Source: Vibrio halioticoli NBRC 102217 | GTDB taxonomy: Bacteria > Pseudomonadota > Gammaproteobacteria > Enterobacterales > Vibrionaceae | Assembly (NCBI RefSeq): GCF_000496695.1 | Contig: NZ_BAUJ01000005.1 | Span: 1 to 64,000 of the forward strand | Direction of reading: 5' to 3' | DNA length: 64,000 nucleotides | Shown: positions 1-64,000 of the stretch, piece by piece | How positions within the stretch are numbered: position 1 is the first letter of the stretch | Layout of the letters: the number at the start of each line of letters is the position of its first letter | Translations under genes and position numbers: made by a program | Notes under the pieces: generated by a model | Databases searched by the model: none | Told to the model about the DNA's origin: nothing | The model's input: only the letters and a program-made list of their open reading frames with translations

Positions 1-289
1 CGCTAAAGCACGCAAAGCAGAGCAAGCCTCGACAAACAACACCGAGTCAGACACTGGCGAACCTGCGCCAAGCGATGACCCGAAAAAAGCCGCTGTGGCC
101 GCTGCCATTGCTCGCGCTAAAGCACGTAAAGCGGAGCAACAAGCAACAGATAACGCAGCATCACAACCCAGTGAACCTGCACCAGAAAACGACCCGAAGA
201 AAGCCGCGGTAGCCGCGGCGATTGCACGGGCAAAAGCAAGAAAAGCGGCTCAACAAGTCGATAGCAGTGACTCTAAGGAGAAAAACTAG
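1..289 (+). CDS. rsxC: Ion-translocating oxidoreductase subunit RsxC/RnfC, C-terminal tail (partial)
   Basis: The frame is open from the window edge (first full codon at base 2) to TAG at 287-289, so only the tail of the protein is present. RsxC is the soluble NADH- and FMN-binding, iron-sulfur subunit of the Rnf/Rsx complex; none of those domains is in view. What is seen is a lysine/alanine-rich repeat tail in which units of about 37 residues recur, each carrying [18 protein letters not shown] and then an acidic, proline-rich linker. Such tails are typical of gammaproteobacterial RsxC. The identity rests mainly on the tail and on rsxD, rsxG and rsxE following at once. The TAG overlaps the rsxD start by one base, so the genes are translationally linked. 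Confidence 0.88.
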
Positions 290-1338
290 TGGCATTTTTT
301 ATCGCCAGTTCACCACACACTCAAAAGCGTCGCTCACTGTCGAATATGATGCTGTTAGTTGCCATTTGTGCCATTCCGGGCATTTTGGCGCAAACCTACT
401 TTTTTGGCTTTGGCACGATAATACAGGTGCTGTTTGCCATTTTGGTGGCATGGTCTTTTGAGTCCGTCATCATGTTATTACGTGGCCGCTCACCTTTTGG
501 CGCTCTGCGTGATAACAGTGCGCTATTAACCGGATTATTGCTTGCGATTGCCATTCCTCCACTCTCGCCTTGGTGGATCACGGTAATCGGTCTATTTTTT
601 GCGATTGTGGTCGCCAAGCACCTATACGGTGGTATTGGGCAAAACCTCTTTAACCCGGCAATGGTCGCTTACGTTGTCTTGCTGATCTCTTTTCCGGTGC
701 AGATGACCAGTTGGTTAACGCCAGCACAAATTTCATCGACTCCGGTAGGGGCAACCGATGCGCTATCCTTAATCTTCAGCGGTTTTAATATTGATGGTAT
801 GTCGCTACAGCAAATACGCACCGGCGTAGATGGCATAACTATGGCCACCCCATTAGATACCGTAAAAACCGGACTTGGCCACGGTCAAACACTGTCTGAA
901 ATCACCAATAGCCCACTGTTTTCTGGGATTGCTGGATTTGGTTGGGAATGGATTAATATCATGTTCCTGATTGGCGGTTTAGTGATGGTGAAGCTGCGCG
1001 TCATTCAGTGGTATATCCCTGCTGGCGTATTGGCTGGTGTATTGGGCATGAGCGTATTGCTATTTATTATTACACCGGGAGCACAAGGCTCTCCCCTATT
1101 TCAGCTGTTCTCTGGAGCAACCATGCTAGGGGCGTTCTTTATTGCCACCGATCCGGTGTCTGCGGCCACCACAGTCAAAGGTCGATTGATTTTTGGCGCG
1201 CTCATCGGCGCACTGGTGGTGATTATCCGCACCTTTGGTGGCTTCCCAGACGGGATTGCGTTTGCCGTGATTATTGCCAATATGTGTGTGCCACTTATTG
1301 ATTACTACACTCAACCAAGAACCTACGGTCACAAGTAA
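289..1338 (+). CDS. rsxD: Ion-translocating oxidoreductase subunit RsxD/RnfD
   Basis: 349-residue integral membrane subunit of the Rnf/Rsx complex, which couples electron flow between NADH and ferredoxin-type carriers to ion movement and in enterics keeps SoxR reduced. It starts with GTG at 289 behind AAGGAG (275-280). Many hydrophobic segments are visible from residue about 20 to the C-terminus. The TMATP motif puts Thr at residue 187, the position of the covalently bound FMN in characterised RnfD. A second conserved stretch, [15 protein letters not shown], lies near the C-terminus. Length matches the family. It sits between rsxC (1-nt overlap) and rsxG (4 nt away) in one operon. Confidence 0.97.
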
Positions 1339-1342
1339 TATC

Positions 1343-1972
1343 ATGTTTAAAACCATACAGAAAAACGGTTTGATCCTTGCCATGTTCGCTTGCATTACAA
1401 CAGGTGTTGTTTCAATAACGCACCTATTGACCAAGGACACCATACAGGCTCAACAAATTGCGCAGCTACAAGGACAACTCAACCAAGTTATCCCAATGAG
1501 CATGCACGACAATGAGCTATACGCAAATTGTCTACACTTAAATAACCCAGCGTTAGGCACGCAAGAAAGCATGCCTGCGTATGTGGCAACCTTAGACGGT
1601 AAACCAACAGCGGTGGCGATTGAAACCATCGCCCCAGATGGCTACAACGGCGCTATTAAGCTATTAGTGGGTATAGACTTACAAGGTAAAGTGTTGGGTA
1701 CGCGCGTGTTATCGCAAAATGAAACCCCAGGGCTTGGCGACAGAATCGACTTGCGTGTCTCTGATTGGATTTTATCTTTTGCTAATAAAATCATAACTCC
1801 AGATAACCACGACAGCTGGCACGTACGTAAAGATGGCGGCCAATTTGACCAATTTACTGGCGCAACCATCACCCCGCGTGCTGTGGTAAAAGCGGTATAC
1901 AAAACTGGTTTATACTTTTCTCAAAACCAAGAGCAAATCTTAAACCAGTCACCACAATGTGAGGTGAAATAA
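1343..1972 (+). CDS. rsxG: Ion-translocating oxidoreductase subunit RsxG/RnfG
   Basis: 209-residue subunit with one N-terminal membrane anchor (about residues 8-28) and a periplasmic FMN-binding domain. The flavin-attachment motif FTGAT ends at Thr175, exactly the residue that carries covalent FMN in Vibrio RnfG. I chose ATG at 1343 because [10 protein letters not shown] is the family's usual N-terminus. An ATG further upstream in the same frame would overlap rsxD deeply and add residues absent from the family. The stop TAA (1970-1972) overlaps the rsxE ATG by one base, so translation is probably coupled. Confidence 0.96.
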
Positions 1973-2664
1973 TGTCAGAGAAAAAACTCCTATTAAAAAA
2001 CGGACTGTGGGACAACAACCCCGCACTCGTGCAACTGCTCGGCTTGTGTCCGTTATTGGCAGTTTCGGCAACGGTGACCAATGCAATGGGACTTGGCATT
2101 GCGACTCTCATGGTACTGGTTAGCTCAAACCTGACCATCTCTTTGATTCGTCACCATGTGCCGCAAGAAATCCGTTTGCCTATTTTCGTTATGATCATTG
2201 CCGCACTCGTCACCTGTGTGCAGCTTCTCATAAATGCATACGCGTATGGACTTTACCTGTCACTGGGCATTTTTATTCCGCTGATTGTGACAAACTGTAT
2301 CATCATCGGGCGCGCAGAAGCATACGCTTCAAAAAATTCACCACTACTGGCTGTGCTAGATGGGTTGTGGATGGGCTTAGGTATGACTGCGGTATTGGTT
2401 GTGCTTGGCGCAATGCGTGAGATATTAGGCAACGGCACCTTATTTGATGGCGCTGATTTACTACTCGGTGATTGGGCAAGCGTATTGCGAATTCAAATTT
2501 ATCATGTCGATAGTAATTTCTTGCTGGCTATGTTGCCGCCGGGTGCCTTTATCGGCGTGGGCTTTTTAATTGCGGCAAAAAACTGGATAGACAGCTATCA
2601 AGCCAAGAAAGCACCTAAGCAAGAGAAAAAAGAAATCCAACGTGCTCGTGTTACTAACAATTAA
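1972..2664 (+). CDS. rsxE: Ion-translocating oxidoreductase subunit RsxE/RnfE
   Basis: 230-residue membrane subunit of the Rnf/Rsx complex (NqrD/RnfE family) with about six hydrophobic segments and a short basic C-terminal tail rich in Lys and Glu. Family signatures are the N-terminal [20 protein letters not shown] and the central [11 protein letters not shown], whose Cys is thought to help bind an intramembrane iron-sulfur centre in this family. It is the last rsx gene here; nth follows 21 nt downstream, the usual gammaproteobacterial order, and may be co-transcribed. Confidence 0.97.
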
Positions 2665-2685
2665 TCTTATATTTAAACGGACTCA

Positions 2686-3321
2686 ATGAATAAAGATAAG
2701 CGTCGGCTCATATTGGAAAAACTGCGTGAGGAAAACCCTCATCCAGAAACGGAGCTCAACTGGAACTCCCCTTTTGAATTATTAATTGCCGTTTTGCTTT
2801 CAGCGCAAGCAACAGACGTCAGTGTTAACAAGGCCACGGATAAGCTATTTCCCGTGGCCAATACACCGCAAGCACTGTTTGATCTTGGCGTTGATGAACT
2901 CAAGCAATATATAAAAACCATTGGCTTGTTTAACTCGAAAGCAGAAAACACCATTAAAACGTGCAAAATCTTATTAGAAAAGCACAATGGTGAAGTGCCA
3001 GAAAACCGAGAAGCCTTAGAGGCGCTACCCGGCGTCGGACGTAAAACAGCCAATGTTGTACTTAACACCGCCTTTGGCTGGCCGACCATTGCGGTCGATA
3101 CCCATATCTATCGTGTATCAAACCGTACTAAGTTTGCCATGGGTAAAACCGTCGACGATGTAGAGCAAAAACTGCTTAAAGTTGTGCCGAAAGAATTTAA
3201 ACTCGATGTACATCATTGGCTCATTCTGCATGGCCGCTACACTTGCATTGCACGTAAACCGCGCTGCGCGAGCTGTATCATAGAAGATCTTTGTGAATTT
3301 AAAGATAAAGTCATAGATTAG
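2686..3321 (+). CDS. nth: Endonuclease III (bifunctional DNA glycosylase/AP lyase)
   Basis: 211 residues, the same length as the E. coli enzyme. It removes oxidised pyrimidines from DNA and nicks the resulting abasic site. The helix-hairpin-helix LPGVGRKTA carries the catalytic Lys120, and VDTHI carries Asp138; both fall at the E. coli positions. The C-terminal [4Fe-4S] ligands are Cys187, Cys194, Cys197 and Cys203 (C-x6-C-x2-C-x5-C). It starts with ATG at 2686, just after rsxE. Nothing unusual is seen. Confidence 0.98.
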
Positions 3322-3359
3322 CGCCATTATCCTCAACCAAAAATAATCAAGGAAACAGC

Positions 3360-3776
3360 ATGTCTCAAGGTCGCGTATTACACACCATGCTTCGCGTGGG
3401 TGATTTAGACAAATCTATCGAATTCTATACCAAGGTTATGGGTATGGAATTGCTACGTAAAAACGAAAACAAAGAGTATGAATACACTCTTGCCTTTGTT
3501 GGCTTTGGTGATGAGTCTCAAGGTGCCGTGATTGAATTGACTTACAACTGGGGCACAACTCAATACGACCTAGGTGATGCCTTCGGTCACGTTGCGATCG
3601 GTTACGAAGATATTTACGCCACATGTGATGCTATTAAAGCAGCAGGCGGCAATGTCACTCGTGAACCCGGCCCGGTAAAAGGTGGCTCAACACATATCGC
3701 ATTTGTGACTGACCCAGACGGCTACAAAATTGAACTTATCCAACGTGATAACGCATCTGCAGGTCTAAACGGATAA
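3360..3776 (+). CDS. gloA: Lactoylglutathione lyase (glyoxalase I)
   Basis: 138 residues. It isomerises the hemithioacetal of methylglyoxal and glutathione to S-lactoylglutathione, the first step of methylglyoxal detoxification in the cytoplasm. The four metal ligands of the Ni-type enzyme are present: His8, Glu59, His77 and Glu125, matching E. coli His5/Glu56/His74/Glu122 with a constant offset of three. AAGGAA (3350-3355) precedes the ATG. It is followed by a strong terminator at 3810-3840, so the rsx-nth-gloA block ends here. Confidence 0.97.
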
Positions 3777-3809
3777 TTCTGTTTAAACGCAAAATATGCC
3801 ATATTTAAG

Positions 3810-3840
3810 GCGATAGTTAGCTGATAACTATCGCTTTTTT
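3810..3840 (+). terminator. Rho-independent terminator after gloA
   Basis: A perfect 10-bp stem (3810-3819 with 3825-3834), a five-base loop and then six T residues. Confidence 0.9.
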
Positions 3841-4054
3841 GTGTCTATTTAATAGTGCCAACCTTAGTATTCATAGACATTTTCTCAGCCCAATAATGCG
3901 CGTTCCGCACACCCATTTTATGCAAGTGTGGATTAATTGCGCAGCACTATTTAAGAGTATTCTCACCTTTCCCATTAGCTAAATACATGTTTAGGTTTAG
4001 AAAAAGTTATGAATCTGCAATAATGCTCACCCTTATTTATATGTTTTGTTTGTT

Positions 4055-4699
4055 ATGACTGTAGAAAATGAAGCTTTGACGCTAAAAAAACGATTCAGAG
4101 GGTATTTCCCTGTTGTTATTGATGTAGAAACAGCTGGGTTTAATTCCAAAACTGACGCACTGCTGGAAATTTGCGCAGTGACTCTAGCTATGGATGAAAA
4201 TGGAGATCTGCATCCTGCAAGTACCATTCATTTTCAGGTTGAACCTTTTGAAGGCGCTAATTTAGAAAAAGAAGCTCTTGATTTTATAGGCATGCCTGAC
4301 CCTTTTAGCCCATTACGTGGAGCTATTCCGGAGTCAGAAGCACTCAAAGAAATTTATAAGTTAGTTCGTAAAGAACAAAAACAAGCAGAATGCAGCCGCG
4401 CCATTATTGTTGCCCACAACGCCGCCTTTGATCATGGCTTTGTCTCTGAAGCGAGTGAACGCTCTAAGCTAAAACGCGTACCTTTTCACCCGTTTGCGAC
4501 ATTTGATACTGCCACCTTAAGTGGTCTGGCTTTTGGGCAAACGGTATTGGCAAAAGCGTGCAAAGCTGCACAAATAGAGTTCGATAATAAAGAAGCTCAT
4601 TCAGCACTTTACGATACGCAAAAAACCGCTGAACTGTTTTGTAAAATTGTTAATAAGTGGAAAGCCCTTGGCGGCTGGCCGTTGATGGACCAAGATTAA
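4055..4699 (+). CDS. rnt: Ribonuclease T
   Basis: 214-residue DEDD-superfamily 3'-5' exoribonuclease that trims 3' ends of tRNA and other stable RNAs. Exo I is VIDVETAGF (Asp and Glu), the central region has [11 protein letters not shown], and Exo III is HSALYD. The N-terminal [19 protein letters not shown] is the usual Vibrio beginning, so ATG at 4055 is preferred over ATG at 4046, which would add three residues; neither has a strong ribosome site. It stands alone between the gloA terminator and the antiporter-family gene 45 bp downstream. Confidence 0.95.
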
Positions 4700-4744
4700 T
4701 ACCAACCCTAATTGTTGGTATAAACACACAATCAGAGAAGATTA

Positions 4745-6070
4745 ATGAATCCCATAATTATATCCGTTTGCATCATGCTATTGCTGGCATTGATGCGCGT
4801 TAACGTTGTCGTTGCGTTAACATTTAGTGCCATCGTCGGTGGACTTACCGCAGGTATGAGCATCACTGATACTATTTCTGCTTTCGAAGGTGGATTAGGT
4901 GGCGGTGCAACCATTGCATTAAGTTACGCCATGTTAGGCACCTTTGCTGTGGCCATTTCTAAATCAGGTATTACTGATTTGCTAGCTCAAAGCGCGATAA
5001 AACGCATCAATGGTCAAAAAAATGACTCAGCGTCTACCGCTTTAAAATATGGCGTTTTGGCAATTTTGGTACTTATTACCATGTCATCGCAAAACGTTAT
5101 TCCTGTACACATAGCATTTATCCCCATTCTGATCCCACCTTTGCTTGCTGTGTTTGCCAAACTAAAACTAGACCGCCGCATGATTGCCTGTGTTCTAACC
5201 TTTGGTCTTGTTACGCCATATATGGTCCTGCCAATTGGTTTTGGTGGCATATTCCTTAATAACATCTTGCTCAAGAACCTAAGAGACAACGGTCTAACAA
5301 ATATTACCGCTTCTGATGTTCCTATGGCGATGCTATTCCCTGCCTTAGGTATGGTCACTGGTTTATTGATTGCTATTTTCATCAGCTATCGCAAGCCAAG
5401 AACCTACCAAGAAACAGAAATCACTCATGTAGACACTGAGCCAAACCACATTAAAAAAAAACACATTCTTGTTGCTGTGCTAGGTATTGTGGCGGCACTT
5501 TCTGTACAGCTGTACACAGGCTCTATGATTATCGGTGCACTAGCCGGTTTCATGGTGTTCACCTTTGGTGGCGTTATCGCATGGAAAGAGACTCACGACG
5601 TATTTACCCGTGGCGTACACATGATGGCGATGATTGGCTTTATTATGATTGCCGCAGCGGGCTTTGCCGCGGTAATGAAAGCCACAGGCGGTGTTGAAAC
5701 GCTAGTGCAGTCACTTTCGATCTCTATTGGTGACAACAAACCACTGGCTGCTTTGTTGATGCTAATCGTCGGTCTTTTGGTCACGATGGGGATTGGTTCT
5801 TCGTTCTCCACTATCCCAATTATTGCGACTATCTACGTTCCGCTAGCGCTGGCTTTTGGTTTCTCACCAATGGCAGTGGTGGCCCTAGTCGGTACGGCTG
5901 CAGCGTTAGGTGATGCAGGCTCTCCTGCTTCGGACTCAACCTTGGGCCCAACCTCAGGTCTGAATGCTGATGGTCAACACGAGCATATTTGGCAAACCGT
6001 TGTGCCTACCTTTATTCACTACAACATTCCTTTGATCATCTTCGGCTGGATTGCCGCTATGGTTCTTTAG
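4745..6070 (+). CDS. Na+/H+ antiporter family (NhaC-type) membrane protein
   Basis: 441 residues with about eleven or twelve hydrophobic segments. The C-terminal block with [20 protein letters not shown] and the earlier [14 protein letters not shown] belong to the NhaC-like superfamily that includes Bacillus YuiF. Family members are annotated as Na+/H+ antiporters, but some move amino acids such as histidine, so the substrate is not settled. A charged cytoplasmic loop lies near residues 215-240. It starts at ATG 4745 after AGAGAAG and ends at a terminator shared with grxD. It has followed rnt in other Vibrio genomes to my recollection. Confidence 0.85.
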
Positions 6071-6133
6071 GGGATATGGTTCTTTAGGGGAATGATTTAG
6101 AAAAGTGACTACATTTGTAGCTGACTGATAAAC

Positions 6134-6161
6134 AAAAGGCTTCCAAACGGAAGCCTTTTTT
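6134..6161. terminator. Terminator between the antiporter-family gene and grxD
   Basis: AAAAGGCTTCC pairs with GGAAGCCTTTT around a short loop. A-rich and T-rich arms suit termination from both converging genes. Confidence 0.85.
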
Positions 6162-6195
6162 AGTTATTGACCTAAAAAATAGGTTACAAAAACAC

Positions 6196-6525
6196 TTATT
6201 CGCCAGCAGCGCGTTCAGCCGCTTCTTTAACTAGCGGTTGTAGTTCGCCTTTTTGGAACATCTCGATAATGATGTCACAGCCACCAACAAGCTCGCCTTC
6301 AACCCAAAGTTGAGGGAATGTAGGCCATTGCGCGTAAGCTGGAAGCTCTGCGCGGATATCTGGGTTTTGCAGAATATCAACGTAAGCAAACTTCTCACCA
6401 CACGCCATCAAAGCTTGAGACGCTTGTGAAGAAAACCCACAGCTTGGAAGCTTAGGTGAACCCTTCATGTATAGAAGAATAGTGTTTTGTTCGATTTGCT
6501 GTTTAATTTTGTCTAGGGTTTCCAT
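6196..6525 (-). CDS. grxD: Monothiol glutaredoxin GrxD (Grx4)
   Basis: 109 residues. Monothiol glutaredoxins of this class carry [2Fe-2S] clusters with glutathione and, with BolA-type partners, serve iron-sulfur trafficking. The CGFS active site is at residues 29-32; the motif PTFPQLWV (cis-Pro) and the GGCDI glutathione-binding loop are also visible. ATG at 6523-6525 is preceded on the minus strand by AGAGGTC. It is read convergently to the antiporter-family gene and divergently from sodB. Confidence 0.97.
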   Translation of the reverse strand: METLDKIKQQIEQNTILLYMKGSPKLPSCGFSSQASQALMACGEKFAYVDILQNPDIRAELPAYAQWPTFPQLWVEGELVGGCDIIIEMFQKGELQPLVKEAAERAAGE

Positions 6526-7013
6526 TAAGGACCTCTGAGTCGGTGTGCTCTTGATAATATCTCGCCATTTTACCTTACTAGTTTAGAATAAAAACCATAA
6601 ACTAAATAAGGTTATTGTTACGTATTTGAACAAATCTTGTTGCAGTGCCCACATAGTATACCAATTGATGCAGAAACAAAATTACTGTTAATGCGATTTT
6701 CATAACAGGGCATATTCCTCTGCAAGCCCCATAATTAAAGGCCTGAGACAATATTCTTTAAAAGAATTCTCCCGATTTACTCACCAGTAAATGTTATAAT
6801 TTTGCAACCTAACCTTTTATTAGCACCAAAAATTGATAGAATGCCAACGAATTATACCAATGACTGTTGATTGCTACGATTGGTATTAGTACAGTGGTTC
6901 GTGTTCAAAACGACGCTGTAGCATGTACTTAATGAGCCTTTTTCTTATTAAATACATATTCTTACTACATGGGAAGCTTAGGGCTTAGCCCAAATAAATG
7001 GAGAACCGAGCAA
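6526..7013. other. grxD-sodB intergenic region with two inverted repeats
   Basis: 488 bp without a credible gene, AT-rich, holding the divergent promoters. Two symmetrical features are visible: a 7-1-7 palindrome ATTCTTT-A-AAAGAAT at 6753-6767, and ATACCAAT (6854-6861) facing ATTGGTAT (6879-6886), which resembles the start of the dispersed repeat at 8671 and 62317. No clear Fur box was recognised although sodB is often iron-responsive. Confidence 0.5.
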
Positions 7014-7598
7014 ATGGCATTTGAATTACCAGCTCTTCCTTATGCAAAAGATGCACTAGAACCACATATCTCAGCTGAAACTCTAGATTTTCACCACGGC
7101 AAGCACCACAACACTTACGTTGTAAAGCTAAACGGCCTAATTCCAGGCACTGAGTTTGAAGGCAAAACACTAGAAGAAATCGTTAAAACTTCTACTGGTG
7201 GCGTATTCAACAACGCGGCTCAAATTTGGAACCACACTTTCTACTGGCATTGTCTAGCACCTAAAGCAGGTGGCGAACCAACAGGTGCGGTAGCGGATGC
7301 TATCAACGCTGCATTTGGTTCTTTTGAAGAGTTCAAAGCTAAATTCACTGATTCTGCAATCAACAATTTCGGTTCTTCTTGGACTTGGCTTGTTAAAAAT
7401 GCAGACGGTTCACTAGCAATCGTAAACACTTCAAACGCAGCAACTCCTCTAACAGAAGCTGGCGTAACTCCGCTTCTTACTGTTGATCTGTGGGAACACG
7501 CTTACTACATCGATTACCGTAACGTTCGTCCAGAATACATGAATGGCTTCTGGGCTCTTGTTAACTGGGACTTCGTTGCAGAAAACTTAGCTAAATAA
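7014..7598 (+). CDS. sodB: Superoxide dismutase [Fe]
   Basis: 194-residue cytoplasmic enzyme that dismutates superoxide. Metal ligands are His27, His74, Asp158 and His162, and Gln70 is in the position that marks iron-type enzymes. I chose ATG at 7014 ([15 protein letters not shown], the canonical N-terminus) with GGAGAACCGAG upstream (7000-7010). An in-frame ATG at 6969 would add fifteen unrelated residues. Codon use is very regular, as expected for a highly expressed gene. A terminator follows at 7616. Confidence 0.98.
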
Positions 7599-7615
7599 TA
7601 AGCTAAAAATGCGAT

Positions 7616-7647
7616 AAATAGGCTGCCAATTTGGTGGCCTATTTTTT
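7616..7647 (+). terminator. Terminator after sodB
   Basis: AAATAGGC (7616-7623) pairs with GCCTATTT (7637-7644), with a smaller inner stem, followed by a run of T. Confidence 0.85.
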
Positions 7648-7980
7648 TGCTCAATATCATCACTTCATTTCTCTAGCGCCAGCTCATAACATCCCACCAA
7701 TCATGATTAAGCTGACGAAAACCACGAAATTCATCACACTATCTCAGCACAATATGTGACCTACCCCTTAACTCAAGCTGTTGCATATCACAATTGTAAC
7801 AAATGACTCAACCTGTTTACTTTTTAAACACTATATTGATTGATAGCTTATTAGTTAAGCGTACCCTAAATACCAAGCTAAACAGTTATACCATTGCAGT
7901 GATTAAGTGATCTGTTAGTTACTACGATTGATGTGCTAAACAGGGTAAGTGGCAATTTAAAAATTGGGGGAGGTAAATAT
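7648..7980. other. Intergenic region upstream of the SDR-like gene
   Basis: 333 bp, AT-rich. Apart from the ribosome-binding site of the next gene (GGGGGAGG at about 7966-7973) I see no gene, RNA or repeat in it. Confidence 0.4.
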
Positions 7981-8658
7981 ATGGTTATACATAACTCAGT
8001 AGTGCTGATCACCTCAGCAGGAACCATATTGGGTAAAACACTTGCCCTACACTTTGCCTCCTTAGGTGCCAGAGTGGTCATTACTGATAAAAGCGCTGCA
8101 CAGTTAAAGGAAACCTATCGAGATTGTCTCGCTGCGGGTTACAACGTATGTACTTACACTCTGCCCGATGACACCCAAGAGCATGTTGACGCCATGTTTT
8201 ACTACATAGAGAAGTTTTACAATCAAGGTGTGGATGTGTTGATCAATCACTGGGAAAACCGCCCGCTGCCAACTTTAGTCAGTACCTCTCCTGCAGAAGA
8301 GTTCAGTGCAAAATTTTCCAACATAGTTCAATCACTGTTCAGTTGTGGGCACGCTTGTGCTGAACAAATGCGTAAAAATGACAATCGTGGCGTCATTATA
8401 AACATCCTAACTAATGAAAATGCGCACGTTATACTCGGCACAGAAAGCATCTGCTCCATGGTCAGTGGCTTGACTAAGAGCTGGGCAAAGGAACTTCATC
8501 CTTTTGATATCCGTGTCGGCGGTATTTTACCCAGCGTGCACCATTTGGCCACGGATGATCATCAACATAGCTTTGCCACTATCCGAGAAGATTTAATTAG
8601 AAACACCGAATACATAGTGTCAAACGATTCATTTAATGGGCGGGTGATGTCTTGGTAG
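7981..8658 (+). CDS. Short-chain dehydrogenase/reductase-like protein lacking the catalytic Tyr-Lys
   Basis: 225 residues with the Rossmann layout of the SDR family: a modified glycine-rich turn TSAGTILG near residues 10-17, then beta-strand VVITD, and GLTKSWAKEL about 160 residues in. The start is ATG at 7981 because GGGGGAGG lies just upstream; an earlier ATG (7933) would place that site inside the gene. When GLTKS is aligned with ordinary SDRs, the catalytic Tyr and Lys of YxxxK fall on Thr and Cys, and the NNAG motif reads NHWEN. Cofactor binding may remain, but ordinary reductase chemistry is unlikely. The gene is read toward adhE; its role is unknown. Confidence 0.7.
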   Translation: MVIHNSVVLITSAGTILGKTLALHFASLGARVVITDKSAAQLKETYRDCLAAGYNVCTYTLPDDTQEHVDAMFYYIEKFYNQGVDVLINHWENRPLPTLVSTSPAEEFSAKFSNIVQSLFSCGHACAEQMRKNDNRGVIINILTNENAHVILGTESICSMVSGLTKSWAKELHPFDIRVGGILPSVHHLATDDHQHSFATIREDLIRNTEYIVSNDSFNGRVMSW

Positions 8659-8670
8659 TGTTGTAGTCTT

Positions 8671-8704
8671 ATGCCAATCACACTAAGTCAGTGATCAGAA
8701 ATAG
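8671..8704 (+). repeat. Dispersed 34-bp intergenic repeat, copy 1
   Basis: Begins ATGCCAATCACACTAA and ends TGATCAGAAATAG. It matches the copy at 62317-62350 at all but about six positions. Confidence 0.75.
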
Positions 8705-8730
8705 CACAGGAAAAAAGTCGCAATAAACAA

Positions 8731-8762
8731 AAAACCCCAGAGCACAACGGCACTGGGGTTTT
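8731..8762. terminator. Terminator between the SDR-like gene and adhE
   Basis: AAAACCCCAG (8731-8740) pairs with CTGGGGTTTT (8753-8762). The symmetrical A/T arms allow use from both sides. Confidence 0.85.
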
Positions 8763-8810
8763 ATTATTTACGGTGGGCTTATTATCTAAGCCCACTTTTC
8801 AAGAGTCGAA

Positions 8811-11483
8811 TTACTTCGCTTTAGCAGGCTTTTGGTCTGCTTTTTTCTTGATTACTGTAGTGCCTTCAAAAGTTTCACCTTCAACGTAAGGCTTACCGTA
8901 GTAAGACGTTGTTAGAACTTCTTTTAGCTCAGAGATTAGAGGGTAACGTGGGTTCGCACCAGTACATTGGTCATCGAACGCTTCCACAGATAGCTCTTCA
9001 AGTTTAGCCGTGAAGTCTGCTTCGTTAACACCCGCTTCTTGAATAGACAGTGGGATATCCAGTTCTTTCTTAAGCTCTTCCAACCAAGTCAGTAGACGCT
9101 CAATTTTCTGTGCAGTGCGGTCACCTGGTTGACTTAGGTCTAGGTGGTCAGCAACTTCAGCGTAACGACGACGTGCTTGCGGACGGTCGTATTGAGAGAA
9201 TGCAGTTTGTTTAGTTGGGTTGTCGTTTGCGTTGTAACGAACAACGTTAGAGATCATCAATGCGTTTGCAAGACCGTGTGGTAAGTGGAACTCAGCACCG
9301 ATTTTGTGAGCGATTGAGTGACACACACCTAGGAAAGACTGTGCAAATGCGATACCCGCAATAGTTGCCGCATTGTGTACTTTCTCACGAGCGATTGGGT
9401 CAGCTGCACCATTTTTGTAGCTTGATGGTAGGTACTCTTTAAGCATCTTAAGTGCTTGTAGAGCTTGACCATCTGAGTACTCGTTCGCTAGAACTGAAAC
9501 GTACGCTTCAAGTGCGTGAGTCACTGCATCGTAGCCACCAAATGCTGTTAGAGACTTAGGCATGTTCATAACTAAGTTAGCATCAACGATTGCCATGTTT
9601 GGCGTTAGTTCGTAATCCGCTAGAGGGTACTTAGCACCAGTTTCATCGTCAGTAACAACCGCAAATGGTGTTACTTCAGAACCTGTACCTGAAGTAGTAG
9701 TGATACATACTAGCTCAGCTTTCGCGCCCATTTTAGGGAACTTGTAAATACGTTTACGGATATCCATAAAGCGCATTGCTAGCTCTTCAAAGTGCGTTTC
9801 TGGGTGCTCGTACATAACCCACATGATCTTAGCCGCATCCATTGGTGAACCACCACCAAGTGCTAGGATTACATCTGGTTGGAAGCTTTGCATTGCTGCA
9901 GCGCCTTTTTCAACAACAGACAATGTTGGATCCGCTTCTACATCAAAGAAAGTTTGCACTTCGATGCCTTGAGCTTTAAGAATGCTTACTACGCTATCTG
10001 CATAACCGTTGTTAAATAGGAAACGGTCAGTTACTAGGAATGCGCGTTTTTTACCTTCTAGATCGCCAAGTGCGATTGGAAGGCTGCCACGACGGAAGTA
10101 AATAGACTTAGGTAGTTTGTGCCACAACATATTTTCAGCTCGCTTCGCTACAGTTTTCTTGTTGATAAGGTGCTTAGGACCCACGTTCTCAGAGATAGAG
10201 TTACCACCCCAAGAACCACAACCTAGAGTTAGAGAAGGTGCAACGTTAAAGTTGTACAAGTCACCAATACCACCGTGAGTCGATGGGATGTTGATTAGAA
10301 TACGAGCTGTTTTTAGTTTGTCACCGAAGTAACGGATACGGTCAGCGTTAGTATCTTGGTCAGTGTATAGACCAGATGTGTGACCGATACCGCCAATCTC
10401 AACCATAGTTTCAGCTTGAGCAACCGCATCTTCAAAGTTATCCGCGCGGAATAGACCTAGAGTTGGAGATAGTTTCTCATGAGCGAACTCATCATCGTAA
10501 GAAACTTTACCCAGACCTTCACCCACTAGAACTTTAGTATCAGCAGGAACTTTAACACCCGCCATTTCAGCGATTGCTGGAGCAGGTTGACCTACGATTT
10601 TAGCGTTTAGGTTACCGTCGATAAGCAGTACTTTACGTACTTTGTTTGCGTCAGCTTTGCTTAGTACGTGCGCTTTGTGAGAAGCGAAACGCTCTTTAAC
10701 TTCGTCATACACTTCGCTTACTACGATAGCCGCTTGCTCAGAAGCACAAACTACGCCGTTATCGAAGGTTTTAGACATAAGGATAGAAGCTACCGCACGT
10801 TTGATGTCTGCTGTTTCATCGATAACTACTGGAACGTTACCCGCGCCAACACCGATTGCTGGTTTACCTGAAGAGTAAGCCGCTTTAACCATGCCTGGAC
10901 CACCAGTTGCAAGGATAAGTGCAATGCCTTCATGCTTCATTAGGCCGTTAGACAGTTCTACTGAAGGTTGGTCAATCCAACCAATGATGTCTTTTGGTGC
11001 GCCTGCTGCTACTGCTGCTTCAAGAACAAGCTTAGCTGCGTCGTTAGTTGAGTTTTTAGCGCGTGGGTGTGGCGAGAAGATGATGCCGTTACGTGTTTTA
11101 AGAGAGATTAAAGATTTGAAGATTGCAGTTGAAGTTGGGTTTGTTGTTGGAACGATACCACAGATGATACCTACAGGTTCTGCGATAGTCATTGTACCCA
11201 AGTTGTCATCTTCTTCTAAGATGCCACAAGTCTTCTCGTCCTTGTATTTGTTGTAGATAAACTCTGATGCAAAGTGGTTTTTGATAACCTTATCTTCCAC
11301 GATGCCCATGCCAGATTCAGCAACAGCTTGCTGTGCTAGAGGAATACGAGCTTGGTTAGCTGCTAAAGAAGCTGCACGGAAGATTGCATCCACTTTCTCT
11401 TGAGAAAAAGTTGAGAACTCTTCTTGAGCTGCTTTAACACGTGCTACCAGAGCGTCTAGCTCAGCCATATTAGTTACAGGCAT
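8811..11483 (-). CDS. adhE: Bifunctional acetaldehyde-CoA/alcohol dehydrogenase
   Basis: 890 residues, typical of AdhE (about 890). The N-terminal half (to about residue 440) is a CoA-acylating aldehyde dehydrogenase with its catalytic Cys in VVCASEQ. The C-terminal half is an iron-dependent alcohol dehydrogenase with GGGSPMDAAK for NAD binding and metal-binding histidines in DAVTHALEAYV and GVCHSIAHKIGAEFHLPHG. It converts acetyl-CoA to ethanol during fermentation, reoxidising two NADH, and usually assembles into spirosomes. ATG at 11483 is preceded by AGGAGAC on the minus strand. A candidate FNR site lies 117 bp upstream, in keeping with anaerobic induction. Codon use suggests strong expression. 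Confidence 0.98.
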   Translation of the reverse strand: MPVTNMAELDALVARVKAAQEEFSTFSQEKVDAIFRAASLAANQARIPLAQQAVAESGMGIVEDKVIKNHFASEFIYNKYKDEKTCGILEEDDNLGTMTIAEPVGIICGIVPTTNPTSTAIFKSLISLKTRNGIIFSPHPRAKNSTNDAAKLVLEAAVAAGAPKDIIGWIDQPSVELSNGLMKHEGIALILATGGPGMVKAAYSSGKPAIGVGAGNVPVVIDETADIKRAVASILMSKTFDNGVVCASEQAAIVVSEVYDEVKERFASHKAHVLSKADANKVRKVLLIDGNLNAKIVGQPAPAIAEMAGVKVPADTKVLVGEGLGKVSYDDEFAHEKLSPTLGLFRADNFEDAVAQAETMVEIGGIGHTSGLYTDQDTNADRIRYFGDKLKTARILINIPSTHGGIGDLYNFNVAPSLTLGCGSWGGNSISENVGPKHLINKKTVAKRAENMLWHKLPKSIYFRRGSLPIALGDLEGKKRAFLVTDRFLFNNGYADSVVSILKAQGIEVQTFFDVEADPTLSVVEKGAAAMQSFQPDVILALGGGSPMDAAKIMWVMYEHPETHFEELAMRFMDIRKRIYKFPKMGAKAELVCITTTSGTGSEVTPFAVVTDDETGAKYPLADYELTPNMAIVDANLVMNMPKSLTAFGGYDAVTHALEAYVSVLANEYSDGQALQALKMLKEYLPSSYKNGAADPIAREKVHNAATIAGIAFAQSFLGVCHSIAHKIGAEFHLPHGLANALMISNVVRYNANDNPTKQTAFSQYDRPQARRRYAEVADHLDLSQPGDRTAQKIERLLTWLEELKKELDIPLSIQEAGVNEADFTAKLEELSVEAFDDQCTGANPRYPLISELKEVLTTSYYGKPYVEGETFEGTTVIKKKADQKPAKAK

Positions 11484-12073
11484 AATTGTCTCCTAGATAT
11501 TTAAAATTAAAAACTTTTTAGTAAGGTTTGTTAACCAAACAACACAACTTAGTAAATAGCTTTCACAGACGAGTATATTATTTCACTCTCCGAATAAAAT
11601 TGATTCAGATCACTTAGTTTGAAAGAACTATACGCAAAATAGTTATTAGCTAAGTTAGGCCTAAATGCCATATTGTATGACAAATAAGGCTTTCTACGAC
11701 ACTGATATCATCCATGAAAGTACCGCTTTACTACGAAAACACCGTTATCTTAAGTAGTAATTTATTTTTTCTGTAGGCCGTAATAAACGTGCCAGACCCT
11801 AGTATAACCATTGTTTCGCATACGACAATTATTAATTTGCTCCAAAAAGTAAGTTCAAAGCCATGGTTTCCGCCCTCCCCTTGACAATCAAAAATGAGTT
11901 GTTCAACTACCATTAATGGAACAAGCCAATTCATTAGTTTTTCTAATGCAAAATCAATGTTGATTTAATTTAATTCAGGTATGAAATTGCAAGTTTTACT
12001 AGCGTAAAACAGCATCCTTTATTAAAGTAGCGACACTTTTTTCTCCCCCTCTCTTTTTGTTAAAGGTTTAGTG
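11484..12073. other. adhE-ychE divergent intergenic region
   Basis: 590 bp. It holds the adhE leader, the candidate FNR box and the ychE promoter. A 67-codon open frame on the minus strand (11731-11934) has no ribosome-binding site or recognisable protein character and is taken as chance. Nothing else is recognised. Confidence 0.5.
11600..11613. promoter_or_regulatory. Candidate FNR box upstream of adhE
   Basis: TTGATTCAGATCAC fits the FNR consensus TTGAT-N4-ATCAA at all positions but the last. It lies 117 bp upstream of the adhE start in the leader region. FNR activation under oxygen limitation is the expected control for this enzyme; CRP-like binding is an alternative reading of the right half. 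Confidence 0.5.
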
Positions 12074-12715
12074 ATGCAAGGTATCGATATCGCTGTTTAT
12101 TTACAGTTTTTTGTTGGCTTATTTGCCATTGTAAATCCGGTTGGAATCATGCCGATATTTGTGACGTTAACGAATCATTTATCGCCTGAAGAACGCATAA
12201 AAACCGCTTCGACAGCTAACATTGCCGTTGCAGTTATTTTGATTGTTTCTTTGTTTGCAGGTCAGTTCCTGCTTGACGTGTTCAGTATCTCTTTAGATTC
12301 GTTTCGTATCGCGGGTGGTCTTCTTTTGGTGAGTATTGCTTTTTCGATGATGAACGGGCAACTTGGTGAACAGAAACAGAATAAACAAGAAAAAGCGGAA
12401 AGTATCAGCAAAGAACAAGTAGGTGTGGTACCGCTTGCAATGCCACTAATGGCCGGACCTGGTGCAATCAGCTCAACAATTGTATTTGGCTCTAACCATT
12501 CCGGACCTGTCGACTATATTGCAGTCACACTGACGGTTTTAGTTTTTGCATTTTGTTGTTGGATACTGTTTCGCTCTGCACCCTTCATCGTACGTTTTCT
12601 AGGGCAAACAGGTATCAACGTAATCACTCGTATTATGGGTTTGATACTTGGCGCACTCGGAATTGAGTTTATTGCCGGTGGAATTGGCGCATTATTCCCA
12701 GGTTTAATGCTATAG
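12074..12715 (+). CDS. ychE: MarC/UPF0056-family membrane protein YchE
   Basis: 213 residues with six hydrophobic segments. It matches E. coli YchE throughout, with shared blocks NPVGIMPIFV, SIDSFRIAGG-like SLDSFRIAGG, EKAESISKEQVGVVPLA, PLMAGPGAISSTIV and TGINVITRIMGL. The function of the MarC family is not established. ATG at 12074 is preferred, with AAAGG upstream; a GTG one codon earlier is possible. Its position beside adhE is conserved in enterics and, here, in this Vibrio. Confidence 0.92.
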   Translation: MQGIDIAVYLQFFVGLFAIVNPVGIMPIFVTLTNHLSPEERIKTASTANIAVAVILIVSLFAGQFLLDVFSISLDSFRIAGGLLLVSIAFSMMNGQLGEQKQNKQEKAESISKEQVGVVPLAMPLMAGPGAISSTIVFGSNHSGPVDYIAVTLTVLVFAFCCWILFRSAPFIVRFLGQTGINVITRIMGLILGALGIEFIAGGIGALFPGLML

Positions 12716-12745
12716 CAGTTACATTTGCATACATAATGAACACAT

Positions 12746-12770
12746 AAAAAGCACCCTAGTGGTGCTTTTT
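12746..12770 (+). terminator. Terminator after ychE
   Basis: AAAAAGCACC pairs with GGTGCTTTTT around a five-base loop. Confidence 0.88.
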
Positions 12771-12866
12771 TCGTCTATGGCAAGCGATGATCGACCTTTG
12801 CTTTATTCAAATCAATCTAAATCTACATGCTATCCTATTGTTATTACTGATTTAAGTTGAAATGAT

Positions 12867-13754
12867 ATGCCTCAAAATGAATACAGTCTCAAACATAAAC
12901 TTTATGTGATCATTTTTCGCACAGACACACCATCTGGGCGTTGGTTTGATATCACTTTAATTCTGTCAATTTTAGGTTCTTTGCTCGTTTTGATTATGGG
13001 CTCAGTTGAATCAATAAACCAAAAACACGCCAATGTTTTACAGGTTCTGGAAATTTTGTTTACCGTTTTATTTACTATCGAGTATCTATTGCGTTTATAT
13101 TGTTCACCCAAACCTTGGGCGTACGCCAAAAGCTTCTATGGTTTTGTTGATTTAATCGCCATCTTACCTTTCTACTTGGCGTTACTCATTCCAAATGCTC
13201 ACTTCCTTGGGGTGGTACGCCTCCTTAGAATTATGCGCATCTTTAGAATTTTGAAACTTGTACAGTACATTCAAGACTCAAACATCATCATGCGTTCACT
13301 ATTGAACTCAAGGCGTAAGATATTTGTCTTCTTTAGTATGGTCGCCATTCTGGTGACGATATTTGGCTCACTTTTGTATGTAATTGAAGGGCCAGACAAT
13401 GGCTTTACTAGCATCCCCACCAGCATTTATTGGGCCATTGTAACCATCACCACTGTCGGCTATGGCGATATATCCCCAGTCACGACACTAGGAAGAGCCG
13501 TGGCATCTCTAACCATGTTACTGGGTTACTCAATCTTAGCCGTGCCTACTGGCATTATTACGGCGGAAATGAGCCAAGAAGTAAAACAGCAAAAGAAAAC
13601 CTATCAAAACCACCGGCTATTAGTGATGTGCCCGAACTGCATGAAAAACGATCATGAACCGGATGCCTTTCATTGCAAACATTGTGGCAGTGAGCTGCCC
13701 TCGCATGAAGAGAGAGTGGTCAAGGTAAATGACACGCCTAGCGATTATGACTAA
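12867..13754 (+). CDS. Voltage-gated-type potassium channel with C-terminal zinc ribbon
   Basis: 295 residues of the ion-transport (six-TM, Kv-like) family. A voltage-sensor-like S4 segment with spaced arginines (VVRLLRIMRIFRILKLVQ) lies near residues 117-134. The pore loop carries the K+ selectivity filter TVGYGD at residues 196-201. After the last membrane segment comes a cytoplasmic tail with two CxxC pairs (CPNC and CKHC), the pattern of a zinc ribbon. It should be a homotetrameric inner-membrane K+ channel; the ribbon might serve assembly or gating. It is a single gene with its own terminator downstream. Confidence 0.9.
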   Translation: MPQNEYSLKHKLYVIIFRTDTPSGRWFDITLILSILGSLLVLIMGSVESINQKHANVLQVLEILFTVLFTIEYLLRLYCSPKPWAYAKSFYGFVDLIAILPFYLALLIPNAHFLGVVRLLRIMRIFRILKLVQYIQDSNIIMRSLLNSRRKIFVFFSMVAILVTIFGSLLYVIEGPDNGFTSIPTSIYWAIVTITTVGYGDISPVTTLGRAVASLTMLLGYSILAVPTGIITAEMSQEVKQQKKTYQNHRLLVMCPNCMKNDHEPDAFHCKHCGSELPSHEERVVKVNDTPSDYD

Positions 13755-13826
13755 TGCCTGTCACCTTGGTAGTAATCACTGTACTGCTAATCTCAGTAAA
13801 TAAGCGCTCACAAATAACAGCCACAA

Positions 13827-13850
13827 AAAAAGCGCCAAACGGCGCTTTTT
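13827..13850. terminator. Terminator between the K+ channel gene and asd
   Basis: AAAAAGCGCC pairs with GGCGCTTTTT across an AAAC loop and is flanked by A and T runs usable from both sides. Confidence 0.87.
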
Positions 13851-13891
13851 AAACATTTACTTTTTAAACACGTAAAAACTGGAGTTCTAAA

Positions 13892-15010
13892 TTACGACTT
13901 CGCTTCTAAGATGATGCGTAGAGTACGGCGTAGTGGTTCTGCTGCGCCCCATAAAAGCTGATCACCTACAGTGAAAGCATTTAGGAAGTCATCGCCCATC
14001 GCCATTTTACGCAAGCGACCGACAGGCACAGACATAGTACCAGTCACTTTAGCTGGCGTTAGCTCTTGAGCGGTAATATCGCGCTCGTTTGGCACCACTT
14101 TAACCCAGTCATTATGCGTACCGATGATCTCTTCGATTTCATCCATAGGCACATTTTGTTTTAGCTTGATGGTCAGCGCTTGTGCGTGACAGCGCATTGC
14201 GCCGATACGTACACAAGTACCATCGATCGCAATTGGGTTGCCGTCTAAGCCAAGAATCTTGTTCGCTTCAACGCCCGCTTTCCACTCTTCTTTGCTTTGG
14301 CCGTTTTCGCGTTTCACATCAATCCAAGGGATCAAAGAACCCGCCAGAGGCGCGCCAAACTGATCAGTTGGGAATGCGTCTGAACGAATCGTCTCCGCCA
14401 CTTTACGGTCAATATCTAAGATAGAAGAAGCAGGATCGGCAAGCTCAGCCGCCACTGACTGCTGCACTGTGCCCATTTGCGCGATAAGCTCACGCATATT
14501 CTTGGCACCTGCGCCAGAAGCGGCTTGATACGTCATGGCGCTCATCCACTCAACCATGCCTTTCTCGTACAGGCCACCAAGTGCCATCAGCATTAAGCTT
14601 ACAGTACAGTTACCACCAACAAAGGTAGAAGTGCCAGAATGAATGCCTTGTTGGATTTGAGCTAAGTTAACAGGGTCTAAAGTAATAATGGAGTCGTTAG
14701 CCATACGCAGCGTAGAAGCTGCATCAATCCAGTAGCCTTTCCAGCCAGCTTGTTTTAGTGCAGGGTACACTTTCTCGGTGTAGCTACCACCTTGACAGGT
14801 GACGATAGCATCAAGTTGCTTGAGACTTTCAATATCAAAAGCGTCTTGTAACATGCCTGCATCTTTACCCATGTAGACAGGAGCCGGAATACCAACCTGA
14901 GAGGTGCTGTAAAAGACAGGCTCTATCAGATCAAAATCACGCTCTTCTACCATTCGCTGCATTAAAACCGAACCAACCATACCGCGCCAGCCGACTAAAC
15001 CTACTCGCAT
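13892..15010 (-). CDS. asd: Aspartate-semialdehyde dehydrogenase
   Basis: 372 residues (usual about 370). It reduces aspartyl phosphate to aspartate semialdehyde with NADPH, the branch to lysine/diaminopimelate, methionine and threonine. The N-terminal Rossmann motif [14 protein letters not shown] and the catalytic Cys in GGNCTVSLM are present, with the substrate-binding His region [11 protein letters not shown]. Two adjacent ATGs exist (15013 and 15010); MRVGLVGW is the commoner Vibrio start. I saw no lysine riboswitch in the 174-bp gap upstream, which is AT-rich. Confidence 0.97.
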
Positions 15011-15187
15011 CATCTATTACTCCATGTAATTAAGTAGATTGAGCGACAAATACAATTATTCGCGCTCAATCAAAATTTATTGTTCCTGACATATTTAAAA
15101 AAGTTGAAGCGAATGACAAGAGATTTATCAACAAAGATCAAAAAACCTCACCATTTCGTTACGCTTCTCTATTTTTACTTTGCACAA

Positions 15188-16189
15188 CTAGCCTTTTCGC
15201 ACCAATTGATCGCGTAAATTGGGTGGTGTGCCCTTAATAGTCAGCGTATCGGTCTCTGCATCATAAAATACGCGCTCTTCAAGCAACATGGCATCAAAGC
15301 TAATATTCAAGCCGCCACCGGCGCCAACAAATTTAGTCAATTTGCGCACGGCGGTTCTGTCACCAGGGAAGCTCTCTTCAAGCTGATAGCCTTGCTCTTG
15401 AGTAAACTCCACAAAGCTGGTGCCATCGTCACTTTTTGGCAGCTCTTGAGAGAGTTCTTTTACTTCAACGTCATCACCACTTTTGATTTGGTCGTTGCAG
15501 TAATCGGCTACTTGCTTGCGATAAGAATTGGCTTCTTCTTTTTCCAGCTTGGCATCGGCAACAAAATCGTCCACCGCCTGCATCAGCACAAGGTTTTGCT
15601 GCTTGGTATCTAAGCCTGTTTCAGCTTGCAAGAAATCAAGGAAGAAATCCGCCACTTTGCGCCCTACTCGCCCTTTGATAAAGGTTAAGTAACGATTTGA
15701 GTCGCTGTCCGTTTGATAGGTCGATAAATCGATGCGTGCCGCAATATCCATTTTCGAGATATCTAGGTAATCCGTGGCACTGATCTCTAGCCCTTCGGTT
15801 ACTTTAAGGCTTTCATTTGATGGCACTAAGGCAATGAACAAATAATCGGTCGCTAACGACTGATAACGTGCCAACACTAAAAAGCCTTCTTCAGCAAATG
15901 AGTATTTACTGATTTCAGAGATTAAACGCTTGGCGCTATTTTGTGAGAAAGTGTAAAAGTCTTGCTGCTCAGCAAGTGACTCATCCAACCAGACTTTAAA
16001 TTCGCTCTCTTCAGCAAAGGTGCCGAAGCCCTTTCCCGCCTTGGCATTGAACACTCGGTGCAGTTCTGCGACTAAACTTTCAGTAGAAGCATCGTTCGAT
16101 AAAGCCGATTCTCGGTAGTTAACCGCAAGCTGTTGCTCAGAATCTTTAACTAATTGATGCAAAATGACATTGGATAATTGTAAACTCAT
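15188..16189 (-). CDS. yejK: Nucleoid-associated protein YejK/NdpA
   Basis: 333 residues matching the NdpA/YejK family throughout (about 335 in E. coli). Recognisable blocks are KRLISEISKYSFAEEGFLV, YLTFIKGRVGRKVADFFLDF and the C-terminal DTLTIKGTPPNLRDQL. It is a nucleoid-associated cytoplasmic protein of unclear role that has been linked to topoisomerase interaction in enterics. It is divergent from yejL, the standard arrangement. Confidence 0.95.
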   Translation of the reverse strand: MSLQLSNVILHQLVKDSEQQLAVNYRESALSNDASTESLVAELHRVFNAKAGKGFGTFAEESEFKVWLDESLAEQQDFYTFSQNSAKRLISEISKYSFAEEGFLVLARYQSLATDYLFIALVPSNESLKVTEGLEISATDYLDISKMDIAARIDLSTYQTDSDSNRYLTFIKGRVGRKVADFFLDFLQAETGLDTKQQNLVLMQAVDDFVADAKLEKEEANSYRKQVADYCNDQIKSGDDVEVKELSQELPKSDDGTSFVEFTQEQGYQLEESFPGDRTAVRKLTKFVGAGGGLNISFDAMLLEERVFYDAETDTLTIKGTPPNLRDQLVRKG

Positions 16190-16273
16190 AGGATATTTCT
16201 ATCTCTTGTGCTTTCAGTTGTTATTGAGAGTAGGTTATCATAAGCCGTTTACACTATCATTAGCAGAGTAACT

Positions 16274-16489
16274 ATGCCTATTACATCAAAATACAGTGAC
16301 GAGAAAGTTGAAACCATGTTAGCTGAGATTGCTACCGTTTTAGAGAGACACGAGTCTACTCCAGAACTCAGCTTGATGTTGGTTGGTAATATCGCCACAA
16401 ACGTTCTAAATCAGAACGTGGCGAAGGGACAACGTAAAGTCATTGCTAAAACTTTTGCAGATGCACTGATTGCATCAGTTGATGACTAA
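16274..16489 (+). CDS. yejL: UPF0352 family protein YejL
   Basis: 71 residues, a small helical cytoplasmic protein of unknown function. Family features include the N-terminal [12 protein letters not shown] and a central [13 protein letters not shown]. It lies between yejK and yejM as in E. coli and is 25 bp from yejM. Confidence 0.93.
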
Positions 16490-16514
16490 TAATTAATTAC
16501 AAGAACGATTATTC

Positions 16515-18314
16515 ATGGTAAATAGCGGTAATTCCTACGCGGAACGGGTATCAAGGCTTGTCAGTTGGGGACATTGGTTCAGTTTTTTCAATGTCATCAT
16601 CGCAATGCTTATCGGGACGCGTTACATAGCCGAATCTCCTTGGCCAGAGACTTTTCTTGGTCAGCTTTACCTCGCCTCTTCATGGGTGGGGCATTTCGGC
16701 TTTTTAGTATTTGGCTTGTATATCCTATGCCTTTTCCCTCTCACCTTTGTTGTCCCTAACTTTAAACTGTTTAGGGTCTTAGGTGTACTGGCAAGTACCA
16801 TAGGTCTCACCGTATTACTATTAGATACCCAAGCGTATCAAGAGCTCAACTTACACCTTAACCCTATTGTTTGGGAGTTACTGTTAAGCGACGACAAAAA
16901 CGCCATAAATGCCAAGTGGCAGACGTTATTCGTTCTTGTTCCTATTATTTTCTTCGTCCAACTCGCTCTTGCCGAGTGGGTTTGGCGCAAGCAAAGAAAA
17001 CTGTCGCACAAGCGTATCGGTCGCCCGATTGCCGCTGTTTTCTTTATTGGATTTATTTTTAGCCATCTGATCTATATCTGGGCAGATGCCACTTTCTATA
17101 ATCCAATCACCAATCAAAGAGCTAACTTCCCTCTCTCTTATCCTATGACGGCGAAAACCTTCTTGGAGCGTCAAGGGTGGTTTGATAGAGCTGAATACCA
17201 GCAACGTATTGAGCGTGGTGATGCCAACAGTGAAGTGCTGGCCTATCCACTAGAAGTATTGCAAATCAACAAAAACAAAAGTAAAAACTATAACTTACTG
17301 GTGGTTATGGTTGAAAACTTGCGTGCTGATAGCATGACTCCTGATGCCATGCCAACCTTGCATGAATTTGCTGAGCAAAACCAAAACTTTAGCCAACACC
17401 TAAGTTCTGGTAACGATAACAGCGCAGCATTTGGCTTGTTTTATGGCATCCCTGCCACCTACTCTGCAAGCGTTCGTCATTTTGAAACTGAGCCTCTGTT
17501 TATACAACAGTTAATGTACCGTAATTACGATCTAGGCTTATTTAGTGGCAATGACTTCTCTGCCAGCATCTACAATGACACTATTTTTCATAATAGAGAT
17601 GAAGGCCAAACCGATGTAGAAAGCAAATCGGACCGTGGAGCCGTTAAAAGTTGGCAGCAGTGGCTCACAAACGAAACCAATAAAAGTTGGTTTAGCGTGG
17701 TTCACCTAATGCAGATGCAGCAATTTGAAGACCATGTGGACAACATCTCTAATAAAGATGCCAAATCGGTTCTGCAAAAAGCCTACGTCACATCGACCAG
17801 TAAAATAGACCAGTCTATTTCACAAATTCTCGATACCTTAAAAGAACAGCAATTGTTGGATAACACAGTCGTTGTCATCACCTCAGATCACGGTTGGGAG
17901 TTCAACGAAACCAAGACCAACAGCTGGGGCGCGAACAGCAACTACAGTAAATACCAGTTGCAAGTCCCTATGGTAATCCATTGGCCGAATAAACCCGCAC
18001 ATGAGTACACGCACGTAACCAGTCACTTCGATTTATCAGTGACCTTAATGCAAGACTTACTCGGCGTTACCTCGAACCCTGTCGACTTTAGCAGCGGTAA
18101 GAACTTATTTGACCCAAGCAAACGCCGCTGGACAATGGCAGGTGACGCCCGCGAGTTCGCTTTGATTTCCAGCAACGAAATCACAGTGCTAGACCGCTAC
18201 GGAAACTACAAAGTGTACAACCACGACTATCGCCGTGAACGTGACGCCAAACCAAAACTTTCTGTGATTATGCAAGGCTTATCAGAAACCAAACGTTTCT
18301 ATGCTCAAGATTAA
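16515..18314 (+). CDS. yejM: Inner-membrane sulfatase-fold protein YejM/PbgA/LapC
   Basis: 599 residues (586 in E. coli). Five N-terminal transmembrane segments (to about residue 190) are followed by a periplasmic domain of the alkaline phosphatase/sulfatase fold, with MVENLRADSMTPDAMP and TSDHGWEFNE. In E. coli the protein senses lipopolysaccharide in the periplasmic leaflet and restrains FtsH/LapB-mediated degradation of LpxC, so LPS synthesis matches demand. The ATG at 16515 follows yejL by 25 bp and the two are probably co-transcribed. A UUCG-loop terminator ends the unit. Confidence 0.94.
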   Translation: MVNSGNSYAERVSRLVSWGHWFSFFNVIIAMLIGTRYIAESPWPETFLGQLYLASSWVGHFGFLVFGLYILCLFPLTFVVPNFKLFRVLGVLASTIGLTVLLLDTQAYQELNLHLNPIVWELLLSDDKNAINAKWQTLFVLVPIIFFVQLALAEWVWRKQRKLSHKRIGRPIAAVFFIGFIFSHLIYIWADATFYNPITNQRANFPLSYPMTAKTFLERQGWFDRAEYQQRIERGDANSEVLAYPLEVLQINKNKSKNYNLLVVMVENLRADSMTPDAMPTLHEFAEQNQNFSQHLSSGNDNSAAFGLFYGIPATYSASVRHFETEPLFIQQLMYRNYDLGLFSGNDFSASIYNDTIFHNRDEGQTDVESKSDRGAVKSWQQWLTNETNKSWFSVVHLMQMQQFEDHVDNISNKDAKSVLQKAYVTSTSKIDQSISQILDTLKEQQLLDNTVVVITSDHGWEFNETKTNSWGANSNYSKYQLQVPMVIHWPNKPAHEYTHVTSHFDLSVTLMQDLLGVTSNPVDFSSGKNLFDPSKRRWTMAGDAREFALISSNEITVLDRYGNYKVYNHDYRRERDAKPKLSVIMQGLSETKRFYAQD

Positions 18315-18375
18315 TCCTGTAAAGGTGTAAGCAGGTTGCAAACCTAACAACGCTACTATTTAAAAGAGAGTATTT

Positions 18376-18400
18376 AAAAGAGAGCTTCGGCTCTCTTTTT
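18376..18400 (+). terminator. Terminator after yejM with UUCG tetraloop
   Basis: AAAAGAGAGC pairs with GCTCTCTTTT around a TTCG loop, followed by more T. Confidence 0.9.
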
Positions 18401-18578
18401 TGTTGTCGTTACATAAGTTTAAGCCTACAAAGAACAGCGAAATATCCCCAGAAATGCCCCAGATCACATCAAATACGACCCACCCCAAATTAAATAACTA
18501 AATATGCTTAAAAACCAAGCAAACGAACAACTTAGTACTTTACAACCTTTCTCAAGCTTTATAATATTAGCGCCACAC
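18401..18578 (+). promoter_or_regulatory. tRNA-Ser promoter region
   Basis: AT-rich leader of the tRNA. TATAAT lies about 14 bases before the mature 5' end, with a weak -35 (ACTTTA/TTTACA) about 15-17 bases further upstream. Confidence 0.45.
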
Positions 18579-18669
18579 GGAGAGATGGCTGAGTGGTCGA
18601 AAGCACCGGTCTTGAAAACCGGCAACCGTTAATAGCGGTTCTAGGGTTCAAATCCCTATCTCTCCGCCA
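18579..18669 (+). tRNA. serT: tRNA-Ser(UGA), with encoded CCA
   Basis: The acceptor stem GGAGAGA pairs with TCTCTCC, then G discriminator and encoded CCA (18667-18669). The anticodon loop CTTGAAA (18611-18617) gives anticodon TGA, reading UCA. A long variable arm (ACCGTTAATAGCGGT) typical of serine tRNAs and a GGTTCAAAT T-loop are present. The 3' part serves as the integration site of the island that follows: a degenerate copy of its last about 28 bases recurs at 23850. Confidence 0.97.
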
Positions 18670-19039
18670 CATTTAACGCCCTGATTTATCAGGGATTTTT
18701 CCGTTTCTGAGTCCCTGAAAACGCTCTGGTGAGTCAATCAGGTGAGTCAATGTATCTATATAAAAGTCGTCATTACGTCTATTTCGTCCGCGTTTGTACC
18801 CCCAAAGCACTTGTACAGCAAGGCTATCCGTTCGACTTTAAATTCAGTCTAAAAACCAAATCTCGTCCTATTGCCATCAGGCGAAGTGCGCCCATTATTT
18901 CTCAAATTCTAAAATCCCTAGATAATGTGGATATATCTAGGGATTCACCTAAAGAAACCAAACAAGCAATACTGAGCCCTGTAGACTCACTCCGAAATTC
19001 ATTTAACGACTCTGGGGTTGAGCTTCACTCTTTTTCATC
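18643..19039 (+). repeat. Island left direct repeat (tRNA 3' end plus integrase 5' end)
   Basis: From the T-arm of tRNA-Ser to codon about 97 of the integrase this stretch is almost identical to 23850-24233. Differences are a 13-bp tandem duplication (GGTGAGTCAATCA type) just before the integrase start in this copy and a handful of substitutions, most in the tRNA-derived part. It marks attL of the island. Confidence 0.88.
18679..18700 (+). terminator. Terminator after tRNA-Ser
   Basis: CCCTGA-TTTA-TCAGGG hairpin followed by ATTTTT. The same hairpin recurs next to the right-hand repeat (about 23888), with one extra paired base. Confidence 0.75.
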
Positions 19040-19490
19040 TCAAGCAGATACAAAGCAACAAACCGTCAAATCAATTAAACGAAACTTTGCTCAAGGGTAT
19101 CGTTGGCAAGAAGAATTCATCACGTCGAAACAAAAAGCGCGGATCACACACCTAACCGTCCATCAGTTAAACAAACGAACCCTTTATTTCCTTGATTACT
19201 TCAAAAATAAAAAAATCAGTATTACTCAGATCACCGCTTCGGATTTGATGGAGTTTGGGAGCAACCTACAGTCATGGGATAAAAGCGCCAAAACCAAGAA
19301 GGACTTTTGGGGGGCAGCAAAACAATTTTTGAAATGGCTCACTCTAAAACAACACTTTCCTCGAAACCCTTTTGAGGGGTTAACTGTTACGTTTAAATCT
19401 GAGAAATTTGCATCTGAACAAAGAGAAAAATGGTCTAGTAAACAGATTAAAAACCTACTCTCCCATACGGCTTTGTTGATCTCATCTTGA
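18750..19490 (+). pseudogene. Tyrosine recombinase/integrase, N-terminal part (disrupted)
   Basis: The 246 codons from ATG 18750 cover the arm-binding and core-binding domains of a P4/phage-like tyrosine integrase (DUF6538-like beginning MYLYKSRHYVYFVRVCTP, then SAM-like TASDLMEFGSNLQSWD). The catalytic domain is missing: the frame loses homology at about KWSSKQIKNLLSH and runs out shortly after. The C-terminal half, with its catalytic Arg and His-x-x-Arg, is found as a decayed fragment at 21237-21608, with an AbiE-type toxin-antitoxin pair in between. The gene sits 81 bp from tRNA-Ser, the usual place for the integrase of a tRNA-inserted element. Confidence 0.85.
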
Positions 19491-19525
19491 TTGATGAATG
19501 CGGCATGAAATGATACTCAAATAGA

Positions 19526-20479
19526 TTATATTGTTTTAATTAGCGATTCTGCTACGTGTTTGAAAGAGACAAAGCAGGTATCAAAATCATGAGGCTCAGT
19601 GTTAAACACCATAGGGGTAACAAAGTCTTGAAAGCGTTGTCGAAAAACTGGGTTTTCTTCAAGCTCTTTCAGCCCGAGCTGTAGCTCTTGTTTAGGATGG
19701 GAGACGAACTCTGCATGCTGATTACCAAAACGCTCAACATCTTCTTCCAACACCGTTTTAAATAACGGTGTTAGTGTTTTCAGAACGAGGTGATCAGTCA
19801 GTTCCTCAGCCTTCAAAATGCAGTAAACATCATAGATATGTCGTACTAACGTGGCGTCATCCTTACGCTGTGCATTTCGCTTAACTGACATGGTACGGCG
19901 CAACATTGAAATCACTTTTTCAACCAAGGTTGCATGGGTCGAGACGCAATCAAACACCTCCACTTCTTGTGGTTGTTTATATAACTCCGAAACCAATGAT
20001 TGAATGCTGCGAGCTTCTACATCAAGTAATGGGATAGTCTCCATCAATTCCAGCTTAATAATGGGGCGAAGACATGGTGCTTGACTAAACTGCTGAGGGT
20101 ACCTGAGTTCAAGTTCAACATAGCGATACTCATCACGAACTATTCGCGACTCAACGGTGAAACGCTCTGATCGAGTGATCACTTGCTCAACCTCTTTAAT
20201 GCATACCTTACGAGCCGCTTTCTTTTTGGCGCGACTTAACTCATCAAACGCTGGTTTCGGTATCAGTTTAATGTCTACGTCTTCTGACATTCTAAGAATT
20301 TTAACATTGGACTTTGCTAGAGCAGTCCCGCCAGAAAAGACCATTTGATGAGAATTAGGCTTCATTTCAGCTAGATCAGACAGTAGCGCAACGACCCAGT
20401 AATCTTTTTCAATAATGGCTGGGTTTCCGAGTTCAAGTGCATCGGAAGCCTCAAGAAATTGTTGTTTTAATTTTTCCAT
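19526..20479 (-). CDS. AbiEii/AbiGii-type nucleotidyltransferase toxin
   Basis: 317 residues. The nucleotidyltransferase fold is shown by FSGGTALAK (Gly50-Gly51-Thr52) followed by SEDVDIKL with Asp67 and Asp69, the metal-binding pair; IEKDYWVV lies ahead of it and RHIYDVYCI further on, both typical of this family. Characterised AbiEii toxins arrest growth, and related enzymes add nucleotides to tRNA acceptor ends; this has been used against phage. It starts 1 bp from the end of the antitoxin-like gene upstream. The pair interrupts the island integrase, so it arrived after the element did. Confidence 0.88.
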   Translation of the reverse strand: MEKLKQQFLEASDALELGNPAIIEKDYWVVALLSDLAEMKPNSHQMVFSGGTALAKSNVKILRMSEDVDIKLIPKPAFDELSRAKKKAARKVCIKEVEQVITRSERFTVESRIVRDEYRYVELELRYPQQFSQAPCLRPIIKLELMETIPLLDVEARSIQSLVSELYKQPQEVEVFDCVSTHATLVEKVISMLRRTMSVKRNAQRKDDATLVRHIYDVYCILKAEELTDHLVLKTLTPLFKTVLEEDVERFGNQHAEFVSHPKQELQLGLKELEENPVFRQRFQDFVTPMVFNTEPHDFDTCFVSFKHVAESLIKTI

Positions 20480-20480
20480 A

Positions 20481-20885
20481 TTAACTCGGCGAGTTTAATA
20501 CCCGGTTACCGACAGCCAATTTGCGATTAAACTGTTTGGGGTTCCATGAGTATTGAACAGAGGATGGGATTTGGGTACTTTCTCCTGATAAGCTTTGCAA
20601 AGATAGGCTGTCCATTTCAAAATCGACACCTTTCATCTTTAATATCTCACGCATCAGGGCATCACTTCCGCCTGGGTTCGTGGGCATCGGTCTTCCGGTT
20701 AGGCTGTTAATGCGGGCTTTGGTGTACAGTCCATAACCAAGTTTTATTAACTCGCCTTGCTTAACCAGTTGCCTTAATGCACGACCGATTTGATCGTAGC
20801 TAGCAAAACCATCAAAGTCTTTACGCTCAAAAACATAGCGTCTGGAGCGCTTTATCTTTTGAAAAACACGATCAACTGCTGTCAT
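20481..20885 (-). CDS. AbiEi/DUF6088-type antitoxin and regulator
   Basis: 134 residues. The N-terminal half looks like a winged helix (YDQIGRALRQLVKQGELIKLGYGLYTKA), the DNA-binding part of AbiEi-type antitoxins, which also repress their own operon. The C-terminal half is short compared with classic AbiEi, closer to the DUF6088 family. ATG at 20885 has a strong AGGAGG site 7 bases upstream. A palindrome at 20902-20938 overlaps the expected promoter. The toxin gene follows directly. Confidence 0.8.
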   Translation of the reverse strand: MTAVDRVFQKIKRSRRYVFERKDFDGFASYDQIGRALRQLVKQGELIKLGYGLYTKARINSLTGRPMPTNPGGSDALMREILKMKGVDFEMDSLSLQSLSGESTQIPSSVQYSWNPKQFNRKLAVGNRVLNSPS

Positions 20886-20901
20886 TTGAACCTCCTAACT
20901 T

Positions 20902-20938
20902 TCATAAGTGTTGCTAGTATAACGCAACCTTATTATGA
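20902..20938. promoter_or_regulatory. Candidate operator of the AbiE-type pair
   Basis: An imperfect inverted repeat: TCATAAGTGTTGC on the left faces GCAACCTTATTATGA on the right. It sits 17 bp upstream of the antitoxin start. AbiEi-type regulators bind inverted repeats in their own promoter, so an autoregulatory role is likely but inferred. Confidence 0.4.
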
Positions 20939-21090
20939 CAGGAAGAAATACGGCATACTCAAATAATAAAATACGGCAATACAAAAAGTAATGAATACCA
21001 TAAAACATTGTTTTATAGGTATTTATGTTAATACAGTTAAAAATGACCTCTATATAAAAAATACGACAAGATAACTGTAACTCTATCCCC

Positions 21091-21216
21091 TCAGAGATGT
21101 TCAGAGCGTCCTATTTCTACGCTTAGATAATGAATGGTATTATCCAACTTCCCATGGCCAAACAATAATTGCACAGCCCGAATGTTTTGGATCAGTGTCG
21201 CCTTGGTGCGGCGCAT
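21091..21216 (-). pseudogene. Fragment of a second tyrosine recombinase (C-terminal)
   Basis: On the minus strand the frame reads MRRTKATLI, then RAVQLLFGHGKLDNTIHYLSVE and ends at TGA (21091-21093). This is the hallmark end of a tyrosine recombinase: H-x-x-R-like HSMRRTK, GH (here FGHGKLDNT) and the catalytic Tyr in HYLSVE. Only about 50 codons remain, with readable frame extending somewhat upstream of 21216. It is unrelated to the plus-strand integrase pieces and shows that another element once occupied this place. Confidence 0.7.
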
Positions 21217-21236
21217 GGAATGCCACTGCCACTTCG

Positions 21237-21608
21237 CATTACAAGAAACAATCAGAGCGGTTTAAAATGGATCACCTTCTTGATGATCTTTTATGGATGC
21301 CGACCTTCTGAGGTATACCAGTTGAACGTAAGAGACATCAATCTGGACTCCGAACAGCCAACAATCAAATTTACCAACCTAGGAAGCAGTCAGAGGCTTA
21401 ATGCTACGGGATATAGGGCTGGTGAGCGAGCAACCGCTTACTCTTTTCGTCATACTTTTATCGATATGTTGAAGAACATGTAGTGGCGCAGATCGTTGGA
21501 CATAAACACTAATCAATGACTTTTGGTTGATACGACAAAGCACTCCAATATAAACATCTAGTCGAGGCAATAACGAAGTTCGAGCTTGGTGATCTTGCGC
21601 TCATATAG
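21237..21608 (+). pseudogene. Island integrase, C-terminal catalytic part (frameshift and stops)
   Basis: LKWITFLMIFYGCRPSEVYQL holds the first catalytic Arg and AYSFRHTFID the His-x-x-Arg of a tyrosine recombinase. The frame stops after LKNM (TAG at 21481). In the next frame the expected sequence resumes as VVAQIVGHKH, a stop, SMTFG, a stop in place of the Arg before the catalytic YDKAL, and then KHLVEAITKFELGDLALI to TAG at 21606-21608. It therefore carries one frameshift and two nonsense codons. It is probably the severed end of the gene that starts at 18750. Confidence 0.8.
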
Positions 21609-22037
21609 TCACCCTCCTTGAACAAACATTCTAAATATTTACACTTTTCTAGCGATAAAGATGAACAATAACAGCGAGCAAGAGAAGTACCGCTTAGCTT
21701 CCTAATACATCATTATGCTTCGCTGGAGCCAATAATGAAGGAGCTTGAATCCCGTTGTATAAAAATGGCTTGTTTTATCTAGAGTCCAGTCTCATTTTGT
21801 CAGTAGAATATTTAGTAAGTTATTGTTAAGCATAGGATTAGCACTATTCACCTCTAAGATAATGAGTATTGTTAAAAAGTGATAACACGCAAGCTCATTT
21901 TTACGTAAATGCAGAGTGCGAAAGGTGATATATATACATTATATTTCATTGGGTTATGGTACCTTTAATGAAAATTAAGCAAACAGAAAAACGAGCAGGC
22001 CTGTTATTAACAATGTTAAAAGTATTGAGGAAGTTTC
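21609..22037. other. Gene-free stretch inside the island
   Basis: 429 bp, AT-rich, with no credible gene. A GTTAAGC at about 21826 fits the integron core-site pattern GTTRRRY and could be the left edge of the cassette that carries the next gene, but this is weak. A ribosome site (GAGGAAG) precedes the gene at 22038. Confidence 0.35.
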
Positions 22038-22733
22038 GTGGCTGATTACATAAATAAAAACATTCTTAGTCAGGCGTATATTCATGTTGAACCATCGGGA
22101 ATTGAAACTAAAGAACAGCTTGAAGCGTTCAAAGAAAGCATAAGAGCTTTTGCGTTAAGTCGTACAGAGTTTTTTTTATCCGAAGGGCTTGATATAAATA
22201 TTGAGTTTGAAGAAGGGTCGATTAAAACACGAGTAACTGTTATCGGTACATTAATGCTTCTACTACAAGGCATTAGCTCATACAAAGATTTTAGAGAAGG
22301 TCTTCAACTGCTCTATTCGGATTCAAAGTGGTTGTCAGATGCAATCATATCGGAGTCTTTGTATCAAACCAAAGCGAAACACCATGATGTCATTCGGGTT
22401 GAAGCTAGGACTGGAATAATTGGCTCTGTTCATAAGGTATTGAATCAGCTAGAAAGAATTAAAAGTGGCGCAAACGGCGCGATGCTTGCTTCCGACATTG
22501 TTGAAAAAGTTGATGATGTTCAAGATGAACTATCAAGATTAATGGACAACATCTGTGACTTAAATGACCGCAACTTAGTCGCTAAAGAGTGCAAATATTT
22601 GGTTCAAGAATTACCAGAGATACCAGTACCTCCGAAAGATAAAACCAATAGCAATCATGCTATCAACAAATATCGACGCAAAAAGTCTACACTCAGCTCC
22701 TTTATAGATATTCATATGATTGTCGAAGAGTAA
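22038..22733 (+). CDS. Hypothetical cassette-borne protein with a central hydrophobic segment
   Basis: 231 residues, family not recognised. Residues 45-60 form an acidic stretch ending EEGS, followed by a hydrophobic segment (TVIGTLMLLLQGISSY, about 65-82) and FREGLQLLY. Residues 110-190 look helical with possible coiled coil (VEKVDDVQDELSRLMDNI), and the tail is basic. The start is assigned at 22038 (GTG) behind GAGGAAG. The gene is followed 13 bp later by an attC site, so it is most likely an integron-type cassette. A membrane-active or defence role is possible but is only a guess from layout. Confidence 0.6.
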   Translation: MADYINKNILSQAYIHVEPSGIETKEQLEAFKESIRAFALSRTEFFLSEGLDINIEFEEGSIKTRVTVIGTLMLLLQGISSYKDFREGLQLLYSDSKWLSDAIISESLYQTKAKHHDVIRVEARTGIIGSVHKVLNQLERIKSGANGAMLASDIVEKVDDVQDELSRLMDNICDLNDRNLVAKECKYLVQELPEIPVPPKDKTNSNHAINKYRRKKSTLSSFIDIHMIVEE

Positions 22734-22746
22734 GGTGAAAGCATAC

Positions 22747-22844
22747 TGTTAACAAACTGCTTAAAGGGACAAAAACGCTCGGCATTATCGCTTTCAAGCG
22801 AAATTTTACGCCAAACGTTTTTGCCATTTAGCAGGACGTTAGGC
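22747..22844 (+). repeat. Integron attC recombination site
   Basis: About 98 bp. The right arm ends in GTTAGGC (22838-22844), matching core site GTTRRRY, and the left arm starts TGTTAACAAACTGC. The two arms pair over most of their length, for example CAAAAACG (22769) with CGTTTTTG (22816), and TGCTTAAA with TTTAGCA. This is the pattern of Vibrio attC sites. It ends the cassette with the 22038 gene. Confidence 0.75.
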
Positions 22845-22874
22845 ACCAAAGTAATTTAACGTACGAAGATTGAT

Positions 22875-23401
22875 ATGAATTCAGAAGAATACCTAAAACA
22901 ATTAGTTGAAAAGAGAAAAGCTTTGAGAAGTGAGCTAGCAAAAGAATCAGATAGAGGTTGTGCATTGTATGCGACATCATATATTGATTCTGCACTGTCT
23001 GATCTTTTGTACTGTGCTCTTGCTACGGACAAAAAAATCGAGAAAGAGTTGTTTGACGGTACTGCGCCACTTTCAACATTCTCTGCAAGAATAAATATGG
23101 CGTATTATTTGGGCAAAATATCAAAAGCTGAAAAACTGACTTGAACGTCATAAAAAAGATTCGAAATCAGTTCGCTCATGTCGCAACTCCTATGGATTTC
23201 AATTCAGAAAAAATACCAGATCAGTGTAAGGGGCTATCTCTGTCTTATCATGAATCAACGATATCTCCGAGAGAGCATTTCACTGCCGCTATTCTTGGTC
23301 TGCTAGGGCGCATCAACGCAGAAACTTTAAAATGCGAAGCACCTGAAATTAAGGTTGATAATACGCCGTCCAAAGATGATAAAGAGCAGTTTCGAGCCTA
23401 A
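22875..23401 (+). pseudogene. MltR-family protein, split by a frameshift
   Basis: Two reading frames, 22875-23144 (89 codons) and 23141-23401 (86 codons, nominal TTG start), overlap in TTGA and together give the about 175 residues of MltR-like proteins. Frame one holds RGCALYATSYIDSALSDLL and FDGTAPLSTFSARINMAYYLG; frame two resumes with VIKKIRNQFAH, which in intact members follows on within one polypeptide. A single-base indel near 23135-23142 explains it. MltR is the mannitol-operon repressor of enterics, but cassette-borne relatives need not regulate mannitol. The gene lies between two integron core sites, GTTAGGC (22838) and GCCTAAC (23438). Confidence 0.8.
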
Positions 23402-23437
23402 ATACATACAGCAATTAATGAGTTGTTTGTAAACGGT

Positions 23438-23480
23438 GCCTAACAAACCTGTTTAAGAGTGCTTCGCGATGCATGGCATT
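23438..23480 (+). repeat. Truncated integron attC site
   Basis: GCCTAACAAACCTGTTTAAG begins as the left arm of an attC (RYYYAAC core), followed by GCATGGCATTTTTAC, typical of Vibrio attC loops. The matching right arm with GTTAGGC is not found downstream, so the site has been cut. Confidence 0.6.
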
Positions 23481-23849
23481 TTTACTATACATTTTGCTCT
23501 ATTCTGCGAAGTTGTAGTTAACTCGACGATGAAAGAATCGGATTGTCTTCATACCACACCTTCTTAAGGGCTCGAAGAATCTAGAGAGTCAAGAGAGGCT
23601 TCTCTTGCCCGCAGCTCATATTGCATCTTTTTCGGAGAAAAAGTGCAATATGAGCTGCGGGTTACCATTGTTTTGCGACAAGGCAAGCTTATCGCAAGTA
23701 TCAATGTGGATCGGTTGTAAATGACTACTAAATTTTTTGGCAAATCCGCAAAAAATGACCTTTAATATGTACTTGACAAATACACTACTTTGATTTTTGA
23801 AATCAGTCGTAAACAATTGTAATTACAGTGCTTTTTAAGAGTGACCTTT
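23481..23849. other. Non-coding stretch between the truncated attC and the right repeat
   Basis: About 370 bp. The only clear structure is the long hairpin at 23608-23661, with a small one (AAGAGA-GGCT-TCTCTT, 23590-23605) directly before it. No credible gene. Confidence 0.45.
23608..23661. repeat. Long near-perfect hairpin
   Basis: An 18-bp arm (CCCGCAGCTCATATTGCA) is perfectly repeated in inverted form at 23644-23661. Inside it CTTTTTC (23627-23633) pairs with GAAAAAG (23637-23643) around GGA, with one unpaired T. Together this is a 25-bp stem. No T run follows, so it is not a normal terminator. It may be the tip of a mobile element, a remnant attC-like fold or an RNA structure. Confidence 0.8.
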
Positions 23850-24233
23850 GGGTTCAAACTCCTATCTCTCCACCACATTTAAAGCCCTGATTTATCAGGG
23901 GCTTTTCCGTTTCTGAGTCCCTGAAAACGCTCTGGTGAGTCAATGTATCTATATAAAAGTCGTCATTACGTCTATTTCGTCCGCGTTTGTACCCCCAAAG
24001 CACTTGTACAGCAAGGCTATCCGTTCGACTTTAAATTCAGTCTAAAAACCAAATCTCGTCCTATTGCCATCAGGCGAAGTGCGCCCATTATTTCTCAAAT
24101 TCTAAAATCCCTAGATAATGTGGATATATCTAGGGATTCACCTAAAGAAACCAAACAAGCAATACTGAGCTCTGTAGACTCACTCCGAAATTCATTTAAC
24201 GACTCTGGGGTTGAGCTTCACTCTTTTTCATCA
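23850..24233 (+). repeat. Island right direct repeat (degenerate tRNA 3' end plus integrase 5' end)
   Basis: Near-identical to 18643-19039. The tRNA part has drifted (for example AACTCCT for AATCCCT and CACCA for CGCCA) while the integrase-coding part differs by only a few bases. It marks the right junction of the island, or the left junction of a second related element inserted in tandem. Confidence 0.87.
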
Positions 24234-24251
24234 CAACCGGTCACTCACTGA
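23943..24251 (+). pseudogene. Second copy of the integrase N-terminus (truncated)
   Basis: 102 codons identical to the start of the integrase at 18750 except for one Pro-to-Ser change, up to about residue 97; then PVTH and a stop. Everything after the arm-binding domain is missing and unrelated sequence (the convergent gene at 24266) follows within 15 bp. It is a relic of a second integrase gene whose body was deleted. Confidence 0.85.
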
Positions 24252-24265
24252 GCAACTATCAATCT

Positions 24266-24763
24266 TTATGAATTAAACATGATCGGAAAATCGCAATCTT
24301 TTGGAAGCAGTGAATGAGTAATGGCTGAACCTTGGAGCACGGTTAAAGAATTACCCTCAGCAGAGCAGATTCTAATAAAATCTTCCACATAGTGACCCTG
24401 CATACACTCGGCGTAGTGTTTTTTAAGCCCGTCGATGTTCTTATATATTTCGTGGATCACATATACGATTCGATCTGTAGTGTCATTATTTTTAGGATCT
24501 AAAGGATGTTTTAGTTCTTTATGCTTTGCAATCGTATATGAAATCAAACCCCAAGGACCATGTGTGGTTTTTAGCCATTGTTTGTGCCTATCCCACATAT
24601 TATCGGTTTCAACCTCCATTGCACTTATGACAGTTAATACAGTACAAACCGCTATGTTTCCTTCGTAACCTTCAGGATTAGATGGCAAAATACTTTTTTC
24701 ATGCGCATTGCTTGCAGTACCTACAGTGGAAGTAAATTCGTTCTTTGGTGTTACTGATTCCAT
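24266..24763 (-). CDS. Hypothetical protein, possibly of the dimeric alpha-beta barrel (ABM-like) type
   Basis: 165 residues from ATG at 24763 (GAGTGAG upstream); a GTG four codons earlier is also possible. The middle and C-terminal parts (DGLKKHYAECMQGHYVEDFIRIC, cut here to its pattern of H-x-x-x-C and aromatic residues) recall antibiotic-biosynthesis-monooxygenase-like domains, but the resemblance is weak and I would not assign a reaction. No signal peptide or membrane segment. It is divergent from the LysR gene at 24888, with a 19-bp palindrome between them, so it is probably the regulator's target. Confidence 0.55.
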   Translation of the reverse strand: MESVTPKNEFTSTVGTASNAHEKSILPSNPEGYEGNIAVCTVLTVISAMEVETDNMWDRHKQWLKTTHGPWGLISYTIAKHKELKHPLDPKNNDTTDRIVYVIHEIYKNIDGLKKHYAECMQGHYVEDFIRICSAEGNSLTVLQGSAITHSLLPKDCDFPIMFNS

Positions 24764-24837
24764 AATTGATCTCACTCTTTATGCCGTTGTGTATCGATAA
24801 TAATACGGATACTATTGATGCTTAAATAGACATAGAA

Positions 24838-24856
24838 TGGCACTATTATAGTGCCA
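24838..24856. promoter_or_regulatory. Perfect 9-1-9 palindrome in the LysR divergent promoter
   Basis: TGGCACTAT-T-ATAGTGCCA, 31 bp upstream of the LysR-type gene and 74 bp upstream of the divergent gene. Placement and symmetry suit a LysR-type regulator binding site. Confidence 0.6.
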
Positions 24857-24887
24857 AATTGGCATCGTAGATTTTGAGAGGAATAAA

Positions 24888-25859
24888 ATGGATATCACAA
24901 GTCGACTACTCTTATTTCTTGATGTTGCAGAGCAAGGTTCTTACGGAAAAGCTGCCGAACTTCGTAATATTGATCGCTCAGTGGTTTCAAAGCAGCCCTC
25001 AAAGCTTGAAAAAGAACTTGAAGTCAGATTATTAAATCGTTCGCCTAGAACACTTTCGCTGACTGTTGCTGGTGTGGAAGTAAAACGAAGAGCTGAAGTA
25101 TTACGTGACAGTTTAAGAAATACCATTCAGGTCGCGCAAAATTATCATACGGAGCCCAAAGGGCTCATAAAAATAACAGCTATCACCTCATTAGCTAAAA
25201 ATATACTGCAACCTGTGATTGCAGAATTTCAAGAACGCTACCCTGAAGTGATTATTGAGCTTCACACAAACAACCGCATTGTCGATGTTATTGGAGAAGG
25301 CTTTGATATTGCTTTTAGAGCAGGCCAACTTCAAGATTCGTCAATGGTTGCTCGCCACTTAGCTAGAAACCGCTCGGTATTAGTTGCTTCACCTGATTTT
25401 CTGAGTAAATACGGTGAACCCCAATCTATTGAAGATTTAGAACGATTACCTGCAGGGGGATTTGCAACAGAAACTTTTCGGGTCACTCAAATAAAATATA
25501 TTGATAATCAAAAGCATATACAAACAATACCAATGAATTGTATTTATTTTGGAAGTGATATTGATTTTGTTGTTCAAATGGCACTAGCAGGTCGACTTTA
25601 CTGTAAGATCCCTTCGGTTCATATCCAAGATGAAGTATTGTCAGGTAAATTGGTTCCCATAATGACTGATATCAAGTTGGCCTCTTATAGCTCGTTCTAC
25701 GCAGTCTACCCACATCGTGAAATGCCAATGCGTACACGCTTGTTCCTTGATGCAGTGAAAGAACATATTGGTGAAGGAACGCCATGTTGGGAGTCAAATA
25801 TCCCCGAGTTTGAAAAAATGTACGGTAACAACACCAGAAGTGAATGGGAACTACCGTAA
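24888..25859 (+). CDS. LysR-family transcriptional regulator
   Basis: 323 residues. The N-terminal winged helix-turn-helix (residues 1-60: LLLFLDVAEQGSYGKAAELR, then VVSKQPSKLEKEL) is followed by a type-2 periplasmic-binding-protein-like effector domain with FDIAFRAGQLQDSSMVARHL and the C-terminal VYPHREMPMRTRLFLDAV. This subgroup resembles AaeR/DsdC-like one-domain regulators. ATG at 24888 follows GAGAGGAAT. It is divergent from the 24266 gene, with a strong palindrome between, the classic LysR arrangement. A degenerate paralogous fragment lies just downstream at 25947. Confidence 0.92.
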   Translation: MDITSRLLLFLDVAEQGSYGKAAELRNIDRSVVSKQPSKLEKELEVRLLNRSPRTLSLTVAGVEVKRRAEVLRDSLRNTIQVAQNYHTEPKGLIKITAITSLAKNILQPVIAEFQERYPEVIIELHTNNRIVDVIGEGFDIAFRAGQLQDSSMVARHLARNRSVLVASPDFLSKYGEPQSIEDLERLPAGGFATETFRVTQIKYIDNQKHIQTIPMNCIYFGSDIDFVVQMALAGRLYCKIPSVHIQDEVLSGKLVPIMTDIKLASYSSFYAVYPHREMPMRTRLFLDAVKEHIGEGTPCWESNIPEFEKMYGNNTRSEWELP

Positions 25860-25928
25860 GTTGCGAAAGTTGTTGGTTGAGCGAACCACAACATGACTAT
25901 TTATAAAGTTGTTAACTGAAAAGAAAAC

Positions 25929-25951
25929 GGGGTCAGGTCTTGTTTTTTGCA
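25929..25951 (+). repeat. REP element 1 (imperfect)
   Basis: Begins GGGGTCAGGTCTTG and ends TTTTGC, with TTT in place of the usual AAA/AAT. It sits immediately upstream of the LysR fragment. Confidence 0.85.
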
Positions 25952-26288
25952 TAGGAGAGATCTTAAAAGCAATATGGTCACCTTTAGAATGCAGAGCAAC
26001 TATAAGATCAGTGATGTGCGCACTATTGCGGGAGCGCTAAAAGGAGGCTCAGATTATGCGCTGATCGACTGGTTTAATCTCGATCAGCCGATCTCTGAAA
26101 CAAGGCTAGTGCCTCTGCTGACGGATCATAAGCTTTCCGCTATGGATACAGGCATCTGCTACGCTATCTATCCGCACCGAAAACAGGCCTTACTTATCAG
26201 CGAATTTATTCAGTATACGCAGCATCATATTGGCTCTCCTGTAATCAGGGAAAGCCATATTCCAAATGATAAAGACTTGTATCTATAG
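25947..26288 (+). pseudogene. C-terminal fragment of a LysR-type regulator
   Basis: 113 codons matching only the end of the effector domain of LysR regulators: LVPLLTDHKLSAMD, CYAIYPHRKQALLISEFI and QHHIGSPVIRESHIP line up with LVPIMTDIKLASYS, FYAVYPHREMPMRTRLFL and KEHIGEGTPCWESNIP in the intact neighbour. There is no DNA-binding domain or good ribosome site. The first codons come from the end of a REP element, so the loss of the 5' part is abutted by that repeat. Confidence 0.75.
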
Positions 26289-26450
26289 AGATCGCGCCCA
26301 AAGTCTGCGACTACATAGAGATGTTTACCATGTAACGCCCTGACATGGTTCCAATAAACGGCTATCGCCTGTAGAGTATGCACAGTTTGATCAACAGCTA
26401 ATTGGTTAAAAGCAAATTAGTATGTATTAGGAATAAAGGATAAATAGTTC

Positions 26451-27929
26451 GTGGCTGAACAAGTGCAAACTTCGCTCCGTGTTGCGGTTATTGGTGGTGG
26501 GATCGCTGGCTCTACGACTGCGCTACATCTTGCTGAACAGCGTATAGACGTCACTTTGATTGAGCAAAGTGATGGCTTAGTTAATGGTCCACCCATTTGT
26601 CATCTTCATGCTGGTGGTAATCTTTATCGAGAGATCTCTCAACAGCAATGTACAGCGTTACTTAAGCAGTCGATTGAGACAGTGCGTCTTTTCCCGTATG
26701 CCGTGAACGCACGACCTACGGTTATTGCAACGCCACTTACTGATAGTAATGAGCCAGATGCCCTACTGCCTCGCCTTTCTGTTATCAAACAAAGCTATCA
26801 ATCCTTGGTCTCACAAGACCCTCTAAATGCCGTATTAGGCGAGCCGGACCAGTATTACTCGCAATACAGCCGTGAACAATTAGAGGCGCTTCGTGACCAC
26901 AAGCAACCCAACAATCCATCGAGTCATGACGACTGGATGATTCCCTTTGCTCAATTCGTTGACCTAGATAAGCTCAAGTATCCAGTTGTGGTTGTTCAAG
27001 AATTTGGCCTGAGCGTTTTTCGTCTTGCAGCCAGTGTCACCCTCACTCTAGAGCATCATCCTCATGCTCATTTGAAGATGGGATGTCGCTTGGAAGAGGC
27101 GCGCTATGAAAATAACCAATGGCATTTAACCTACCAGCCAAAACAGGGTGAGAAGCAACACATCGTTGTGGATTATCTGGTGAATGCCACAGGGTATAAA
27201 ACGGGCACTATAGATGACCTGACCAAGCAGTCACAAAAGCGATTCGTGGAGTTTAAGTCTGCATTCATAACGCACTGGGAAAGCAGTGGCATACACTGGC
27301 CTGAGGTGATTTTCCATGGTGAGAGAGGCACACCTCAAGGCATGGCGCAGCTAACCCCGTATAGTAATGGTTACTTTCAAGTCCACGGTATGACCGAATC
27401 TATCACCTTGTTTGACAAGGGCTTGGTAGCAAGTGAAGAACCAAGCTCACAACCTCGATTGCCATCAGAGCTTGAGGCCAAAATCACTCATGGATGGCCT
27501 GAAATGGCGATTCAACAGCGCACCCAAAATGCCATTGGACATATGAGTCAGCATATCCCCACATTTTCAAAGGCAACCGTAGGCGGAAAACCTCTTTTTG
27601 GTGCTCAGCAAATTCCAGGTGAAGATCCAAGTCTGCGCGTCGCTGATGTCTCATTCACCCAAAACAACTATGCACGGATTGAGCTGGTAAAGGCCTCATC
27701 AGCCTATCAGGCAGCACGTAAGATTAAGCAACAGTTGCAAGATTTAAGTAGTGCTGAACAAACTTTAACGGCACCTGAGATGAGTTCTGGAATCACTATC
27801 GAGCAGGCCCATCCATACTTATCAGCTTTATCCTTAGAGAAGATAGAGCTGCGAGCTAAAGCATTGGCGAGAGACAGAGGCTACCCAGAAGCCCTAGCAA
27901 TTCAAACCGGAACGGCTTCCGATAGTTGA
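26451..27929 (+). CDS. FAD-dependent oxidoreductase
   Basis: 492 residues from GTG at 26451 (AAAGGA upstream). The N-terminal dinucleotide-binding motif VAVIGGGIAGSTTALHLAE (residues 11-29) with an acidic end to beta-2 (TLIEQ) shows FAD binding; VNATGYKTGT around residue 245 is the second typical flavoprotein motif. The overall shape suggests the DadA/glucose-inhibited-division type of fold, but the substrate cannot be read. No signal peptide or membrane anchor. It stands alone in an accessory region. Confidence 0.75.
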   Translation: MAEQVQTSLRVAVIGGGIAGSTTALHLAEQRIDVTLIEQSDGLVNGPPICHLHAGGNLYREISQQQCTALLKQSIETVRLFPYAVNARPTVIATPLTDSNEPDALLPRLSVIKQSYQSLVSQDPLNAVLGEPDQYYSQYSREQLEALRDHKQPNNPSSHDDWMIPFAQFVDLDKLKYPVVVVQEFGLSVFRLAASVTLTLEHHPHAHLKMGCRLEEARYENNQWHLTYQPKQGEKQHIVVDYLVNATGYKTGTIDDLTKQSQKRFVEFKSAFITHWESSGIHWPEVIFHGERGTPQGMAQLTPYSNGYFQVHGMTESITLFDKGLVASEEPSSQPRLPSELEAKITHGWPEMAIQQRTQNAIGHMSQHIPTFSKATVGGKPLFGAQQIPGEDPSLRVADVSFTQNNYARIELVKASSAYQAARKIKQQLQDLSSAEQTLTAPEMSSGITIEQAHPYLSALSLEKIELRAKALARDRGYPEALAIQTGTASDS

Positions 27930-28303
27930 TAGTTTGGTTGGTGAGTTATTTAGAGGCCTGTTGCGACCTGAGTTGAGAGAGTGCGGATCGTTAGGTGATC
28001 GCGCTGAGAAGTTTTGGGGAAATCGAATTACAAATCAAAACACATTCTGATTTTTCAGACTGCCTTGGGTAATTCAGCAGACATAAAGGTGGCTAAATTC
28101 ACTATGCCACTACAAACCGAATTTATTGAACCAAAAAGAACGGCATCGGTTTGAAAATCATCACTATTCATATATGGAACAACAAAACAGAATAGCAACC
28201 AAAAGTATCATAAAGAAACATTCATCGCTTTACTTTGGTGATATATGGTACTAAAGTGCATATTAATGGTATTTACTTTCAAATATGACACATCAGGTAA
28301 AAT
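27930..28303. other. Intergenic region upstream of hipBST
   Basis: 374 bp, AT-rich, presumably with the hipB promoter near its right end. Two ATGGTA direct repeats lie near 28240-28270. I recognise no clear HipB operator palindrome, gene or RNA. Confidence 0.35.
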
Positions 28304-28612
28304 ATGAATCCCAAACTCTTCCAACTTCGTAAAGAACTACAGCACATATCAGCTAATATGGAAGAAATACTCTCTGATATAGAAGATGCATCAAATTCAC
28401 CTGTTCCCTCCTATTCAATATTTGATAAAAAACTACTTATCAATGATTTACGAGAGAGAAGGAAAGGCATTTCTTATGAAGATCTAGAATTACAGACAGA
28501 TATATCTCGTTCTACATTGATGAGGATAATGAAAGATCCAGCAAATACTTCACTAGAGAATTTTTTAGTTGTCGCGAACGAATTAGGGATGAAAATTTGG
28601 ATCGAAAAGTAA
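28304..28612 (+). CDS. hipB: HipB-type antitoxin/regulator of a HipBST module
   Basis: 102 residues. The C-terminal half is a Cro/CI-type helix-turn-helix (SYEDLELQTDISRSTLMRIM, then SLENFLVVANELGMKIWI). The N-terminal half is an extension predicted to be helical (MNPKLFQLRKELQHISANMEE). In hipBST systems HipB binds the operator and augments HipS. The gene overlaps hipS by 16 bp. Length fits the family (about 105). Confidence 0.85.
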   Translation: MNPKLFQLRKELQHISANMEEILSDIEDASNSPVPSYSIFDKKLLINDLRERRKGISYEDLELQTDISRSTLMRIMKDPANTSLENFLVVANELGMKIWIEK

Positions 28613-28914
28613 AAGTGCTACTTTACGGTGAGTTTTGTGGTGTTTTAACTCAGAGTGCAACTGGTTATGTGTTCGAGTATGACAAAAACTATCGAGGTCA
28701 ATCTCTATCGCTTAGCTTACCAGTGAGTACACGCCGATTTGAAACTGAACAACTACATCCGTATTTTCAGAGTCTGGCACCTGAAGGCTGGCTTAAGAGA
28801 AGTTTCTCTGAACAACAGAAAATTGATGAGCGTGACATATTGGGTATGTTAATCGCCAATGGTTATGATCTGCTTGGAGCTGTTCAATTAATGAGGCTGG
28901 ATGATGTATCCTAG
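28597..28914 (+). CDS. hipS: HipS antitoxin (stand-alone HipA N-domain)
   Basis: 105 residues equal to the N-terminal subdomain 1 of HipA: LLYGEFCGVLTQSATGYVFEYD, SLSLPVSTRRFE and PYFQSLAPEGWLKRSF. In three-gene hipBST systems this small protein, not HipB, neutralises the kinase. It starts with TTG at 28597 inside hipB and ends 14 bp inside hipT, so all three are translationally coupled. Confidence 0.87.
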   Translation: MDRKVKVLLYGEFCGVLTQSATGYVFEYDKNYRGQSLSLSLPVSTRRFETEQLHPYFQSLAPEGWLKRSFSEQQKIDERDILGMLIANGYDLLGAVQLMRLDDVS

Positions 28915-29950
28915 TGATAGAAGCTTAATAAGTCTTGCACTACTTGATAGCAATACTCGCTATCAAGATGAATATTTACGATCAGAAGTAAAAGAACTAT
29001 TAGGTTCTAGTCGAAACAAGATGCAACTTCCCTTTACTCGTGAAGACTTTTTAATCGAAGGTCCAATAAAACAGAAAGGCATGAGTATATCGGGCTATCA
29101 ACCGAAGTTATCGTTAGCACTTGATGCAGATGGTTTGTTAAACATGGTTGAGCATCAAGCGCAATTTATCCTTAAACCTTCGCCACAAAATTTCCCAAAT
29201 CTCGCGGCTAATGAGCACGCTACCATGCTCGCTATGAAGCAATTAGGCTTTGATCTGCCACCATTTGGTTTGGTGCGCTTTAAAAGTGAATTATCTGACG
29301 GTGAAGTTGCATTTTTAATTCGTCGTTACGATCGTCGACTATTTGATAAAGAAGTGATTCATCAAGAACAACTTGATGGTGCTATGGGAGTAGCAGAAAA
29401 ATACGGCAAGATTAAAAATGATGACGAAGGCTATATTAGCTACGAACAAGCTTGTCTGTTTATGATTAGAAATATAGATTCAAGCCTTGCGTTTAAGCGT
29501 GAGCTTTTCAACCGTGTTTTAGCGGCCTATTTTCTAGGTAATAACGATCTACATCTTCGTAATTTCGGCTTGTTACACCCTCTAGGCCAAAAGGCTACGC
29601 TCGCACCAGTGTATGATTATGTTTCAGTTGCGCCTTACAAAGGTTATATCGCAAATGAAAACAGCTTAGCGCTACCGTTACTGGCTGAGGAAGAAGGCAA
29701 CAACAATGCGTCAAGTGGCCAACATTCTCACTGCACTTATACCGGTTATGATTTTTTGAATTTTGGTGAAAAGATTGGATTGAGCCGAAAGTTGGCTCAG
29801 AAGTTGATAACGACTTTGTTAAAGCAAAAGAATAAAATCAAATGTATCTATCAAGATAGCCTTATGCCGAAAGCAGATGTAGATAAAGTTTTGGAATGGA
29901 TTGATAGTCGCGAACGTTATTTGCAAGTAAATCAACATGTTGATATTTGA
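28901..29950 (+). CDS. hipT: HipT serine/threonine-protein kinase toxin
   Basis: 349 residues, lacking the HipA N-domain (encoded separately as hipS). The glycine-rich loop has the Ser-x-Ser pair SIS at residues 62-64 before GYQPKLSLAL; in E. coli O127 HipT these serines are autophosphorylated. Catalytic residues are in GNNDLHLRNF (Asp216, Asn221), and the metal-binding Asp239 is in VYDY. The E. coli HipT targets tryptophanyl-tRNA synthetase and causes growth arrest; the same target is plausible but inferred. Possible starts are the two ATGs at 28901 and 28904. Confidence 0.9.
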   Translation: MMYPSDRSLISLALLDSNTRYQDEYLRSEVKELLGSSRNKMQLPFTREDFLIEGPIKQKGMSISGYQPKLSLALDADGLLNMVEHQAQFILKPSPQNFPNLAANEHATMLAMKQLGFDLPPFGLVRFKSELSDGEVAFLIRRYDRRLFDKEVIHQEQLDGAMGVAEKYGKIKNDDEGYISYEQACLFMIRNIDSSLAFKRELFNRVLAAYFLGNNDLHLRNFGLLHPLGQKATLAPVYDYVSVAPYKGYIANENSLALPLLAEEEGNNNASSGQHSHCTYTGYDFLNFGEKIGLSRKLAQKLITTLLKQKNKIKCIYQDSLMPKADVDKVLEWIDSRERYLQVNQHVDI

Positions 29951-30062
29951 CGACTCCCATTTCAGATAGAGATTTTGTGCGACGCCTCTTTGATAAGAGG
30001 AGTCGCTGCTCTAGAAAACTGGACGAGTAACTATCTAAAGTGCATTTTCATTTGCATCGACG

Positions 30063-30590
30063 CTACCACGTAAAACCGACAGTCACAGTCGCCACACTTT
30101 CATCATATTCACCAAAACGGTCTTCAAGTTTATCGGCTTCCCATCGATGCTCTGCCACTTCAACGTCTAGGTAAAACATTTTCCATGTTGAATGTACGCC
30201 TGCGCCGTATCTGACCGTTCCGCTAGCCAGTAGATCTTTGGCGGCTTGCTCGTCGATAATTTGCAGCTCGTAGCCTATTAGTGCGTACGGTTTGATGGTG
30301 AAATCTTGGCCTAAGTGAAACTTCCAACCGGCTTCAAGTTCAGTACCGACAAAGTAACCGTCATCACTGTTATATTGTGGCGTATCTTGCTCGATAACAG
30401 AGTCACCTTTACCTCCATATAGAGAACCACCAAATATCTCACCATTGTATCCGAGCTCAACAATTGCGGTATCACCTTGAACGTTACTGCCATGCGAGGT
30501 GCCGCCACCAACGTACCAATCGGTATTGGCCAATACGCTGGTTGAAGTAAGTAATGCTAGAACAGATACAATGTTAGAGATTGTTTTCAT
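30063..30590 (-). CDS. Small outer-membrane beta-barrel protein
   Basis: 175 residues from ATG at 30590, with AGGAAAG upstream (a more upstream in-frame start would put that site inside the gene). A signal peptide (MKTISNIVSVLALLTSTSVLA) precedes the mature protein. Alternating polar/aromatic strands and a C-terminal aromatic residue in VTVGFTW are the marks of a BAM-inserted barrel of about eight strands. It belongs to the OmpA-barrel/OprF-like or outer-membrane-beta-barrel superfamily; no specific function can be assigned. Confidence 0.75.
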   Translation of the reverse strand: MKTISNIVSVLALLTSTSVLANTDWYVGGGTSHGSNVQGDTAIVELGYNGEIFGGSLYGGKGDSVIEQDTPQYNSDDGYFVGTELEAGWKFHLGQDFTIKPYALIGYELQIIDEQAAKDLLASGTVRYGAGVHSTWKMFYLDVEVAEHRWEADKLEDRFGEYDESVATVTVGFTW

Positions 30591-30830
30591 TTGATCTTTC
30601 CTCATACAGATTCTTTGCAAAATCAGAGCTTAGGGTCTTGTTGTTGAGCACAAGATACCTATGCCATACCCTGCAATCAAAGATCGAATATGCATACCTG
30701 TTATGTGTTCAGGTAATTTGATATGAGTTCAGAAGTAAAGAATTTAGGGGATATGAATAAGGTAAACAGCAATAGTACAAAATGCCTTTATGCTCCTGCA
30801 TTGTTTCATCGATAACCATAATGAAAAGCT

Positions 30831-31238
30831 TTAATCCACATCCTGACAAAATCGAAATAAATAACCGTCAGGTGTTTGAACAATAAACTGTTTTTGCGTG
30901 ATCACAGCATGGCCACATTGATATTCCTTTGACTCCATAGCCAAATAGATTGAATCCGCGGCCCTTGCTCTAACGTTGCCATACAGTGCCTCTATATCAG
31001 TCACATCCCACTGAAAGTTTATGCCTCGTCCTAGTGGAAAATCTAAACGGCCCGAAGTCCATTTGCGGCTATTTCCTTTGAGACCTTCTAGCATCAAATC
31101 AACACCCTCACAGGTAAGGTAGGCAAAGTCTTCTTCAGGACGCTCGTACTTCACCGAGAAGCCTAATACGTCGATAAAATAAGATTTACTGATGCTCATA
31201 TCGAAGCAATACAATTCTGGTACAACTCGTAGTGTCAT
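30831..31238 (-). CDS. VOC-family (glyoxalase/bleomycin-resistance) protein
   Basis: 135 residues with the two beta-alpha-beta-beta-beta units of the vicinal-oxygen-chelate fold: ELYCFDMSISKSYFIDVLGF at the start and TPDGYLFRFCQD at the end. Members of the BLMT-like subgroup bind small toxic compounds. The usual first metal ligand is not a His here (ELYC), so metal-dependent catalysis is doubtful and sequestration more likely. No operon partner. Confidence 0.8.
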   Translation of the reverse strand: MTLRVVPELYCFDMSISKSYFIDVLGFSVKYERPEEDFAYLTCEGVDLMLEGLKGNSRKWTSGRLDFPLGRGINFQWDVTDIEALYGNVRARAADSIYLAMESKEYQCGHAVITQKQFIVQTPDGYLFRFCQDVD

Positions 31239-31304
31239 AATCGCCTTATTCGCTATCGCTGATGTCTGCGTAAATTAAAACAAGCAGGCCTATGTTCCTC
31301 ATCC

Positions 31305-32231
31305 CTACTCCATACGCTCTTGTTCAATAACCAGCCTCACTTGTCGCTCAAGCCACGAAATCAATGCTGAATTCGTGTACTTGGTATGAAAATAACAAAA
31401 CACCGTAAAAGACATTTGCTCTCCGTTTACTATAGGGGTAAGCGCTTTTAGATTTGGGAAGCGTTTTAGAGGGAACAAATCGGAGTGCGGCATAAAGAAG
31501 TCGGTATGTTCTATTACATCGACCACTGCCATCACGAACTCAGAGCGAAAACCTATCGTTGGTGTTAACCCTTGTTCTTTCATTACATCTGCGGCCAGTG
31601 TTTTATTGTCATTCCACCCCGCAGTATGAATGGATGCTATCGCAAATGGCTCTAGCGCTTTTGGCGTTACTTCGCTGTGAGTTAGGGGATGATCTTTTCT
31701 GACGATAACCCGGCTATTAAGCTCTACTAAGGCTCTGGCGCTGACGCTTTGGATTAGCTTTTGCTCCATACTGATGCCAAATAAAATCTCGCCGCTACGG
31801 ATATCATTTAATGTTTCTTTGTTCCACCCGATGAGCTCTATGGTGGCATTGGGAGCAACCAGTTTTAGATGTTGAAATAGCGCGCCAGATAAAGAGGTCA
31901 ACACAATTGGCGCTACTGCTATTTTTAATGCGCCGCTTAGCTCTGCTGCGGCAAACTCGGTTTTTTCATTTAATACTGTAGCTAAGCCATCTAAAAATGG
32001 CGCTATCTTTTGCGCCAAATCGACCGCAAATGGAGTGGCGGTTAGGCCTTGCGGGGCTTTGACAAACAACTCATCTTGAAAATGAAACCTTAACTTTTAC
32101 AGAGCCTGGCTAATGGCGGGCTGGGAAACAAACAGTCGCTCCGATGCTTTACGCATATTGAGCTCTTGGCTCAATACTAAAAATGTTTTGAGCAGATTAA
32201 GATCCAGCGTATTAAAACGATCTTTTGCCAT
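31305..32231 (-). pseudogene. LysR-family regulator interrupted by a nonsense codon
   Basis: From ATG at 32231 the frame encodes the LysR helix-turn-helix (TFLVLSQELNMRKASERL, then SQPAISQAL) and meets TAA at codon 45 (32097-32099), where the family has a residue such as Gln or Ser. It then continues without a break as KLRFHFQDELFVKAP and a complete effector domain to 31305, 308 sense codons in all. The reading frame is otherwise intact, so the lesion is recent or read through. The divergent gene at 32465 (an outer-membrane protein) would be the usual target. Confidence 0.82.
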
Positions 32232-32464
32232 TAGTTTTCCCTCTCAATGGACAGTGTGCGATGTCATCCCTCTCTCATTTCACAGTAAGTCATTTCTATT
32301 TTTACAACAAGGCAGTTCGAGTAATTCTATATACTAATAAGCTGCAACTATCAGCTACATTAGCACTGCTAATTAGCCTAATAACGGGAATAAAAACACA
32401 ATAGCGCAGCAAAGCAAGGAGCTATTGAGAAGAAAGGATTGGTTTTCCCCAGTTAAGGCTAAGC

Positions 32465-33010
32465 ATGAAAAATTTAATCACTACTGTTACCACCGTTATT
32501 GCATTCTCATTACTATCGACCGCTGTTCAGGCGAACATGTCTGAGCCAGCTCATCGTGTTGGCGTGGGTTACAACAGTACTAACACCTCGGAATGGTTAA
32601 CAAAATCCGACAAATGGGGGGATGGCATTCGACTAGAATACGGTTATGAGCTTAACGAGATACTTGGCATTAACCTTTCTTACTCACAAAACAAAGACAC
32701 CTTTTTACTTGCTGAACACACCACAGATCTTGACGGCTACAATATTAAAATCGACACCGATATTGGCTATAAAATCCATATGAATGGCTTTGCCATTAAG
32801 CCTTACGGAATTTTAGGGCTAGCTCGACAATCTGAAACTCGAACGCTAAACAGTACGAAATATCGCTTCAATGAAATTAGTTTTGTGACTGGCGCAGGCC
32901 TCAGAGCAGATCTCAATCAGCACCTGTACTCGGACTTTCGATTTGATTTCTCGCGCTACGATGATAACGAATATTACACAGTCTCTTGGACACTTGGTTA
33001 CCTGTTTTAA
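32465..33010 (+). CDS. Small outer-membrane beta-barrel protein
   Basis: 181 residues. Signal peptide MKNLITTVTTVIAFSLLSTA with AxA cleavage (VQA) near residue 23, then about eight amphipathic strands and a C-terminal aromatic residue (SWTLGYLF) for outer-membrane insertion. It belongs to the same broad barrel superfamily as the gene at 30063, though the two are clearly diverged. It is divergent from the disrupted LysR gene, which may have regulated it. Confidence 0.78.
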   Translation: MKNLITTVTTVIAFSLLSTAVQANMSEPAHRVGVGYNSTNTSEWLTKSDKWGDGIRLEYGYELNEILGINLSYSQNKDTFLLAEHTTDLDGYNIKIDTDIGYKIHMNGFAIKPYGILGLARQSETRTLNSTKYRFNEISFVTGAGLRADLNQHLYSDFRFDFSRYDDNEYYTVSWTLGYLF

Positions 33011-33169
33011 TCGCCCCGTCGCACCTATGATCCAACACAATGCTACGACCAAAGCCACTGCTTATGCAGTGGCTTTACTATTTTTCCTACACTGAAAATT
33101 AGAGTCACAATAAAATGTATTGATATGTTAATATGCACGTAGATTGGTAACAAATCCTAAGGATGGGAC

Positions 33170-33754
33170 GTGCGAAATCAACCGTGGCCAAAACAACAGC
33201 AACGAAAGCAACAGCAAGGATTTACCTTAATAGAGCTAATAGTGGCACTTGTCATTGTTGCAACACTGGCGGTAGTGGCTGCTCCGCGCTTTCTTAACTT
33301 CTCAAACAATGCCTTTGAAGCCAGTATCAAAGGGGTTGAAGCCGCTCTAGCATCCTCACTTTCTTTTGCCGATGCAAAAATTGCCATCGACAATGCAGAC
33401 ACCTCCATTGACTACCAAGGTCAAACCATTTCACTGACCGGTGGAATGCCGGCCGCCAGCGCAGGAACACTGCGTGCACTGCTTAATATTGAAGTTCCCC
33501 CTTCATGGACGCGCAATTGGCAAACCGTTCCTTGTAGTGAACCTGAATTTTGCATTTTAGGAAATATGTTTCCCGGCAAGAATGGTTATGTTGCGGTGCC
33601 AGATTATCCTCTGACGCAAAATGGCGGACAAGATCGTGCCTCTTATATTTGGCCAAGAGGCTATGTGCTGAAATCCAATGGTTGCTACGCGTTTTATATT
33701 AATGAAGCAACTAAAGGCGTTTATTATTCTGGTTCCATTGTCGAAGGTTGTTAA
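33170..33754 (+). CDS. Type IV pilin-like / pseudopilin protein
   Basis: 194 residues from GTG at 33170 (AAGGATGGG upstream). A prepilin leader ends at Gly17, followed by FTLIELIVALVIVATLA with the conserved Glu at position +5, the substrate pattern for PilD prepilin peptidase. The leader is unusually rich in Gln, Lys and Arg (QQQRKQQQ). Two Cys pairs (in PCSEPEFC and NGCYAF...EGC) could give disulfides. No pilus assembly genes are nearby, so it is a solitary pilin, MSHA-like in style, that would use machinery encoded elsewhere. Confidence 0.85.
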   Translation: MRNQPWPKQQQRKQQQGFTLIELIVALVIVATLAVVAAPRFLNFSNNAFEASIKGVEAALASSLSFADAKIAIDNADTSIDYQGQTISLTGGMPAASAGTLRALLNIEVPPSWTRNWQTVPCSEPEFCILGNMFPGKNGYVAVPDYPLTQNGGQDRASYIWPRGYVLKSNGCYAFYINEATKGVYYSGSIVEGC

Positions 33755-33996
33755 GCTTGGAGGTTGAGCGGTTAAACTCTGGCGACTAGTAATACCTAAC
33801 CATGATTACCACCGATTAAAACCCCGCAAAACAAGCTACAAACCAATTACACTAAGACCCCACAAATGCAACAAGGTGACTAACCTCCGATATTTGCAAA
33901 TCTGTCCTGTTGTGCAATTTATTTCCTATACAGATCATAAAAAGTACATAGCAACAAACGTACTATGAGGACAGTCATTAGCATAAAGGAGTGGTT

Positions 33997-35418
33997 ATGT
34001 TTTATGTGCACATGTTGTTACTTTTAGCCGTTATATTTGTCGGAATCCGCTATGGCGGTATTGCGTTTGGCTTGCTTGGCGGATTAGGCGTTTCTGTTCT
34101 CAGTTTTGTATTTGGTATTGCGCCGGGTCAACCGCCTATCGGGGTCATGCTGATCATCCTTGCTGTAGTTGCCGCATCCGCCACACTTGAAGCCACTGGC
34201 GGCCTCAAATTATTGGTTAAATATGCTGAGATCCTGCTAAGGAAACACCCTTCAAAAGTGGTTTTTTTAGGGCCGTTATGTACCTATTTCTTAACGGTAT
34301 TGGTCGGCACAGGTCACTCCGTCTACCCTCTATTACCAGTAATATACGATGTCAGTATAAAGCGTGGTATTCGCCCCGAAAGACCGATGGCTATCTCAAC
34401 CGTCGCCTCTCAAATGGGTATTACTGCTAGCCCTATTGCGGCGGCAGCGGCGGTAGTTATGGCAACAGCGGCAAGTAATAATCTGGATATTACCTTAGGT
34501 CAGGTATTGCTAGTCACTATTCCTGCAACGCTTACAGGCGTTCTTTTAGCCGCCACTTGGAGCCTTAAACGCGGTAAAGATCTTAGCGAAGACCCTGAGT
34601 TTTTAGAGCGTTGTAAAGATCCTCAATTTAAAGCGCAACTTATCGATACCAGTGAAACAAGCACCCACACAAAAGGGGCACACGAAGACAAACAAGCAAA
34701 ACGAGGCTTAACCGTATTCTTGCTTGGTATCCTCACTGTAATTTGTATTGCGATGTTTGGTAAAGATATTGGCTTGCTACCAAAAGGGGTCAGCACCTCG
34801 ACTGCGCTCCAATTTTTGATGTTGTCAGTAGGCGCTATCATTTTGCTTACCACCAATGTTGACCCGAAAAAAATCGTAAAAACTAACGTCTTTATCGCAG
34901 GAATGAGTGCGGTCATCATCATCTTTGGTATTGCCTGGATGAGTGACACCATCATTGCGCACAATAAACCATATATCATTGGTTTGGTTGAAGATATCGT
35001 GCAAACACATCCGTGGACCTTTGCCATTGCGATGTATGCATCATCTGTGTTTTTGAAGAGTCAAGCGGCCGTGCTCACCATCATGTTGCCGCTTGGCTTT
35101 GCGTTAGGGATCCCAGCTGAAGTGCTTATTGGCGTGCTACCCGCTTGTTACGCTTACTATTTTTTCCCATTTTACCCATCCGATCTGGCGGCCATCACCT
35201 TTGATCGCTCTGGGACAACTCAGATAGGTAAATACATACTCAACCATAGCTTCTTAATTCCAGGCTTCATTGGTGTGATTAGTGCAACTGCTATCGGCTA
35301 TGCATTATCCACCGGCATTTTGCCTCTATGGTTGTGGGCGATAGTAGTCGGTGGGCTTACCTTTGCGGTAAACAGTTATATGAATCGTCTTAGTTCAAAG
35401 ACATTGGAGTTAGCGTAG
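33997..35418 (+). CDS. Anaerobic C4-dicarboxylate transporter, DcuA/DcuB family
   Basis: 473 residues with about ten hydrophobic segments. MLLLLAVIFVGIRYGGIAFGLLGG, ATLEATGGLKLLV, GTGHSVYPLLPVIYDV and STVASQMGITASPIAAA are strongly diagnostic of Dcu carriers, which exchange fumarate, aspartate, malate and succinate in anaerobic metabolism. A longer cytoplasmic loop near residues 200-230 makes it slightly longer than DcuA/B (433-446). ATG at 33997 with AAGGAG five bases before is preferred to GTG 33991. It is followed by a strong terminator. Confidence 0.88.
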   Translation: MFYVHMLLLLAVIFVGIRYGGIAFGLLGGLGVSVLSFVFGIAPGQPPIGVMLIILAVVAASATLEATGGLKLLVKYAEILLRKHPSKVVFLGPLCTYFLTVLVGTGHSVYPLLPVIYDVSIKRGIRPERPMAISTVASQMGITASPIAAAAAVVMATAASNNLDITLGQVLLVTIPATLTGVLLAATWSLKRGKDLSEDPEFLERCKDPQFKAQLIDTSETSTHTKGAHEDKQAKRGLTVFLLGILTVICIAMFGKDIGLLPKGVSTSTALQFLMLSVGAIILLTTNVDPKKIVKTNVFIAGMSAVIIIFGIAWMSDTIIAHNKPYIIGLVEDIVQTHPWTFAIAMYASSVFLKSQAAVLTIMLPLGFALGIPAEVLIGVLPACYAYYFFPFYPSDLAAITFDRSGTTQIGKYILNHSFLIPGFIGVISATAIGYALSTGILPLWLWAIVVGGLTFAVNSYMNRLSSKTLELA

Positions 35419-35486
35419 TAGCGATGCTTTAACAAAAACGCACTTAATTAGTGCGAGGTACCCCAACACTGATCCCCCGTAAAAAG

Positions 35487-35520
35487 AAAACCCGAGAACT
35501 GAACAAGTTCTCGGGTTTTT
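35487..35520 (+). terminator. Terminator after the Dcu-type gene
   Basis: A 14-bp perfect stem (35487-35500 with 35506-35519), GAACA loop, and T tail. Confidence 0.92.
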
Positions 35521-35552
35521 TATGCACCACTAATAATGCGGGGGCAGAATGC

Positions 35553-35575
35553 GGGGTCAGGTCTTGAAATTTGCA
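35553..35575 (+). repeat. REP element 2
   Basis: GGGGTCAGGTCTTG...TTTGCA, exact to the family consensus, between the Dcu-type gene and the TraF-like gene. Confidence 0.93.
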
Positions 35576-35681
35576 TCGAGGCACAAAAGCGATTACCGGC
35601 AGCACATTGATGACTGTTAATCGATAGACATAAGTCAAATGTATCCCTGATAACCTTCGCTTCTACGGAATGACTCTTATA

Positions 35682-36842
35682 TTACAGCGTCAGCGACAAA
35701 TTCAGACCAATACCCGCCTGAGTTTCATCCGCATAAGAGCCTGCAATATCAATATGTACAACATCGAATGGACTTAGACCAATACCGGCGGTAATACTGT
35801 CTTTAAAGTTTCCTTCTAGATCATGCTCATAACCTACGCGAAGCTGAGCCCAGTTAAATAGATTCCCTTCTACGCCAGCACGTACAAACTGAGTATCATC
35901 GGTGGTAATGTGTTTAAACCTTGTTTGCTTATTCAAATCACCATCAACCGCAACTGTGAAATACTCAAGTTGGTAAGCCACACCCATCGCAATGTTTGAG
36001 TCAACTTGATAGATGTGTGAAGTGCCCGATATTGGCGCGGTTTCAATCTCATTGCTGATCAAGTTCTTAGCGCTAAGACCGACAGACAACGCATGCCATT
36101 GATATAAAAAGCCTAGATCTAAATTAAACACGTTCTCTGTGTTCTTTGAATCATCGTAATCGCTCAATTCAAAATCATCTAAGCTGCTTTTGGAATAGTA
36201 GCTTTGTAACTGTTGAAACTTTGGTGAAACACCAACCGAAACACGATGCTCGCCAAACGAAAATTGCTTTGCCAATGTCACGCCAATATCCATAACGCCC
36301 ACGCCAATCACTGATGCTTCGGCGCTACGATACGCTTGCTCGATGGTAGCCCAATCTGAGCTATTAATTGGTTCCGCATCCACCATAGAAACCACATTCA
36401 CGTAGTTTTGACTAAACAAAGCCACAGATACCGCCTCAAAAGGAATCGCCACCGCAATCCCAACACTTGCTTCTGCAAACACTGGTGCATTTTCAGCAAC
36501 GGCATTAAAAGTATCGGCGAACTTGTCGATATCATCTTGGTTACTGTTTTCGTTCAAGTTATCTACGTTATCTTGCAAGTCGTTGATATCAGACAAAGTG
36601 TCATCTTGATCCAAGGCTCTCACGCCAATAGAAGGAAGCAAAATACCAAAGCGATCGCTTTCTTTACTATTTGCCAGTAAAGCTGGGTTAATAAAACTCG
36701 CCGATAAATAGTTGCCAGAGGCCACTCCTGTGCCACCCATAGCGGTTGTACGCCCATCTGCATAATAATTGCTGGCATGCGCTAGGTTAGAAATGGCAAA
36801 AAGTGCACCGAGCCCTACGCCAACTTTAGTTATGTATTTCAT
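35682..36842 (-). CDS. TraF-like (PF13729-type) outer-membrane barrel protein
   Basis: 386 residues. Signal peptide MKYITKVGVGLGALFAISNL with cleavage after HAS/AHA near residue 23, then YADGRTTAMGGTGVASGN and FINPALLA, the typical beginning of the 'conjugal transfer protein TraF' family common in Vibrio, and a C-terminal barrel ending LNLSLTL. Proteins of this family look like FadL/PorV-type barrels, and despite the database name nothing here suggests conjugation. A helical, acidic stretch (residues about 85-115) is unusual within a barrel. It is a single gene. Confidence 0.75.
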   Translation of the reverse strand: MKYITKVGVGLGALFAISNLAHASNYYADGRTTAMGGTGVASGNYLSASFINPALLANSKESDRFGILLPSIGVRALDQDDTLSDINDLQDNVDNLNENSNQDDIDKFADTFNAVAENAPVFAEASVGIAVAIPFEAVSVALFSQNYVNVVSMVDAEPINSSDWATIEQAYRSAEASVIGVGVMDIGVTLAKQFSFGEHRVSVGVSPKFQQLQSYYSKSSLDDFELSDYDDSKNTENVFNLDLGFLYQWHALSVGLSAKNLISNEIETAPISGTSHIYQVDSNIAMGVAYQLEYFTVAVDGDLNKQTRFKHITTDDTQFVRAGVEGNLFNWAQLRVGYEHDLEGNFKDSITAGIGLSPFDVVHIDIAGSYADETQAGIGLNLSLTL

Positions 36843-37330
36843 TGATATCCCTATAATTATTTTGTCTATGTTTGATTTTTCGAATGTCGCTCAAAATACT
36901 ATTGTTTCAACTTTAAATGCTAATTGATTCATATGATGAATATCAAAGTTGTGATGAATCTACCAGCAATGCAACAAAAAACGATTTCAACCATATGAAA
37001 GTTTTCTTTCATTCAAACTCATCGAATGCAAAGTAGATCAAGCATTGAGGCGTGTTGAATATGTAAACCGCCTGCAAAATTCAAGACCTGACCCCGCACT
37101 TTCCCGTTGGTGAAACGGGGGTTTTCATGTGTGAAAGGATGTTTTTGGTTTTTATGACTTGGGTTCGCTTTATATTTTTGGGGTTCTATTAATATAAGAC
37201 CTGGTTTATTTAATTTCCCTTCTATATAAATTCAAAGTTCTTCATCAACGTCGTGATGCATATATTAAATAGATTATTATGACGTCTTTGATTAGCTCAT
37301 TTATTCTCTGCTTATTATTGAGATATTATT
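36843..37330. other. Intergenic region between the TraF-like and TSUP genes
   Basis: 488 bp with divergent promoters. It holds REP element 3 (37073-37095), a CCCGTT-GGTG-AAACGGG hairpin at about 37103-37119 directly beside it, and TTCAT-ATG-ATGAA symmetry near 36929. No gene is seen. Confidence 0.5.
37073..37095 (-). repeat. REP element 3
   Basis: TGCAAAATTCAAG...ACCTGACCCC, the family element in reverse orientation, followed by a small GC-rich hairpin. Confidence 0.92.
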
Positions 37331-38068
37331 ATGATTGACGACTACTACTTTTATTTGACTGCTATTCCAGCGGTTCTGGTCTACGGCATTGGCAAAGGAG
37401 GATTTGGTGGCGGATTGGGGGTGATCGCCGTGCCTCTTATCGCTCTGACTATTCCTCCCTTTCAGGCGGCTTCCATTTTGTTGCCTATTTTGTGTGTCAT
37501 GGATATCTTTGCCGTAAAACATCATCACAGAAACTGTGACTACAAAGAGCTGAAGATGATTTTCCCGTATGCATTTATTGGTATTTTGATTGGCTCGGTG
37601 ATCATGGGAGTGGTATCGGATAAAGTAGTAGAAATCAGTATTGGTGCAGTGTCACTGCTATTTTGCGTGCAATATTACTTAGTGGGTCCTGCCAAAAGTT
37701 CCGGTAAAATCTCTTGCGGTATCTGGAGTACCTTATCAGGGATTTCTAGCACTATGATTCATGCCGGTGGCGGTCCAATTAGCATTTATTTGCTGCCTAA
37801 AAACCTGAATAAGATGGTGTTAGTGGGCACTATGGCGGTGTTATTTGCCATTATGAACCTGATTAAGCTGATTCCTTACGCTTACTTTGGTCAATTTGAC
37901 TCACAAAACCTGCTGACTTCACTGGTGCTTCTTCCTCTTGCGCCAATTGGCGTGAAGCTTGGCGTATTCTTATTAAATATTGCTTCGCAGCAACAAGTGT
38001 ATCGTATTTGTTATTTCCTACTGCTTCTTTCTGGTGCTAAATTATTACATTCTGGCTTAATGGGATAA
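37331..38068 (+). CDS. TSUP-family (TauE/SafE) membrane transporter
   Basis: 245 residues, seven to eight hydrophobic segments. GKGGFGGGLGVIAVPLIAL near residue 18 and its half-repeat HAGGGPISIYLLP near residue 145 are the glycine-rich signatures of the TauE/SafE family, which export or import sulfonates, sulfite and other small organic anions. It converges on the molybdoenzyme operon and shares a terminator with it. Functional association is plausible from position only. Confidence 0.85.
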   Translation: MIDDYYFYLTAIPAVLVYGIGKGGFGGGLGVIAVPLIALTIPPFQAASILLPILCVMDIFAVKHHHRNCDYKELKMIFPYAFIGILIGSVIMGVVSDKVVEISIGAVSLLFCVQYYLVGPAKSSGKISCGIWSTLSGISSTMIHAGGGPISIYLLPKNLNKMVLVGTMAVLFAIMNLIKLIPYAYFGQFDSQNLLTSLVLLPLAPIGVKLGVFLLNIASQQQVYRICYFLLLLSGAKLLHSGLMG

Positions 38069-38120
38069 GCCTGTTTTTTATATTTAAGTTAATTTTAGTC
38101 ATTAACTATTCACCCAAAGA

Positions 38121-38155
38121 AAAACCCCAAAGGCTAATTTAGCATTTGGGGTTTT
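38121..38155. terminator. Terminator between the TSUP gene and the molybdoenzyme operon
   Basis: AAAACCCCAAA pairs with TTTGGGGTTTT; symmetrical and suited to both directions. Confidence 0.88.
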
Positions 38156-38184
38156 ATTTATTGGTTCACTGCTTGTCTATATTG

Positions 38185-39042
38185 TTACTCTAAGACAAGA
38201 ACACCTAAGTTAATACTGTCTTCTAGCACCAGTGACGTTTCATACTGGCCTTTCGGATGAGAGACCTTAATCGTGTACGGTTCAGGGCTTTCAGTTAAGT
38301 CATCAAACTTAAAGTCACCGAAGTAATCGGTATTGAGATCGGCAATCTTGTTACCGTTTTGGCTTAGACTCACAATCGCAGACTCTACACAATCAGACAC
38401 TCCATCAACGGTCATAATGACCGAACCTGCGATGTGCTGCTTATTAAAACGATGTAGGTTTTTATACCAAATTCTAGGGCGCGTGCCGTGCTCTGGATGA
38501 AGCACTTGCAAGTTATCACGCTTGGCGGTTTCTTCCATTTCTTGGTCACTGGTTTTCACTGACTGCAATGCACCTGTTGCACAAGACTGCACACAACGTG
38601 GCTCTTTCCAGCCGTTATCTAGTAAGTGCGCATCAAAGAACCATTTTTGCGGTAGCGATAACTCTTCGTTCCACCAAATGTGCCCGTAAGGACAGGTTTT
38701 CACTAAGCGCTCTTGCCCTTTCGCTTTGATAGGATCGATGATCACAATCCCGTCATCACGTTGATAAATCTCACCATTTTTGGCCGCTTTCACACATGGC
38801 GCATCTTTACACTGGTTACACATTGTCGGCAGGTAAGCAACGTCAACTAATGAGCCACTGCCTCTTTCTCTGCGTTTAATATCAATCCAGCGATGTCCAT
38901 GGCGAGGCTGTTCTTCGGTGTAACCTGGGAAGCTGTTACCGCAATATTCGTCTTTGTCAGCCATGAAACAGTTGTTACAGTTTTCGCAGCGCTCTACGTC
39001 TACGATCAGGTTCCAAGTTTGGATTACTTGTTGATTTTCCAT
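38185..39042 (-). CDS. Iron-sulfur subunit of a transhydroxylase-like molybdoenzyme
   Basis: 285 residues from ATG at 39042, two bases after the large-subunit stop, with GGGAGAG upstream. It resembles the small subunit of Pelobacter pyrogallol-phloroglucinol transhydroxylase: CENCNNCFM, RHGHRWIDIKRRERG, MCNQCKDAPC, DGIVIIDPIKAKGQ and TCPYGHIWWNEE, then a C-terminal beta-sandwich (Cna-B-like, residues 205-285) ending in EDSINLGVLVLE. Ten cluster-type Cys are seen (19, 22, 25, 34, 75, 78, 83, 117, 150, 154). The CxxC pair expected around residues 134-137 is replaced by WFFD, so one of the three [4Fe-4S] clusters is probably altered or lost. No signal peptide; cytoplasmic. Confidence 0.88.
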   Translation of the reverse strand: MENQQVIQTWNLIVDVERCENCNNCFMADKDEYCGNSFPGYTEEQPRHGHRWIDIKRRERGSGSLVDVAYLPTMCNQCKDAPCVKAAKNGEIYQRDDGIVIIDPIKAKGQERLVKTCPYGHIWWNEELSLPQKWFFDAHLLDNGWKEPRCVQSCATGALQSVKTSDQEMEETAKRDNLQVLHPEHGTRPRIWYKNLHRFNKQHIAGSVIMTVDGVSDCVESAIVSLSQNGNKIADLNTDYFGDFKFDDLTESPEPYTIKVSHPKGQYETSLVLEDSINLGVLVLE

Positions 39043-39044
39043 AA

Positions 39045-42020
39045 TTACTCTCCCTCCCATACACGGATATTCACTAAGCAAGAGTTACATGCCGTTGAGT
39101 GTGACTTTTTAATAATTGGACGGCTTGGGGTTAATGTATTTACCGATCCGCCGCGATCTGGTGAGCGTCCTGGTTCGCCAATTGGCTCATAGAGCGCAGA
39201 AGATTCATAAGAGTGCACCGTACCTGCTGGTACACGGCTGGTAATATGAGCGGCACATAACACAGAACCACGATCATTAAATACTTCAACGATTTGGTTA
39301 TGCTTAATACCACGACTCTTCGCATCAGCGTCATTAAGACGAATAATCCAATAGAAGTACCCATCAATCTCAACGCGGTGATCGTGGATATCATTGATAT
39401 AAGAATCCTTGCCATCCATCATGGTATGGAAGCTGTATCGGCTATGCGGAGAGATCATCTGTAATGGATATTTCTCGTACAACTCACCCGAGTGTGGCCC
39501 TTCCCAAGACGGAATGTACTTGGTCATAATTGGACGCTCAGGATCATCAGGAGCAAAGCGTTTTAAGCTGTTACAGACAAATTCAATCTTGCCACTTTGC
39601 GTTTGTAGCCCCTCTTTAAAACCTTCTTTATATTCAGAAGGAAGCGGATTCATCTCTGGCACATCTTTCTTACGCCCTTCGTAATACCAGCGCCATGACA
39701 CAGGGTCTCGGTGCTCTTCTTTCGGCGGTGGAACCACATAGTAACCACGTTTTAAGAATTGCTTCCAAGAGATCTTGCTTGGTAAATCTGTACCATTAAA
39801 TAAACGGCGTACCCATTCAAGCTCTGAAGTCCCTTCACTGTAGTAAGCTCCTAGACCTAGCTTAGAAGCAATCATGCGGAAGATTTCGTAGTCAGATTTA
39901 GACTCACCTAACGGTTCAATACACTTATGCTGAATGGTCACAACGCGGTGGTTTACCTGCGTATAACAGTGATGGATATAACCGCCACAGTTTGCAAACT
40001 CACCAATATCCCAACGCTCAAAGTTAGTACAAGCTGGAAGAATAACGTCTGCAAATTTCGCCTCACCTTCTAACCAAATAGATTGGTTGACGACCGTTTC
40101 TAGATTCGGGCTACGATACATGTGCGCGTAGCGGTTTGAATCGTTCATGGTGCCAAAGTGAGAGCCACCGTATTTATAGTACATCTTGATTGGAGCGTGG
40201 CCTGGTGCAGGGTATTTATACTCAAAGAACTGCCCTTCAATTGACTTAGTATCGGTCGGATAGCCGGTCACTTCTCCTTCTAAAATCGCTTCAGGGATCT
40301 TCAGCCTTGGCACTACCTGCTTGACCGTATTCATAGTCATTACTTGTGGCATACGCTGATACATGTTCACGCCAACACCAGTGCCTTCGTAGTCACCTGA
40401 CAAACCGCCTTCAGAGTATCCAGGGAAGAAGAAACGCGTATCCACCGGAGTACCTTGTTGCAAACAACCCATGTTCACGCCCGGCTTACCAATGCCTTGC
40501 ATCGCCATTAAGCACACCATAGAGCGTGCCCACTCGGCGCCCGTTGCACTGCGACATGCAGAGCCAAAGCCTTGAATACCACCCGCAGCTAGATAAACGC
40601 GTTTTGAACCCCATTTTCTTGCCAATGCACGCACATCATGTGCTGGAATTCCGGTTTCGTCTTCCTGCCACTCCGGCGTTTTCGGGATGCCGTCTTCGTT
40701 ACCCAATACGTACTCTTGCCACTCAGCAAAACCTTCGGTTTTATCAGCGACAAAGTCTTTGTCGTATAGACCTTCTTTCATCCATACATAAGCAATCGCA
40801 AGCGCCATTGCATTACTGGTAGAAGGCTTAGTGCCAAACCATTTACCGCCAAGCAGTGCTGCGGTGTGGTTGTAGAATGGGTCGATATGCACAAACTCAA
40901 TACCGAGCTGTTTTGCCCACAAGCGACGCTGCGTCCCTTCCATAGCGCCGTACACGCCGCTAGTAGACTCAGGATCCGCTGACCAAAATACGATCATATC
41001 TGTATGTTGCAGTGCATCTTCTACCGTTGAATAGGTATCTGGCGCGCCAAGACGAATTGAATTTCCCCAGTGGTGCATTGCGCCCCAATAGAAGCCTTCC
41101 CAACTGTCTGGGTTGTGCGATACATACGAAGTACCGATAGTATTAAAGAAGCGTGGACGAGCCGATAGCCAATAGCCTAAGTTACCCCAAGTATGGTGCG
41201 AGCCAGAACCGTTCATAATCGCGCCCGGTCCAAATTCTTTTTTCACGCGCACAATTTCTTTAGCCACTATATCAGTGGCTTCTTCCCAGCTAATGCGTTC
41301 GTAGCCTGAAATACCACGGTTTTGGGGATTACGCTCGCCATCTGGATCAAAATCGACACGCTTCATTGGGTACAAAATACGATCTTTAGAATAGATAGTA
41401 GATTTGATGCCTTGCGTATGCGGGCTTACCGTCACTTTATTGGTCGGTGTAAATTCTTTACCGCGGGCTTTGATTGTCCAAGGCTTAGCGTCATCCTCAG
41501 CCAAATCAATTGGCGTAATACGAATGATTTTGTCGTCTTTAACAAATACGAAAACCGGACCACCATTGGTGTTGTTCACATAGCGCATCGTGCCATCTGG
41601 CATTGGGGTGCCATACTTAACTTGGTTGTCCATGATAGCGCCAAGAATATCGGTGAAATGCACCACTACGGTGTCATCTTCTTTACCACAAATATCCACT
41701 TTAAATAATTTTGCCAGATCAATCACATCTTGATAATCGCGCCACGGCACCATCATCTTCATGGCGTCTTCTGCTGACTCAAATGTCATGACCACATCAC
41801 AATTAATGTCTTTTTTTGATTGAGATCTTACTTTGCCGTTATTAAATTTAAAAACTCGCCCAACATCTGACGTTCGAATACAAATACACGCCGTGAAATC
41901 TTTTTGAGAAACAAGGGCTTTAAACTTTCGGTCTTTTTTAGTTAATACATTTATTGTATGAGTTAAACCAAATAAAATTACTTTTAATTGTTTATCTGCT
42001 GCGATATTAGGAATCTTCAT
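39045..42020 (-). CDS. Molybdopterin large subunit, pyrogallol transhydroxylase-like (AthL-type), with N-terminal extension
   Basis: 991 residues. From residue about 150 it follows the Pelobacter transhydroxylase large subunit, a DMSO-reductase-family enzyme that moves a hydroxyl group between phenols without net redox change. With a constant offset of 131, His275, Asp305, Ser306 (Mo ligand) and Tyr535 match that enzyme's His144, Asp174, Ser175 and Tyr404 as I recall them; NPDSWEG and FPGYSEGG surround them. The first about 145 residues have no counterpart and look like an SCP2/sterol-carrier-type domain ([15 protein letters not shown]). There is no twin-arginine signal, so the enzyme is cytoplasmic. 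ATG at 42020 has GGAG nearby and a sigma-54 promoter upstream. The substrate is inferred, not shown. Confidence 0.85.
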
Positions 42021-42060
42021 CCAATTACTCCACTAACAACTTAAATAGTTATCTACATAC

Positions 42061-42076
42061 TGCAAAATGCAAGCCA
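42061..42076 (-). promoter_or_regulatory. Sigma-54 (-24/-12) promoter of the molybdoenzyme operon
   Basis: Read on the minus strand the site is TGGCTTGCATTTTGCA: GG and GC are separated by exactly ten bases, matching TGGC-N7-TTGCA. It would start transcription about 30 bp before the ATG at 42020. The divergent neighbour encodes a GAFTGA-type sigma-54 activator, which supports the call. Confidence 0.75.
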
Positions 42077-42170
42077 ACATTTTTAATTATTAATTTATGG
42101 ATCTCTATCACCTTAAATCAAAACTAAATAATGATCTTAATCAGTTTTTAGATAATAGGACTCAAGATAG

Positions 42171-42219
42171 AATAGGAAATATCACAGCGCTATTAAATAT
42201 CATAACGATATTTCCTATT
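42171..42219. promoter_or_regulatory. 13-bp perfect inverted repeat, probable activator binding site
   Basis: AATAGGAAATATC (42171-42183) faces GATATTTCCTATT (42207-42219) across 23 bp. It lies about 95-160 bp upstream of the -24/-12 promoter and 28 bp before the activator gene, a fitting place for an enhancer and for autoregulation. Confidence 0.6.
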
Positions 42220-42246
42220 TATAATAAATTTAAGTGAAGCCCCCTT

Positions 42247-43782
42247 ATGGATAAAGACAGTTTTTACAAACAAGCGGTAGAAGCCCTGACTGGAAGCTTA
42301 AACTTGCATCATGGCCTACAAAGTTGCCTGCAATTTATGACTGAAGTTATCCCTGGCGATGTGTTATCTGTGCACCTATGGGATGAAAACCTGTGCTCGC
42401 TACGAATTATCGCCTCTGCGGACATGACCAGCAGTCGCGCCTGCAACATTATTATCCCTATAGAAGAAGACTTTCGTTACATTCCACGCTGGGAGCAGAC
42501 TAATGATGTAAAAGCGGTCAATGATTATCAAGACGACCCCATTAGCGCCAAAGTTCAAGAACATCTGAAATCCATATATGGCAATCATACTTACTCACAT
42601 ATGATTTCAAGAATAAAAATCGGCGAGCAACGTATTTGCGATATCGCACTATTGGCAAGAGGGGAAAATCGCTTTACCTCTTTGCATACTGAACTGTTCT
42701 CATCACTAAACTCCCCGTTTGGTATCGCAGTATCAAATAGCATTAAACACTTAGAAATCAAGCAAATGCATGAAAACCTATTGAAAGAAAACCAACACCT
42801 AAAACATAAGATAGCCGGCATAAATCGTATTGATGTTATTGGTTGTGACAGTGGTTTAAAACAAACCATGCAGCAGGTAAAAGCTATTGCGCTCACGGAT
42901 GCACCAGTACTTATCTTAGGAGAAACCGGTGTTGGCAAAGACGTTATAGCCAATGAAATCCAAGCTCTATCAGCACGTAAAGACGAACCGTTTATTCGAG
43001 TAAACTGCGGCGCTATCCCTGAAAGCCTTATAGACAGTGAGTTATTTGGCCATGAAAAAGGCGCCTTTACTGGAGCAATTGAGCGTCAAATAGGTCGCTT
43101 TGAACGAGCGAATAAAGGCACACTCTTCTTAGACGAAATTGGTGAGCTTTCAAAACAAGCCCAAGTGCGCCTATTACGCGTTCTGCAAAACGGTGAAATG
43201 GAGCGCATTGGCAGTAATGCAACCATTAAAGTGGATGTGCGTATTATAGCGGCAACCAACCGCTCTTTAGATAAGATGGTAGAGAACAATACGTTCCGCG
43301 CCGATTTATACTATCGCTTGTGTCTATTCCCTATCACTGTGCCGCCATTAAGGGAACGCCTAGAAGACATCCCTCTATTTGCTAACCACTTTATCTCTCA
43401 GTGTTGTAATAAGTTACATGTCCCACGACCTGAGATTGCACTGGGTGAGATTTCTAACCTGCAAAGCTACCACTGGCCAGGTAATGTACGAGAGCTTGCC
43501 AATATTATTGAACGCTCTGTCATTAGTTGTCAGGGGGCAGAGCTGACTTTTTGTACCGTTGAACCCGATCAAACCCCGTACATTTTATCAACGCAACAAG
43601 ATCCAGAGACTATGTTCTTCACCTTAGATGAAATAAATAAGAACCATATAGAGAAGGTTCTCTTATTTACTAAAGGAAAAATACAAGGTGCAAATGGCGC
43701 AGCTGAAATATTAGACATAAATCCACATACACTGAGAAGCCGTATTAAAAAACTTGGAATTCAAGTTCATACACTTCATTAA
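42247..43782 (+). CDS. Sigma-54-dependent transcriptional activator with GAF-type sensor domain
   Basis: 511 residues. Residues 1-180 form a GAF-like input domain as in NorR/FhlA. The AAA+ domain has Walker A GETGVGKD (225-232), the sigma-54 contact loop GAFTGA (272-277), Walker B TLFLDEIGE and the Arg-finger region RADLYYRL. The C-terminal Fis-type helix-turn-helix ends ANGAAEILDINPHTLRSRIKKLGI. It is divergent from the transhydroxylase-like operon and upstream of the symporter operon; both are likely targets. The GAF domain suggests direct sensing of a small molecule, perhaps the enzyme's substrate. Confidence 0.93.
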   Translation: MDKDSFYKQAVEALTGSLNLHHGLQSCLQFMTEVIPGDVLSVHLWDENLCSLRIIASADMTSSRACNIIIPIEEDFRYIPRWEQTNDVKAVNDYQDDPISAKVQEHLKSIYGNHTYSHMISRIKIGEQRICDIALLARGENRFTSLHTELFSSLNSPFGIAVSNSIKHLEIKQMHENLLKENQHLKHKIAGINRIDVIGCDSGLKQTMQQVKAIALTDAPVLILGETGVGKDVIANEIQALSARKDEPFIRVNCGAIPESLIDSELFGHEKGAFTGAIERQIGRFERANKGTLFLDEIGELSKQAQVRLLRVLQNGEMERIGSNATIKVDVRIIAATNRSLDKMVENNTFRADLYYRLCLFPITVPPLRERLEDIPLFANHFISQCCNKLHVPRPEIALGEISNLQSYHWPGNVRELANIIERSVISCQGAELTFCTVEPDQTPYILSTQQDPETMFFTLDEINKNHIEKVLLFTKGKIQGANGAAEILDINPHTLRSRIKKLGIQVHTLH

Positions 43783-44091
43783 TGGGAAAACTAATACCAT
43801 ACGTCGAAAAATGAAAATAAAACACATCACACTTATTCTATCTATTTATTGAACAATGTAGATTTAGCTCATGTATTTTTAAATTTTGAAATAGTATTTA
43901 GTGATCCAGCCTATATTATTAATAAAACTTATATGCCTGTGAGATTAAACTATATTTCTTTTATGAAATATCGATTCTTATCCATGCAAAATAATTGATA
44001 TGAATAGTGATGCGCTTCGATTTTTTATATTGATATTTATCTCATTATAAACGCTGAATTTACGGATAATATCAATTAAGAGGTCTTAAAT
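43783..44091. other. Leader region of the symporter operon
   Basis: 309 bp, very AT-rich. TTGATATTTATC (about 44028) faces GGATAATATCAA (about 44066) as an imperfect inverted repeat close to the ribosome site (AGAGG). No GG-N10-GC sigma-54 promoter was found by eye, and no gene. Confidence 0.4.
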
Positions 44092-45570
44092 ATGAACTCA
44101 GTTTTAATCATGGTACTTCTTTATAATCTCGTCGTTATTGGCGGGATTGGGTGGTACTTAAATCAACAAGATAAAGCATCGGGGCGTGTCACCGACATGG
44201 CACGTGGTGGTGCTGATGCAAATATCGCAATGTTTTCTGTTACGCTCGCCATCACCTACTTAGGTTCGGCGCACGTATATGGACTGATGGAAATGTCCTA
44301 CGGAATGGGTGCGGTAGCGCTTTGGTTCTGTTTTGCCCACACCATACTAATGTGTGTTATTTGTATGGGTACTGGGCGCTGGGTTCGTCGTTTAGGATGT
44401 TCAACCATTCCTGAGCTACAAGGCAACTTATTTGGCAAACAAATGCGTAACCTAACTGCATGTATTAGTGCAATGGTGGTATTTGGTCTAGTCTCTCTTG
44501 AAACTCAAGCGATTGGTATTGCACTGTCTGCGACCAGTGGTTGGTCACTTCCTTTCTCAATCATTGTTGGTGCTTTCCTTGGTTTAGCGTATGTCACTAT
44601 GGGTGGCATTAAGCAAACCATGTGGGTAAACCTAGTCAACGCTGTCGTAATGTATAGCTCAATTATTATTGCTGCGGTTTACTTAGGCTTCGTTCTACCT
44701 GAAGGTTGGGATGGCGTTCGCCAATTCTATATCGACAATGGTCAAGAATTTAAACTGAGCATTTTCGGTACGCCAGACCTACTATTTGGTTTTGGTATTG
44801 CCACTGTTTTCTCCGTAGTATTCTCTCAATCTGTTAACCAGCAAGGTATGGCTGCGGCTATGTCTGCAAAAGACGAATCGGTTATCCGTCGTTCAATCTG
44901 GATTGCCGCTCCTATCAACGGCATCTTTGGTGTATTCCCTGTACTTGTCGGTCTAGCGGCATTTACTATTCCTGAATTTGCGGAACTGGGTCCTAAACTT
45001 GCGGGCGCAACCTTAGTGGTGAAACTGCTACCAACATGGTTAGTCGTCATGCTACAAGCCGGTTTTGTGGGTGCGCTACTGTCTACTTACGCAATGACCG
45101 TATTGGCTCCTGCTACTATCTTCACCAAAGACATCATTCAGGCAAACCGCAAAACGCCAATGACGCCGATCGAAGAGAAGAGAACCATTCAGCGCCTTAT
45201 CATTGCGTTCGGCTCTGTTGCTGCAGTACTGACCTTCTTTAACCAACCGGCTATTGTACCGGCTATCAACTGGCTATTTGCATGGTTGGCTCCGTTATTC
45301 TTCGTCACAGTTGCAGGACTATTCTGGAAACGAAACACCAATGTGGCAGTTACTGTATTGCTAGTATCTTGGGCGTGTAACATGATTTGGACTATCCGTC
45401 CGCTGAAACATGCCATCATCGAAGTACTGCCAATGACGGCACGTCTAGAAAATGCTCATATCACGGCATCGGTTGCCTTTATCTTAACCATTGTATTGCT
45501 GATGTTTGCTGGTGAATCTAAACCTGCAAAACTTCGTTCAAAAACGATGACACAAGCAAGCTCCCACTAG
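44092..45570 (+). CDS. Sodium:solute symporter (SSS family)
   Basis: 492 residues with about thirteen hydrophobic segments. Family features include the N-terminal RVTDMARGGADANIAMFSVT with TYLGSAHVYG, GRWVRRLGCSTIPE and the Na+-site region LETQAIGIALSAT. The family imports sugars, carboxylates, aromatic acids and other solutes with Na+; the substrate cannot be read here. ATG at 44092 follows AAGAGG. Two tiny membrane-protein genes follow within 12 bp and are probably accessory subunits. Its position next to the activator suggests uptake of the molybdoenzyme substrate. Confidence 0.9.
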   Translation: MNSVLIMVLLYNLVVIGGIGWYLNQQDKASGRVTDMARGGADANIAMFSVTLAITYLGSAHVYGLMEMSYGMGAVALWFCFAHTILMCVICMGTGRWVRRLGCSTIPELQGNLFGKQMRNLTACISAMVVFGLVSLETQAIGIALSATSGWSLPFSIIVGAFLGLAYVTMGGIKQTMWVNLVNAVVMYSSIIIAAVYLGFVLPEGWDGVRQFYIDNGQEFKLSIFGTPDLLFGFGIATVFSVVFSQSVNQQGMAAAMSAKDESVIRRSIWIAAPINGIFGVFPVLVGLAAFTIPEFAELGPKLAGATLVVKLLPTWLVVMLQAGFVGALLSTYAMTVLAPATIFTKDIIQANRKTPMTPIEEKRTIQRLIIAFGSVAAVLTFFNQPAIVPAINWLFAWLAPLFFVTVAGLFWKRNTNVAVTVLLVSWACNMIWTIRPLKHAIIEVLPMTARLENAHITASVAFILTIVLLMFAGESKPAKLRSKTMTQASSH

Positions 45571-45582
45571 AAGGAATCGCAG

Positions 45583-45699
45583 ATGAATCTTGCATTTGAA
45601 ATTTTTTTACAGGCACTAACGATGATTTTTTCGATAACTATTATCTCTGTGGTTATCGCTAAATTAATAGGTATTTACTCAGACGAGGACAAAAAATGA
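45583..45699 (+). CDS. Tiny membrane protein, probable symporter accessory subunit
   Basis: 38 residues, 12 bp after the symporter, with AAGGAATCGCAG before the ATG. One hydrophobic helix (about residues 8-31, MIFSITIISVVIAKLIG in its core) and an acidic tail (SDEDKK). Its stop overlaps the next start as ATGA (45696-45699), which argues for genuine translation. Many SSS transporters have such small companions; the family of this one is not recognised. Confidence 0.65.
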   Translation: MNLAFEIFLQALTMIFSITIISVVIAKLIGIYSDEDKK

Positions 45700-45785
45700 A
45701 TCAGACCGACGTATGGATAATTGGGGTAATTGTGGCTGGGTTTGTTTTCTATGGATGCACGGTGTATTTCGGTAGAGGAAACTAG
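45696..45785 (+). CDS. Second tiny membrane protein of the symporter operon
   Basis: 29 residues, nearly all one transmembrane helix (VWIIGVIVAGFVFYGCTVYF) with a short polar start and the end GRGN. It overlaps the preceding gene by four bases and has GAGGAC upstream. The pattern resembles the very short accessory proteins that follow some solute:sodium symporters. Too short for any firm family assignment. Confidence 0.6.
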   Translation: MNQTDVWIIGVIVAGFVFYGCTVYFGRGN

Positions 45786-45853
45786 AAATCTCACGCTATC
45801 TTAGCAAAGGGACATAAAGCATAAAGCTCTAACTGCGAGTCACTTCTAAACAA

Positions 45854-45888
45854 AAATGCACACCTTATAGAGGGTGTGCATTTCTTTT
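45854..45888. terminator. Terminator after the symporter operon
   Basis: AAATGCACACC (45854-45864) pairs with GGTGTGCATTT (45873-45883), followed by TCTTTT. Confidence 0.88.
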
Positions 45889-45961
45889 ATCAGCTTTCTT
45901 TTTTCAGTTTTCTTTTCGGTAGATAGAGCGTGTTTTAACGCAATATCTCATAACCCAAGCG

Positions 45962-46720
45962 TTACTGTCGATCTTGCTTTAACAACTCAAGTTGCTGCTG
46001 ATATATCTTTTGTAAATCAGCATCATGGCACTCAACATCAATCACCAACTCATCAATACTAGAGGCGATTAAACGCTGAGATTGAGCAATATCATATTCC
46101 CGAGCAATCTCTTGTTCGTAGAGCCTCCAATGTTCTAGCAAACCTTGTTGATAGGTTTTTCCCGGCCACGCAGCTGTCATAAACGGCTTAAACGCTACAG
46201 CGCCACCAGCGTGAGTTAAAAAGCGCCACATGGTCAAATTGGGGTTGTTTGATAGTCTGGCAATCACATCGGGAATATTGTCGTAAGCTCGCTCAACAAC
46301 ACTTTGAATATGTGGGCTATATTCCCCATCATCCTGTGCACCATTATCCGGGTGATGGATATAATCGAGCATAATTTGGCATAACTGCGGACATCTCAGC
46401 ATATAGGCCATAAAGTGACACAAATAATGATAAATAAACGATTTATCTGCGACATCAACCTCTATGTACTCTTCTAATCCTTTGCCATAAATATCAACAT
46501 AATCGTGCATCTTATCGATGATTGCTCGCCAGATCTGCACTTTGCTACCAAAGTAGTGGCGAATCAAACTGTGGGTAACACCTGCTCGCTCACTGATGTC
46601 ACGTACTGAGACTTGGTTGTATCCCTTCTCACAAAATAAAAACGCCGCGCTACTAAGAATCATCAGCTTTGTTTTTTCAGCTTCTTCTGCGCTTCTTCGA
46701 CCTTGTTTTCTCTGCACCAC
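45962..46720 (-). CDS. TetR-family transcriptional regulator
   Basis: 252 residues. The N-terminal helix-turn-helix (ILSSAAFLFCEKGYNQVSV, then ISERAGVTHSLIRHYFGSK) is typical TetR; the rest is a helical ligand-binding domain, longer than the usual 200 residues because of a C-terminal extension rich in acidic residues and Gln. It is divergent from the RND efflux operon, the usual setting for a pump repressor. TAACGTTA (about 46747-46754) in the gap is a short perfect palindrome and a possible operator core. Confidence 0.9.
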   Translation of the reverse strand: MVQRKQGRRSAEEAEKTKLMILSSAAFLFCEKGYNQVSVRDISERAGVTHSLIRHYFGSKVQIWRAIIDKMHDYVDIYGKGLEEYIEVDVADKSFIYHYLCHFMAYMLRCPQLCQIMLDYIHHPDNGAQDDGEYSPHIQSVVERAYDNIPDVIARLSNNPNLTMWRFLTHAGGAVAFKPFMTAAWPGKTYQQGLLEHWRLYEQEIAREYDIAQSQRLIASSIDELVIDVECHDADLQKIYQQQLELLKQDRQ

Positions 46721-46872
46721 AATCCTCTGCGTATTTTGTTGCCTAACGTTAAGGTACTAAATAATGACATGAATACAATAACTCTTTTTATTTACTACAC
46801 AAATGTAAAATATATTGATTTAACTTATTCAACACATTTATACTACACGCACGTACAGTAAAGGTGTGTAAC

Positions 46873-47928
46873 ATGAAGCTATTTCCCTTAATTATCAGCC
46901 TCTTGCTAGGTGTTTTATTAGTCGGTTGTGACCTATCTCACTCCGATGAAATAACTCCTAGCAATATTAAACCGATTAAAACAACCCGACTGCAGTTGCA
47001 GCATATGGACCCCTCCTATCAATTTTTAGGTGAGATTGTTCCAGTAAAGAACTCACCCATCTCTTTTCGTGTTGGAGGAGAAATACAATCAATATCAGTC
47101 GAAATGGGGCAAAAAGTGTCGAAAGGACAACTGTTGGCCTCATTAGATGATGCAGACTTAAAATTAGCCGTAAAATCGGCAACCACAGAATTTGTACTGG
47201 GGAAAAGTGAGTATCAACGTGCTAAGCAACTGCAGGCAAAAAAACTGATCAGTAAAGATGCATTGGACCAAGCCTATACCCAATACAAAACCACCGAAGC
47301 GGCGTTAGAGCAGGCCAAAACTGACCTTTCCTATGGCAAAATCTATGCGCCTTTTTCTGGCGTGGTCTCCATGCGTCATAGCAATGCCCACCAAGTGGTT
47401 GCGCCTTTGCAACCTATCGTCAATATCATAGATAACAGCAGTTACAACGTGTCGGTGTCGGTGCCGGTTTTAGTCGCGCATCGTCTTATGGGAAGACAAC
47501 CTAAATTGCAATTTGTCAGTGATACTTTGCCTGATCATCCCTTCCCTGCGCAGATCATCGAAATATCCAGCCAACCCGATTTAGACACCAATAGCTATTT
47601 GGTGAAGGTGGCATTTAATTCAACAATCCCACTCATGCCAGGACACAGCGGTCAATTGCAGGTGTTTATCAAAAGTGATCAATCTGCCCCAAATCCTATT
47701 CAAAGCAGTGCTTGGATTGATATGGCAGAAGTGAATCATATGCAAAAAGGCCATGTTTGGATCTATGACCCAAGCAGTTCCAAGGTGCATCGACGACTGG
47801 TGTCGGTCAATCTTGATACTGGCGTGGTATTTGGCGTGAAATCAGGGGAAATACTGGTAGAAAGCGGCGTGCAAACATTAGTAGAAAACCAAATTGTACG
47901 CCCATGGATCAGAGAACGAGGCATTTGA
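46873..47928 (+). CDS. RND efflux periplasmic adaptor lipoprotein (first of two)
   Basis: 351 residues. A lipoprotein signal with lipobox LLVGC (Cys near residue 19) is followed by the membrane-fusion-protein layout: lipoyl half-motif ISFRVGGEIQSISVEMGQKVSKGQ, an alpha-helical hairpin (about 90-140), and the second lipoyl half IYAPFSGVVS. These proteins bridge an RND pump and an outer-membrane channel. ATG at 46873 is preferred over GTG at 46864. Its stop overlaps the next gene's ATG (TGATG), so translation is coupled. Confidence 0.9.
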   Translation: MKLFPLIISLLLGVLLVGCDLSHSDEITPSNIKPIKTTRLQLQHMDPSYQFLGEIVPVKNSPISFRVGGEIQSISVEMGQKVSKGQLLASLDDADLKLAVKSATTEFVLGKSEYQRAKQLQAKKLISKDALDQAYTQYKTTEAALEQAKTDLSYGKIYAPFSGVVSMRHSNAHQVVAPLQPIVNIIDNSSYNVSVSVPVLVAHRLMGRQPKLQFVSDTLPDHPFPAQIIEISSQPDLDTNSYLVKVAFNSTIPLMPGHSGQLQVFIKSDQSAPNPIQSSAWIDMAEVNHMQKGHVWIYDPSSSKVHRRLVSVNLDTGVVFGVKSGEILVESGVQTLVENQIVRPWIRERGI

Positions 47929-48980
47929 TGAAACGCACCTTAATTACCCCCTTAGTCGCGATAATGTGTACGCTTTTAAGCGGCTGTTTTAGCGAACAAG
48001 CAGCGCTAACACCCCCTACATTGCACCTTAAAACCTTTGAGGTAAAACAGCAGATCACCCTTGGCAACCGTGAATTCAATGGGGTCAGTGTGCCCGCAGA
48101 TATCACGCCACTTGCCTTTGTTAATGCCGGTGAAATTACTCACTTATCCGTCAAATCGGGTGACACTGTCATTAAAGGTCAAGTGCTTGCTACTCTTGAC
48201 GATACCCGTATTAATCAGCAATTAAAGCAAGCGAAAGTGGCGCTAGATCTTGCCAATAAACAACGCGCCCGAGCGCAACGGCTAACAACTAAGAAAATGA
48301 TCTCTCGCGCTGAATTTGATGCGATTAACGGCAAACAACAATTGGCCGATATTCAGTATCAATCACTGCAGCGTCGTTTATCGCAAACTCGATTGCTTGC
48401 TCCTTTTAACGCAACCATCGCCACAGTGGAGAAAGAAGTCGCGGAAAATGTCACCTCAGCAGAGCCAATATTAACCCTGTATCGACACGACCGCGTGCAA
48501 GTGGATATCAATGTAACCGAAGAAATGCTGCTCAGCTTACGGCCCAAACTCGGCACTCAGGTGCAAATCCAGTTTGAAAGTTTGCCACAGCCTGTCAATG
48601 GTCGATTGTTGCTATGGTCGGCTGAGCCTACCGCTAATCACGGTAATTATCTGATGCGCTTTGAGGTAAACCAAACCCCTACCCAAGTATTGCCGGGCAC
48701 CGCAGCGCAAGTCGTTATGACAACCAATAAAGCCTCGCAGACGCTTGCGTATCTTATTCCGGCCAACACACTGGTGGCGGGCAACAATCCAAGCGAATTT
48801 AGTGTTTGGCTGTATAAAAACCAACAATTGACCCAACAAGACGTCACAGTAAATTCCATCACAAAAGATGGCGCCGTGATCAGCAAAGGCTTACAGCAAG
48901 GCGATTTGCTCATCACCAACCAACTCTCTAAGTTAACTCATCACCGTCCATTTACCATTGTGGGCAAGGTATCTCAATAA
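47928..48980 (+). CDS. RND efflux periplasmic adaptor lipoprotein (second)
   Basis: 350 residues. Lipobox LLSGC (Cys near residue 20), lipoyl half TPLAFVNAGEITHLSVKSGDTV (cut to pattern), helical hairpin rich in Gln/Lys/Arg, and second half TRLLAPFNATIATVEKEVAENV. Clearly a paralogue of the preceding adaptor but diverged. Two adaptors with one pump suggest a hetero-oligomeric adaptor ring, as known for some RND systems in Vibrio and Pseudomonas relatives. The last base of the stop is the first base of the pump gene. Confidence 0.9.
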   Translation: MKRTLITPLVAIMCTLLSGCFSEQAALTPPTLHLKTFEVKQQITLGNREFNGVSVPADITPLAFVNAGEITHLSVKSGDTVIKGQVLATLDDTRINQQLKQAKVALDLANKQRARAQRLTTKKMISRAEFDAINGKQQLADIQYQSLQRRLSQTRLLAPFNATIATVEKEVAENVTSAEPILTLYRHDRVQVDINVTEEMLLSLRPKLGTQVQIQFESLPQPVNGRLLLWSAEPTANHGNYLMRFEVNQTPTQVLPGTAAQVVMTTNKASQTLAYLIPANTLVAGNNPSEFSVWLYKNQQLTQQDVTVNSITKDGAVISKGLQQGDLLITNQLSKLTHHRPFTIVGKVSQ

Positions 48981-51900
48981 TGAACATCGCACACTACTCT
49001 ATAAAAAACAGCGTCATCAGCTGGATGTTTATCCTGATCTTACTCATTGGTGGCATCATCACCTTTAACGATCTTGGTCGCTTAGAAGACCCAGAATTTA
49101 CCATCAAAGATGCCATGGTAGTTGCCATTTACCCGGGCGCAACTCCTCACGAAGTGGAAGAAGAATTAGCCTACCCTCTAGAAAAAGCCATTCGCCAGTT
49201 GCCGTATGTGGATCACATTACTTCGACCACAACCGCAGGTAAAACCCAAATTTTAGTGCGCATGAAATCTATCTATGCTTCGGATCAATTAGCGCAAATA
49301 TGGGATGAAATGCGCCGAAAAATCAACGATCTGAAACCAAGCTTGCCACAAGGGGTACAAGGGATTTCAGTGCTTGATGATTTTGGTGATGTGTACGGCA
49401 TGTCGCTTGCCTTAACCGGCAAAGCCTACAGTTATCCTGAATTAAAACGCTACGCTGATTATCTGTCGCGGGAGCTAGAGTTAATTGATGGCGTTGGCAA
49501 AGTCATGATCACAGGCGACCAGCCAGAGCAAATCTATATCGAAATGTCCACCGAACGACTGGCAGCGTTAAACCTTGACTCTAATACTGTAGTTGGGCTC
49601 ATTAACCAACAAAACTCGGTGCAAAATGCAGGGCAAGTGATGGTATCCGGCGATAATCTGCGCCTGCGCCCTACTGGCAATATGTCTTCCATTGAGAGCT
49701 TAGAAAACCTCATTATTCACGGCCGAGATACTGGCAAACTTATTCGCCTTAAAGACATTGCCACCGTTAAACAAGGCATTTCAGAGCAGCCGCAGAATCT
49801 AGTGCTATTTAACGGGCAACCTGCCTTAAACATCGGCATCTCGTTTGCATCAGGCGTGAATGTGGTCGATATAGGTCAGGCTATTTCACAGCGCATCCAA
49901 CAACTAGACAATGAAACTCCTGTAGGTATGAAGCTGAATGTCTTTTATGACCAGTCTCATGAAGTGGCTCATTCAGTCAACAGCTTTCTAGTCAGCCTTG
50001 CGCAAGCAATAGGTATTGTTATCGTCGTATTGCTGTTTGCCATGGGACTGCGCAGCGGCCTGATTATCGGCTTAGTGCTACTACTGACAGTGTTTGGCAC
50101 CTTTATTTTGATGGACTATCAAAATATCGAACTGCACCGCATCTCCCTTGGCGCCTTGGTTATTGCCCTTGGCATGTTGGTGGATAATGCCATCGTGGTG
50201 GTGGAAGGTATTCAAGTTGGCATGAAGCGTGGGCTGTCGAAAGCGCAAGCGGCTATGGCGATTGTCAAACAAACCCAATGGCCTTTATTGGGCGCTACTG
50301 TGATTGCCATTACTGCATTTGCACCGATTGGCTTATCGCAAGATGCCACGGGCGAATTCATGGCATCGCTATTTTGGGTGTTATGTTTTTCGCTGTTTTT
50401 GAGTTGGGTGACGGCATTAACTTTAACCCCGTTTTTAGCTGAGCGCTTTTTAGGAGACATTGAGCCAACCACGGACAACGATGACTTATACCAAGGCGTC
50501 ATATTTACCCTATTTAAACGCGCTCTGATATTTGTCCTTCATTATAAAAAGTTATCTTTGGTGACGCTTCTACTATTACTGGTAAGCGCTGTCATTGGCT
50601 TTGGCTCAGTCAAACAACAGTTTTTCCCAGCTTCAAATACACCAATTTTTTATGTCAATGCGTGGCTTCCGCAAGGTGCGGATATTCGACAAACCACCAA
50701 AATAACCAAGCAAATCAATGAATTTATTCAGCAAAATGACAAAGTCGATTATGTTGCAACAACGATAGGGCAAGGTTGGCAGCGTTACTCTCTAACCTAT
50801 CAGCCTGAGATGTCTTACCCTTCTTATGCGCAACTTTTGGTGCGAGCACATGATTTGGATAGCATGTTCGCACTATTAGACAATCTAAATACCACGCTCC
50901 CCCAGCAATTTCCGCAAGTTAATTTTAGGTTGCAAGTGGTGGAATTTGGTCCTTCTCCTGCGTCAAAAATTGAAGCACGTATCACAGGGCCTGACATGCA
51001 AGTACTACGTCATATATCCAATGATATTGAACGTATTATTGCCAGCGATCCTGGCGCGCGTAATGTGCGAAATAACCTGCGCGAAAAGAGCAAGATTCTC
51101 GTGCCGGCGTTTAATGAATCGAAAGCGCGTCGCCTTGGAATCTCTAAACAAGATTTGTCACAAACTCTGGAAATGGCGTTTGGCGGTGTGCCGATTGGTG
51201 TCCTTCGAGACGGCACCAAACAGCTACCAATCATTTCTCGTCTGCCTAAAGTGGAGCGAGAAGATATTCAAACATTGAAACGCTTACAAATTTGGAGCCC
51301 AGTGCTCCAAGGCTATGTGCCGATTGAGCAAGTTGTGGATGGTTTAAGCTTAGATTGGGAAGATTCCATAATTATGCGCCGTGACAGAAAACGTGAAATT
51401 TCAGTCTTAGCCGACCATGATATTCTCAGCAGTGAAACGCCAGCTGTGCTGTTTAACCGTATTCGACCGCTTGTCGAGGCGTATCATCTTCCTGCGGGAT
51501 ATCAGCTAAATTGGGGGGGTGAATATGAATCTGAGCAACAGGCGCAACAAGCACTTGGCGCGGCAATGCCTCTGGGTTATCTGCTGATGTTTGTGATTAC
51601 GGTATTTTTGTTCAATTCCCTACGCAAGCCTTTAGTGATTTGGTTTACCGTACCATTGTCCATTATTGGGGTCAGTTTTGGCTTGCTAGCAACTGGTTTG
51701 CCATTTAGTTTCACCGCTCTATTAGGTCTGCTTAGTTTAAGTGGGATGGTCATTAAAAATGGCATCGTGTTGATGGATCAAATTAATACCGACCTTGGCA
51801 GTGGTAAGCCTCCGTATGTGGCACTTATCGACAGTGCGCTAAGCCGTGTTAAACCAGTGAGTATGGCGGCATTGACCACGATTTTAGGCTTAATACCATT

Positions 51901-52033
51901 AGTCGCAGATCCGTTTTTTGGCTCTATGGCAGTCACCATAATGGCAGGTCTTGGCTTTGCGACTGTGTTGACTTTGGTGGTTGTGCCTTTGTTATACGCA
52001 ACTTTTTATCGGGTTAGTAACACGAACGCATAA
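48980..52033 (+). CDS. RND efflux pump, inner-membrane permease
   Basis: 1017 residues with the AcrB-type architecture: TM1 (about 10-30), a large periplasmic loop, TM2-6, a second periplasmic loop (from about 560), and TM8-12. HAE-type signatures include RLEDPEFTIKDAMVVAIYPGATP and, in TM4, LGMLVDNAIVVVEG. The second Asp of AcrB's proton-relay pair is Asn here, common in this heavy branch of the family. Substrates unknown. No outer-membrane channel gene is in the operon, so a TolC-type protein encoded elsewhere must be used. A terminator follows. Confidence 0.95.
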   Translation: MNIAHYSIKNSVISWMFILILLIGGIITFNDLGRLEDPEFTIKDAMVVAIYPGATPHEVEEELAYPLEKAIRQLPYVDHITSTTTAGKTQILVRMKSIYASDQLAQIWDEMRRKINDLKPSLPQGVQGISVLDDFGDVYGMSLALTGKAYSYPELKRYADYLSRELELIDGVGKVMITGDQPEQIYIEMSTERLAALNLDSNTVVGLINQQNSVQNAGQVMVSGDNLRLRPTGNMSSIESLENLIIHGRDTGKLIRLKDIATVKQGISEQPQNLVLFNGQPALNIGISFASGVNVVDIGQAISQRIQQLDNETPVGMKLNVFYDQSHEVAHSVNSFLVSLAQAIGIVIVVLLFAMGLRSGLIIGLVLLLTVFGTFILMDYQNIELHRISLGALVIALGMLVDNAIVVVEGIQVGMKRGLSKAQAAMAIVKQTQWPLLGATVIAITAFAPIGLSQDATGEFMASLFWVLCFSLFLSWVTALTLTPFLAERFLGDIEPTTDNDDLYQGVIFTLFKRALIFVLHYKKLSLVTLLLLLVSAVIGFGSVKQQFFPASNTPIFYVNAWLPQGADIRQTTKITKQINEFIQQNDKVDYVATTIGQGWQRYSLTYQPEMSYPSYAQLLVRAHDLDSMFALLDNLNTTLPQQFPQVNFRLQVVEFGPSPASKIEARITGPDMQVLRHISNDIERIIASDPGARNVRNNLREKSKILVPAFNESKARRLGISKQDLSQTLEMAFGGVPIGVLRDGTKQLPIISRLPKVEREDIQTLKRLQIWSPVLQGYVPIEQVVDGLSLDWEDSIIMRRDRKREISVLADHDILSSETPAVLFNRIRPLVEAYHLPAGYQLNWGGEYESEQQAQQALGAAMPLGYLLMFVITVFLFNSLRKPLVIWFTVPLSIIGVSFGLLATGLPFSFTALLGLLSLSGMVIKNGIVLMDQINTDLGSGKPPYVALIDSALSRVKPVSMAALTTILGLIPLVADPFFGSMAVTIMAGLGFATVLTLVVVPLLYATFYRVSNTNA

Positions 52034-52064
52034 CGCACTGATATCAAAGGTAAATCCAAAAAAT

Positions 52065-52100
52065 AAGGCCTATTCAATTTTAAATGAATAGGCCTTTCTT
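52065..52100 (+). terminator. Terminator after the RND operon
   Basis: A perfect 12-bp stem (52065-52076 with 52085-52096), then TCTT. Confidence 0.88.
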
Positions 52101-52159
52101 GTTGAGCTATTTTCTATTTCCAACAGCGCAGTAACCGATACTCTTTTACTGCTAATTAA

Positions 52160-54823
52160 TTACTTAGCATCTTTTGCGTGAGCTTCTAAAAATGACATCA
52201 CCAGTTTTCGCTGCTCAGGATCAAGCCCGGCACGTGGGAACATACTTTGAGTAATACTGTGCCATTGTGCTTTGGTGTACTGCTTAGGATCTTTTGCTGA
52301 GTGACACATAGTGCAGCGCTCATAAAATAGCGCCTCACCGGCGCTGTGCACGCTCGGCTTAGCCGCTTTTTGCGTCTCGGCACTATTAGCTTTTGCACGG
52401 GCTGAAATAGGCGCGGCAGTTACGGTATGCCCCTGTTTGTTGGTTTCAACAACTGGTGGCTCAAAAGCGCGATTATCAGATTCAGGATCATGGCAAGGCT
52501 TCATGTAGGCTAAGCAAGTATTGGCGATCGTCGCCTGACTAAGACCGCTGCTTGCTTTACTTGAGGTCAGCACATTAATTGCGCCGCCGTTACAACGTCC
52601 CCTTTGGTCAAATTGTAACCATGCGCCTTCTTCTAAACTGATCACGCCCGGCATGATTTGATCAGACACTTTCGCGCCTGCAATCACATGTCCACGTTCG
52701 TTATAAATCTCGACTAAACCGCCCGCTTTAATGCCTCGCTTGTCGGCATCTTGCTGATTAATGAGAACATATTGACGGCCCTGAACATTTTCAATGTTTC
52801 GAATGTCAGCGTTTGCTAACTGCGAGTGCACTCGCATATAAGGGTGCGGGCTAACCACATGCACCTGCTCAGAATCGGCGTTACCTAAGTACTCACTAGG
52901 CGTCATAAAGCTTGGCATTGGCGGGCAATCATTAACATTAAAATCGGCGATATCTTGACAATAAAGTTCTATTTTCCCTGAACGTGTGTGTAATGGGTTG
53001 CTTTCTGGATCATTGTAAAAATCACCGTGTCTCACCCACTGCTTGGCTTTTTCTGGGACGGGCATAGGCGCAACGCCTAATCGCCAAAAGTCATCAAATG
53101 GCATGGTAGCCGATGAGGCTTGGTAGCCTTTTTTCACTATATCGTCAGCGCTGGAATCTTGAGTAAACTGCTTTTCAACACCGAAGATGGCGGATAATCT
53201 GCGGAAAATCTCAAAATCATCAAGGCTTTCTCCGTATGGTTCTATCACTTGGCGCATCGCATACACTTTATCTGCGCTGTAAGTGCCGCCAGAGGTTACA
53301 TCATTGCGTTCTAATGTGCTGGTTGCCGGCAGAACAATATCGGCGAAGCGCGACGATGCGCACCACCAAGGATCTTGGCAGACAAAGGTTTCCACTTTTT
53401 CGTTTAAGGCTTTAAGGAACTCATTAGTGTTTTGCTGATGAGACACCACATTATTACCGGCGTTATAAATCATTTTCACGTCAGGATAAGTGTATTCGAG
53501 ACCATCTCGGGTAAAGGATTTGCCCGGGTTGTTCAACATCTCTGAGATGCGCGAAGCAGGACAGATCGATTTCACTAGGTTTCGACCTTGTGACAAGCCA
53601 ATCGGCGCAGTTTTACCTGATTGTGGCATGCCGCCATTGCCATAGTGCCAACTAAAGCCAGCCCCTTCACCCGGCTTACCAATTTTGCCTATCATGGCGG
53701 CAAAGTTGATGATAGCCCAATGCACCATTTCGCCGTGATCAGCTCGTTGTAGCGACCAAGAAGCGGCAAATTGCGTGCGGGTAGTGACAAAGCGAATCGC
53801 CAGAGATTTGATCTCATCGGCGCTAATGCCAGTAATTTTTTCAGCCCACTCCGGTGATTTCACTATACCGTCGTCTTTACCTTGCAGGTGATCGATGTAT
53901 TTATCCGAGCCAACGGTATAACGCTCAAGATATTTAGCATCGTGCATGCCTTGGCTATGCACGTATTGCGCCATGGCTAAAAATAGCGCGGTATCTGTGT
54001 TGGGCACAATTTTAACCCACTCGGCATCGAGCTCAACATCGGTATGGGTACGTTGCGGGTTAATTGAAATGAATTTAACCCCCGCTTGCACAAACTCTTT
54101 CCAATGCGGATACATTTGATGATCAGCAACGCGAGCTTCAATGCGGTTGTTCTTCCAAGGGTCGCAACCAATCAGCACAAAGGTTTGCGTATATTCCTTT
54201 ATAACAGGCCACGCAGTTTGCGGAGAGTACACTTCCATATCGCCAATCACGTGCGGCAAAATAATTTGCGACGCGCCGCCAGAGTAATCACCAGTAGTTG
54301 CACTCTGGCCGCCAATAAGATTAAAGAAACGACCTTGTAATACATGCGGTTTCATCAACCCCGGATGCGCCCATCCGCCGTAAGAGCTGCTAAATATGGC
54401 TTCGTTACCGTGTTGCTCAACCGTGTGGTTTATGGCATTAGCAACCAAAGATAACGCCGTCTCCCAACTCACTTGCACAAACGATTCTTTACCGCGTAAA
54501 TGAGGTTTAGTATCTCCAGTAGGATCAGCAAGATAAGACGCGCGCACCATAGGATATTGCACTCGAGTGTCATCGTATAAACGGCTCAAGATACCTTTGG
54601 TCAACATCTCCGTAGGCATAGCATCCAACTCAGAAATTGGCTGAATACCAATCACAACCCCATCTTTGACGATCGCATTAAAAGGCCCAAAGTGGCTGGC
54701 ATGAGGGATAATTTGAGTATCCTCATCAAACACTTTATCGATAGAGAAAAGAGTAAGACCGCTACCAGTGACAATTGCCGTAGCCAGAGAGCCTTTGAGG
54801 AAGTTGCGTCTTGAAATCGTCAT
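52160..54823 (-). CDS. TMAO/biotin-sulfoxide reductase-type molybdoenzyme fused to cytochrome c
   Basis: 887 residues from ATG at 54823. A twin-arginine signal (SRRNFLKG) directs it to the periplasm. The TorA/TorZ/BisC-type catalytic domain follows: SSYGGWAHPG, TTGDYSGGAS with the Mo-ligating Ser181, and TSTLERNDVTSGGTYSADK. After the molybdopterin domain ends (about residue 780) a Lys/Ala-rich linker leads to a haem-binding domain with CTMCH at 837-841 and a Met in QSMFPRAG as possible axial ligand. In standard systems electrons come from a separate TorC/TorY cytochrome; here part of that chain is fused. A more upstream start would add residues ahead of the Tat signal. Confidence 0.88.
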   Translation of the reverse strand: MTISRRNFLKGSLATAIVTGSGLTLFSIDKVFDEDTQIIPHASHFGPFNAIVKDGVVIGIQPISELDAMPTEMLTKGILSRLYDDTRVQYPMVRASYLADPTGDTKPHLRGKESFVQVSWETALSLVANAINHTVEQHGNEAIFSSSYGGWAHPGLMKPHVLQGRFFNLIGGQSATTGDYSGGASQIILPHVIGDMEVYSPQTAWPVIKEYTQTFVLIGCDPWKNNRIEARVADHQMYPHWKEFVQAGVKFISINPQRTHTDVELDAEWVKIVPNTDTALFLAMAQYVHSQGMHDAKYLERYTVGSDKYIDHLQGKDDGIVKSPEWAEKITGISADEIKSLAIRFVTTRTQFAASWSLQRADHGEMVHWAIINFAAMIGKIGKPGEGAGFSWHYGNGGMPQSGKTAPIGLSQGRNLVKSICPASRISEMLNNPGKSFTRDGLEYTYPDVKMIYNAGNNVVSHQQNTNEFLKALNEKVETFVCQDPWWCASSRFADIVLPATSTLERNDVTSGGTYSADKVYAMRQVIEPYGESLDDFEIFRRLSAIFGVEKQFTQDSSADDIVKKGYQASSATMPFDDFWRLGVAPMPVPEKAKQWVRHGDFYNDPESNPLHTRSGKIELYCQDIADFNVNDCPPMPSFMTPSEYLGNADSEQVHVVSPHPYMRVHSQLANADIRNIENVQGRQYVLINQQDADKRGIKAGGLVEIYNERGHVIAGAKVSDQIMPGVISLEEGAWLQFDQRGRCNGGAINVLTSSKASSGLSQATIANTCLAYMKPCHDPESDNRAFEPPVVETNKQGHTVTAAPISARAKANSAETQKAAKPSVHSAGEALFYERCTMCHSAKDPKQYTKAQWHSITQSMFPRAGLDPEQRKLVMSFLEAHAKDAK

Positions 54824-54935
54824 AGCATCGCTTACCAAAGAAGAAATGCGCCTGATAATAATCAGCCAAACGCATATAGTCACCCCCTTAAATGAGAATG
54901 ACTCACAAACTTAGTTACAAAAAATAGTAACTTGC

Positions 54936-54958
54936 GGGGTCAGGTCTTGAAATTTGCA
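54936..54958 (+). repeat. REP element 4
   Basis: Family element preceded by CTTGC; its context (ACTTGCGGGGTCAGG) is shared with element 7 at 62057. Confidence 0.93.
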
Positions 54959-55194
54959 TCACCCTGAGTCACTTCCATATTTAGCCGCATCTATAAAGGA
55001 CTAAAAATATCAACATCTAATCATCAATGAATAGTTATGTAGGTAGCTATAGAAAATATAGACGTAGCTATTCTCTTTACTCAAGTTTTTAATCTAGGTT
55101 GAAAACTGAAAATTCCAATTTTGCAACATCAGATTGCATAGCCACACCCGTTACAGCAAGGACTCTCCCACACAGCCCTTAAAATGGGGTACCT

Positions 55195-55217
55195 TGCAAA
55201 ATTCAAGACCTGACCCC
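55195..55217 (-). repeat. REP element 5
   Basis: Reverse orientation, with one extra C at the end (CCCCC). Confidence 0.92.
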
Positions 55218-55227
55218 CGAATAGATA

Positions 55228-55250
55228 TGCAAAATTCAAGACCTGACCCC
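55228..55250 (-). repeat. REP element 6
   Basis: Reverse orientation, a direct repeat 33 bp from element 5. Confidence 0.93.
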
Positions 55251-55339
55251 GTTGTATCAATTTGATCTGCATTATATAGTGCGAAGTTCGACATATTTTC
55301 TTACAAATTAATATTCATCGGCATAGTAGTAATAGATAA

Positions 55340-58300
55340 ATGAATAAAAACTGGAATAGTATGGGCTACAAAGGAACTGTAGTGTCTTTGTTGTGTTCAC
55401 TAGCAATAGTGGGATGCGGCCCGAAAGATGAAGAATATAAAGAAGTAGCTAAAGATATTAATCAGATGACAACATCTGACATTAGCAGCTTAAATGACAC
55501 TAAATTCATATATAGCCATACCGTCACTCAATTACCGTCTTTTCTGAATAATGCGGTTGCCTACGATATTCGTCGTCATGCATCGGTAAAAATTAACCTA
55601 GTCTCAGATGGTATAGAAGTGAGAGCGCTTCCTCGTGATATTTATACGAGTGACAACCAAAGTAATATTACTAATTGGCCGATGGTGTTGTTTATACCGG
55701 GTAGCTATATCGACTATAAATGTCAGGAAGACAGCTACGACAAATGTATCAACAAAGAAACCGTTAATTCCGATGCTGATGTGTCATGGGATAAAAAACG
55801 TTACTTCATTCCAGATCTCGCCAATGTTGAGCAATTCTCAGATGGTGAGGAAGGTATCGGTCAACAGTTTAACAACTGTATGCAGCAGCAAGGTGGCGCA
55901 ACCTTAGTGCACGATGGTAGTTGGAACGGTTCTGAGATTGACCTAAAAAATGGCATCATCAACTTTGAACTGCAAAAACGCTATACGCTAAGTAACAGTA
56001 ACTCTTGTCAGGTTGTTTATCGCAATATTGCCGGTAGTGAATCAGGCACAGGCACAAGCTCAAACAGCTTCGCTACCCATGAATTTTACTCGATTGTTGC
56101 TAAAGATAATCTGAGTAAAAAAGAGTACACCCCTGTTCCGTATAGCCATGAAGACTTTGCTCGATTTGGCTTTTTTGACAGTGAAACAGAAAATTTAGCG
56201 TATATTTCGCTTCGAGATAGAAGCAAAGTACAAAATGGTCATCGTTACCATGACTATCTATATCGCTGGAATCCAAACAGAGAAAACATCACTTATTATT
56301 TAGACAATAATTATTATCTTCCAGAGAACAAACCGTATTTAGATTCGGCTAAGAATGCCATCAAAGCCATTAACATTGAGCTTAAAGAAGCGAAAACGGG
56401 CGTTCCGACTATTGTTCTTAAAAAACAAGGGGATAAAAGATTCGGTGACTTGCGCTATAGCTATATCACGCTAGATAACTTCGCTGATAACTTTAATTAC
56501 AGCGGGCTAACAGAGTCTATTACTGATACCCAAACCGGTGAAATCGTAGCAAGCCATATTGTGATGAACCTACCAATGTCTCGCTCAACGGGCACAGAAG
56601 GTCGTTATGACACTATTCGTGATACGTTTAAATATTTAGACGGCAAACTCAATGCCGATGAAATCAGTGCAAAACTTACTAGCGGTGATATGAATGCGAG
56701 TGATACTAGCACGTCACAATCCACTGCAACCGCAGATGATACCGCGTATAACACATCCAGTGATGATGAAGCGCTATCTGATGCTGAACGTTCAAATCTG
56801 GCTAAATCAACCCAATACTATAATGCCCTGCATGGCTTAGAGACGTTTGGGGCGAACAAAAGGGTAGGTGTAGGCACTTATGATATAGACAACGGTGTCC
56901 ATGCATCTACATCTATGAAGGTACCACCGATACCTAAAACACCTGAAGTTTCAGGGGATCAATTACCGCCATATATCCAAACGTTCTGGACAGAAAACTT
57001 ATCTCCAATTTATGGGCCAGACTCAACGATTTGGGATGACCCTGATTTATGGACCGGTGAACCAAGACATTCTGACATGTTGAGCTTCTCTGAGTTATCT
57101 CCAAAAAATCAATTGCTTATGCAGGAAATTACCGGCAATGGTTTCTACTCAGCTATTTTAACTCACGAACTGGGCCACTCATTCGGTCTTCGTCATAACT
57201 TCCGTTCTAGTGTAGATCTTGCGCATCACTTCACCAAAAATTCGCCATTCTACAAAAAAGTACAACCAAAAATTGATAAAGCGTTAGGTGTAGCTGGCGA
57301 TAAATCCATGCAAATCATTACCAGTTATAGTTCAGTAATGGAGTACATGGCAGATTCAAGCTTCTATAATAATATTTATGGCGCTTACGATTTAGCCGCA
57401 CTGCGTTTTGGTTATGCTCGTGAAATACAACCTAAGATGTCAGATGACACTATCTTTGATGCTGATGGACCTTGGATAAGTGTTAAGACTCGAGATAACA
57501 GTATTCTAGGCTCATGGAAAAAAGAGCAGCCGACTACCCCAACCTTAGGCAATGGTACTATCTCTACTTTAGAAAAATCCTATAAGATGGATACTGTTCG
57601 CTATCAGTTCTGTAGTGATTCAGATATCGAAACGGATTTCTACTGTAATAAATCAGACGTTGCTCTTGAGTCTTCAGCAATGAACCCAGGGGGCGCGGAT
57701 ACATTCAAAAGTATCAGTCGCCAATTATTAGATGGTGTTTATGTCTCTTTTTATAATCAAAGTGTCGGCGGAAACGGTCTATCCGATCTCTCTGCTCTCG
57801 GTAAAATATTTGATAACGGCGACTACTACACCTCTACGAGTGCCTTGATTAAAATTCGTCATAACATTGCACGCGCAGCCAACTCAGCGGGTGTTTATGA
57901 TGCGGACGATTATTTAAATGACCAAACTTGCCCATATAACTTTGGCTCTCAACCATCACCCTATTCAGTTAAAGGGCTAGAGCAGTGCACCTCATTGCGA
58001 TTTAGTTTAGATTCGGTGTTGTTGTATTCTTTGTCAGCGCTGAACGTCAATGACGTTGACGCTCGCGTAAGAATATACCAAAGACCAAAACCAGGTATTA
58101 GCGTAAATCTATCCACTCCTGTTTACGCAACTGATGTCAATTTAAATGACCTGTATAACGCAGTAACGGACTTGCACATCTCTTATGATGGGAGCAAGTC
58201 ACCAATGACATCATCAAATGATCTGCATAAGAACTTTACAGATGAACAGCATCAAGAGTTGTTGTTTAAAGTATTGATAGAAAATAATCCTGCGGTTATC

Positions 58301-59413
58301 AATGCGTTTAGCATGACTCAACCCGTACCTATTGATGCCAGAAACTATCGAGTTGAAGTTACTCCGTCACCAACAGCGTCTGTAGTGACACCGCTGAATG
58401 GCATTAATCTGCCTAGCGATATTCACCCTCAAGACGGAAACCTATATAAGAAAATTGCGCCACAATGGCCAACTAAACTTGAACTAATGCAAGATCTGTT
58501 GCGTACCTCTGATCTTGATTCAATGGACCACTTCTCTAATCTAGCGATGGTGGATTACGATCATAAAATGGGACGTACTGTTGAAATGTTCTTGTGTAAC
58601 TCGGTAATGCACACCGATTATGCACAATTCCACTCAAGTACGGCAAAAGAACCTCTGTCTTACACGACAGCAATACCCACTGAACCTGTGCTAAATAACA
58701 CTTGTGTTCAAGATATTATTCAACATAGTGACATTACTGACGAAGGTGCCATCGTAGCCGCTCAACCGTATGCTCCGTATATCTCATCTCCGGCGCCAGG
58801 TTTCTACTATGAGAACTACATCAAGCAATATCTGACATACAACTTATTAAGTGGTAAAGGTAACGATCCTGCCAATAAGTACATTGAACCTGTCACTAAG
58901 TCAGAGTCGAATAAGCACTTATATAGACACTTTGGTTTGTCGTACTCTAGCGCGGCAGAAGAAGGAATGACTTCAAGAACTAATTACCTGAAAGCATTAC
59001 TAAATCAAGTGCTTTTAGCCACTGAAGATGGTGTGCAAGGCTCTTATGGCCACAGTGAAAACTGGCGCGAATATGTGTCAGTACATAAAGATTCAGGCCT
59101 GTTCCAAGGTAGCCCTATTTACACTTTCGATACGGTTAAGCAAGAGTACACAGTAGACCCAAGTTGGATGACATCTAACGAAGTTTACAACCCAGATACC
59201 GGTAAAAGTGTCTACATTGGTCCTAAAAATGCCTTAGCTCAAAAACTAAGAAAAAGGATCCAAAATACTGTTGTAAAACTATGGCAATTGAATAATGCGA
59301 GTCATACCCCAAGCTTGGTTCCGATTCCAGATACTCATATGAGTGAAAACCTTAAACTGCAACTAGAACGCGATAAGCAAGTGCTGTTTAACATTCTGCC
59401 AGAACTTGACTAA
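55340..59413 (+). CDS. Very large zinc metalloprotease lipoprotein (metzincin)
   Basis: 1357 residues. A lipoprotein signal (SLLCSLAIVGC) anchors it to a membrane outside the cytoplasm. The catalytic motif HELGHSFGLRH places His609, Glu610, His613 and His619, with a Met-turn at SSVMEYMAD about 40 residues later: a metzincin of the 'zinc-dependent metalloprotease' (DUF5117-like) type. An acidic Ser/Thr/Asp-rich segment (about 450-485) separates the N-terminal half from the protease domain. A long C-terminal part of unknown fold follows. Next in the operon are a subtilisin-like lipoprotein (12 bp away) and a small exported protein; together they look like a surface or periplasmic proteolysis system. 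Confidence 0.85.
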   Translation: MNKNWNSMGYKGTVVSLLCSLAIVGCGPKDEEYKEVAKDINQMTTSDISSLNDTKFIYSHTVTQLPSFLNNAVAYDIRRHASVKINLVSDGIEVRALPRDIYTSDNQSNITNWPMVLFIPGSYIDYKCQEDSYDKCINKETVNSDADVSWDKKRYFIPDLANVEQFSDGEEGIGQQFNNCMQQQGGATLVHDGSWNGSEIDLKNGIINFELQKRYTLSNSNSCQVVYRNIAGSESGTGTSSNSFATHEFYSIVAKDNLSKKEYTPVPYSHEDFARFGFFDSETENLAYISLRDRSKVQNGHRYHDYLYRWNPNRENITYYLDNNYYLPENKPYLDSAKNAIKAINIELKEAKTGVPTIVLKKQGDKRFGDLRYSYITLDNFADNFNYSGLTESITDTQTGEIVASHIVMNLPMSRSTGTEGRYDTIRDTFKYLDGKLNADEISAKLTSGDMNASDTSTSQSTATADDTAYNTSSDDEALSDAERSNLAKSTQYYNALHGLETFGANKRVGVGTYDIDNGVHASTSMKVPPIPKTPEVSGDQLPPYIQTFWTENLSPIYGPDSTIWDDPDLWTGEPRHSDMLSFSELSPKNQLLMQEITGNGFYSAILTHELGHSFGLRHNFRSSVDLAHHFTKNSPFYKKVQPKIDKALGVAGDKSMQIITSYSSVMEYMADSSFYNNIYGAYDLAALRFGYAREIQPKMSDDTIFDADGPWISVKTRDNSILGSWKKEQPTTPTLGNGTISTLEKSYKMDTVRYQFCSDSDIETDFYCNKSDVALESSAMNPGGADTFKSISRQLLDGVYVSFYNQSVGGNGLSDLSALGKIFDNGDYYTSTSALIKIRHNIARAANSAGVYDADDYLNDQTCPYNFGSQPSPYSVKGLEQCTSLRFSLDSVLLYSLSALNVNDVDARVRIYQRPKPGISVNLSTPVYATDVNLNDLYNAVTDLHISYDGSKSPMTSSNDLHKNFTDEQHQELLFKVLIENNPAVINAFSMTQPVPIDARNYRVEVTPSPTASVVTPLNGINLPSDIHPQDGNLYKKIAPQWPTKLELMQDLLRTSDLDSMDHFSNLAMVDYDHKMGRTVEMFLCNSVMHTDYAQFHSSTAKEPLSYTTAIPTEPVLNNTCVQDIIQHSDITDEGAIVAAQPYAPYISSPAPGFYYENYIKQYLTYNLLSGKGNDPANKYIEPVTKSESNKHLYRHFGLSYSSAAEEGMTSRTNYLKALLNQVLLATEDGVQGSYGHSENWREYVSVHKDSGLFQGSPIYTFDTVKQEYTVDPSWMTSNEVYNPDTGKSVYIGPKNALAQKLRKRIQNTVVKLWQLNNASHTPSLVPIPDTHMSENLKLQLERDKQVLFNILPELD

Positions 59414-59425
59414 GGGAATAGACTA

Positions 59426-61651
59426 ATGAAAAAGAACACTTTTATTGTATGCCTAGCAGGTCTTGGCTTACTGTCTGGCTGTGGCGGTGAAACCGCTAGC
59501 TCGGATTCAAATGATGTACAGTTGACCGCACACAATAAACAACTATTTGACGCTGTACCGCAAGATGCACAGTTTCAAGTAAAAACACTGCAACCTAACT
59601 CAAACCAGGTTGTTTACGCGGATGCAGGTCGTTTGGTTCGTTTTGAAAACAGCGGTCATACACTCTCTTTAGTGGATACTAAAGGTGTGAAAAATGGCGC
59701 TATTCGCCAAGATGATGATGCGTTGCTATACATACCGCAAACCGCGTCAGGGGAAACTAAATCTAGTGATAAATTAGTCTACAAAGAAGACGATGTTGAA
59801 AAAACGGTCACTATACAAATCAATAGCGACCCTTTGTATCCAGAGCAATGGCACCTACACAACGTAGGACAAACTAGCTATACCGACTATGATCTTGCCG
59901 CCGATGGCCAGACAGACGTTCATATGAGTAACGCAGTGGCTTCTGGTTATCTTGGTAAAGGCGTTACTGTCGCTGTCGTCGATCATGGCGCGCAGCTGAG
60001 TCACCCTGACTTAAATGTGGGTGAAGGTTCTATGAACCTAGCAAATGGCAGCAGCTATATCCCTATCAAAAGTGGTCATGGAACGTCAGTAGCCGGGATC
60101 ATCGCTGAAAAAGGATGGAACAATATTGGCGGACGCGGGGTTGCCCCAGAAGCGAAAATCATCAGCTTTAACTATCTTGATGTCTCTGGTAGCGCTTTGG
60201 ATTTTGCTCGAAGTCATGGTTTTTCCAAAATAGCCGCAACCGATCAAAATGGTATGCCAATCGCCGATGAGTCATCGCTAGATGGACTTGCTCGTGTATA
60301 TAATGAAAGTTGGGCAAACTTAAGCTTTTGTGGAGAAGAAAGCGACCCTTGGTGTGCTATCGATGCCATTCGTTCAGAGATAAGTCGTAAAGGTGCAACG
60401 TTAGGGTTTAATGGCAAAGGCATTATTTACATCAAGTCTTCGGCCAACAATGAGCAAGGTTATACTTGGATAAACTCTAAGTACTATGAGCCTATCGATA
60501 AAAAGCCATTGGAGTTCTTTGGATTCGATCCTCAAGCCGAACCAGCAGTGGTCAACCACGGCCTTCCTTTTAGAGGAGCCATGATGAGTATTTATCAAAA
60601 CTCACCATACCTAACGGTTGTGGGTTCGGTAACAGCACAAGGTAAACAAGCCAGTTATTCAGGCTCTGGAGCCAATATGTTTATCTCAGGTCTTGGAGGA
60701 GAAAAACCTTACGGTCGTATCATTACTACAGACATCGTTGGTTGTAATGAGTACACAGGTTTTTCAAACTTAAATGTATTTAATACCTTCGTCGAAGCGT
60801 TCGACCAAGGCCAAACTGCTGATAACCAACATTGTGATTACAACGCCTCAATGGACGGAACCTCAGCCGCAGCCCCTGTGGTATCTGGCGCTGTCGCGGA
60901 TATTCTTTCTGCAAATGATGCACTGTCATGGCGTGATGTACGTGACATATTGGCGCGTACGGCACAAAAACTGGACCCTCAAGACAAGCCGGTAACACTG
61001 CCTTTAAAAGACGGCGACTTAATTGCGCAGTATGCGTGGGTGACCAATGGCGCAGGACTTAACTTCAACAATAAATATGGCTTCGGATTAGTCGATATCG
61101 ACAAAGCTATCGCGCTGGCAAAAACCTACAATGCCGACACGCTAGGTCGATATATTCTGTTCCCTAAAGTTGAATCTAAAAAATTAGATAAAGCCATTCC
61201 TGAAGCTAGCGCAAAAGGGATAAAGGATGCAGTGACTGTTGATAATTCAGGCATCATTGAAACGGTGTCACTGCATGTAGATATTGATCATGAACGCCTT
61301 AACGATTTACAAGTCGAGTTAATTTCACCAAGTGGTACTCATGCTATTGCGCTAAACCCATACAATGGTATTCCATTGCTTGATACCAACCCAGCCAACA
61401 GAATGCACAGACTGGATTTCACATTTGATATCAACACCTTCTGGGGTGAAGATATGCAAGGTAAATGGACGCTAAGAGTCTTTGACGCCAACGATCAGGA
61501 CTACTCTCAAAACGTCAGCGCCAGCGCTATTGACTATACAAATATTAAGAAAATCACAGCACCAAACAATGCAGTGCCTGGCGTTATTCATAGTTGGTCT
61601 ATTCAAGTAAATGGTCATGCGAAAAAAACCGCTGAACATAAAGGAGCTTAA
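59426..61651 (+). CDS. Subtilisin-like (S8) serine protease lipoprotein with P-domain
   Basis: 741 residues. The lipobox LLSGC (Cys near residue 19) is followed by an N-terminal region (20-130) without close likeness, the S8 catalytic domain with Asp186 (VVDHGAQLSHPDL), His218 (SGHGTSVAGI) and Ser480 (DGTSAAAPVVSG), and a proprotein-convertase P-domain near residues 600-735 (HVDIDHERLNDLQVELISPSG in part; GKWTLRVFD). The insert between His and Ser is long. The layout resembles bacterial kexin/furin-like enzymes. GGGAATAG precedes the ATG; it follows the metzincin gene by 12 bp, so the two are co-transcribed. Confidence 0.92.
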   Translation: MKKNTFIVCLAGLGLLSGCGGETASSDSNDVQLTAHNKQLFDAVPQDAQFQVKTLQPNSNQVVYADAGRLVRFENSGHTLSLVDTKGVKNGAIRQDDDALLYIPQTASGETKSSDKLVYKEDDVEKTVTIQINSDPLYPEQWHLHNVGQTSYTDYDLAADGQTDVHMSNAVASGYLGKGVTVAVVDHGAQLSHPDLNVGEGSMNLANGSSYIPIKSGHGTSVAGIIAEKGWNNIGGRGVAPEAKIISFNYLDVSGSALDFARSHGFSKIAATDQNGMPIADESSLDGLARVYNESWANLSFCGEESDPWCAIDAIRSEISRKGATLGFNGKGIIYIKSSANNEQGYTWINSKYYEPIDKKPLEFFGFDPQAEPAVVNHGLPFRGAMMSIYQNSPYLTVVGSVTAQGKQASYSGSGANMFISGLGGEKPYGRIITTDIVGCNEYTGFSNLNVFNTFVEAFDQGQTADNQHCDYNASMDGTSAAAPVVSGAVADILSANDALSWRDVRDILARTAQKLDPQDKPVTLPLKDGDLIAQYAWVTNGAGLNFNNKYGFGLVDIDKAIALAKTYNADTLGRYILFPKVESKKLDKAIPEASAKGIKDAVTVDNSGIIETVSLHVDIDHERLNDLQVELISPSGTHAIALNPYNGIPLLDTNPANRMHRLDFTFDINTFWGEDMQGKWTLRVFDANDQDYSQNVSASAIDYTNIKKITAPNNAVPGVIHSWSIQVNGHAKKTAEHKGA

Positions 61652-61652
61652 G

Positions 61653-62042
61653 ATGAAGTTGAATTTAAAATGGCTGGCTGTTGCATCGCTCTTAGCAGGC
61701 CCTGCACACGCTGCCTACGAAATCCAAACAACAAAGGGCTTTGAGCAAACTTCGCATATCTATACTGGCGATACTATCCGTGAAGTAGGCAGCATCAACA
61801 GCTTCCAAACCAGCGGTGAAATCATTGTTAGCGTAGAAAGTGCTCACGCTTCTGAAGTGTTCGATACCGTCAAACAACTTGACGTTCAACTTGTCCTATC
61901 CATTGACCGCAGTTCAGACACAAAAATGGTGGTTATCAACGCCGGCGACAAAGACTTACTAGACGTGCAGCAAACCCTGCAATCCCTACCCGGCGTCACC
62001 CAAGTAAGCCTATCCGCCAAACAACAAGACCGCGCCCAATAA
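61653..62042 (+). CDS. Small exported protein of the protease operon, possible I9-type inhibitor/chaperone
   Basis: 129 residues from ATG at 61653 with AAGGAG seven bases upstream. Signal peptide MKLNLKWLAVASLLAGPAHA, then a single domain of about 100 residues with alternating beta-strands and helices (EIIVSVESAHASEVFDTVKQ; QTLQSLPGVTQVSL). The 'SLPGVTQV' end resembles the C-terminal strand of subtilisin propeptides (peptidase inhibitor I9), which cap the active site. The S8 protease lacks an obvious I9 propeptide of its own, so a trans-acting propeptide is an attractive reading, but this is inference from weak likeness. Confidence 0.6.
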   Translation: MKLNLKWLAVASLLAGPAHAAYEIQTTKGFEQTSHIYTGDTIREVGSINSFQTSGEIIVSVESAHASEVFDTVKQLDVQLVLSIDRSSDTKMVVINAGDKDLLDVQQTLQSLPGVTQVSLSAKQQDRAQ

Positions 62043-62056
62043 CTTGCGGAACTTGC

Positions 62057-62079
62057 GGGGTCAGGTCTTGAAATTTGCA
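62057..62079 (+). repeat. REP element 7
   Basis: Family element 15 bp after the end of the protease operon, with the same left flank as element 4. Confidence 0.93.
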
Positions 62080-62170
62080 CATGGAGTCATAAACGACTTT
62101 TGTAAATTACGCCTACCCCTGCATTTAGCATTTGTTTGATATGTATAGAGGCCTGACACCCGAGCTCTTT

Positions 62171-62193
62171 GGGGTCAGGTCTTGAATTTTGCA
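62171..62193 (+). repeat. REP element 8
   Basis: Family element facing the degenerate inverted copy at 62152-62161, so the pair can form a hairpin. Confidence 0.92.
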
Positions 62194-62316
62194 CGGTATC
62201 AAAATACTTTGTTAAATGCTTAGTCTAATAGCAAGTGTAGTCATTAAAGTTATCATCCTAGTGAATCAACATTCTTGACCATAAAATTATAATTTTTGCT
62301 TTTAGAATGACGACTT

Positions 62317-62350
62317 ATACCAATCACACTAAATAAGTGTTCAGAAATAG
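62317..62350 (+). repeat. Dispersed 34-bp intergenic repeat, copy 2
   Basis: Begins ATACCAATCACACTAA and ends GTTCAGAAATAG; partner of the copy at 8671-8704. It lies eight bases from REP element 9. Confidence 0.75.
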
Positions 62351-62357
62351 GTAAGCC

Positions 62358-62380
62358 TGCAAATTTCAAGACCTGACCCC
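62358..62380 (-). repeat. REP element 9, overlapping the RAYT stop codon
   Basis: Reverse-orientation element. On the minus strand it encodes the last residues of the transposase (GVRS) and its TGA stop. Confidence 0.93.
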
Positions 62381-63211
62381 GCTTTTAGCTAAGGTGCGAC
62401 TAACAGTGGAGTAATGCACGCCAAAATACTCAGCAATTTGCTTTAATGTGTACGCTCCAGAATGGTAGGCTTGGCACATTGCTTCTGCTTGATTTTTCGA
62501 CCGTGCATCATATTGTTTTAGGGATTTAGCTGGGGCTCGTCTTTGATGGCTAGGTATTTCCATTACATCGCCTTGCTTTGCCGAAAGTCGATACTGATGC
62601 TCTTCAACAAAAGTCTTACTGCCTAAGAAAACTTGATGCTGTAAGTGCTCCCAAATCTTTACATTATTCCCCTTAGCTACAAATTTGATATACGCTTGTA
62701 TAGCGTGTTCTCTTTCCATAGAAAACTGCTGTAATAAGGTGTCAGTGAATAGCCACTTCGGTGAGGTGATATTGCCTAATATGTTATGCCAACTAGACCA
62801 TCGCCACATATTCACATCTTTTACCAAGCCAGCCCGTACTGGGTTCAGAACGATATAACGGCATAACTCTGTCAAATAACTTTCTTTCTCTACCAAAATA
62901 GCTTTATAGCGCCCTTGAAATAGATGCCCTACTCGTTCGTATTTGCGATTAATAGCTTGGGTGAACACCCCATTTAGCTGACGCATACCACGACTTAGAT
63001 TCCCCTCTGGGGTCTCTATCAGTAAATGGTAATGGTTAGGCATCAGACAATAGGCATGCACAACCCAATTATAAGTTTCGCAAACATCGCCTAACACATT
63101 AAGGAATAGCTGAAAATCACTGTCTTGAAAATAGATCACCTGCTTTTGATCACCCCGCGAGGTGATGTGGTACAAAGCTCCTGCAAATTCCAATCGAAGT
63201 GGTCTACTCAT
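62366..63211 (-). CDS. REP-associated tyrosine transposase (RAYT, Y1/HUH type)
   Basis: 281 residues from ATG at 63211 (MSRPLRLEFAGALYHITSRG, the standard start; AGCGAGG upstream). The HUH motif is NHYH (His60, His62) and the nucleophile is Tyr119 in RYIVLNPVRAGLV, the IS200/IS605-like Y1 fold. A C-terminal helix-turn-helix (LKQIAEYFGVHYSTVSRTLAK) is typical of the longer RAYTs. RAYTs are single-copy, usually immobile genes that recognise and spread REP sequences. It is flanked by REP elements 9 at its 3' end and 10/11 upstream, all matching the elements dispersed over the previous 38 kb. Confidence 0.93.
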   Translation of the reverse strand: MSRPLRLEFAGALYHITSRGDQKQVIYFQDSDFQLFLNVLGDVCETYNWVVHAYCLMPNHYHLLIETPEGNLSRGMRQLNGVFTQAINRKYERVGHLFQGRYKAILVEKESYLTELCRYIVLNPVRAGLVKDVNMWRWSSWHNILGNITSPKWLFTDTLLQQFSMEREHAIQAYIKFVAKGNNVKIWEHLQHQVFLGSKTFVEEHQYRLSAKQGDVMEIPSHQRRAPAKSLKQYDARSKNQAEAMCQAYHSGAYTLKQIAEYFGVHYSTVSRTLAKSGVRS

Positions 63212-63313
63212 CCGTTTTTCCTCGCTAACACCACAGTAAAAATACTCTGGTATCAAACTGCACAAACTGACAAATAAACTGCTCTATTTTACGATCTACC
63301 TCGAAGCTTTTTC

Positions 63314-63363
63314 GGGGTCAGGTCTTGAATTTTGCATTTATGCAAATTTCAAGACCTGACCCC
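63314..63363. repeat. Paired inverted REP elements 10 and 11 (BIME-like)
   Basis: A plus-orientation element (63314-63336) and a minus-orientation element (63341-63363) separated by four bases form a 23-bp almost perfect hairpin, the only mismatch being AAT versus AAA. It lies about 100 bp upstream of the RAYT start and just after the manA end. Confidence 0.94.
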
Positions 63364-63368
63364 GCACA

Positions 63369-64000
63369 TTAATTAAACGCTCTGGCTATTCGGCCTTTAG
63401 AGTTCAATAAGTAAGATCGCGTATATGCTGGGATAAATACCGATTCACCTTTGCGTAGCGTAATCATTTCACCCGACGTATGAGTGATAGAAACCTCACT
63501 ATCAATGGCAAATAAAATTTCGGCACTATTAACCTTTACAGTTTCGTTTTCAGCTTTAATAAAGCAATCAAATTTAAAATCGGGAACAGGGACGGGATAA
63601 CTTTGCTTATTACCTTCAAGTTTCGGAGTTAATAACAAGGTGTTTCTTGGCTTTTCTTCAAATAAGGTACAACGTGCAAGCTCTTGTATATCTATATTTT
63701 TAGGCGTTAAACCCGCACGAAGAACATTATCAGAATTAGCCATAATTTCTAATGCTGTCCCTTTTAAATAAGCATGTGGGGTTCTAGCGTCTAAATACAT
63801 AGCATCCCCAGGTTGTAGAGTAAGAACATTCAATATAAACGGAGCAAATAACCCAATATCTCCTGGATAGCTCTGAGATAACTCAATCACTAAAGCAGAA
63901 AGATCATCTTCTATCTCAGAGTGCTGTTGAACAGAACAATAGCTCATCAATGCTTCAATAGATTGGCGTTTAGCTTCACTTTCTAACGATAAGATACCGG
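63369..64000 (-). CDS. manA: Mannose-6-phosphate isomerase, C-terminal part (partial)
   Basis: The frame is open from the window edge (G-I-L-S-L) to TAA at 63369-63371, about 210 residues of the C-terminal portion of a type I phosphomannose isomerase (full length about 390). It interconverts fructose-6-phosphate and mannose-6-phosphate. Seen are DIGLFAPFILNVLTLQPGDA (part), the metal ligand His in TPHAYLKG and ANSDNVLRAGLTPK, an almost invariant block, then the C-terminal cupin with RKGESVFIPA. The Met at 63950 is internal. Five bases separate the stop from REP element 11. Confidence 0.95.
   Translation of the reverse strand, partial: GILSLESEAKRQSIEALMSYCSVQQHSEIEDDLSALVIELSQSYPGDIGLFAPFILNVLTLQPGDAMYLDARTPHAYLKGTALEIMANSDNVLRAGLTPKNIDIQELARCTLFEEKPRNTLLLTPKLEGNKQSYPVPVPDFKFDCFIKAENETVKVNSAEILFAIDSEVSITHTSGEMITLRKGESVFIPAYTRSYLLNSKGRIARAFN

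Follow-up and report, generated by a model that had tools for sequence, protein, structure and literature searches.

Translocation is one idea on the origin of stray gene cassettes, and insertion at attG, a genomic G^TT border without an attI, was reportedly described by Loot et al. in 2024. Loci made up of attC sites and genes without an integron integrase gene (intI) are treated as CALINs or SALINs by IntegronFinder and in passages of a Shewanella survey (PMC9229058). As stated in passages of the IntegronFinder 2.0 paper (PMC9024848), a CALIN needs at least two attC sites and attI is not detected outside class 1, so a locus that keeps an attI of another type would be called stray. For class 2 integrons, excerpts of PMC12901181 quote a length of about 311 bp for attI2; the same excerpts describe Delta-attI-type gene cassettes of classes 1 and 2, in which a partial attI replaces the attC behind the gene.

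The locus described here lies in the window, the whole stretch of 64,000 nucleotides of Vibrio halioticoli NBRC 102217 DNA that was analyzed. It holds, in this order, an attI copy, a first cassette with a complete attC, and a second cassette with a broken gene and a truncated attC. In kind it is the remnant of a class-2-like integron that is without integrase but retains its attI, and we conclude that positions 21757 to 23495 are very probably a decayed integrase-less copy of a mobile Vibrio integron.

Cassettes, attC sites, and island setting

The features of the locus, with positions in the window, are as follows.

18579-18669, + strand: tRNA-Ser (TGA), the island insertion point (Rfam tRNA match)
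18644-19043, + strand: left copy of a long direct repeat, spanning the tRNA 3' end and the first part of the island integrase gene; 94.75% identity to its partner at 23850-24236
18729-19490, + strand: N-terminal part of a broken island integrase, DUF6538- and phage_int_SAM_1-like, both below the Pfam cut-off
21169-21483, + strand: likely C-terminal remnant of the island integrase, motif judged by eye, no Pfam match
21757-22015, + strand: attI copy of a class-2-like Vibrio integron, intI absent; similarity to the copy on contig C56 extends to about 21741
21880-22009, + strand: inverted repeat within attI, TGATAACACGC..GCTCATTTTT / AAAAACGAGC..GGCCTGTTATTA
22015-22016, + strand: inferred crossover AATG^TTA, end of attI and start of cassette 1
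22016-22838, + strand: cassette 1; left border from a homologous cassette in genome G137, right border from R' of attC1
22038-22733, + strand: gene of cassette 1, 231 aa, no Pfam family at E 0.001
22747-22844, + strand: attC1, R'' TGTTAAC, R' GTTAGGC (22838-22844), from fold and covariance model
22839-23444, + strand: cassette 2, ending with R'' of its cut attC, from sequence
22875-23144, + strand: N part of the cassette 2 gene, 89 aa, frameshifted; homologues of 32-47% identity in five other genomes
23141-23401, + strand: C part of the cassette 2 gene, 86 aa, an ORF
23438 to about 23495, + strand: attC2, left half of a VCR-type attC, remainder missing; R'' GCCTAAC (23438-23444)
23850-24236, + strand: right copy of the long direct repeat listed at 18644-19043

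An earlier note, made from the sequence of this stretch, had proposed an attC of Vibrio type at 22747-22844, to be checked by folding its bottom strand. The site is a real attC: its bottom strand has a fold energy of -21.2 kcal/mol, the mean for shuffles being -11.55 (z -4.07; none of 200 shuffles did as well), and a covariance model derived from 16 attC sites in another genome (G137) matched exactly 22747-22844 on the minus strand, over all 126 model positions (38.4 bits, E 7.9e-8). The second, cut attC that the note had placed from 23438 onward was also recovered, as the R'' element at 23438-23444 and a left half that runs to about 23495. The covariance model gave it a weak partial match only (23471-23493, E 0.31); the stretch matches the R'' side of five G137 attC sites at 79-88% identity and 50- to 70-bp pieces of Vibrio plasmids, which are candidate attC sites, at 82-90%. 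The cassette 2 gene had been called MltR-like: the label is weak, since similarity to the MltR family (PF05068) is confined to the N-terminal piece and its E of 0.18 falls below the cut-off. The gene is interrupted by a frameshift between its two ORFs.

Cassette 1 thus has the layout of an integron gene cassette, a gene followed by an attC with a folding bottom strand and borders at G^TT; cassette 2 has half of its attC left. We conclude that both are true integron cassettes. The cassette region had been taken to start at 21822; cassette 1 starts at 22016, and 21757-22015 is the attI copy. A TIGR02249 search of the whole genome gave no integron-integrase match on the window contig (C105), which agrees with the note's statement that no integron integrase is near and means that a complete integron, with a functional intI in cis, is absent there.

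The remnant island that holds the cassettes and the attI copy is flanked by the two direct repeats (18644-19043 and 23850-24236), each with the 3' end of tRNA-Ser and the beginning of the integrase gene, in agreement with the note's placement of the cassettes in a tRNA island. The island integrase at 18729-19490 is not an integron integrase. An AbiEii/DUF6088 pair (19526-20885, minus strand) sits between its N part and its likely C part, and the integrase looks split (18729-21483), as though interrupted by insertion of this toxin-antitoxin module. A second remnant of the same integrase start, at 23943-24251, follows the second tRNA 3' copy, an arrangement of two tandem islands at tRNA-Ser. Between the cut attC and the island border is a near-perfect 54-bp palindrome (23608-23661), whose sole other match in the genome is its own reverse strand; the neighboring stretch 23516-23645 has 78.5% identity with a Photobacterium entry from the plasmid collection.

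The note had also suggested a search for the same cassettes in Vibrio superintegrons. Matches to the cassette 1 gene were found in five other genomes of the 148 searched, two of them weak; identity was 90% in G140, 89% in G126, and 53% in G137. The G137 homologue sits between two full attC sites in an array of 16 attC sites in 13 kb, so this search did find a relative of cassette 1 in an array. The homologous G137 cassette begins at an attC G^TT, and its start, G^TTAACTGTATTTGGAGAA..TTGGCTGATTACATAAATAAA, resembles that of the window, G22015^TTAAAAGTATTGAGGAA..GTGGCTGATTACATAAATAAA (cassette 1 start TTAAAAGTATTGAGG..GTGGCTGATTACATAAATAAA); the left border of cassette 1 is therefore the right end of the attI copy. 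The G140 homologue (L067, 7222-8055) has an attC behind it (54.4 bits) and stands alone among other genes, without this attI, so that such cassettes do occur away from attI, a point in favor of the earlier note; it is a candidate off-site cassette. Neither an attC nor this attI was found at the G126 homologue. On two further V. halioticoli contigs, C70 and C81, attC sites (L017, 4604-4701; L018, 4007-4104) are 83% identical to parts of attC1, with no attI copy in the 8-9 kb around them; these are candidates for true off-site or decayed cassettes.

The attI copy upstream of cassette 1

A DNA search of the V. halioticoli genome with the 260-bp sequence directly upstream of cassette 1 (21757-22018) gave ten further matches. 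Nine were aligned with the window copy, leaving out the weakest, on C86; the alignment, of ten copies from eight contigs, shows agreement as far as AATG^TTA (or a variant of this motif) and divergence beyond it. On contig C37, a 9145-bp stretch 100% identical to the V. halioticoli plasmid pIAM14596, an intact divergent integron integrase gene (389 bits to TIGR02249, cut-off 265) has the repeat immediately upstream, as does a broken one on C36. The V. gangliei plasmid pVgang holds the repeat twice, each time between an annotated integron integrase and the first cassette; the arrays that follow (L182, 20-60 kb) carry arr, dfrA15, and aadA13 in one case and qnrVC7 and fos in the other. Passages of PMC10782965 mention pVgang and leave its integrons undescribed. 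Since the repeat lies between integrase and array on C37 and twice on pVgang, we identify it as the attI region of a mobile integron. A position between a divergent intI and the first cassette is found for C37, both pVgang copies, two copies in G106, and those in G074 and G083, the window copy being without intI; the shared sequence ends at G^TT and is followed by different cassettes. In the five copies with a whole intI reading, the start codon lies 319-320 bp from the GTTA end, or about 317 bp from the crossover.

Because the attI copy lies directly upstream and cassette 1 starts at its G^TT, the parts stand in the order usual for an integron, with only intI missing, and off-site integration is not needed. 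This bears on the central proposal of the earlier note, that the cassettes had moved out of the superintegron into the island by off-site integration or recombination. The attI copy directly upstream and the lack of any long array seen in the genome, where 150 of 1656 attC candidates were scored, speak against the first part, and the coincidence of the cassette 1 border with the attI end, AATG^TTA, against off-site integration. Signs of decay in the window are the absence of intI and of the start of the unit, the frameshift in cassette 2, the cut in attC2, and a right end that was not found. Neither an intI remnant nor a right end was found at the window copy, and we infer the loss of intI there from its relatives.

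By this reading, the cognate IntI would have joined the folded attC bottom strand of circular cassettes to the double-stranded attI at G22015^T22016. Its source may have been in cis, while the gene was still present, or in trans, for example the copy on the strain's own plasmid; with the usual order of insertion, cassette 2 would have entered first and cassette 1 last. A larger mobile DNA would have brought the attI and its cassettes to the island, with later loss of intI, the right end, and one half of attC2. One count goes against this explanation: sigma-70-like promoter matches in 21600-23900 number one, against a shuffle mean of 6.9. Literature searches returned no report of recombination at this attI.

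Three other identities for the repeat were tried and rejected. As to an IS91-like transposon end, Y2 transposase matches in the genome amount to one fragment of 32 positions, on C79; a MITE within cassette 1 is set aside because the repeat is the intI-attI region; and as an attC-like folded site the element has a fold z of -2.77, but its two-sided pair changes do not rise above those of shuffles.

Copies of the attI region in Vibrio and their origin

A search of 148 Vibrio genomes for the attI sequence, in which no more than five candidates were scored per genome and which therefore gives minimum copy numbers, found it in 30. Four of the 148 have an intI of 85% identity or more to that of C37 (G000, G106 with two, G074, and G083 with a broken one), and 89 have intI matches at E up to 1e-60, mostly at 40-48% identity. 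What goes beyond the ordinary is how often this attI occurs in Vibrio without intI, and no description of intI-less attI copies spread over Vibrio genomes was found in literature searches.

We assembled 67 copies, a chosen set and no census, from the stronger attI matches, whole stretches of G020, G095, G032, and others, nine further copies from the V. halioticoli genome, and pVgang, counting twice-fetched loci once; weaker matches (mostly below about 65 bits) and G020:C39, G066:C50, G104:C1:2156654, and G021:C3:936205 were left out. An element model of 262 positions was built from 24 of them. Position 260 or beyond is reached by 65 of the 67 copies, and by 42 of the 43 outside model building; in alignments of the copies, nothing is shared past the model end at 262. 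An attC in cassette orientation (matches at E up to 0.01) lies within 4 kb downstream in 44 of 67 copies and upstream in 7. The 23 copies with no attC within 4 kb downstream, some on contigs that end early, count against the preferred reading. Where at least 1800 bp were available on each side, an attC was found downstream in 36 of 58 copies and upstream in 5, and no attC was oppositely oriented; given the relatedness of the copies, the binomial p of 8e-7 for the downstream bias is a guide only.

By a cut of E 1e-6, applied up to 1.7 kb upstream where sequence exists (some copies, such as L059 at 302 and L220, have little), intI beside the 67 copies is full or nearly full in 7, in some cases broken, is a 5' or partial remnant in 7, and is absent in 53. 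Two copies in L062 share one remnant and are both counted among the 7, and one of the 53 copies scored as lacking intI (L061) retains a 17-residue remnant. In V. halioticoli itself, intI matches at E up to 1e-60 are confined to C37 and C36. Among the best 150 of 1656 attC candidates in this genome, at least 17 attC sites are spread over 11 contigs, with three or fewer per contig (another is on C92), and no long cassette array was seen. Contig C36 of G020 (L059, L060) shows nine attI-region matches on one strand, several of them weak and left-truncated, within about 28 kb of cassette-like genes; no integron integrase was found in G020 at E 1e-60.

How the copies without intI arose can be read in more than one way. 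One reading, a serious candidate if somewhat short of an even prospect, is that each is an ordinary mobile integron, brought in by a plasmid or island, whose intI then decayed where it stood. The 7 copies with remnants and the 7 with a full or nearly full reading, some broken, fit such decay, but in 53 of 67 no intI passes the cut although attI is well kept, and several left flanks without intI are common to different species, which suggests that the intI-less forms themselves spread.

A second explanation, which we hold tentatively, is that these copies are non-autonomous mobile units: they would have their ends in common with the unit that bears intI, would have lost that gene by internal deletion, and would depend for movement on a recombinase acting in trans. 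A left block with a GCCCC motif lies 1391 to 1419 positions before the attI end in intI-bearing copies and is found again in many intI-less copies, mostly at -400 to -440. The copies on C79 and C36a are 89.9% identical over about 402 bp and diverge both leftward and to the right of AATG^TTA. A right-end sequence, which in clear cases begins at the G^TTACTTTCC of the last attC, follows the cassettes in 15 of 67 copies, 8 of them at loci that built its model and 7 at loci outside it. Against such units, no transposase or recombinase is tied to the ends, no empty site was resolved, and in pVgang and G088 similarity runs left past GCCCC, so that we claim no exact terminus; the window copy, with neither end, says nothing on unit ends. 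Insertion borders were also sought at serS-bioA, but the relatives there are too distant to show them. Just left of GCCCC in both pVgang copies (L182, left of 4945 and 27391) is a stem of the GGCAGCG..CGCTGCC type, which G088 (L038) partly matches; the stem may be part of the real left end of the unit. Two candidates were rejected here. IS256-type transposase genes lie left of two copies and have 14-bp inverted repeats around them, but nothing links these to the unit ends, and a composite GTCC...GCCCC target site occurs once in the V. halioticoli genome, as does its reversed control.

A wider proposal, which we regard as unlikely, is that of a distributed integron, in which intI-less attI-cassette units would be mobile landing pads, loaded in trans by a plasmid IntI and spread non-autonomously. 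V. halioticoli has one intact integrase of this type, on the plasmid, and eight of the ten attI copies examined, which lie on eight contigs, have no intI in the upstream stretch available. If true, a distributed integron would explain a good part of the stray cassettes (CALINs) in Vibrio.

It is highly improbable that the conserved segment is a gene-less cassette downstream of an older attI, with its attC-like inverted repeat now serving as attI. The repeat at 21880-22009 folds with a z of -2.77, a score equaled by 3 of 200 shuffles; in G032 (L062, 4073-4378), 5 bp separate the end of a normal attC from a left-truncated copy; and sequence upstream of intI2 gives a weak collinear match to the first part of the segment (9.4 bits, E 5.5e-4 in 1.9 kb, bias 10.5). 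However, such an abutting attC was seen in 1 of 67 copies only, and the stem is 92.0% paired mainly through conservation, its two-sided changes being reached by 137 of 500 shuffles; somewhat raised values were seen for cells paired (13 of 500) and for the covariation score (22 of 500).

Least credible of all is insertion by IntI at a noncanonical genomic site (attG) with the 260-bp sequence as an unrelated repeat. In its favor are the literature precedent, the lone attC sites of similar sequence on C70 and C81, and the cassette 1 homologues in G140 (90% identical, with attC and without attI) and G126 (with neither). Against it, the 260 bp correspond to the intI-attI intergenic region of a genuine integron and end where the crossover lies, which places an attI copy at the border.

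Comparison with known integron types

The preferred reading, a decayed integrase-less copy of a mobile Vibrio integron, can be set beside four described systems. With the Vibrio superintegron the locus shares its attC type, and the cassette 1 family occurs in the 16-attC array of G137 (array on contig C2, intI match on C1); unlike a superintegron, V. halioticoli shows no long array among the best 150 of its 1656 attC candidates, and no IntIA-type integrase was found in its genome. Delta-attI-type gene cassettes, as described in the excerpts of PMC12901181, resemble the present copies in that partial attI copies lie within arrays, as on contig C36 of G020; the partial attI stands in for attC behind a gene there, whereas here a long attI lies upstream of the genes and at many sites.

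In the terms of the passages cited for CALINs and SALINs, the window has attC sites and genes without intI, one attC complete and one cut; at one full and one half attC it is at best a borderline CALIN. It differs in keeping its attI, and was therefore probably built at a legitimate platform. The attI family can be recognized by sequence, so the question of stray cassettes becomes testable, and here the "stray" pair sits at an attI. Resistance cassettes occur in the same integron type on the V. gangliei plasmid, and chromosomal landing pads used in trans, if real, would be an uncounted reservoir.

The fourth system is the class 2 (Tn7-type) integron. Among the matches listed in the plasmid search, the class-named integrase nearest to the cognate IntI is IntI2, at 61% identity; the cognate IntI is encoded outside the window, whose own copy, unlike a class 2 integron, has no intI2 and no other intI. 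In one class 2 record, 217 bp separate sat2 from the intI2 match, so that an attI2 of 311 bp does not fit there; the sequence match to the Vibrio attI in that record is weak, and both observations count against the preferred reading. The distance from crossover to intI start is about 317 bp here against the quoted length of about 311 bp for attI2 in the excerpts of PMC12901181, and both sites end in ATG^TT.
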